From IMG/VR virus record IMGVR_UViG_3300030108_001051, positions 1-24,481 of that record: 24,481 nt of DNA, one strand, 5' to 3'. Source of the DNA: a virus. The position numbers and the translations under genes are program-made. This document shows, in pieces, positions 1 through 24,481 of the stretch. Positions within the stretch are counted from its first letter, which is position 1, and each line of letters opens with the position of its first letter. The notes under the pieces are model-generated. The model was not told where the DNA came from. It searched no databases and was given only the letters and a program-made list of their open reading frames with translations.

Positions 1-537
1 GCAGGTGATGTTTCTTTTGTAGGTGGTACATCATCTGGTAATTGCGATATGAACGCTGATTACCACATGTCATGGGATCAAACTAGCTGGACAGAAGAAG
101 CAAATTTTACAGGTGCTGTTTATGGTCCTGCTTATCAATTTGGTGGTGGTTCAAGTCATGCTTCATTAAGAATAAGTTGTGGCTACTATTCAACTCATTC
201 AACAAGTTGTAGCAGAGGAAATATAAATAAACATTATTCGTATGATGGAACAAATTGGAGCGTAGGTAGTAACAATGCACCAGCATCAGGTAGTGGTGGT
301 GTAGGTGGTGGTACTGAAAATGACCATTATCACACTATAAAAAATTATTCTGGTACTTCAACTATGCAATTATTTAGTGGTGGTAGTTGGTCAACTGGTG
401 GTAGTCATAGTTATCCAAATGGTTCAAGTAATTCAACAACACAAGCAGGAAGTATAGCTACTGCACAATTTGGTGGGCGTGAAGGTGGTAGTGGATATAG
501 TAACGCATCAACAAGAATTAGTCTTTACGATAGATAA
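1..537 (+). CDS. Kelch-like, Gly/Ser-rich phage tail fibre/structural protein (5' partial)
   Basis: The reading frame is open from base 1, so the true start lies upstream; the first internal ATG at 49 is not evidence of a start. The visible 178 residues are rich in Gly, Ser, Thr, Tyr and Trp. They contain about three diverged repeats of roughly 45-50 residues, each with a YDGTNW- or FSGGSW-like turn, a glycine-rich stretch and an AxxFGG strand; the end reads AQFGGREGGSG and then SLYD. This is the pattern of kelch-like beta-propeller blades common in phage fibre and appendage proteins. There are no transmembrane segments. It overlaps the next gene by 1 nt, so the two are probably co-translated. 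A role in host-surface binding is inferred from composition and neighbourhood only. It could also be a decoration protein. Confidence 0.65.
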   Translation, partial: AGDVSFVGGTSSGNCDMNADYHMSWDQTSWTEEANFTGAVYGPAYQFGGGSSHASLRISCGYYSTHSTSCSRGNINKHYSYDGTNWSVGSNNAPASGSGGVGGGTENDHYHTIKNYSGTSTMQLFSGGSWSTGGSHSYPNGSSNSTTQAGSIATAQFGGREGGSGYSNASTRISLYDR

Positions 538-839
538 TGGCAAAATATTACACAATTACAAATACTTTTACATTTACTACAGGACAATACAATGGCATGA
601 AACCTAAGATACTTACACCTACTTTAGTAAAATTACAAGAGGGTGGCAGTTTAAACAGGTGGTTAGCAAATAATACTGGCTATACAGAAAAGACAGAAGC
701 ACAAGCAAAAACATTATGGAAAACTTATGTAGAAAATGAACATGATGACGATAATAGACCGATTGAATATGGTACAGAAAAATCAAGCATGGTAGCATTA
801 ACAGATATAGACACATATTGGAGTATTGTAAATGAATGA
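537..839 (+). CDS. Uncharacterised 100-residue phage protein
   Basis: I do not recognise this protein. Its ATG overlaps the stop of the kelch-like gene by 1 nt (TAATG), and its 3' end overlaps the next gene by 8 nt, so it belongs to one translationally coupled cluster. It begins with a short Thr/Phe-rich, beta-prone segment (residues 1-20). A mixed segment with a Glu/Ala/Lys-rich helix follows (residues about 50-65), then an acidic HDDD patch near 70. No cysteine pairs, signal peptide or membrane segment are visible. Its position behind a fibre gene would suit a fibre accessory or assembly protein, but nothing in the sequence shows this. Confidence 0.6.
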   Translation: MAKYYTITNTFTFTTGQYNGMKPKILTPTLVKLQEGGSLNRWLANNTGYTEKTEAQAKTLWKTYVENEHDDDNRPIEYGTEKSSMVALTDIDTYWSIVNE

Positions 840-1452
840 ATTTCCAGTTTTATCAGATGAACAAAACAAAGAACTAGCAGAATTAAAACAAGAGCTAGAA
901 GAAAATGTAGAAAAAAACCAAATATATAGAACAGAAGCTGAAATGAGATACTCTGTCTTGCAAGATGGTAAACAACCTACAAATGCTACTAAATATTGGC
1001 AATGTGTAAGAGAACAAGCAGTTATGTATGAACAGTTAACCCAAGATTCTTTTGCTTACAGAAACCTAATTATTGATATAGAAGAAGCAAAAGAACAATA
1101 TCAAAAAGAAACTAACACATATCAAAAACGAAGGTTAGAAATAAAAATTGATGAACTTGAATTTGGTTTAAGTGGTTTACTGCGAATAGCAAAAGACAGA
1201 TACAGAGAAATTAAACTGTGGTCAAAATTAAAAAAAGAGTTTGATGATGGTAGTTTTGATAATACTGATGTATATAATTTTGAAACAGGCAAAGAAGCTA
1301 TGGAAATTAGATTACAGAAACGAGCAGTAACACTTACACAAGGGAGCAATCAAGCAGAAGTATTAAATGTTCTTGGTCCTTTAGCAACAATTAATAAAGA
1401 ATATAAACATTTGTTGGACCCCAAAGAATTTAAAGAACTTAACAAAAAATAG
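832..1452 (+). CDS. Uncharacterised coiled-coil protein
   Basis: This 206-residue protein is dominated by charged helices. Residues 8-40 and 78-135 are rich in Glu, Lys, Gln and Leu with heptad-like spacing, so coiled coils are likely. The C-terminal 50 residues are less regular and end in a Lys-rich tail. No enzymatic motif is visible. The start overlaps the previous gene by 8 nt. After its stop (TAG at 1450-1452) comes the window's only real intergenic gap, which carries a promoter, so this is probably the last gene of a transcription unit that includes the kelch-like gene. A chaperone or scaffold for the fibre is possible but is speculation. Confidence 0.65.
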   Translation: MNEFPVLSDEQNKELAELKQELEENVEKNQIYRTEAEMRYSVLQDGKQPTNATKYWQCVREQAVMYEQLTQDSFAYRNLIIDIEEAKEQYQKETNTYQKRRLEIKIDELEFGLSGLLRIAKDRYREIKLWSKLKKEFDDGSFDNTDVYNFETGKEAMEIRLQKRAVTLTQGSNQAEVLNVLGPLATINKEYKHLLDPKEFKELNKK

Positions 1453-1482
1453 TATAATAAGACATGGATAATGTTTTAGGGA

Positions 1483-1511
1483 TTGACATAGAAATAGTAA
1501 AAGCGTATAAT
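1483..1511 (+). promoter_or_regulatory. Consensus sigma70-type promoter
   Basis: TTGACA at 1483-1488 is followed by a 17-bp spacer and TATAAT at 1506-1511, a perfect match to the bacterial housekeeping promoter. It lies in the only sizeable intergenic gap and points toward the gene at 1546. Transcription would start near 1518, shortly before the Shine-Dalgarno AGGAGA at 1534-1539. It should drive the adaptor, tail and chaperone genes using host sigma70. Both hexamers being exact with ideal spacing makes chance unlikely even in AT-rich DNA. Confidence 0.8.
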
Positions 1512-1545
1512 ACTTATTACAGAACAAAGTAATAGGAGAGAATAT

Positions 1546-1968
1546 ATGCCGATACAAGACAAAATACATAAACATTATTGGAATGACCCAAAGTGGTGGC
1601 AAGATGATGATTACGTAGAATTTCCAGTCTTAACTTATAAGAAACATTATTCTAGAACCAAAACCGTAGAAAGAAAAATTAAAAGTTTAATAAGAAGAGG
1701 TAAATCATTTTTATTGAACACTAACATCCTTACGGGTGATGATATACTTTACGTGAGTGGTTTTAATGAAATGGTGGAACCATATAGGGATGCCTCTGAA
1801 GAGTGCAAAGAAATATGGCAAACTAAAAAAGAAGAAGGGCATCATTTACACATAAGTAACTGTTTACCTTTTCTAAACGGTCTTAGACCAGTTTGGGGAG
1901 AGCCACCACCACAGAAAAAACGAAGAACCTCAATAAAAAGAGGTATTAGTTCTAGGAGAAATGCGTAA
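1546..1968 (+). CDS. Uncharacterised basic-tailed structural-module protein
   Basis: Translation begins at ATG 1546, six bases after a good Shine-Dalgarno (AGGAGA, 1534-1539). It is the first gene after the consensus promoter. The 140-residue product has an aromatic N-terminus with repeated Trp and Tyr (HYWNDPKWWQDDDY). A mixed middle follows with two histidines at HHLH and single cysteines. The C-terminus is strongly basic (KKRRTSIKRG), consistent with nucleic-acid or polyanion contact. I cannot assign a family. Its stop overlaps the next start (TAATG). Lying just before the head-tail adaptor gene, it could be a small head or connector component, but that rests on position only. Confidence 0.65.
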   Translation: MPIQDKIHKHYWNDPKWWQDDDYVEFPVLTYKKHYSRTKTVERKIKSLIRRGKSFLLNTNILTGDDILYVSGFNEMVEPYRDASEECKEIWQTKKEEGHHLHISNCLPFLNGLRPVWGEPPPQKKRRTSIKRGISSRRNA

Positions 1969-2201
1969 TGCAAGAAGAGCTTACACAAGATTTAGCAACG
2001 TTAGAAAACGAAGGAAAAGAATTAAGAACACAACTTGCAAGTTTAGATACTCAAAGACAAACATTAATTGCAAGAATACAACAAGTGGACGGAGCGGCAG
2101 CTTACTTAAGAGGTAAACTCGGAACTGTTCCAGAAGATATAGCAGAAGAAATAGCCGAAGAAAAGTCAGATGAAATAACGGAGGATAATTCGGAGGCTTA
2201 A
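1968..2201 (+). CDS. Small coiled-coil protein with acidic tail
   Basis: This 77-residue protein overlaps the preceding stop by 1 nt (TAATG). Residues 1-43 form a single predicted coiled coil rich in Leu, Glu and Gln at heptad positions (TLENEGKEL, LDTQRQTLIARIQQV). A Gly/Ala hinge follows, then an acidic C-terminus with EEIAEE and DEITED runs. No catalytic motif is visible. Small coiled-coil proteins of this shape are common near head and connector genes of phages, where they act as scaffold-like or oligomerisation factors. That role is a guess here. The strong GGAGG at 2192-2196 inside its 3' end serves the next gene. Confidence 0.6.
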   Translation: MQEELTQDLATLENEGKELRTQLASLDTQRQTLIARIQQVDGAAAYLRGKLGTVPEDIAEEIAEEKSDEITEDNSEA

Positions 2202-2204
2202 AAA

Positions 2205-3323
2205 ATGCCAACATCGGCAACACCATATTTTGACTTTGTAGAAGTTTTTGATGGCAGTTCATTTACTGATAGAACATTAGAAGCTCAATCACCAGGGGGA
2301 ACTGCATTTTCAGTGCTAGAAGGTACTGATGATTTTTTGTATTTAGGAGATGCTTCTAGATTTGATATGGCAGTATTTGAGTTAGCAAGTAATGGTAGCT
2401 TAGGTACATTAAAATATGAATATTGGAACGGTTCAGCGTTTACTGAATTTACACCTTTATCAGCATCATATCAACTTGACCCAGATGACAATGAAGATAC
2501 TATGTATAGTTTTTCAGGGGATGGGGCCGAACAAATACCTGTAGGGAGACTTGCAAACTGGGCGACTACAACTATTGATAGTGAAGAAGCTTTTTGGATA
2601 CGTATAAGTAGTCCAACTTCTGTTACTACAGCACCTTCAATAAAAAGCATTAAAAAGAGAGGGATTAATACTTATTGTGCCCCTCCTGATGTATACAGCC
2701 TATTACAATTAGAGGGTGTGCTCGGTAGTGATAACTTTACAAGTAGCACAACACCATCTTTAAAAACTGTAGAAACTTTAATTAATGAAGCAGAAAGTAA
2801 AATAGACCACATCACACGAAAGTCTTGGAGACCTAATATTGCATACAATGAATATCACGAGTTCAATATTAATGGTTTTAAACTAGATAAAGCAGACCCA
2901 TACAAAATTGTTAACTTTAAAATTTGGGATGGTGGAAACTATGAAGCTAAAACTCAAGGTAGAAAAAGTGATTTCTTTTTAGTTAAAGATACAGGTATGT
3001 TGCATTTTTCAAGATACTTTTTATTACCTGCTAGATTCACATCTTACAACGCACCACTATTTAGATTTGGTGGGGGAGAGTTTACACAACCAATCAAAGT
3101 AGATTATCTGTACGGAAAAGATATACATACAGACACAAGAGAAGGTGCTTTAATTACAGAGGTTTGCAAAAAATTAGTTGCTGCAGACATTTTAAGAAAT
3201 GCCGACTTTGGAGATGTTACAGTGAGTGGACTAGATAGAGTTTCAATTAGTGAAAAAGTAAATCAGTTTACTCAAGAAAGTATGGATGTATTAGATAGCT
3301 TAAGAGCTTTTGAGGTGTTTTAA
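2205..3323 (+). CDS. Head-tail connector/adaptor protein with N-terminal beta domain
   Basis: The start is ATG 2205, eight bases after GGAGG at 2192-2196. The 372-residue protein appears to have two parts. Residues about 1-150 form a beta-rich domain with the signature LKYEYWNGSAFTEF, followed by WIRISSP, a module I associate with tailed-phage virion proteins. Residues about 160-372 contain an alpha-helical segment (LINEAESKIDHITRKSWRP) and a long C-terminal helix region (ITEVCKKLVAADIL to the end), resembling head-tail adaptors that sit under the portal. Its order just before a tail-terminator-like and the major tail gene supports a neck role. The fold assignment is from pattern recognition and gene order. 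An alternative is a minor head protein. Confidence 0.6.
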   Translation: MPTSATPYFDFVEVFDGSSFTDRTLEAQSPGGTAFSVLEGTDDFLYLGDASRFDMAVFELASNGSLGTLKYEYWNGSAFTEFTPLSASYQLDPDDNEDTMYSFSGDGAEQIPVGRLANWATTTIDSEEAFWIRISSPTSVTTAPSIKSIKKRGINTYCAPPDVYSLLQLEGVLGSDNFTSSTTPSLKTVETLINEAESKIDHITRKSWRPNIAYNEYHEFNINGFKLDKADPYKIVNFKIWDGGNYEAKTQGRKSDFFLVKDTGMLHFSRYFLLPARFTSYNAPLFRFGGGEFTQPIKVDYLYGKDIHTDTREGALITEVCKKLVAADILRNADFGDVTVSGLDRVSISEKVNQFTQESMDVLDSLRAFEVF

Positions 3324-3763
3324 TGCCAAATGAACCAATGCCAGCTAGTGAAGTTTTAGATGAGTTAGACTCACAATGGAACTCTAGCAACGTAACTGAA
3401 CCAAACTATATTGAAGTCACAGGTGCAAATGACCCTGTGCGATTTAATTTAAATAGAGCTGACTATATTGTAGGTAGGGCAGGTTCACCTGAAATACAAG
3501 AGACTCCAATCGCCAACTATAAATACGGAAACAGAGTTTATAGAGTGGTGTTAGAGGTATATACAAGAAATAGTCGGCAAAGATTATATAACTTAATGAG
3601 AGAGATTAGGCGAATATGTCACGCTAGAGTGCACAGTTTAACTAATTTTCAAAGAATTACATTCAATCAATTCGCTGAAGACAACTCTGAACAAGCAAAT
3701 GTGTGGGTGGGCACAGTGGATATTGAACTAGTTAATAATGCTGTTTTGTTAGAAATTACCTAA
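3323..3763 (+). CDS. Tail terminator/tail completion-like protein
   Basis: This 146-residue protein overlaps the adaptor by 1 nt and lies immediately upstream of the major tail protein, the standard place for a tail terminator in siphoviruses (lambda gpU-like). After a loose N-terminus, residues 60-146 show an alternating pattern: a strand (YRVVLEVYT), a helix rich in Arg and Leu (RQRLYNLMREIRRICHAR), then strands ending in WVGTVDIELV. That is the alpha/beta order expected of this fold. No catalytic motif is present. Terminators cap the tail tube and join it to the head. The call rests on size, secondary-structure pattern and synteny, not on a diagnostic motif. Confidence 0.55.
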   Translation: MPNEPMPASEVLDELDSQWNSSNVTEPNYIEVTGANDPVRFNLNRADYIVGRAGSPEIQETPIANYKYGNRVYRVVLEVYTRNSRQRLYNLMREIRRICHARVHSLTNFQRITFNQFAEDNSEQANVWVGTVDIELVNNAVLLEIT

Positions 3764-3795
3764 CAGATTAGTATAATAAATAGAAGGAGATTAAT

Positions 3796-5550
3796 ATGGC
3801 AGTTTATCGGTCAGACCAAGCACAATTTACATACGGAACTGAGCACGGACAGGGTGGTCGTCCTGAACTTGCATCCAACACCACAGAGACAAGTAGTGGA
3901 TATTCCACAACTATGGCATCTGCAGCTAATCCAGGAGACAGACAAATAAGTGTAGGTGCTTCCAACGTTCCTACTGCAACAGGGACGATTCAAGTAGGGG
4001 ACTTTATACGTATAGGTAATGAAGCAAATAACTCTCAAATAAGAAGAGTAGAAAAATTAGATTCCGATGCAGGTACATTATTTTTAGATGTGCCCTTAGC
4101 TTTTCCTGTGGCAGCAAGCCAAGAAGTAAAAGAAATAGACAGCGTAGCAGATGTAGCTAATGACCAATTGATACATTGGGTACCAGGAGTTTATGAAACA
4201 GTTGATGTGCCTGACCCAGAGATGGCTATTGAAGGTAGAAGACTGCTAGGTGAGGGTGCAAAAAGAAATTTTGGTATCGCATATAGTGGACAACAATCTT
4301 ATAGTGGGTCTGTTGGAGGATTCGTTCTTTTAGATGGAACACCACTAAGATTCCCTATCGGAAATGTACAGACAGCTGCTTTTCAATCAGATAATTCTGA
4401 CGCAATAGCGGCTATATCAGGCAACCCAACAGCAACAGCATCTAAGGGGGATATCTTCTGCACAACTTCATCAGGTACAAATATATCGGCTGATGATATC
4501 TTAGTTTTTGGATATATTGGCTCAGGTCAAGCAATGACAACTTCAACAACTCAAGAAATAAGAAGAGTTGTGTCTAAATCAAGTGATGAAATTAGATTAG
4601 ATTATCCATTAAACTTTGCTCATTCATCAGTAACATTGAAAAAAGTAACTAGCTTGTCTTATTACAAACACTTAATTAGTGAAACAACTAACCTAGATAC
4701 TCTATCATGGAATATAAAAATGGTAGATACTGATGAAAGTAATGAATTTACAAGAAGTTACTATGGTGGAATGGTAGACAGTGCAACACTAACTGGAGAA
4801 GAAGGTGGATTAGTATCATATAGTTGGGACACGGTTCCTTTTATGGGAATGGTGCACAACCAAGGAGATTATGAAGGTGTAACTAATGATTTGACACAAC
4901 AATACCCTGGTGGCCCAGCAGCTAGTGAACTTCCATTTTTTCATATCATGCAAACAGTAGCTTCAGGTGGAATTGGTAATCCTTTGACTGTGGGTAGTGG
5001 TTCTGTAAATAAGAGTTTTGCATCTACTGAACCATACTATTTTTCACAAGGTGAATTAAAAATGCACGGAATTACTTTTGCTAGAGTAAGAAGCTTTAGT
5101 TTAGGTATTTCAAACAGTGTTGAACCAAGATATTATGTAAAACCGATACATGGCAGACACAGAGGTCCAAATGAATTAAGAGAACAAGCTAGAGAATATT
5201 CGTTCTCTTGTACTATAGCTTCTGAAGAATCAGCAGCAGGCACTTCTACATCAGAAAATGCAAACGCACTATTTAAAGAGTTAATCTTAGAAGGTGACTA
5301 CGGAACACCATCTGCTGCAAATAAAGCAGGTATAGATATTGTTCTAACTTTCGAGAGAGGAACTAATGATAAAATAGTGGTAACAGTCCCTGATGATGCG
5401 ACTGCTGCTAAGGGTCTGAATGAACAAGGAGCGTTTATTACATCTGCGAATCATTCGATAGATGGAAACAATCCAATACAAGCAGACGTAAGTATGATAT
5501 TTAGGAATATGAAAATCGAGGTATTCGATACACTTCCTGTATATCCATAA
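3796..5550 (+). CDS. Major tail (tube) protein with duplicated internal beta domain
   Basis: The start at ATG 3796 has AAGGAG at 3784-3789. The N-terminus MAVYRSDQAQFTYGTEHGQG resembles tailed-phage tail tube proteins, which polymerise into the hollow tail around the tape measure. At 584 residues it is much longer than a minimal tube protein. The extra length includes two related beta modules. Residues about 46-115 hold VGDFIRIG, QIRRVEKLDS and LFLDVPLAFPV. Residues about 216-288 hold ILVFGYIG, EIRRVVSKSS and IRLDYPLNFAH. The C-terminal half has the strand-rich pattern expected of tube proteins (GELKMHGITFARVRSFSLGI and MIFRNMKIEVFD). The two chaperone ORFs and the tape measure follow directly, which strongly supports the call. 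Confidence 0.75.
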   Translation: MAVYRSDQAQFTYGTEHGQGGRPELASNTTETSSGYSTTMASAANPGDRQISVGASNVPTATGTIQVGDFIRIGNEANNSQIRRVEKLDSDAGTLFLDVPLAFPVAASQEVKEIDSVADVANDQLIHWVPGVYETVDVPDPEMAIEGRRLLGEGAKRNFGIAYSGQQSYSGSVGGFVLLDGTPLRFPIGNVQTAAFQSDNSDAIAAISGNPTATASKGDIFCTTSSGTNISADDILVFGYIGSGQAMTTSTTQEIRRVVSKSSDEIRLDYPLNFAHSSVTLKKVTSLSYYKHLISETTNLDTLSWNIKMVDTDESNEFTRSYYGGMVDSATLTGEEGGLVSYSWDTVPFMGMVHNQGDYEGVTNDLTQQYPGGPAASELPFFHIMQTVASGGIGNPLTVGSGSVNKSFASTEPYYFSQGELKMHGITFARVRSFSLGISNSVEPRYYVKPIHGRHRGPNELREQAREYSFSCTIASEESAAGTSTSENANALFKELILEGDYGTPSAANKAGIDIVLTFERGTNDKIVVTVPDDATAAKGLNEQGAFITSANHSIDGNNPIQADVSMIFRNMKIEVFDTLPVYP

Positions 5551-5568
5551 TAAATAGGAGGACATTTA

Positions 5569-5940
5569 ATGTCAGATGAGCTAAAGACGGATGGCTTTAA
5601 TCTTGAGGATTATCAGATTAAAAGAGGTCCAGAAAAGAAAACTATAACTATTGAAGAAACAGGAGCTTCGTTTGAAGTTACTGTCAAAGACATGTCTTGG
5701 AGCAAAAGAAATCAATTGATTTCAAAGTGTATGAAATTTGATAACAAAGGTAATACAAGTTTCCAAGCAGATGAATATGTTAGAAATTGTTTAAGGGAAA
5801 TGATAGTGAACGCACCTTGGGGAGCTACCACAGAAACATTTTTATTAAGCATAGACACTAGATTAGGTGGGGCATTAGAAAAATTAGTTCCATCAGCATT
5901 TGGTGAAGACGATAAGGTTGACCAAGTAAAAAAAGAGTGA
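5569..5940 (+). CDS. Tail assembly chaperone, upstream frame (gpG-like)
   Basis: The start is ATG 5569 with AGGAGG at 5556-5561. This 123-residue protein lies between the major tail protein and the tape measure, the canonical place for the lambda gpG-type chaperone that coats and holds the tape measure during tail polymerisation. It has an N-terminal strand region (TITIEETGASFEVTVKDMSW) and then helices. The ORF ends VKKE-stop directly after a seven-A run (5928-5934). In its reading frame the run is read A AAA AAA, so slippage by one base enters the next ORF and yields a longer G-T-like protein. No tape-measure-binding motif can be seen by eye; identification rests on position and the frameshift arrangement. 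Confidence 0.75.
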   Translation: MSDELKTDGFNLEDYQIKRGPEKKTITIEETGASFEVTVKDMSWSKRNQLISKCMKFDNKGNTSFQADEYVRNCLREMIVNAPWGATTETFLLSIDTRLGGALEKLVPSAFGEDDKVDQVKKE

Positions 5941-5978
5941 TGAGGGTTCTGAGGGGAACATCCGACCTGAATCCTCAT
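5928..5978 (+). promoter_or_regulatory. Programmed -1 ribosomal frameshift signal (slippery run plus stem-loop)
   Basis: Seven A residues at 5928-5934 are read A AAA AAA in the upstream chaperone frame, which is a slippery heptamer. After a 5-nt spacer (GAGTG) a 10-bp stem begins: ATGAGGGTTC at 5940-5949 pairs with GAATCCTCAT at 5969-5978 (nine Watson-Crick pairs and one G-U, 19-nt loop). A shift of -1 after codon 122 continues in the frame of the downstream ORF as KK-RVMRVLRG and ends at 6155, giving a 195-residue fusion. This is the architecture known for lambda G/GT tail chaperones. Confidence 0.8.
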
Positions 5979-6155
5979 GAAATGGTGACCTATAGATATT
6001 GGATGGTTGTGCTGTCGCTACTAAAAGATGGTATACCTTACGGAGTCATACAAGAGGCTACCGATGATGAGATATCTATCTTAATAGGTATAAATGCGGC
6101 AATGAAACAAAAAGAACATGAAGACATGGAGAGACAAGCCGCTAAGGCTTATTAA
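5940..6155 (+). CDS. Tail assembly chaperone, downstream frame (gpT-like part of fusion)
   Basis: This frame encodes about 71 residues with the C-terminal helix ISILIGINAAMKQKEHED and an Ala/Lys/Glu end, like the T part of G-T tail chaperones. An ATG at 5940 overlaps the upstream stop (TGATG), and a GTG at 5937 is also possible, so independent initiation cannot be excluded. The more likely route is the -1 frameshift at 5928-5934, because the frame is open from the slippery run and the stem-loop follows at the right distance. In lambda the T domain recruits tail tube subunits while the G part binds the tape measure. The tape measure gene starts 6 nt after this stop. Confidence 0.75.
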   Translation: MRVLRGTSDLNPHEMVTYRYWMVVLSLLKDGIPYGVIQEATDDEISILIGINAAMKQKEHEDMERQAAKAY

Positions 6156-6161
6156 ATAAAT

Positions 6162-7403
6162 ATGGCAGATAATTTAATTGCAAAATTAATGATTGACTCT
6201 ACTGGTGGAGGTAATGGTGGTGACCAAGGTTCAGGTGAACCTAGTTTCTTCCAAAAACTACTTTCACAAGGTAAAGAGATGGCTAAACAGGGGAATAAAA
6301 GATTAAGAACCAGTTTAGGTATTAATCTAGGTATTGGTGCAATTCTTAAACAGTCACAGATATTTACAGGTCTTTTTGGTACATTATTTCAAATATTAGG
6401 TGCACTAGCAGACGTATTATTAATGCCTCTGGTGCCTTTCTTTTTACCGTTATTAAAATTATTAGCTAAAGCCGTTCCTCTTGTTCAACAATATGCCGCA
6501 GCCATAGTCGGTGGAATTACAGCATTTTTTTCAGAAATAGGAAAAGAAATCAAAGGAGTATTGAGTTTTTTTGGAATCGGTGGTGGTGATACCTTTAAAA
6601 GTGTGTTAGAAGTTGCTGGAAAAGCAGTTGTTGCAGCATTGACTGCTTTTGGACTACTTAAAGTTACAGGTTTATGGTCTTTAGTAAAAGTATTCTTTAA
6701 AACTGAACTAGGTGCAAAAATTACACAAAAATATCTGATGCCTCTTTTAACTGGAGTAATGAGTTTTGTCTCAAAGACAATTCCTAATTTTATAAAAGGG
6801 TTACCTATGATGATTATAAAAGGGATTAAAAGTGTAATCCTTGGTGCTGTAGAAACCATTAAACAAGTTATAATTAGTTTAAAATCAGCAATCTCTAAAT
6901 TAATTCCTAATGCACTTAGAAATTTTGGAAAAAGTGTTACAAGCACATTAGGAAAAGTTATTGAATTTATAATGAAACCTTTTTCAGGATTAATAACTAA
7001 GATTGCTCAAGGGCTAGCTAAAATCCCAGGTCTTGGAGGATTAGCAAAAGGACTTGCTAGTAAAGCAGGGGCAGGAGCTAAATTTATACCAGGTCTAGGA
7101 GCGATTGTAACAGCAGGTTTTGCAGCTAAAGATACTTTTGACACCTTTAGAGAACAAGGTGCTGCGGCTGGATTTGCACGTGGTGGAATAGGTGTTGCTC
7201 AAACCCTATTAGCAGCAGGTGGCCCATTAGGTGTTGCAGGAAGCATTGGACTTGACCTTGTTGCAGACAAAATAGTAAACGCAGTTACTGGAAGTCAAAG
7301 AATTGAAATAGTTACACCTCCTGGTATGGATGCCCTAGTTTCAGATGAACGAACAGGTTTCCAAGCTATGTCAATGAATAACATGCAGTTTGGGACACAA
7401 TAA
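6162..7403 (+). CDS. Tape measure protein (short)
   Basis: The 413-residue product follows the chaperone frames and precedes distal-tail genes. After a Gly-rich, charged N-terminus it has long hydrophobic stretches: about residues 50-80 (LGINLGIGAIL onwards), 83-100 (VLLMPLVPFFLPLLKLL) and 110-122 (AAAIVGGITAFF). Repeated Gly/Ala/Lys helices fill the rest. This mix of helical and membrane-like segments is typical of tape measures, which set tail length and pass into the cell envelope during DNA delivery. It is short for the family: at about 0.15 nm per residue it predicts a tail near 60 nm. No lysozyme or peptidase domain is evident. The Shine-Dalgarno is weak (AAGG at 6144-6147), so coupling to the preceding stop is likely. 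Confidence 0.75.
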   Translation: MADNLIAKLMIDSTGGGNGGDQGSGEPSFFQKLLSQGKEMAKQGNKRLRTSLGINLGIGAILKQSQIFTGLFGTLFQILGALADVLLMPLVPFFLPLLKLLAKAVPLVQQYAAAIVGGITAFFSEIGKEIKGVLSFFGIGGGDTFKSVLEVAGKAVVAALTAFGLLKVTGLWSLVKVFFKTELGAKITQKYLMPLLTGVMSFVSKTIPNFIKGLPMMIIKGIKSVILGAVETIKQVIISLKSAISKLIPNALRNFGKSVTSTLGKVIEFIMKPFSGLITKIAQGLAKIPGLGGLAKGLASKAGAGAKFIPGLGAIVTAGFAAKDTFDTFREQGAAAGFARGGIGVAQTLLAAGGPLGVAGSIGLDLVADKIVNAVTGSQRIEIVTPPGMDALVSDERTGFQAMSMNNMQFGTQ

Positions 7404-7975
7404 TGGCATACGTAAGAGCAGCAAATTCAACTGAAACATTATCTGTACTATTAAGAAATGGTGAACACGATAATACTAATAGCAAAGAAGCGACTATAAA
7501 GTTTGCTTTAAAATGTGATACTTTTGCAGTTAATATTGGTAAAACACCTATTCAAATACCGATACCAGGTTCATCACCTGAATTGTTAGATTTAGGTATA
7601 TTTAGACCATCTGTAACTGTTTCGGGAATAGTAGATACAAAGCAAGTGTCTTCACCTACTATTACCATTGGTGGAGAAAGTTACACAATACCTTTTAAGA
7701 ATCAACTTGAAAATGCCGTGTATGATTTTGCAGCTTCAGATGTAAATTTATTAGAAGTAGAAGTTGGTGATACAACCTTTCCAGCTAATGGTGATAACGG
7801 ATATTCATCTGGTGTGATTGACAGTGCCGCTAGTCATACAGGTGGTGGTATTTATAGAGTGGCTATACAAAGTGCACGATTTGGTTTAAATGCATCTAGA
7901 GAAGATAGGTATGATTTTAGTATGCAATTCGTAGCCGCGGCTAGACAAGACTTTGTGGATAAACCAGGAAACTAG
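7403..7975 (+). CDS. Distal-tail/baseplate-like protein
   Basis: The ATG overlaps the tape measure stop by 1 nt. The 190-residue product is beta-rich, with a regular strand pattern (VTVSGIVDTKQV, SPTITIGGESYTIPF, IYRVAIQSARFGL, YDFSMQFVAAAR). There are no cysteines beyond one near residue 38, and no membrane segment. In siphoviruses the gene after the tape measure encodes the distal tail (Dit) protein, a beta-sandwich ring linking tail tube to tip, and size and composition fit. No motif is diagnostic, so it could equally be another small tip or baseplate protein. A strong AGGAGG (7974-7979) inside its stop region serves the large hub gene. Confidence 0.55.
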   Translation: MAYVRAANSTETLSVLLRNGEHDNTNSKEATIKFALKCDTFAVNIGKTPIQIPIPGSSPELLDLGIFRPSVTVSGIVDTKQVSSPTITIGGESYTIPFKNQLENAVYDFAASDVNLLEVEVGDTTFPANGDNGYSSGVIDSAASHTGGGIYRVAIQSARFGLNASREDRYDFSMQFVAAARQDFVDKPGN

Positions 7976-7983
7976 GAGGATAA

Positions 7984-10900
7984 ATGTCTATAACAGGTAG
8001 TGCTGCTGGTAGAGCATCCTTACAATATTTTAACGGTTCAAACTATGTAGAATTACAAACTCCAAGTGGTGCAAACGCACTTTTAGATTTAGTAATTACT
8101 GATACATTAAGTAATCCTGTTAATCTACAAGCCACGTTAATTAACAGACCTGCTGACCCACGCTCAGGAACTGCTTCATCAACTACAGGTAATTTAACAG
8201 GTATTCTTACAGAATTTATGAAGATACGATGTATTGATTCATATTCACAACAAGTTATTTTTTCAGGTTGGATTTATGATTTAGATGAAAATTATACTCT
8301 ACAAAGTGGAAGCACAATTAGTCTTGAAGCATATGATAACTTAGCAGAGTTGCGTGATTATAAAACTGATAACATGATTAAGATTGACACAAGTCAAAGT
8401 ACACATAACTCAAGAAGTGAAGTAATACAAGAACTTATTAAAAGGTCTAGTAAAGACAATATTGCTACATCAGATAGTAATCAATACGAAGCGTCTACTC
8501 AAAACTTTGCAACTAATATGTTAGGTGATTTAACACCAAAAGATGCAGGTAAGACTGTTTTAAATGCAATAAAACATCTAGCACAAACAGAACCAATAGA
8601 TGCATCAACTCAAAATCATAGTTTTGGAAACGATTTTTATTTAGCATCCCAGTTTACTTCTACAGCAACATCTGCAACACAAACACCTATGTTGAATTAT
8701 TTTAAACGTGGTTCAAGACCAATGACAAGTGGAAGTGACATGGATACCTTTGGTATGAAAATACAATTCCCACTTAGCAATAGTGATGTTGAAACAGGTC
8801 AAACGAGAAACATGTTACCTGATTATGATTTTAAAAGAGATAGAGCATCCGTTCATAGTGATGTTCACGTAAAATTTAGTGACAGGGGTGGAGCAGGTAA
8901 AGCATCAGGTTCAGATACACCTAGTGCAGGACAAACTAAAAAGATGAATCCACTTCAACTCACTAGATTAAACATGACTGCTATAAATGGACAGCTTAAT
9001 TATTTAGGCTCACCTATTGCTGGAGATTTAACAGTAAACGGACAATTTGTTTACTCTGATACAAAGGATGGATTCGTGCATGCATTTGCAGCATCTAAAG
9101 TACACACAAAAACAAATGAGTCATCTACACAAACTATAGTTTTAGATAAAGAACCATCTGCTGATTGGCTGGTGCGAATTGGAGCATCTGACCAACAAAT
9201 AGAAGCTGAAGCAAATACAACTTCAAATGAGAGTCATAAATTTGGATGGTTACGATTTAACAACGTGCCTGAAAATGATGATAGTAACAGTGTGCCTGGT
9301 GGTAAAATGCGAATCGCAGGTTTATCACTCAGTGGTCAAGAGTTAACAGTAACCACAGACACTAATCATTTTATGCAAGCTGGTGACAGAATTATGATGC
9401 AAGGTTTAAATCTAGGCACGGGTGGTGGAGCTATTAGAACAAATGCACAACTATACAAAAAAGGTGCAGGAGATAGAGTTATTAGTAGAGAAGGTCAATT
9501 AGGTGCTTTGTTCAATAAATTAAGAACTGGTGTATCTGATGATTTAGCAAACGGTGTTAGTGATGAATTAATGTACGTAGACAAAGAACACGGACTTACT
9601 ACATCAAACTATGGTTCTCACCTATTTTTAAAGAATGAATCAAATCAAGAGGAAACAGTAAAGATAAGAAAGATTTTTACTTCAATTCCAGATGATGGTG
9701 ACATGCCTGACAACTCTGCTCAATTAACTAACACAGCCACAAACATTCAAAACTTAGACCACTTCGACTTAGTTGAAATACAAAGAGCAATGCATTCAGG
9801 AACAGAGCGTGAACACAGCGTGAGTAATGGAGCTGGTCTTACAACTGCTGGTAGAGCGGCCCCAATTCCACTTTTTGCAGGCATTAGGACGGCAAATTTA
9901 TATGCACAAGAAGGTGGTGTTGGTGGTTTATTTAAAACAAACATATTTAGAATAGACAGAATTGTAACTGATACACAATTTGTAATTCGTGTAAATGCGG
10001 CTAATATTACATTTTCAGGTGGGCGATTAACTACAGGTTTTCTACATGCAGCTATTGATGACGCTGCTGATACAACTCAATTTAGTATTGCTGTAAACGA
10101 TGGTTCTAACGATAGATTAACAAAACCTCACCTTGCAGTAGGCATGATTATAAAAATAGATAGTGAAGAAATGTTGATTTCAGCCGTAGGTTCAGCAGGA
10201 AGTGGCACTGATTTTGCTACTCAAGTAACAGTAACTCGTGGGCATAATGGCACGACAAGAGCATCACATAGTGAAAATGCTGAAGTAACCACCATGGTTG
10301 CACATGTTATTCCAATCATTGGAAGAGTGCAACATCAAACAACTACAAGTTCAGTTACAAATGGGGAAGACTTTATTATTATATCTGACCAAGCTAAAAA
10401 TACACCGACTACAGGAAACTTTAGATTGTATGGTTTACAGTCAGGTAAATATGCAACGTTTAACTCAAGCACAACTGCCGTAAGTCATAGAGATAGTTTT
10501 GGATTAAATAAACCTATGTTTATGACAATTAATCAAATGAATAGACAACCTGACTCAATTAGAGGGGCATTTGCAGAAGCTTTGGGAGATGGGTCATTTG
10601 AAGAAACAAGAGCTGGAACAGTTCGTATAAATAACTTTGCGTATCAATTTATTGATGGACATGTTCATGGAGTGGCTAGTAGTGGAACGGTTGTTACAAC
10701 TAGAAATTTTGCAGATAACGCAACAATTAATCCTTTAAGTTATGGACTAAGAGTTGGTATGACTGTATGGAAATTGACAAGTGCAACTAATTTAACTAGA
10801 GCGGCATATGGATATGTATCTGCTGTAACAGCAACAACATTTACAGTTACTTTAAATAGTGGGACATTTGCAGAAGATGATAAATTTAGGATGTTTATAC

Positions 10901-12315
10901 CACTTAGACCAGGACATTTAGTTCAATTAAAAAACAAATTATTAAAAATAGATACAACAAGTGATAATACTTTTGGTGACAATCAAACAGACTATGTTGT
11001 TAATCAAGTTAAATATGTTGAACAACCAGGAACACAACAATCATCTATCTCTGTTGTAAAACAAGAAGGTGCTGTTGATTCACCAGGTAATGTTTACAAA
11101 AATATTCAAGGTGCAACAGATGATAATGCATTTAGTGCATTTGAAGATACACTTGTTAATCCATCTACAGCATCAACTGACATCACTATTGAAGCAGGCT
11201 CTCATGCGAGTGTGTCAGACGTAACTGCTGCAGCTAATGACGGAACAACACTTGAGGGTAAATTGTTTCACAAGGGACAAGCAATACATTGGACAAAGGG
11301 GACTCTAAGAGTTGATGGTGAAGAATATCAAATACCTGCTGGTAATAGCACAGATGGGGCTACTTTTGATGGTACAACATTATCTGCTGGAACTTTGATG
11401 TCAATTACAGATGCTAACGGAGCCACTAATTTAGAAACAGGGCCTGCTGACGCAACAGGAATACCTGATGAAAGATTTGTGTTATTTGCTGATTTAAAAC
11501 AATCAAAATTTATAGCTTGTTCAGTATCAAATTTTGAAGGCAATGTAACAGATAAAGGTAGTAAATTAATTGTTGGATATGCTAGAGCAGCTAGAGATGC
11601 AGGCGTAAGTAATGCAGGACACGAGGCGGCATTTGAATGGAAGATTAATAATGAAGTACACAATGAAATGAGTGTAAGAGGTGGTAAGTCATATGAGGGT
11701 CAAGGATTTGGACTAGGAAATGCTACTTTACCAATACTTGCTTTTGATGGGGATGAAACAACAGGTATTTTTTCTTCTGGGGATGGTCAAGTTAATGTTA
11801 CTTTAAACGGAGTTAACAGAATACAATTTGGTTCTTCCTCTGGAGGTAGTAAAGAAGAATTTGCGTTTGCACATCATTGGTTACCTTTTAGTGATGATTC
11901 ATTTGATTTAGGTTTTAGTACATCTGCGTTTAGATGGGATGAAATTTTTGCAACACACGGTTCTGTTCAATCATCTGATGAAAGAAATAAAGAAGAAATT
12001 GCTAATATTGATTTAGGTTTAGAATTTTTATTAGCTTTAACACCTAGAACATTTAAATGGAAAAGAAAAAATGTAACAAAGCATCATCCTGAGACAGGGG
12101 AAGCTTATACAAAGCCTGACGAAAAACATTATGGATTAATAGCACAAGAAGTAATTACTGTTTTAAATAGTATGGGCATATCTGATTTAGATGATTTTGG
12201 TGGAATTACAGGTAACTCAGATGAATATGGGGCAAGATATGTAGAATTTATAGCTATTCTAATTAAAGCTATACAAGAACTAACAGCAAGAGTAAAGGCG
12301 TTAGAAGATGGCTAA
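7984..12315 (+). CDS. Large tail hub/fibre protein with C-terminal Peptidase_S74 chaperone
   Basis: The start is ATG 7984 behind AGGAGG (7974-7979). This 1443-residue protein is the largest in the window. Residues 1-120 (LVITDTLSNPVNLQATLIN, FSGWIYDLDENYTLQSG) resemble the hub/tail-tip domain of tail-associated proteins. The middle contains beta modules, including one at about 700-775 with VGMIIKIDSEEMLISAVG and TVTRGHNGTTRASHSE. Residues about 1240-1300 (AFDGDETTGIFSSGDGQV) lead into a Peptidase_S74 domain with SDERNKEEI, where Ser1331 and Lys1336 match the Ser-x4-Lys dyad of self-cleaving trimerisation chaperones, and end in a helix (AIQELTARVKALE). The family folds trimeric fibres and then releases itself. 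Receptor binding or cell-surface degradation is inferred. The gene overlaps the next by 8 nt. Confidence 0.8.
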   Translation: MSITGSAAGRASLQYFNGSNYVELQTPSGANALLDLVITDTLSNPVNLQATLINRPADPRSGTASSTTGNLTGILTEFMKIRCIDSYSQQVIFSGWIYDLDENYTLQSGSTISLEAYDNLAELRDYKTDNMIKIDTSQSTHNSRSEVIQELIKRSSKDNIATSDSNQYEASTQNFATNMLGDLTPKDAGKTVLNAIKHLAQTEPIDASTQNHSFGNDFYLASQFTSTATSATQTPMLNYFKRGSRPMTSGSDMDTFGMKIQFPLSNSDVETGQTRNMLPDYDFKRDRASVHSDVHVKFSDRGGAGKASGSDTPSAGQTKKMNPLQLTRLNMTAINGQLNYLGSPIAGDLTVNGQFVYSDTKDGFVHAFAASKVHTKTNESSTQTIVLDKEPSADWLVRIGASDQQIEAEANTTSNESHKFGWLRFNNVPENDDSNSVPGGKMRIAGLSLSGQELTVTTDTNHFMQAGDRIMMQGLNLGTGGGAIRTNAQLYKKGAGDRVISREGQLGALFNKLRTGVSDDLANGVSDELMYVDKEHGLTTSNYGSHLFLKNESNQEETVKIRKIFTSIPDDGDMPDNSAQLTNTATNIQNLDHFDLVEIQRAMHSGTEREHSVSNGAGLTTAGRAAPIPLFAGIRTANLYAQEGGVGGLFKTNIFRIDRIVTDTQFVIRVNAANITFSGGRLTTGFLHAAIDDAADTTQFSIAVNDGSNDRLTKPHLAVGMIIKIDSEEMLISAVGSAGSGTDFATQVTVTRGHNGTTRASHSENAEVTTMVAHVIPIIGRVQHQTTTSSVTNGEDFIIISDQAKNTPTTGNFRLYGLQSGKYATFNSSTTAVSHRDSFGLNKPMFMTINQMNRQPDSIRGAFAEALGDGSFEETRAGTVRINNFAYQFIDGHVHGVASSGTVVTTRNFADNATINPLSYGLRVGMTVWKLTSATNLTRAAYGYVSAVTATTFTVTLNSGTFAEDDKFRMFIPLRPGHLVQLKNKLLKIDTTSDNTFGDNQTDYVVNQVKYVEQPGTQQSSISVVKQEGAVDSPGNVYKNIQGATDDNAFSAFEDTLVNPSTASTDITIEAGSHASVSDVTAAANDGTTLEGKLFHKGQAIHWTKGTLRVDGEEYQIPAGNSTDGATFDGTTLSAGTLMSITDANGATNLETGPADATGIPDERFVLFADLKQSKFIACSVSNFEGNVTDKGSKLIVGYARAARDAGVSNAGHEAAFEWKINNEVHNEMSVRGGKSYEGQGFGLGNATLPILAFDGDETTGIFSSGDGQVNVTLNGVNRIQFGSSSGGSKEEFAFAHHWLPFSDDSFDLGFSTSAFRWDEIFATHGSVQSSDERNKEEIANIDLGLEFLLALTPRTFKWKRKNVTKHHPETGEAYTKPDEKHYGLIAQEVITVLNSMGISDLDDFGGITGNSDEYGARYVEFIAILIKAIQELTARVKALEDG

Positions 12316-12517
12316 GACTTATGAAATTGACCAATTTTTAACATTCAGAAATTTAACTTGTTGCCCGACATGTAGAGACGCTTGTGGATGTAGTGCTATA
12401 TGTCCTAGTGATAATTGTGACTATTGTGACTCAGGTATTATTAATCCACCCTGCCCTGACATAAATTTTACTGATTGTACAAAACCAAGTTGCGATAACA
12501 CAGATTGGCATATTTAA
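12308..12517 (+). CDS. Cysteine-rich 69-residue protein
   Basis: The ATG lies within the last codons of the hub gene (8-nt overlap). Eleven of 69 residues are cysteine: a TCCPTC motif, then CGC, single Cys spacings of 3-8, and a final C near the C-terminus. There is no signal peptide and no transmembrane segment. The spacing does not match a canonical zinc ribbon, although CPTC and CDYC each offer CxxC knuckles. It may bind metal or be disulfide-bonded in the virion, or act with the adjacent fibre. No family is recognised. The high Cys content contrasts with the nearly Cys-free tail proteins upstream, which marks it as a different kind of protein. Confidence 0.6.
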   Translation: MAKTYEIDQFLTFRNLTCCPTCRDACGCSAICPSDNCDYCDSGIINPPCPDINFTDCTKPSCDNTDWHI

Positions 12518-12885
12518 ATAAAAAAATAATAAAGCTTAGAAAAGATAATCCACTATGGTCTAATGCAAAAATAGCAGAAAAGGTGGGGTGCAGTAGACAA
12601 TATGTGCATAGATTATTAAAGAAAGAAAACTTACCTAATCCTCCCAGAAAAAGAAAAGTAAGGCTTTGTGAGTATTGCAAACAAGAATCTACCCGTAAAG
12701 TACACAAGGGCAGATGTAGCTATGAGTATTACAAAGTAGAACTTACATGTGCTTTTTGTAGGGTAAAATTTAGAAGAGATAGAAGTGCAGTCATGCAAGG
12801 CTATCGCAAAGGGTTTGATGAGATATATTGCACGCCAGAGTGCACTATTAAAGGCAGGAAAGATAAAACACTTAGTTGGGCATAA
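12505..12885 (+). CDS. Helix-turn-helix/zinc-finger DNA-binding protein
   Basis: The 126-residue product has an N-terminal helix-turn-helix at residues about 18-40 (SNAKIAEKVGCSRQYVHRLL). A linker with PPRKRK precedes a cysteine-rich second half: C55-x2-C58, C71, C82-x2-C85 and C109-x3-C113. These could form one or two zinc sites, the latter resembling a treble-clef spacing. The only in-frame start is TTG at 12505 without a clear Shine-Dalgarno, so translation is probably coupled to the overlapping Cys-rich gene. The sigma factor gene begins at the base after its stop. A transcriptional regulator role is inferred from the fold and neighbour. An HNH-type nuclease is less likely because no HNH residues are visible. 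Confidence 0.6.
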   Translation: MAYLNKKIIKLRKDNPLWSNAKIAEKVGCSRQYVHRLLKKENLPNPPRKRKVRLCEYCKQESTRKVHKGRCSYEYYKVELTCAFCRVKFRRDRSAVMQGYRKGFDEIYCTPECTIKGRKDKTLSWA

Positions 12886-13431
12886 ATGACAATACCTATA
12901 GATAATAATTTAATCACGACATGGGAACCTAAAATCCAAGGGTTAGTTAATAAATATTATGTAAATGGTATGGATAAAGATGACCTAATCCAAGAACTTA
13001 GAATGGTGTTGATGAGATGTGCTGAAAAATACGACACTAGTAAAAGCACAGCTATTTTTCACACTTATGTGCACCGAGCTATGATAAATACTTTAATTAC
13101 TTTAATAAACAAAGCTAACAAACTTCCAGAAGTACTTAGCTTTGATAAAACATTTATTTCAGTCACCGATAGTGAACAGAATCCAAACGAATTGCAGAAG
13201 GCCCTTGAAGACCCTAACGCTGAAGATTTTTCTAATTTACTCTTGCTAGATGACATATTATCTGATAATAATGATACATTCACAGAAAAAGAAAAAGCAT
13301 TTATTGCTAGTCGTGTAGACGGACTTACGATGGAAGAAATAACAAATGACTTAGGTGAGTCATCTTATAGAGTAAGACAGAACTTAAAAGAAAAATTGAA
13401 AGCGTATATTGATGGAAAACAAAAAGTTTGA
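12886..13431 (+). CDS. Phage-encoded sigma-70-like RNA polymerase sigma factor
   Basis: ATG 12886 directly follows the TAA of the HTH gene. The 181-residue protein shows region 2 at residues about 16-78 (LVNKYYVNGMDKDDLIQELR, then CAEKYD, then FHTYVHRAMINTL), the usual core-binding/-10 recognition layout. Region 4 is at residues about 131-175 (TEKEKAFIASR, LTMEEITNDLGESSYRVRQN), containing a helix-turn-helix for the -35 element. No region 1.1 or 3 is evident, so it resembles small ECF-like or phage late sigma factors. It would redirect host RNA polymerase to phage promoters, most plausibly late ones. Its location between structural and replication modules fits a switch. The cognate promoter is not identified. 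Confidence 0.8.
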   Translation: MTIPIDNNLITTWEPKIQGLVNKYYVNGMDKDDLIQELRMVLMRCAEKYDTSKSTAIFHTYVHRAMINTLITLINKANKLPEVLSFDKTFISVTDSEQNPNELQKALEDPNAEDFSNLLLLDDILSDNNDTFTEKEKAFIASRVDGLTMEEITNDLGESSYRVRQNLKEKLKAYIDGKQKV

Positions 13432-13870
13432 AGATTACAATGCCAGGGATTTGCACATTAAATTCATGGAGCTATATGAAGGGATACATTCAGAATCCTA
13501 CAACGTAAATACTGGACGGAATAAAAGTCCTTTTCCTTTTGTAGGGGATGAAACTAAAGCCTTAAAACAATTATTAGAGTCAGAAGACATATACTCTATT
13601 TTATGTGGCATGTACAATGCAATAGGTCAAAACACAACTTATTTTTCTGTTTTAAACTTTGTTAGTAGTTATGAAAGATATAAAACAAAACATGACCCAA
13701 AACTTTATTGGCATATAATAAATACTAATAATTCAAAAGTAAAAGATGCATGGTTGCGTTTAAATATTTTAAAAGCCACTTGGTTTACAACAGCACAAAA
13801 AAAGAAAGAATTAAAAAAATTAGAAGATAGATTTGAAAAATGGTTAGAAAAACAAGAAGGGGTGGCTTGA
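13412..13870 (+). CDS. Uncharacterised replication-module protein
   Basis: The chosen start is ATG 13412 (a TTG three bases earlier is also in frame). It overlaps the sigma gene by 20 nt. The 152-residue product has a mixed N-terminus and a helical C-terminal half rich in Lys, Leu and Trp, ending in a charged helix (KKKELKKLEDRFEKWLEKQE). No cysteine-metal site, Walker or nuclease motif is visible. Lying two genes before a DnaB-like helicase, it occupies a place where some phages encode a helicase loader or replisome organiser. I cannot support that from sequence and record it only as a possibility. Confidence 0.6.
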   Translation: MENKKFEDYNARDLHIKFMELYEGIHSESYNVNTGRNKSPFPFVGDETKALKQLLESEDIYSILCGMYNAIGQNTTYFSVLNFVSSYERYKTKHDPKLYWHIINTNNSKVKDAWLRLNILKATWFTTAQKKKELKKLEDRFEKWLEKQEGVA

Positions 13871-14067
13871 TTAGAAATAATCAATTGACACCGATATCAA
13901 AAGAATATAGAATCATAGCATTGTTGGATGAACCAATCACGGTGCGAGAAGCCACAATGACATTAGACGAAGCTAAAGAACTAGCTGACCTTGTTGCAGA
14001 ACGAAAGAATGTAAAGTGTTACGTGCTAGATGAAAGTAATCGGTCAGTATACAGAACAAAGGAATAA
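13867..14067 (+). CDS. Small uncharacterised protein (TTG start preferred)
   Basis: An ATG at 13840 is in frame, but it lacks a Shine-Dalgarno and would overlap the upstream gene by 31 nt. TTG 13867 lies 4-6 bases after AAGGGG within the upstream 3' end and overlaps its TGA, so it is the better start. The product is then 66 residues: LIRNNQLTPISKEYRIIALL, a short acidic segment, and a helix (TMTLDEAKELADLVAERKN) followed by VKCYVLDES. This strand-helix-strand look could be a small alpha/beta domain, but no family is recognised. Its stop abuts the helicase ATG (TAAATG). The ORF also carries a possible internal promoter at 13885-13913. Confidence 0.55.
   Translation: MIRNNQLTPISKEYRIIALLDEPITVREATMTLDEAKELADLVAERKNVKCYVLDESNRSVYRTKE
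13885..13913 (+). promoter_or_regulatory. Possible sigma70-type promoter for the replication genes
   Basis: TTGACA at 13885-13890, a 17-bp spacer and TAGAAT at 13908-13913 (5/6 match to TATAAT) lie about 155 bp before the DnaB-like helicase ATG. It is intragenic, and AT-rich DNA makes chance matches common, so confidence is low. If real, it would let host polymerase start transcription of helicase, primase, ssDNA-binding protein and polymerase separately from the sigma gene. Confidence 0.35.
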
Positions 14068-15321
14068 ATGGAAAATTACGAATACGTTGAATCAGGAATA
14101 ATATTAAACATAAAAGAAAAAGCCACGCTAGACAATTTCCCTTTTAAAGCAAAAGACTTTGCAGTGCATGGTAAAGCTTTTACATTCGTAACTAATTTTT
14201 ATGATGACTTTCAAGATTTCCCAAGTAAAAAAGTATTAGCTGAAAATTTTCCTGATTTAGATATTAACGTTCCATCTACTGATTTTGAGTATCTTACTCA
14301 AGAATTTAGGAAACAAGTTATATTCAGGAAAGTGGTAGAGTCATTTCAAAGAAATAAAGAAAACTTAAAGACTGACCCAAAAATGGCGTTGTCTAAAATC
14401 ATGGACGGTCTTGAAGATATTAACGTAGTTTATGATGAAGATGTTACATATTATGATTCTAGTAATTTAGACAGATTAGAAGAATACGAAAGTAAAATAA
14501 AGTTACGAAAATTAGGTGATGGTTTGATGGGTATACCTACACCATTCTCTACAATTAACAGAACAGGTGTAGGATGGCAACCTGCCGATTTAGTATCTTT
14601 CTTTGCTAGACCTACTGTAGGTAAAACTTGGATGTGTATACAAACTGCCGCTATTGCAATTATGAAAGGTTATCGGACTTTATTTATATCAAGTGAAATG
14701 CCTACGTCTGCAATAAATTTACGTATGGATGTAATTATTGCAAAGATGAAAGGGTATGACTTTTCACACCGAGCTCTTAGAAATGGTGACCCAATTGATA
14801 AAGAAAAATATAAAGAGTTTTTACAATCATTAGACGAAAAGAACCTATTAGTATGTGACCACATAGAAGGTGAGTCAACAATATCTATAGGTAGCATACA
14901 AGCATTGATACGAAAACATAATCCTGACTTTGTTGTAGTAGATGGTATCTACTTAGTATCAAGTGGTGATGGTAGAAAAGCAATGTGGGAGCAAAACCAC
15001 AGTTTGTTTTATGGCATGAAGAATATATGCCTCGCCACCAATAAACCAATATTTGTCTCAACGCAAGCTACTAGAGAGGCGGCTGATATTTTTACGCCAC
15101 CTAGAGTCGACCAAGTAGCTTTTGGGGATGCCCTTATTAGAGCCTCTGATGTGGCTGTTGCTATGTGCAAAGTCGAGGAATCAGATGAACAACGTATGGT
15201 ACAATATCAGAAGTATAGAGATGGTATTTTACCTTCGGACACATCACTATTACGATGGGATGTTGACAAGGGGCATATCGAAGAAATAAACGAATCTATA
15301 AGCGAGGAGATAGAGTTTTGA
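14068..15321 (+). CDS. DnaB-like replicative DNA helicase
   Basis: ATG 14068 follows the previous TAA without a gap. The 417-residue protein has an N-terminal helical region (about 1-150) and a RecA-like helicase core. Walker A is ARPTVGKT at residues 180-187 (Gly185, Lys186, Thr187), a variant in which Ala replaces the first Gly. Next come LFISSEMP (the loop with the catalytic Glu), Walker B FVVVDGIYLV and the sensor segment FVSTQATRE. This is the DnaB/T4 gp41 family, hexameric ATP-driven helicases that unwind DNA ahead of the polymerase and recruit primase. A separate primase gene lies two genes downstream. A strong SD (GAGGAG at 15304-15309) near the end serves the next small ORF. Confidence 0.85.
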   Translation: MENYEYVESGIILNIKEKATLDNFPFKAKDFAVHGKAFTFVTNFYDDFQDFPSKKVLAENFPDLDINVPSTDFEYLTQEFRKQVIFRKVVESFQRNKENLKTDPKMALSKIMDGLEDINVVYDEDVTYYDSSNLDRLEEYESKIKLRKLGDGLMGIPTPFSTINRTGVGWQPADLVSFFARPTVGKTWMCIQTAAIAIMKGYRTLFISSEMPTSAINLRMDVIIAKMKGYDFSHRALRNGDPIDKEKYKEFLQSLDEKNLLVCDHIEGESTISIGSIQALIRKHNPDFVVVDGIYLVSSGDGRKAMWEQNHSLFYGMKNICLATNKPIFVSTQATREAADIFTPPRVDQVAFGDALIRASDVAVAMCKVEESDEQRMVQYQKYRDGILPSDTSLLRWDVDKGHIEEINESISEEIEF

Positions 15322-15503
15322 TTACAATGATGATTAAATACTGGAGTCTTTTCAAAAAGTACAAGGATGTTCTACCAGAAGTTGTGCAATTGGTTGATGT
15401 AGCAGTAAAAGCTGTTGAGGACGGAAAAATTTCTAAAAAAGAACAGAGTGCTTTGATGAGAGAATACTGGGACGTTATTAACAAAATTAAAGATAGTAAA
15501 TAA
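15318..15503 (+). CDS. Small helical protein between helicase and primase
   Basis: This is a 61-residue ORF. TTG 15318 is preferred: it overlaps the helicase TGA and lies 8 nt after GAGGAG (15304-15309), whereas ATG 15327 is too far from that SD. The sequence is two amphipathic helices: residues about 6-36 (SLFKKYKDVLPEVVQLVDVA) and residues 40-58, joined by DGKISKKE, which looks like half an EF-hand-type turn. No membrane segment is evident. Small proteins of this general composition recur in tailed phages, but I cannot name a function. Its position suggests an accessory of helicase or primase; that is context only. Confidence 0.55.
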   Translation: MITMMIKYWSLFKKYKDVLPEVVQLVDVAVKAVEDGKISKKEQSALMREYWDVINKIKDSK

Positions 15504-16375
15504 TGATTGATTGGGTAGAGGCGTTACAAAAAGTTGGAATAGATGTTCCACTTGGCACGGATGAATTTTCGGTCAAGTGTCCATTTCATGATGACAATGT
15601 AGCGTCTTGTGCCATCAACATTGATAAAGGTGTGTGGATTTGTTTTGCTGGTTGTGGGCAGGGGTCATTAAAAACATTTTTTAGTAAACATTTAAATTAC
15701 AACGATATACAATTAACAGAAGTTTTGACACCAAAACCAAGTTATAGTTTAGATATCTTTGACGATATCGATGTTAGTAAATCTGATGATAAAGTAGAAG
15801 ATGTTTTTATACCTAATTTTATAGAACACAAATACCCTGATTGGATATACAAAAGAGGATTTACAAAAGACTCTTTAAACTTTTGGGGATGTGGCACTAA
15901 TAATTGGGGAGACTTAATTATCCCGATTCACAATACAGAAAACGAATTAATTGGGTGGGTTGCTCGTAGGCAAAAAGCTATACCAAAGTATATGTATTCC
16001 TACAAGTTTCAGAAATCAAAAGTTCTTTTCGGAGCTAACAAATTAAAAAGTTTACAAGAACATTTTATTTGTGTGACGGAAGGCTCTTTAGATACTATGT
16101 GGTTGTGGCAACACGGTATACCTAGTGTGGCTATATTAGGAGCAACAATGTCAGAACATCAACTGAATTTATTAAGGGCTTTGAAAGTCGAAGAAATTGT
16201 GTTATGTTTTGATAATGATGTGGCAGGGCAACGAGCTGCTGAAAAAGCAACAGAAATGCTTTCAAGTAGCGTGCTTACATCTACAATTGAGTTGCCAAGC
16301 ATGTACAAAGATGTACAAGAAATAAACAACATAGCATTACTCAAAGAAGTAATAGCGAATAGAAGCTTTTTTTAA
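15503..16375 (+). CDS. DNA primase (CHC2-type zinc finger and Toprim)
   Basis: The ATG overlaps the previous TAA by 1 nt. The 290-residue protein starts with a zinc-binding domain: C26-x2-H29 in VKCPFHDD, then C47-x3-C51 in ICFAGCGQGS. The last pair is one residue wider than the usual CxxC. A linker region with W and Y residues follows (residues about 110-185). The Toprim core then shows FICVTEGSLD (conserved Glu) and VLCFDNDVAGQRAAE (DxD). This is the bacteriophage primase type that lays RNA primers for the lagging strand, working with the DnaB-like helicase upstream. It lacks a fused helicase domain, unlike T7 gp4. All key residues appear present, so it is probably active. Confidence 0.85.
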   Translation: MIDWVEALQKVGIDVPLGTDEFSVKCPFHDDNVASCAINIDKGVWICFAGCGQGSLKTFFSKHLNYNDIQLTEVLTPKPSYSLDIFDDIDVSKSDDKVEDVFIPNFIEHKYPDWIYKRGFTKDSLNFWGCGTNNWGDLIIPIHNTENELIGWVARRQKAIPKYMYSYKFQKSKVLFGANKLKSLQEHFICVTEGSLDTMWLWQHGIPSVAILGATMSEHQLNLLRALKVEEIVLCFDNDVAGQRAAEKATEMLSSSVLTSTIELPSMYKDVQEINNIALLKEVIANRSFF

Positions 16376-16394
16376 AAGGCTCAAGGAGGAAAAA

Positions 16395-17096
16395 ATGGGT
16401 GGTATATCCATGATTTCACAGAGGCGAAAGCAAGTAAATGCTCCAGCCACTGTCAACAATAATCAATCAGAGCTTTGGTTCAAAGATGGTGACCAGGCGT
16501 TGATTAAATCAGTAGCAACAGGTCACACTGATGATACTGCAATGACTTACATTAAAGTTTACCAATACAGAGATGGTAACACTTTTAAAACTGTTCTTGA
16601 TTCTGTATTTGATGCAGAGAAAGATGACTTTGTATTACCTGAAGGACTGTCAGTTGATGGTATTCCAGAAGGTACTTCACCAAAACAACAATTTGCTTTT
16701 TGGGCATATGTTGATGAAGTATTCCACAATGAAAGAAGAGTGGAATCTTGGGAGCCTGTACAAGGTAAAAGTGGTAAAGAGATGTTTAAAGAAGTAGTAA
16801 ATGACTTCAAGGTCATCAAATTAGGTTTTGGACGAGGGGATATTGTCTTCGGACAGTTAGAAGAAATCTATGAAGATGAAGGTAGCTTAGACAAGTCACC
16901 TATCCGAATCAAAAGGATGGGGGCAGGTTTAGATACAACCTACCACATCACATCTCTAGCAAGAGAGTTAGAAATACCTGCTGATAAACAAGCAGAAATG
17001 GCTAACTTACCTTCAATAACTCAATACTGTATTGACACTTGGGGTGTAAAGGCAGGAACTGAAGCAGAACAAACTGCTGACGATTTGTTTTCGTAA
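16395..17096 (+). CDS. Single-stranded DNA-binding protein (T4 gp32-like)
   Basis: ATG 16395 follows the strong Shine-Dalgarno AAGGAGG at 16383-16389, fitting a protein needed in high amounts. The 233-residue product has a basic N-terminus (MISQRRKQVNAP), like the cooperativity segment of gp32. The core includes the signature FKVIKLGFGRGDIVFGQ and RIKRMGAGLDTTYHI, which I recognise from phage gp32-like proteins. The C-terminus is acidic (AEQTADDLFS), the usual partner-interaction tail. The zinc ligands of T4 gp32 are not seen; only one Cys occurs, near residue 212. It sits between primase and polymerase. It would protect ssDNA and modulate recombinase loading. Confidence 0.7.
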   Translation: MGGISMISQRRKQVNAPATVNNNQSELWFKDGDQALIKSVATGHTDDTAMTYIKVYQYRDGNTFKTVLDSVFDAEKDDFVLPEGLSVDGIPEGTSPKQQFAFWAYVDEVFHNERRVESWEPVQGKSGKEMFKEVVNDFKVIKLGFGRGDIVFGQLEEIYEDEGSLDKSPIRIKRMGAGLDTTYHITSLARELEIPADKQAEMANLPSITQYCIDTWGVKAGTEAEQTADDLFS

Positions 17097-17105
17097 AGGT
17101 TTCTA

Positions 17106-19097
17106 ATGATTGTACAACCTGATACGTTTAATGACACATTACTACGTTTGTATAAAGACACGTTCTTTTTTGTGGATGTAGAAACAAATGGGTTAGACGG
17201 ACATGGGTTCAATCAACTCTGTGGAATCGGAGTCGGATTATTAGAGTCATCAGATACATTTTATTTTCCATATAGGCACATGCCTTTTGGATTAGTTAAT
17301 CTCCCTGATGGACAGATAAAGATGCTAATAGATATGTTTTCAGCGAGAGCTAAAACATTAGTGGCATATAATGCTAAATTCGACATCCGATTCTTACAGA
17401 AAGAAGGCGTTGATATTTCTAACAAAGAGATTATAGATGTTTTACCAATGGTGCGATTGACAGAGCATAGTAATATAAACATGCTAGCACTTACCGAAAC
17501 AATTAAAAGAAGATATGGTGCAGAACATGCACAGTATGATTTAGACACTAAAAAAACATTACGTAGTGGTGGGTGGACAAAAGATTTTAGTAAGGCACCA
17601 ATTGATATACTGGGGCCATATTGTGAAAAGGATGTGTTCTACACTAGAAAAGTATACCTTGATTGCTTAGATAAGATAAAAGAAACAGAACAAGAAAGTA
17701 TATGGAAGCTACAAATAGAACTTACACGAGTTTTGTTTGACATGGAAAACAAAGGTGTAAAGGTTGACACAAGTTATGTTAAGAAAGCTACACAACTCAT
17801 AGCAAATAGAAAACAAGAGATAGAGCAAAAGATAGGTAAAATTACTAAAGGTATATTTGATGATGAATATAATATTGCAAGCACACAACAGATGGGGCCA
17901 GTATTTAAAAGTTTGGGTATTAGTTCTCCAGAAAAAACTGCCAAAGGTCAAGACTCTTGGAATGAAGCAGCTCTTGCACAAATCAATCACCCTATAGCAG
18001 GATTAGTTAGACAATGGAGAACATTAGAAAAACTTAGGTCTACTTATTTAGAGCCTTTTGATAATGAAAACGGTATGGACTTACATACTGATTTCTGTAA
18101 TTGGGGCACAGTAACAGGTAGACTATCATCTAGAAATCCGAATCTACAAAATGTGCCACGTAATCATTTTAAAGTAACTGATGTTGAATTATCTGATGAT
18201 GATTTAGCGACAGTAAAAAACAGAGTTGATGCAGTTATATCAGCTAAGGGTGGTAAGAGCGTAGAGTTGAGCAATGATGTTATTAAAACATGGGCATTCA
18301 TCGGTGATGAGTCATTTGATGAACAAGCTGACAATCAAATCTCACTACGTAGACTAATTATACCTAGAGAAAATAAATATCTAGTAAGTTTTGATTACTC
18401 ACAAATGGAAGTTAGAGTTTTCTTAAGTTACATCGCTATACATAATGAAGCAGTAAAAAAGATGTTACATCAAAGTGATGTAGATTTTCATGGAGAAGCT
18501 GCAAAATTAGCTTTTAAAGTTGACGAAAATCATAAAGATTACAAATATTATAGACAAACAGCAAAAGCAATTACCTTTGGAACTATATATGGGATAGGTA
18601 ATGCAAAACTTGCCACACAATTAAATGTTACTCCAGATGAAGCAGGCGATTACAAGAAAAGATATTTTGAAGGTATTCAGGGTTCAAGACAATTCTTTGA
18701 TAGCGTGGTACAAAAAGTTGAAACACGAGGGTGGGTAAAAAATAGATATGGCAGAATATATAAGATTGATAAAAACTTTGGCTATAAGGGTGTGAACTAT
18801 TTAGTGCAAGGCACTAGTGCAGACATTATGAGTGAACGCATGATAGAAATACATAAATACTTAAAAGACAAAGAAAGTAATTTATTATTACAAGTGCATG
18901 ATGAAGTAATTTGTGAAATAGATAAAGATGAGGTGCAAGAGGTATTGCCAAAAATCAGGGAATTACTTAAGGTAAATACATTAGGCATCCCCTTAGACGT
19001 TGACATGGAAGTGTGTGAACCCTCTTGGGCAACTAAAAAAGATGCAAGCGAATTAATAACAACAGAACAAGAAAGCGAGGATTGGGTAGAATGGTAA
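17106..19097 (+). CDS. polA: Family A DNA polymerase with 3'-5' exonuclease
   Basis: The 663-residue protein has a DnaQ-like exonuclease at the N-terminus (D24-V-E26 in FVDVETNG, AYNAKFD, and YCEKDVFYTRKVY). The polymerase domain carries motif A SFDYSQMEVR (Asp430), motif B RQTAKAITFGTIYG (Arg483, Lys487, Phe491, Tyr495) and motif C QVHDEV (His598, Asp599, Glu600). No 5'-3' exonuclease domain is present, as is usual for phage enzymes. Phe491 corresponds to Escherichia coli Phe762, not the Leu or Tyr variants. All catalytic residues are intact. The start is ATG 17106, shortly after AAAGG. The 3' end overlaps the nuclease gene. It is the replicative polymerase of this phage. Confidence 0.92.
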   Translation: MIVQPDTFNDTLLRLYKDTFFFVDVETNGLDGHGFNQLCGIGVGLLESSDTFYFPYRHMPFGLVNLPDGQIKMLIDMFSARAKTLVAYNAKFDIRFLQKEGVDISNKEIIDVLPMVRLTEHSNINMLALTETIKRRYGAEHAQYDLDTKKTLRSGGWTKDFSKAPIDILGPYCEKDVFYTRKVYLDCLDKIKETEQESIWKLQIELTRVLFDMENKGVKVDTSYVKKATQLIANRKQEIEQKIGKITKGIFDDEYNIASTQQMGPVFKSLGISSPEKTAKGQDSWNEAALAQINHPIAGLVRQWRTLEKLRSTYLEPFDNENGMDLHTDFCNWGTVTGRLSSRNPNLQNVPRNHFKVTDVELSDDDLATVKNRVDAVISAKGGKSVELSNDVIKTWAFIGDESFDEQADNQISLRRLIIPRENKYLVSFDYSQMEVRVFLSYIAIHNEAVKKMLHQSDVDFHGEAAKLAFKVDENHKDYKYYRQTAKAITFGTIYGIGNAKLATQLNVTPDEAGDYKKRYFEGIQGSRQFFDSVVQKVETRGWVKNRYGRIYKIDKNFGYKGVNYLVQGTSADIMSERMIEIHKYLKDKESNLLLQVHDEVICEIDKDEVQEVLPKIRELLKVNTLGIPLDVDMEVCEPSWATKKDASELITTEQESEDWVEW

Positions 19098-19594
19098 CAG
19101 GAAAATTAGACCATAGCTGGAAAGACCAAAAGCAATTAGGTGAACTTGGTGTATTCCACGTTATAGAATGGTTATACACATTATCTAAAACCACAGGTGT
19201 GTGGGACGTGCAAGATGATAAGTCTTATCAAGTTAAAGACATAGATTTACTTTGGGCGACAAAACCTGACGACAAAGAACTAACAGTAGAAGTAAAAACA
19301 GATACATACACGTCAGGAAACTTTTTCTTTGAAACTATTAGTAATGTATCTAAAAATACTTTAGGATGTTTTTTGAAAACAGAAGCCGATTTTATTTTTT
19401 ATTACTTTATCAAAATGGGACAACTATATGTTTTAAATACTGGACTTATTCAAAAATGGTTTCTAGACAATAAAACAAGATATAATGAAAAGAAGATAGG
19501 CACAGATAATTTATATCAATCTAAAGGTTATGCAATACCTATAAAAGATGTGCCGAAAGAATGTATTAGATATCATGTAGGAGATTACACATGA
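19091..19594 (+). CDS. PD-(D/E)XK family nuclease
   Basis: ATG 19091 is chosen over TTG 19082 because GAGGA at 19077-19081 is suitably spaced from it; the gene overlaps the polymerase 3' end by 7 nt. The 167-residue product shows a PD-(D/E)XK pattern: Glu18 in GELGVFHVIEW, Asp52 in VKDIDLLW, and Glu67-Val-Lys69 in TVEVKTD, followed by an FFFETIS strand-helix. This is the fold of many phage and restriction nucleases. The substrate cannot be read from the sequence; host DNA degradation or processing of replication intermediates are both possible. It ends by an ATGA overlap with DUF3310. Confidence 0.65.
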   Translation: MVTGKLDHSWKDQKQLGELGVFHVIEWLYTLSKTTGVWDVQDDKSYQVKDIDLLWATKPDDKELTVEVKTDTYTSGNFFFETISNVSKNTLGCFLKTEADFIFYYFIKMGQLYVLNTGLIQKWFLDNKTRYNEKKIGTDNLYQSKGYAIPIKDVPKECIRYHVGDYT

Positions 19595-19863
19595 CACAAC
19601 CACAAGCGAATCAAGACCCTAATAATAGGGCAAATAAAAAATATAGTTTTATAGAATCATATAATAGAAAACCTATACATTATGATTTTACGATTGAACC
19701 TTTTGATTACATACATGATAACGATATGGGATTTGCAGAGGGGAACGTAGTGAAGTACATAACTAGATGGAAATATAAAGACGGTTTACAAGATTTATAT
19801 AAAGCAAAAAGATATATAGAAATGTTAATAGAAAAAGAAGAGGAAGAAAATGGCACCTCGTAA
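19591..19863 (+). CDS. DUF3310-family small protein (nucleotide kinase-like annotation)
   Basis: The ATG overlaps the previous TGA (ATGA). The 90-residue product matches the DUF3310 pattern in its C-terminal two thirds: HYDFTIEPFDYI, then GFAEGNVVKYITRWKYKDGL, then LYKAKRYIEMLIE. The family is widespread in phages and is often annotated as a nucleotide kinase-like protein, but its biochemical role is not established to my knowledge. No P-loop is visible. Its last 14 nt overlap the zinc-ribbon ORF starting at 19850, and GAAGAGGAAG near the end is the likely SD for that gene. The location amid replication genes supports a role in DNA metabolism. Confidence 0.75.
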   Translation: MTQPQANQDPNNRANKKYSFIESYNRKPIHYDFTIEPFDYIHDNDMGFAEGNVVKYITRWKYKDGLQDLYKAKRYIEMLIEKEEEENGTS

Positions 19864-20005
19864 TTGGACAACTTGTGCTGGTTGTGGTAGAAAATTAAAT
19901 AAGAAAAAATTTGAAAGGACACCAACTAAAGTATGTTATGCGTGTCATCATAAAGAATTAAAAGACAAGCGAAAGGGGATAATCCGTGGCAAAAATAGGC
20001 GTTAA
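19850..20005 (+). CDS. 51-residue zinc-ribbon-like mini-protein
   Basis: ATG 19850 opens a 51-codon frame ending TAA at 20003-20005. AGAGG-rich sequence just upstream is a plausible Shine-Dalgarno. The product has C9-x2-C12 and C29-x2-C32, the latter followed by His33-His34, and a basic C-terminus (KRKGIIRGKNRR). Four cysteines in two knuckles spaced by 16 residues fit a single zinc ribbon. The protein is small and basic and may bind nucleic acid. It overlaps DUF3310 by 14 nt and the next gene by 20 nt. The regular Cys spacing and the fit between flanking genes support it as a real gene despite its size. Confidence 0.6.
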   Translation: MAPRNWTTCAGCGRKLNKKKFERTPTKVCYACHHKELKDKRKGIIRGKNRR

Positions 20006-20213
20006 AATAGGTTTCACTTTTAGAATAGGAGCCTTAGACACAAACCAATATGGTCGAATGGATATGGAAGTACATGATATAGATACAGAACTTTCTATTG
20101 GAGACCAATTAGAAGAGGCTGGTGTTGCAATAGATAAAGTTTATAAAGCTTTACTTAATAAAGTAGACACTGAGATAGAAGGTATCATGAATGAATCGAG
20201 TGATACTAAATGA
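19986..20213 (+). CDS. Uncharacterised 75-residue protein (GTG start)
   Basis: The start is GTG 19986, seven bases after AAGGGG at 19973-19978, inside the 3' end of the zinc-ribbon gene. The product reads beta-rich at first (KIGVKIGFTFRIG and YGRMDMEVHDIDTELS), then helical (IGDQLEEAGVAIDKVYKALL). I do not recognise a named family, although similar small 'GFTxxxG' proteins occur in phage replication clusters. No cysteines, membrane segment or catalytic motif are present. It ends with an ATGA overlap to the MazG-like gene, so it is translated in the same run of coupled genes. Confidence 0.55.
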   Translation: MAKIGVKIGFTFRIGALDTNQYGRMDMEVHDIDTELSIGDQLEEAGVAIDKVYKALLNKVDTEIEGIMNESSDTK

Positions 20214-20500
20214 ATAATCCAGACGACCTAACAAAAAGTTTTTTATCTGAACTTAATAGAGCACAAGCTTTAGAAGATGTATTGTATGAAAGACTTAGAC
20301 AGGACGAATTATGGGGTGACCAATCAGGGCACGCTGATGAAAGATGGTTGGTTATATTAATAGAAGAAGTAGGTGAAGTTGCAAGAGCAATGTATGATGA
20401 AGATGAAGGACACGTTTACGAAGAAATAATACAATGTGCGGCTGTTTGCATGGCGTGGGCAGAAGCAATGCAGAGAAGGAGAACTATTGGAAAAGGATAG
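20210..20500 (+). CDS. MazG-like nucleotide pyrophosphohydrolase
   Basis: The ATG overlaps the previous TGA (ATGA). The 96-residue all-helical protein carries the MazG-type metal motif in LIEEVGEVARAMYD (E-E-x2-E), and a second helix VYEEIIQCAAVCMAWAEAM, where the usual EExxD is EEIIQ. It starts with a helix ending in LYERLRQDELWGDQSGH, as in phage MazG-like enzymes. The family cleaves nucleoside triphosphates to monophosphates and pyrophosphate and is thought to adjust nucleotide pools or alarmones. The Asp-to-Gln substitution occurs in related phage proteins as far as I recall, so activity is uncertain. Its 3' end contains the SD for the recombinase. Confidence 0.65.
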   Translation: MNNPDDLTKSFLSELNRAQALEDVLYERLRQDELWGDQSGHADERWLVILIEEVGEVARAMYDEDEGHVYEEIIQCAAVCMAWAEAMQRRRTIGKG

Positions 20501-21425
20501 AAAAAAATTAATTGACCAGTTATTAGGAAACAAGAAATTAAACATTGTAAAAGGTGATGATAAAGATTTTGAATATAATCGTATTGAATTTGGTATACCT
20601 AATTTAGATAAGCTGACAGGTGGGGGCATACCTAAAAAAAGAATGACTTTGATATATGGTCCTACCAACGTGGGTAAGTCTTATCTTGCATCACAGATAT
20701 GTGCCAATGTACAACGTGAAGGTGGTATAGCTGCTTGGATAGATACAGAACTATCTTGGGATGCTAATTGGATGAGTAAGTGTGGATTAGATACCAGTGA
20801 AATGTTATTGTCTCAACCTGAAAGTGGAGAACAAGCTTTTGAAACTATTGTAGAGATGATGAATGCAGGAGTTGATGTAATAGTATTAGACAGTATTGCA
20901 GGATTAGTGCCTGCTCAAAATCTTGATGAAGACTTTAGTTTTAATCCAATGGCGTGGCAAGCACGATTTGTAAACTCGGCATTACCTAAAGTGATGAACT
21001 CTTTAAGACAAGGAAGTGCATTTGTAGCAATCAACCAAGTAAGGTCTAGTATTGGTCCTGTTGCTTTAGCTAATATGCCTGGTGGTTTAGCCCAAGGTTT
21101 CTTTTCACACTTTCTACTGGAAGTAAAAAGAAGTGGGTGGCTAACAGATAAAGACCAAAAAGTTGGTTTTGATATGGAAGTGCGATTACGAAAAACTAAA
21201 GTAGGTGGTAGTAATTGGTCTTCTGCTATTGTGCCATTTAGAGTTGATGGTGGTATTGACGTGATTGAAAGTTACATGAGAGACGGTATCACACAAGGCA
21301 TAATTAAAAAAGCAGGGGCTTGGTATACCTTTGGTGAAGACAAAGCACAAGGCATGAATGGTTTGAAAGAACTTATAGTGTCTAAACCTGAACTATTAGA
21401 AATATTAAAGAATGACGTTACCTAG
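20487..21425 (+). CDS. RecA/UvsX-like DNA recombinase
   Basis: The frame is open from a GTG at 20436, but TTG 20487 is preferred: AAGGAG (20476-20481) lies 5 nt before it and the protein then begins at a charged helix. Length is then 312 residues. Key motifs are Walker A GPTNVGKS, the catalytic-Glu strand AAWIDTELSWD, Walker B VDVIVLDSIAGL, and FVAINQVRSSIG, whose Asn-Gln is at the usual sensor position. MAWQARFVNSALPKV and a glycine-rich loop (PGGLAQGFFSHF) resemble RecA/UvsX loops. This ATPase would form filaments on ssDNA and promote strand exchange for recombination-dependent replication. It overlaps the next gene by 14 nt. Confidence 0.8.
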   Translation: MEKDRKKLIDQLLGNKKLNIVKGDDKDFEYNRIEFGIPNLDKLTGGGIPKKRMTLIYGPTNVGKSYLASQICANVQREGGIAAWIDTELSWDANWMSKCGLDTSEMLLSQPESGEQAFETIVEMMNAGVDVIVLDSIAGLVPAQNLDEDFSFNPMAWQARFVNSALPKVMNSLRQGSAFVAINQVRSSIGPVALANMPGGLAQGFFSHFLLEVKRSGWLTDKDQKVGFDMEVRLRKTKVGGSNWSSAIVPFRVDGGIDVIESYMRDGITQGIIKKAGAWYTFGEDKAQGMNGLKELIVSKPELLEILKNDVT

Positions 21426-21729
21426 AGATTATACCCAGCAAGAAAAATTAGTTGAGCAATGTTTACAAGTAACAGGTCTTAGATATGATAATCAAGTAGA
21501 ATTTGGTAAATATACTGTAGATTTTTATATAGATGAAATAAAAACAGTTGTTGAAGCTGATGGAATCTATGGACATTTAAGAAAACGTGACCGTAAAAGA
21601 GACGATGAATTATATGAGTTGGGTGTGGAACATATAATACACATTAAAGAAAAAACACATCAACGAATATGTGAGGAACTATGGCAGGCATTAGACAAAT
21701 TGGAGCCGTTGGAAAACGAAAAAAAGTAA
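21412..21729 (+). CDS. Vsr/DUF559-like endonuclease
   Basis: The ATG at 21412 overlaps the recombinase stop by 14 nt. The 105-residue protein has the DUF559/very-short-patch-repair-like core: Asp37 in TVDFYI, then VVEADGIYGH with Glu48 and Asp50, then RKRDDELYELGVEHIIHI. These fit the PD-(D/E)XK variant of the family (D...E-x-D...H). Vsr-type nucleases nick or cleave DNA. In phages such small enzymes may process recombination intermediates or act as homing-like nucleases. The specific substrate is unknown. It overlaps the Cas4-like gene by 49 nt, an unusually long overlap here. Confidence 0.65.
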   Translation: MTLPRDYTQQEKLVEQCLQVTGLRYDNQVEFGKYTVDFYIDEIKTVVEADGIYGHLRKRDRKRDDELYELGVEHIIHIKEKTHQRICEELWQALDKLEPLENEKK

Positions 21730-22361
21730 AAAAACAACGACAAGATAAATGGCTAATTAATAAATTAGACGATATGCTCGCATCTAAAAAACGTAATGGT
21801 ATGAAGGGTAAGTTCCATGCTTCAGTAATAGGAAATCCTTGTGATAGATATTTATACTTAGCTTATAACGGTTTACTTCCAGATGTGCCTTTAAGTGCAC
21901 GAGTTCAAAGAATCTTTGATAATGGTAGTTATCTAGAGTATAGAATGAAAAAATATTTTGAACGAATGAATATTTTAATTAAACAAGAAGTCCCTTGTAA
22001 ATTTGACAATCCTATAATATCAGGACGTATAGATTTTATCTTAAGACATCCAAAATTAAACACGGTTTTATTAGAACTTAAATCTATAAAGGGTTCATTA
22101 TTTGATGAATTAGATGGCCCTCAAGAAACGCATGGTATTCAAGCACAAGTATATCTACATCTTAATAAGTTAGGTATTAACACAGGTTATGTATTATATG
22201 AAAACAAAGATAATCAAGAACTTAAATGTTTCAGAGTAGAAAAAGACGATGATGCATTCGCAAAAATTTTAGATAGATGTTATACTATTATGTCATTAAG
22301 AGCTGCTCCGACAGAATGTAGTGGCGAATTTTATTGCGATTGTAGAAAGGTGAAATTATGA
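21681..22361 (+). CDS. Cas4/RecB-like PD-(D/E)XK exonuclease with possible Fe-S cluster
   Basis: ATG 21681 has GAGGA five bases upstream. The 226-residue protein has a basic N-terminus and a PD-(D/E)XK core: SGRIDFIL with Asp118, LLELKSIKG with Glu132 and Lys134, and the QAQVYLHL helix (Gln154, Gln156, Tyr158) of Cas4/RecB-type nucleases. Four cysteines bracket the fold: Cys54 in GNPCDRYLYLAY, and Cys213, Cys219 and Cys221 near the C-terminus. One plus three is the pattern of Fe-S cluster nucleases such as Cas4 and AddB, though the C-terminal spacing here (C-x5-C-x-C) differs. It probably resects DNA ends for the RecA-like recombinase. No Cas1 or Cas2 or repeats occur in the window, so a CRISPR role is not suggested. 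Confidence 0.7.
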   Translation: MAGIRQIGAVGKRKKVKKQRQDKWLINKLDDMLASKKRNGMKGKFHASVIGNPCDRYLYLAYNGLLPDVPLSARVQRIFDNGSYLEYRMKKYFERMNILIKQEVPCKFDNPIISGRIDFILRHPKLNTVLLELKSIKGSLFDELDGPQETHGIQAQVYLHLNKLGINTGYVLYENKDNQELKCFRVEKDDDAFAKILDRCYTIMSLRAAPTECSGEFYCDCRKVKL

Positions 22362-23092
22362 AACTAGAACGTATGACAGTAACAGGTGCCGATGACATGA
22401 CTAATGTTAGGGGCATGATTGAATTATCAAAAGAATATCGATTTTTAGAATGGGGTATATTATTTCCATTATCAGGTGGGTCAAGATTTCCTACCTCAGA
22501 ATGGTTGGCTCATCTATTAGAAGAAAAAGGAAAAACTCCTATGAATTTATCTGCACATTTATGTGGGGGTGATTTAGATGATGCCTTAGAAAATAAGTCT
22601 AAAATAAATTTAGATGAATTTAAAAGAATACAATTAAACTTTCATGGTCTAAATTATTATCAGCTTGTTATGAAAAGTGTAACTGATACAGAAATGACAT
22701 TATTTACACTAGAACAGTTTTTAGAATCTGTATCAAATAAAAAAGTTATATTTCAATTTGATGGGGTGAATGATGGATGGATTTACAATTACTTAGATAA
22801 TGGTAATTTTTCCAATATCCAATATCTATTTGACACCTCATCAGGTGCAGGCATTCTACCTAATACTTTTCCAATGCCTTACAAAGGCATTACTTGTGGA
22901 TTTGCAGGTGGTATAGGTCCTGATAATATTCAAGAGGTGGTGGATACACTAAAAGAAAATCTATCCCCTACAAAACCTTTTTGGATTGATATGGAGACAA
23001 GGGTCAGAACAGATGGTGATTTAGATTTAAACAAAGTAGCACAATGTGCAGATGTGGTTGCACGTGAAGTATTTGGGAGACATTCAATATGA
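22358..23092 (+). CDS. TrpF-like TIM-barrel protein of unknown activity
   Basis: The ATG overlaps the preceding TGA by 4 nt (ATGA). The 244-residue protein can be laid strand by strand on phosphoribosylanthranilate isomerase (TrpF). MTVTGADD sits at TrpF strand 1, and GILFPLSGGSRFP at its FIFxxxSxRxV strand 2. IQLNFHG sits at strand 4, LFDTSSGAGI at the FDxxxGGTG strand 6 (Asp159), and GFAGGIGPDN at the phosphate-binding GGLxPxN loop. FWIDMETRVRTDG lies at strand 8. The TrpF general-base cysteine (KICG) appears as Thr9 (TVTG), while the general-acid Asp is kept. Tryptophan biosynthesis is unlikely, since no other trp gene is near. It lies between a Cas4-like and a possible UvsY-like gene. Function unknown. 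Confidence 0.6.
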   Translation: MKLERMTVTGADDMTNVRGMIELSKEYRFLEWGILFPLSGGSRFPTSEWLAHLLEEKGKTPMNLSAHLCGGDLDDALENKSKINLDEFKRIQLNFHGLNYYQLVMKSVTDTEMTLFTLEQFLESVSNKKVIFQFDGVNDGWIYNYLDNGNFSNIQYLFDTSSGAGILPNTFPMPYKGITCGFAGGIGPDNIQEVVDTLKENLSPTKPFWIDMETRVRTDGDLDLNKVAQCADVVAREVFGRHSI

Positions 23093-23565
23093 CACAACAA
23101 AGTTGGTTAGATGAAGAACCTAAAAATCCAAAGATAGAAAAGAAAATGAATGTTCCATCATTAAAATGGGATTTAGAAGAAAAACCACATTTAGAATTTG
23201 CCGAAGCTTGGCGACAGACTAATGAAGGATTACAAGAATATTTAACTATGTATGGTAACTATAAGTCATATTTAGAGTATGCCTTGTCAGACGTACAAGC
23301 TCAAGCAAAACTATTAGCAGACCAATTTGATGAAGCCATGTCAGTCACTATGTATAAATTTGTAAAACAAAATACTGATGCAAAACGAATGGTAAAAGAA
23401 CAAGTTAAGGGTGCAGTTATAGATGCCAATCCTAATCTTAAAGACCACGCACATCAACTAAGGGAAGCTCAAGCAGAAGTTTTAAGACTGGAAGGTTTGC
23501 TAGCTTCATATACAACAGCGTTTAATACGATTAGCAGAATCATATCTTTAAGGATTACGAAATAA
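23089..23565 (+). CDS. Helical protein, possible UvsY-like recombination mediator
   Basis: The ATG overlaps the previous TGA. The 158-residue protein is nearly all helical after a disordered, charged N-terminus. Residues 35-95 form two helices (YLTMYGNYKSYLEYALSD and onwards). A basic hinge (KQNTDAKRMVKEQVKG) then leads to a final coiled helix (HQLREAQAEVLRLEGLLASY and FNTISRIISLRI). The layout and the 'ANPNLK' turn before a long C-terminal helix resemble T4 UvsY, which loads UvsX on gp32-coated ssDNA; recombinase and gp32-like genes are present in this window. Similarity is in layout rather than identical residues, so the assignment is tentative. It could be another coiled-coil replication accessory. 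Confidence 0.4.
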   Translation: MTQQSWLDEEPKNPKIEKKMNVPSLKWDLEEKPHLEFAEAWRQTNEGLQEYLTMYGNYKSYLEYALSDVQAQAKLLADQFDEAMSVTMYKFVKQNTDAKRMVKEQVKGAVIDANPNLKDHAHQLREAQAEVLRLEGLLASYTTAFNTISRIISLRITK

Positions 23566-24038
23566 TGTACATGGGAGTTGATTGTTCATCAAAAGGGGTG
23601 CATGCTGTATTAATTGATGACGGTTGTAGACTCGTTAGTACATTTAAAATTAATGTAAAAAAAGCAGATTTTAGTGAAAGAATTACTGAAATCTTTGATA
23701 AATTTCAAAGTGAAATAAGTAAAATAAAGATAAGGAAATCTGCTATAGAAAAGGCAATTTATATTCAAAATGCGAAAGCAACTATCCAGATTGCTTCGGT
23801 TGTCACTGCGATACAGTTAGCTTGCCATAAGCAGAGTGTCCCTTGTTATTTAGTAGATAACAAGACTTGGAAGAAAGATATAATAGGTAAAGGGAACTCC
23901 TCTAAACAAGACATCATGGAATATGCTGTTGATAAATGGGGGGATGTTTTTACTGAACAAGATTATGCTGATGCGGCTTGTATCGCATTACATGCACAAA
24001 AGGAGAGTATAGAAAATGGGAGTGCCAAGGGGATATAA
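23565..24038 (+). CDS. RuvC-like Holliday junction resolvase
   Basis: The ATG overlaps the preceding TAA by 1 nt. The 157-residue protein has the RNase H-like fold signature: strand 1 MYMGVDCSSKGVHAVLID with Asp6, a second acidic strand SAIEKAIYI with Glu62, and C-terminal EQDYADAACIALHA with Asp133 and Asp136. The four acidic residues match the RuvC catalytic tetrad, and KTWKKDIIGKGNSSKQDI supplies the basic pre-catalytic helix region. It would cut four-way junctions left by recombination-driven replication, before packaging. It is shorter than cellular RuvC, as phage versions often are. The next gene starts within its last 23 nt. Confidence 0.75.
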   Translation: MYMGVDCSSKGVHAVLIDDGCRLVSTFKINVKKADFSERITEIFDKFQSEISKIKIRKSAIEKAIYIQNAKATIQIASVVTAIQLACHKQSVPCYLVDNKTWKKDIIGKGNSSKQDIMEYAVDKWGDVFTEQDYADAACIALHAQKESIENGSAKGI

Positions 24039-24481
24039 GAAAGCAAATGATAAGCCAACATTTCGTTTTAATACAAAGGCTAAACATGTTGCTAAAGGAA
24101 CAGTAGACAGTCTTCCTACTGAAAGAGGTAAGAAGAAAAAAATGACTGCTGAAGAGTTCAAGAAGAAGTACGCCAAAGTAGTTTGGTGTGATTTTTATAA
24201 ATGTATATATAACGAAACACCAAAAGGAGCTAGTAGAACAATAGGAACAATACTTGATAATCCACAGTATAAACCACTAGGTCCTAAAGATGAAGGTTGG
24301 ATTGGTGTATGTGGAACACGAAAACCTGAAATAGCCATAAGATTTAAAACTGTTATTTCTAATGGCGTGAAAGAAAAAGTCCCTCACTGTTTTAATGGTA
24401 CAAGTAATCAAACAGGGAGAATGGACATGAGTAGATTCTTACAATCAAACGGAACACCGTTTGGTGGTAGCATTGAATCAC
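24016..24481 (+). CDS. Uncharacterised protein (3' partial, runs off the window)
   Basis: ATG 24016 is preceded by AGGAGA at 24001-24006 and lies inside the 3' end of the resolvase gene. The frame stays open to the window end, giving at least 155 residues. The first 60 residues are strongly basic (MGVPRGYKKAN, GKKKKMTAEEFKKKYAK). Later segments contain VVWCDFYKCIYNE and GWIGVCGTRKPEIAIRF, so three cysteines and several aromatics are present, then SRFLQSNGTPFGG near the end. I recognise no family. The missing C-terminus could hold further domains. The basic N-terminus suggests nucleic-acid contact; that is inference. Confidence 0.6.
   Translation, partial: MGVPRGYKKANDKPTFRFNTKAKHVAKGTVDSLPTERGKKKKMTAEEFKKKYAKVVWCDFYKCIYNETPKGASRTIGTILDNPQYKPLGPKDEGWIGVCGTRKPEIAIRFKTVISNGVKEKVPHCFNGTSNQTGRMDMSRFLQSNGTPFGGSIES

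Follow-up and report, generated by a model that had tools for sequence, protein, structure and literature searches.

Frameshifting of the lambda G/GT type is widely conserved across long-tailed phages (PMC5009743). A_AAA_AAA belongs to the listed frameshift heptamers, and cassette tests gave about 10% shifting at it (PMC3711429). In E. coli it is less shift-prone than A_AAA_AAG (PMC5009743). We analyzed a junction of this kind in a viral DNA of 24,481 nt (the whole stretch analyzed, hereafter the window), where an initial annotation had proposed that a -1 frameshift on a run of seven A residues joins two tail chaperone ORFs (ORF1 and ORF2). The junction carries what we consider a lambda G/GT-type -1 programmed ribosomal frameshift signal, very probably used, that joins ORF1 to its -1 extension.

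Gene neighborhood and chaperone identity

The chaperone pair is placed between a tail-tube-like gene and a tape-measure gene (Table 1), the former recognized by gene order and by a sub-threshold match to Pfam Phage_tube_2 (E = 5.5e-5, 23.3 bits vs. a cut-off of 27); phage records yielded no match to the tail-tube-like protein. ORF1 is akin to tail assembly chaperones by both profile and predicted fold, the profile matches being weak: E = 4.6e-4 against PHROG tail assembly chaperone families, reaching 1.2e-6 among relatives, and a match to Pfam Phage_TAC_5 below the cut-off of that family. The structure model of ORF1 is of low confidence (pLDDT 64). Its best Foldseek match in the viral library was an uncultured virus protein, followed by chaperones of Haloarcula tailed virus HHTV-2 and Bacillus phages, with Mu FS-gp41 lower; the Foldseek search of the PDB returned nothing significant for ORF1 (best match YqbN, 3klu, E = 0.3). 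For the -1 domain (ORF2), no significant family match was found in the PHROG or Pfam profiles. By analogy with lambda G/GT, ORF1 and ORF2 would act as tail chaperones.

The tape-measure protein is only 413 aa long, and the ORF after the chaperones in one relative (L006) is 263 aa; a short tail is predicted if this gene is the whole ruler. A tail spike-like protein of 1443 aa (7984-12315) carries, at its C terminus, a Peptidase_S74 (chaperone of endosialidase) domain. A protein with Sigma-70 region 2 (12886-13431; Pfam E = 7e-10, PHROG E = 6e-16), perhaps a phage sigma factor, is encoded between the tail genes and those for replication. An archaeal virus, first suggested by a weak haloarchaeal virus match, was rejected as the source, because the sigma-factor-like protein, a DnaB-like helicase, and the DNA polymerase point to a bacterial phage. 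The DNA polymerase matches many phages, the best among the matches listed at about 25% identity. A contig scan of a prokaryote genome collection found no relatives and no prophage or host link.

Table 1 Features of the junction and its flanking genes in the window
Feature	Position	Strand	Basis
Tail-tube-like structural gene, 584 aa	3796-5550	+	Sub-threshold Pfam Phage_tube_2; gene order
ORF1, tail assembly chaperone, short (gpG-like) product, 123 aa	5569-5940	+	PHROG; predicted fold
Slippery heptamer A AAA AAA	5928-5934	+	Zero-frame codons AAA AAA; read from sequence
-1 frame extension after slippage, 73 codons + stop	5934-6155	+	Open frame; gpT-like by position
5-nt spacer GAGTG	5935-5939	+	Sequence
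GTG 5937 and ATG 5940, possible independent ORF2 starts	5937-5942	+	Window and near clade
Zero-frame stop TGA of ORF1	5938-5940	+	Sequence
5′ arm of candidate stimulatory stem, ATGAGGGTTC	5940-5949	+	Sequence, RNA fold, helix scan
3′ arm of candidate stimulatory stem, GAATCCTCAT	5969-5978	+	Sequence, RNA fold, helix scan
Tape-measure protein gene, 413 aa	6162-7403	+	PHROG tail length tape measure protein, E = 1.1e-8

Slip site and reading frames

The zero-frame codons across the junction read GTA AAA AAA GAG TGA (within 5920-5980), and the A run, exactly seven long, ends three bases ahead of the ORF1 stop codon; an in-frame X XXY YYZ heptamer stands upstream of the zero-frame stop. From the slip site the -1 frame runs uninterrupted into ORF2 and ends at the stop codon 6153-6155; counting 122 codons to position 5934 and 73 codons from 5934 gives a fusion of 195 aa. 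Heptamer, spacer, open -1 frame, and fusion length all agree with the initial annotation.

In-frame A7 is no rarity in a window this rich in AT, several others being present in ORFs of at least 100 aa (e.g., at 1230, 13813, 21719, 21728, and 23657), and the A7 at the junction is therefore unconvincing taken alone. A Cas4-like exonuclease ORF (21681-22361) has two in-frame A AAA AAA heptamers near its start, nine bases apart (within 21681-21735), which overlap the end of the preceding ORF (21412-21729). It is the comparison with relatives that carries the argument and, at the level of sequence, settles the interpretation.

Conservation of the slip site and the -1 frame in relatives

Three scans yielded a final list of 72 distinct IMG/VR loci that encode an ORF1 homologue (38-98% identity). 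One (L097) was set aside because it had no match at the junction end, leaving 71 relatives reaching the junction; a non-redundant subset of the related loci comprised 54. Ahead of the ORF1 stop, the window and all relatives reaching the junction (71/71) have an in-frame X XXY YYZ heptamer. In the relatives it is A AAA AAA in 64 and another canonical heptamer in seven, namely T TTT TTC in three (L091, L092, and L094), T TTA AAA in two (L067 and L096), A AAA AAC in one (L055), and T TTT TTA in one (L090). For background, the related loci have an in-frame A7 at 20 of their 64,098 remaining codon positions, and of 144 further ORFs in these loci, 3 carry an in-frame X XXY YYZ heptamer within the final eight codons. 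The initial annotation had named loss of the A run and stem in relatives that keep the two ORFs as counter-evidence; for the slippery site no such loss is seen, the site being either retained or swapped for another canonical heptamer in every one of the 71.

The heptamer opens into a homologous -1 ORF in each of these 71 relatives. An alignment of this ORF from 20 relatives shows the open -1 frame to be conserved at the protein level from the shift site onward (KKRxxxFLRG), with R3, W25, L32, and G35 at least 90% conserved.

One could suppose that ORF2 is a separate gene, translated by coupling at the stop/start overlap GTGATGA (5937-5943) with no frameshift needed, given that the window and its near clade have GTG and ATG codons right at the ORF1 stop and that -1 codon 5 is an ATG in several further relatives. 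We consider this highly improbable, because 31 of the 54 non-redundant loci have no ATG, GTG, or TTG ahead of -1 codon 12 and hence no start before the conserved part (L030, the nearest relative outside the clade of 93-98% identity, is among them), because conservation of the -1 frame begins right at the heptamer (KKR...), and because conservation of the heptamer would then be without reason. Judged from the reading frames, a shift is required in the relatives that lack a -1 start codon. Since ORF2 has its own possible starts in the near clade, independent initiation could add a separate product there beside the frameshift fusion.

RNA structure downstream of the slip site

The arms of the candidate stem form 10 pairs, including one G-U, as the initial annotation had described, and an equally strong helix with the same geometry occurs at 0.1% of other window positions. 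An RNA folding calculation of the kind suggested by the annotation gave -17.3 kcal/mol for the 55 nt from 3 nt past the A run, with a small inner helix predicted inside the hairpin loop. This value is equalled by 0.3% of other window stretches, or 2.1% after GC correction. The fold is stronger than expected under a synonymous-codon null (z = -3.8, P about 0.01) but only borderline against dinucleotide shuffles (z = -1.97, 11/200).

Over the 54 non-redundant loci, the 55 nt from 3 nt past the heptamer showed more stable folding than other parts of those loci (mean rank 0.27, KS test: P = 7e-10). They also folded more stably than their synonymous recodings (mean z = -1.41, t-test: P = 3e-8), with 24 of the 54 at P of 0.05 or less in the latter comparison; because the loci are related, these P values overstate independence. 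Stem identity is complete in four near relatives (93-98% identity). L030 (74% identity) retains 8 of the 10 pairs and shows one compensatory change from G-U to U-A, which was equalled in 119 of 500 shuffles and is thus suggestive, not statistically strong. In more distant relatives a strong stem is often present but in another register, as in L035, L038, L046, L050, and L055, with arms like GTCTTTCT and AGAAAGAC. No downstream structure was apparent in L036, L041, and L045 when folding was compared with the same loci and with synonymous recodings, so the stem is not universal. A fixed-register covariation count over 12 divergent relatives was uninformative, because the stem register differs between them.

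A candidate downstream RNA stimulator, an element common but not obligatory for this class of signal, is present in the window and not in every relative, and judged from the predicted folds the stem is a genuine signal at the level of the group. The expectation that relatives would conserve the stem together with the A run stands for the near clade, where the one compensatory change also falls, but fails for many lineages, in which the stem lies in another register, and for some, in which it is apparently absent.

At the tenth -1 codon, GGG is used in 19 of the 33 loci with glycine at that position (among the 54), against 14% of background glycine codons, a comparison that is uncorrected for kinship. 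The window has GGA there (5955-5957), and in several loci the Gs of this codon are unpaired in the predicted fold. We put forward, as a tentative and on balance unlikely reading, that the slip site is nearly fixed while its stimulator turns over by register, and that a G-rich codon pair ~25-30 nt downstream may be an extra stimulator.

Ribosomal or transcriptional slippage

The frame could also be changed by RNA polymerase realigning on the A run during transcription, rather than by the ribosome. The homopolymeric run would suit such a process, and in four relatives (L048, L075, L081, and L082) it is 8 or 9 long, so that transcriptional slippage could contribute there. Transcriptional slippage is, however, usually linked to runs of n > 7 (PMC3711429), whereas the run is exactly seven in nearly all relatives, and the replacements in seven relatives (A AAA AAC, T TTA AAA, T TTT TTA, or T TTT TTC) are canonical heptamers for the ribosome without being homopolymers of seven. 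The run length of seven, from which few relatives depart, and the exchange for other canonical heptamers together favor the ribosome over RNA polymerase, and selection for downstream RNA folding also suits the ribosome better. We therefore regard RNA polymerase slippage as highly improbable. That the A run arose by chance in an AT-rich genome and that the two ORFs encode unrelated products, as the other in-frame A7 runs in the window might suggest, can practically be dismissed, being contradicted by a slippery heptamer in 71/71 relatives and by the conserved -1 reading frame.

Discussion

Gene order, the chaperone profile and fold matches, the heptamer in all 71 relatives, and the missing -1 starts in most loci support -1 frameshifting between the tail chaperone ORFs, as the initial annotation had it. 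The sequences show the anatomy of the signal, its conservation, heptamer swaps that keep slippability, a requirement for shifting in relatives that lack a -1 start codon, and selection for downstream folding. That shifting occurs in this phage, and at what rate, we infer.

Most ribosomes would read ORF1 to its stop codon and produce the short chaperone. In a minority, tRNA-Lys on AAA AAA in the P and A sites would re-pair one base back, with the hairpin about 5 nt downstream presumably slowing the ribosome; reading would then resume at AGA (5934-5936) in the -1 frame and yield the 195-aa fusion. If the lambda system is a guide, both forms, short and long, would cover the tape-measure protein and bring in tail-tube subunits, at a set ratio to each other.

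A large, diverse, and uncultured phage group would thereby be added to the cases of tail-chaperone frameshifting. Natural heptamer swaps and stem-register changes within one gene pair are usable for studies of how frameshift signals evolve. For annotation, ORF2 is best described as a frameshift extension of ORF1, which in most relatives is not callable from a usual start codon. The novelty implied by the initial annotation, an all-A heptamer combined with a stimulator, was overstated, because all-A heptamers have already been reported for phage tail genes (PMC6256562). The best remaining novelty may be that the stem changes register while the slip site stays nearly fixed, together with the favoring of GGG as tenth -1 codon.

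A parallel in heptamer is found in Paenibacillus larvae phages, for which the same all-A heptamer AAAAAAA and the same gene pair were predicted from sequence; the passage on AAAAAAA names no stimulator and no comparative test (PMC6256562). HHTV-2 gp47/gp48 provide the sole named phage protein match (27% identity, E = 4e-3); the predicted fold is similar, and tail tube, chaperones, and tape measure follow in the same order, but HHTV-2 is an archaeal virus, and the annotation of its chaperones gives two distinct ORFs that a gap keeps apart. E. coli dnaX combines A AAA AAG with a downstream stem-loop (PMC5009743), and the window likewise has an A-rich heptamer with a stem-loop. dnaX differs in being a cellular gene, in having AAG in the A site, and in its upstream Shine-Dalgarno-like stimulator; inspection of the base composition table by eye revealed no such element here. 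In comparison with lambda G/GT, no protein sequence similarity is claimed, the downstream hairpin is a feature of the window, and the heptamer is A AAA AAA instead of that of lambda. The initial annotation had recognized the lambda G/GT logic with a different heptamer, and we likewise assign the signal to the lambda G/GT type.

Follow-up and report, generated by a model that had tools for sequence, protein, structure and literature searches.

A TrpF-fold protein family of phages, plasmids and bacteria with threonine at the catalytic cysteine position, and its possible action on ureide-type phosphoribosyl compounds

In phosphoribosylanthranilate isomerase (TrpF), an Asp residue opens the ribose ring and a Cys residue then takes the C2′ proton. 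We take the catalytic base to be Cys7 in the T. maritima enzyme and Cys260 in the E. coli enzyme, and the general acid to be Asp126 in T. maritima, with Asp159 as its counterpart in the protein described here. The catalytic face of a TIM barrel is formed by the C-terminal ends of its strands. HisA is, like TrpF, a TIM-barrel Amadori isomerase acting on 5′-phosphoribosyl amines (PMC7591586). Another described system is the URC pathway. In it, URC1 and URC6 are reported to yield ribosylurea and 3-hydroxypropionate from uracil, and the degradation of ribosylurea, with urea as the product, is attributed to URC4 (PMC7530994, a secondary source for the URC4 step). Urea is also released from an N-deoxyribosylurea lesion in DNA by hNEIL1; this excision was proposed to proceed via O4′ protonation and ring opening, and a trapped complex supports that both precede urea release (PMC10164570).

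The window, that is, the whole stretch of DNA analyzed here, is a 24.5-kb virus record, and the gene under study is a complete ORF of 244 codons that overlaps both neighboring genes by 4 bases (Table 1). The first-pass annotation of this DNA had described the gene as coupled to a Cas4-like nuclease and a possible UvsY-like gene. The Cas4-like nuclease proved real, as did a RecA/UvsX gene, located two genes further upstream beyond the Cas4-like gene, and a RuvC gene, whereas the downstream product gave no confident match in profile searches of Pfam, PHROGs and NCBIfam, and the UvsY-like assignment was not confirmed. As also stated at first pass, no other trp gene was recognized among the proteins scanned in the window. 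Elsewhere in the window, a 105-aa DUF559/Vsr-like endonuclease (21412–21729) overlaps both the RecA-like and the Cas4-like genes that flank it, and a 1443-aa protein (7984–12315) matches a tail-spike family (PHROG 4636) in its last approximately 120 residues.

Table 1. Features of the window at and around the TrpF-fold gene
Feature	Position	Strand	Evidence
TrpF-fold family protein, 244 aa	22358..23092	+	Translation, model pLDDT 90.9, PDB matches, family alignments
Thr9 codon (TrpF catalytic Cys position)	22382..22384	+	Translation, structural and sequence alignment
Asp159 codon (TrpF catalytic Asp position), 100% conserved	22832..22834	+	Translation, family alignment, HMM comparison
Cas4-like exonuclease, directly upstream, 4-base overlap	21681..22361	+	PHROGs 1706/1990, E 1e-21
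158-aa protein, directly downstream, 4-base overlap	23089..23565	+	Conserved only in the window's phage lineage
RuvC-like Holliday junction resolvase	23565..24038	+	Pfam RuvC E 1e-10, PHROG 159 E 1.6e-15
RecA/UvsX-like recombinase	20436..21425	+	Pfam RecA E 1.1e-45, PHROG 97 E 2e-54
Small MazG-like protein	20210..20500	+	Pfam MazG 19.8 bits, below cut-off 22

By sequence alone, the window protein is a borderline TrpF. Pfam PRAI (TrpF) matches only residues 155–230, with 23.0 bits against a cut-off of 22.7, and the score for the NCBIfam TrpF equivalog, 12.6 bits, lies below its cut-off of 232. The marginal PRAI score is not a chance result, since a weak PRAI match was obtained for 73 of 98 relatives. 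A search of PDB sequences with the family returned only weak TrpF matches (best E 0.0036). When the family was compared, profile to profile, with the TrpF proteins of genomes that carry it, the whole length aligned over 198 columns with a probability of 96.8%. The AlphaFold2 model, built with an alignment of 97 relatives, had a pLDDT of 90.9 and a pTM of 0.90, and it was compared by VIA-align with Foldseek's top 1000 PDB chains. The best match was TrpF 1nsj (Z 16.4, rmsd 3.0 Å, 191 residues), the first eight ranks were all TrpF (Z 16.4 to 14.8), ahead of the first triosephosphate isomerase at Z 14.2; in the plain Foldseek ranking, several TIM barrels come out together. The ProFAR isomerases HisA and PriA were not among the fold matches listed and are compared here from general knowledge, and a viral structure library gave no informative match to the model. 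The predicted structure confirms a TrpF-type (β/α)8 barrel, as the first-pass annotation had proposed.

Active-site geometry was read from alignments and the secondary structure of the model only. Residue 1 of 1nsj aligned to model residue 3, and residue 252 of E. coli 1pii to model residue 1; with these starts, and provided that there is no gap in the first strand, Thr9 is paired with TrpF Cys7/Cys260. The same pairing is seen in the sequence alignment, where VTG lies over KICG of TrpF, in line with the earlier reading of Thr at the Cys position. Asp159 aligned to LFDT at the end of TrpF strand 6, and the motifs SRFP, FDTSSGAG, GGIGPDN and ID-ETRV were found at the positions originally assigned to them.

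Conservation was measured over 108 members at under 80% identity. The expectation that homologs carry Thr at position 9 held for 98% of them, and Ser was found in one divergent chromosomal clade. Gly10, Glu31, Leu35, His67, Gln92, Asn94, Asp159, Gly165, Gly181, Gly184, Gly185, Trp209 and Asp211 were invariant, and Arg43, Cys69, Arg90, Gln133, Ser161, Glu213 and Arg217 were conserved in 96–99%. A near-invariant active-site set without TrpF counterpart (Glu31, His67, Cys69, Arg90, Gln92, Asn94, Gln133, Ser161, Asp211, Glu213 and Arg217) is common to phage and chromosomal members, and the acid Asp159, Arg43 and the GGxGPxN phosphate-loop motif are kept as in TrpF. According to the model secondary structure, Thr9, His67, Cys69, Gln92, Asn94, Gln133, Asp159, Ser161, Asp211 and Glu213 lie at C-terminal strand ends. 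Since conserved residues occupy these positions in the model, the family is not a TrpF in decay but a putative enzyme that carries a signature of its own. In comparison with TrpF (PF00697), the fold (Z 16.4), the phosphate-loop motif GGxxPxN, the Asp at the acid position and the Arg after strand 2 are shared, but the catalytic Cys is Thr in the family, the strand-4 QLHG of TrpF is Q-x-N, strand 3 has HxC, and strand 8 reads W-I-D-x-E-x-x-x-R against DVSSGVE. In addition, unlike TrpF genes, the family genes are not in trp operons.

Close relatives of the window protein were found at 11 viral loci, and the wider search gave 99 viral stretches, 48 bacterial genome loci and 16 plasmid records; two distinct huge-phage genomes and a Microcystis phage also carry the family. 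Nearly all plasmid copies are named 'hypothetical protein', none of 98 members matched PHROGs, and our literature search found no paper describing the family. The TrpF-fold family with Thr9 is thus large and undescribed. A match in Pectobacterium phage PPWS2 (E 5e-3) was a short HAD/polynucleotide-kinase-like gene and was judged to be due to chance.

Some members occur in particular arrangements. Three copies are present at L239 7598–10681 (G379:C1:43597–46644), two of them adjacent and the third past one opposite-strand gene; they lie beside RlmN in an alphaproteobacterial genome of 0.9 Mb. Their clade is the divergent chromosomal one, in which positions 9, 69 and 217 hold Ser, Asn and Lys, respectively. 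On an Azonexus hydrophilus plasmid (L142 8001–9314), a member is fused to a C-terminal domain of approximately 200 aa, whose best Pfam match, PRA-PH (phosphoribosyl-ATP pyrophosphohydrolase), scored 17.2 bits, below the cut-off of 21.3, and the following gene is DUF5131. On a Variovorax plasmid (L143 6961–8699), the gene directly upstream of a member matches BtpA (TIM-barrel) weakly, with a score well below the Pfam cut-off.

Gene neighborhoods were examined by Pfam tallies, and notable contexts were then read gene by gene. In Alphaproteobacteria, the neighbors were GTP_CH_N/GTP cyclohydrolase II proteins (URC1) and uracil phosphoribosyltransferase (UPRT). In Gammaproteobacteria and relatives, they were nucleoside hydrolase, nucleoside transporter, adenosine deaminase and 5-hydroxyisourate hydrolase, together with a phosphorylase, a PfkB kinase and a purine permease. 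Uracil and nucleoside catabolism in bacterial chromosomes is the strongest genomic context of the family. Of the chemistries for which the protein had been suggested to be recruited, nucleotide or sugar-phosphate chemistry is made probable by these contexts, whereas nothing specific to DNA base modification was found. No GTP-cyclohydrolase-II-domain gene was found beside the phage copies within the stretches examined. Several phage members (L013, L014 and the window lineage) have MazG-like genes close by, and a motif count gave no enrichment, the motif being too strict to be informative. In one genome (G577, L242 2648–5395), a member is tightly flanked by a MutY-type gene on one side and the gene of a PfkB sugar/nucleoside kinase on the other, which hints at damaged-nucleoside metabolism. 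In two genomes (G260 and G261), the Cys position of a diverged TrpF-like gene reads Ala, and this gene overlaps a GTP-cyclohydrolase-II-domain gene by 4 bases (L246 6959–8679 and L247 6631–8339). This pair is possibly a bridge between TrpF and the family, and it may be a second case in which a TrpF-like protein is linked to a ring-opening enzyme.

The relation of the family to the URC genes was surveyed using GTP_CH_N as the marker of URC1 and DUF1688 (PF07958) as that of URC4. Among 142 genomes of the order that includes G001, the family was present in 18 clear carriers and URC1 in 17, with an overlap of 15; two further weak family matches were the divergent G260/G261 pair. URC4 was found only in G277 and G280, which are the two URC1 genomes of the order without the family. 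Three genomes (G204, G279 and G282) had the family without URC1, possibly due to MAG incompleteness. In an even class-wide sample of 289 genomes, URC1 was present in 24 and URC4 in 23 of these 24, and the exception, G001, carries the family. When the URC1-bearing alphaproteobacterial genomes were pooled (n = 40), 25 had URC4, 15 had the family, and none had both or neither, in counts that are not phylogenetically independent and come probably mostly from MAGs. A naive Fisher test within the order gave p = 1.6e-15 for the family with URC1 and p = 0.007 for the family against URC4, the genomes being related. In a proteobacterium of another lineage (G010), URC1 adjoins the family gene and URC4 is absent.

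The operon slot agrees with this pattern. Comparison of loci L204/L205 versus L214/L215, with Pfam identities checked, showed that the genes run URC1-URC4-UPRT in G277/G280 and URC1-family-UPRT in G009/G181. The URC4 slot of the URC1-x-UPRT operon is occupied by family members of one alphaproteobacterial clade. As the URC-linked copies form one clade (97% SH-aLRT), the replacement may have been a single event. This clade is nested among phage and plasmid copies on the sequence tree, which suggests that bacteria took the gene from mobile elements. The family and URC4 share the slot and are mutually exclusive in occurrence, but there is no sequence match between them: URC4 matches DUF1688 only and the family matches PRAI, and the family is at most a functional analogue, not a homologue, of URC4. 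A search with URC4 against PDB sequences found nothing.

From these results, we favor with moderate confidence the reading that the window protein belongs to an undescribed TrpF-fold family acting on ureide-type N-(5-phosphoribosyl) compounds, and not on phosphoribosylanthranilate. For the URC clade, hydrolysis of N-(5-phosphoribosyl)urea-type compounds by a TrpF scaffold without the Amadori base is well supported by genomics, and the family would do the job reported for URC4, the release of urea from (5-phospho)ribosylurea. Phosphoribosylurea resembles the N-phosphoribosyl substrate of TrpF itself. As in TrpF, the conserved Asp would protonate the ribose ring oxygen, and the opened ring would form a Schiff-base-like intermediate. 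With no Cys to act as the base at C2′, no Amadori shift would follow, and retention of the Asp with loss of the Cys would leave the open-chain intermediate open to hydrolysis. Water activated by His67/Glu213 would then hydrolyze it to ribose-5-phosphate and urea. NEIL1-type glycosylases likewise excise urea from N-deoxyribosylurea via O4′ protonation and ring opening (PMC10164570), but their fold is unrelated and their substrate is DNA, so that the parallel is mechanistic only.

In phages, the same chemistry may clear ring-opened or oxidized pyrimidine nucleotides, or salvage their ribose phosphate, during infection. The shared active-site residues of the phage and URC groups and the nested tree favor the same bond chemistry in phages, and our confidence in ureide chemistry is clearly lower for phages than for the URC clade. 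Among the family-bearing records searched, those of phages, plasmids, Gammaproteobacteria and Bacteroidales had no URC1; therefore, ribosylurea is only a conjectural substrate in these groups. This includes ten viral and two huge-phage records, which are possibly fragments. URC4 was likewise absent from the phage, plasmid and gammaproteobacterial carriers in the records searched. The absence of URC1 and URC4 from phage and plasmid records would also be expected if the phage branch had diverged toward another N-glycoside or sugar-phosphate substrate, for example in nucleotide modification or anti-defence, and the URC role belonged to the chromosomal clade only. The window and URC-linked members are indeed only approximately 30–40% identical and far apart on the tree, and DNA methylases, replication genes, DUF5131 and DUF1643 predominate among the neighbors on mobile elements. 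However, all catalytic-type residues are identical in the viral and URC-linked members and the URC clade is nested within the mobile-element copies, and we regard such a divergence as possible but rather unlikely.

Less probable still, and in our judgment doubtful, is that the family is an isomerase after all. In this reading, N-(5-phosphoribosyl)urea or some other phosphoribosylamine would undergo an Amadori-type rearrangement, and Cys69/His67 of strand 3 would act as the base in place of Cys7 of strand 1. The TrpF fold, the conserved Asp159, the phosphate-loop motif, and the near-invariant Cys and invariant His at the end of strand 3 are all compatible with this mechanism. Nevertheless, Asn replaces Cys69 in the divergent chromosomal clade, and the Amadori product of ribosylurea would not itself free urea, the step reported for URC4 (PMC7530994).

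The gene order UvsX, Cas4-like, family, RuvC was found in 8 of 109 non-redundant loci, all of the window's phage lineage, and one more member, in a Microcystis phage, lies near RecT/YqaJ. The idea that homologs always sit beside recombination genes was not borne out, and adjoining recombination genes mostly characterize the window's lineage and not the family as a whole. A recombination-linked function was rejected, because the neighbors were not conserved outside this lineage among the 109 loci. In eight related phages, the gene is coupled to RuvC and Cas4-like genes, which could point to a TrpF relative that has lost catalysis and serves a phage recombination complex through binding or as a scaffold, but with more than 12 near-invariant polar residues, most of them at C-terminal strand ends, and most members without recombination genes nearby, we consider this highly improbable. 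Despite its homology to TrpF, the protein can hardly be a working phosphoribosylanthranilate isomerase supplying tryptophan in infection, as the catalytic Cys is gone (Thr in approximately 98% of members), 9 of 10 carrier genomes own a TrpF with a far stronger PRAI match than the family member, and no other trp gene was recognized nearby.

Returning to the ureide-acting family, we tentatively propose for it a fuller history, in which a phage-borne N-(5-phosphoribosyl)urea (ureide) hydrolase arose from TrpF by loss of the base, one mobile copy replaced bacterial URC4, and phages use the enzyme to clear ring-opened or oxidized nucleotides. The analysis provides a testable function for a protein family that is widespread in phages, plasmids and bacteria and has been left unannotated. 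If the proposal is true, the loss of one catalytic residue would have turned a textbook isomerase into a hydrolase, and the finding would be relevant to the last step of the URC pathway of uracil, the one that handles ribosylurea; the bacterial enzymes of this pathway have received little study. It would also exemplify how an enzyme from mobile elements is domesticated into core catabolism.
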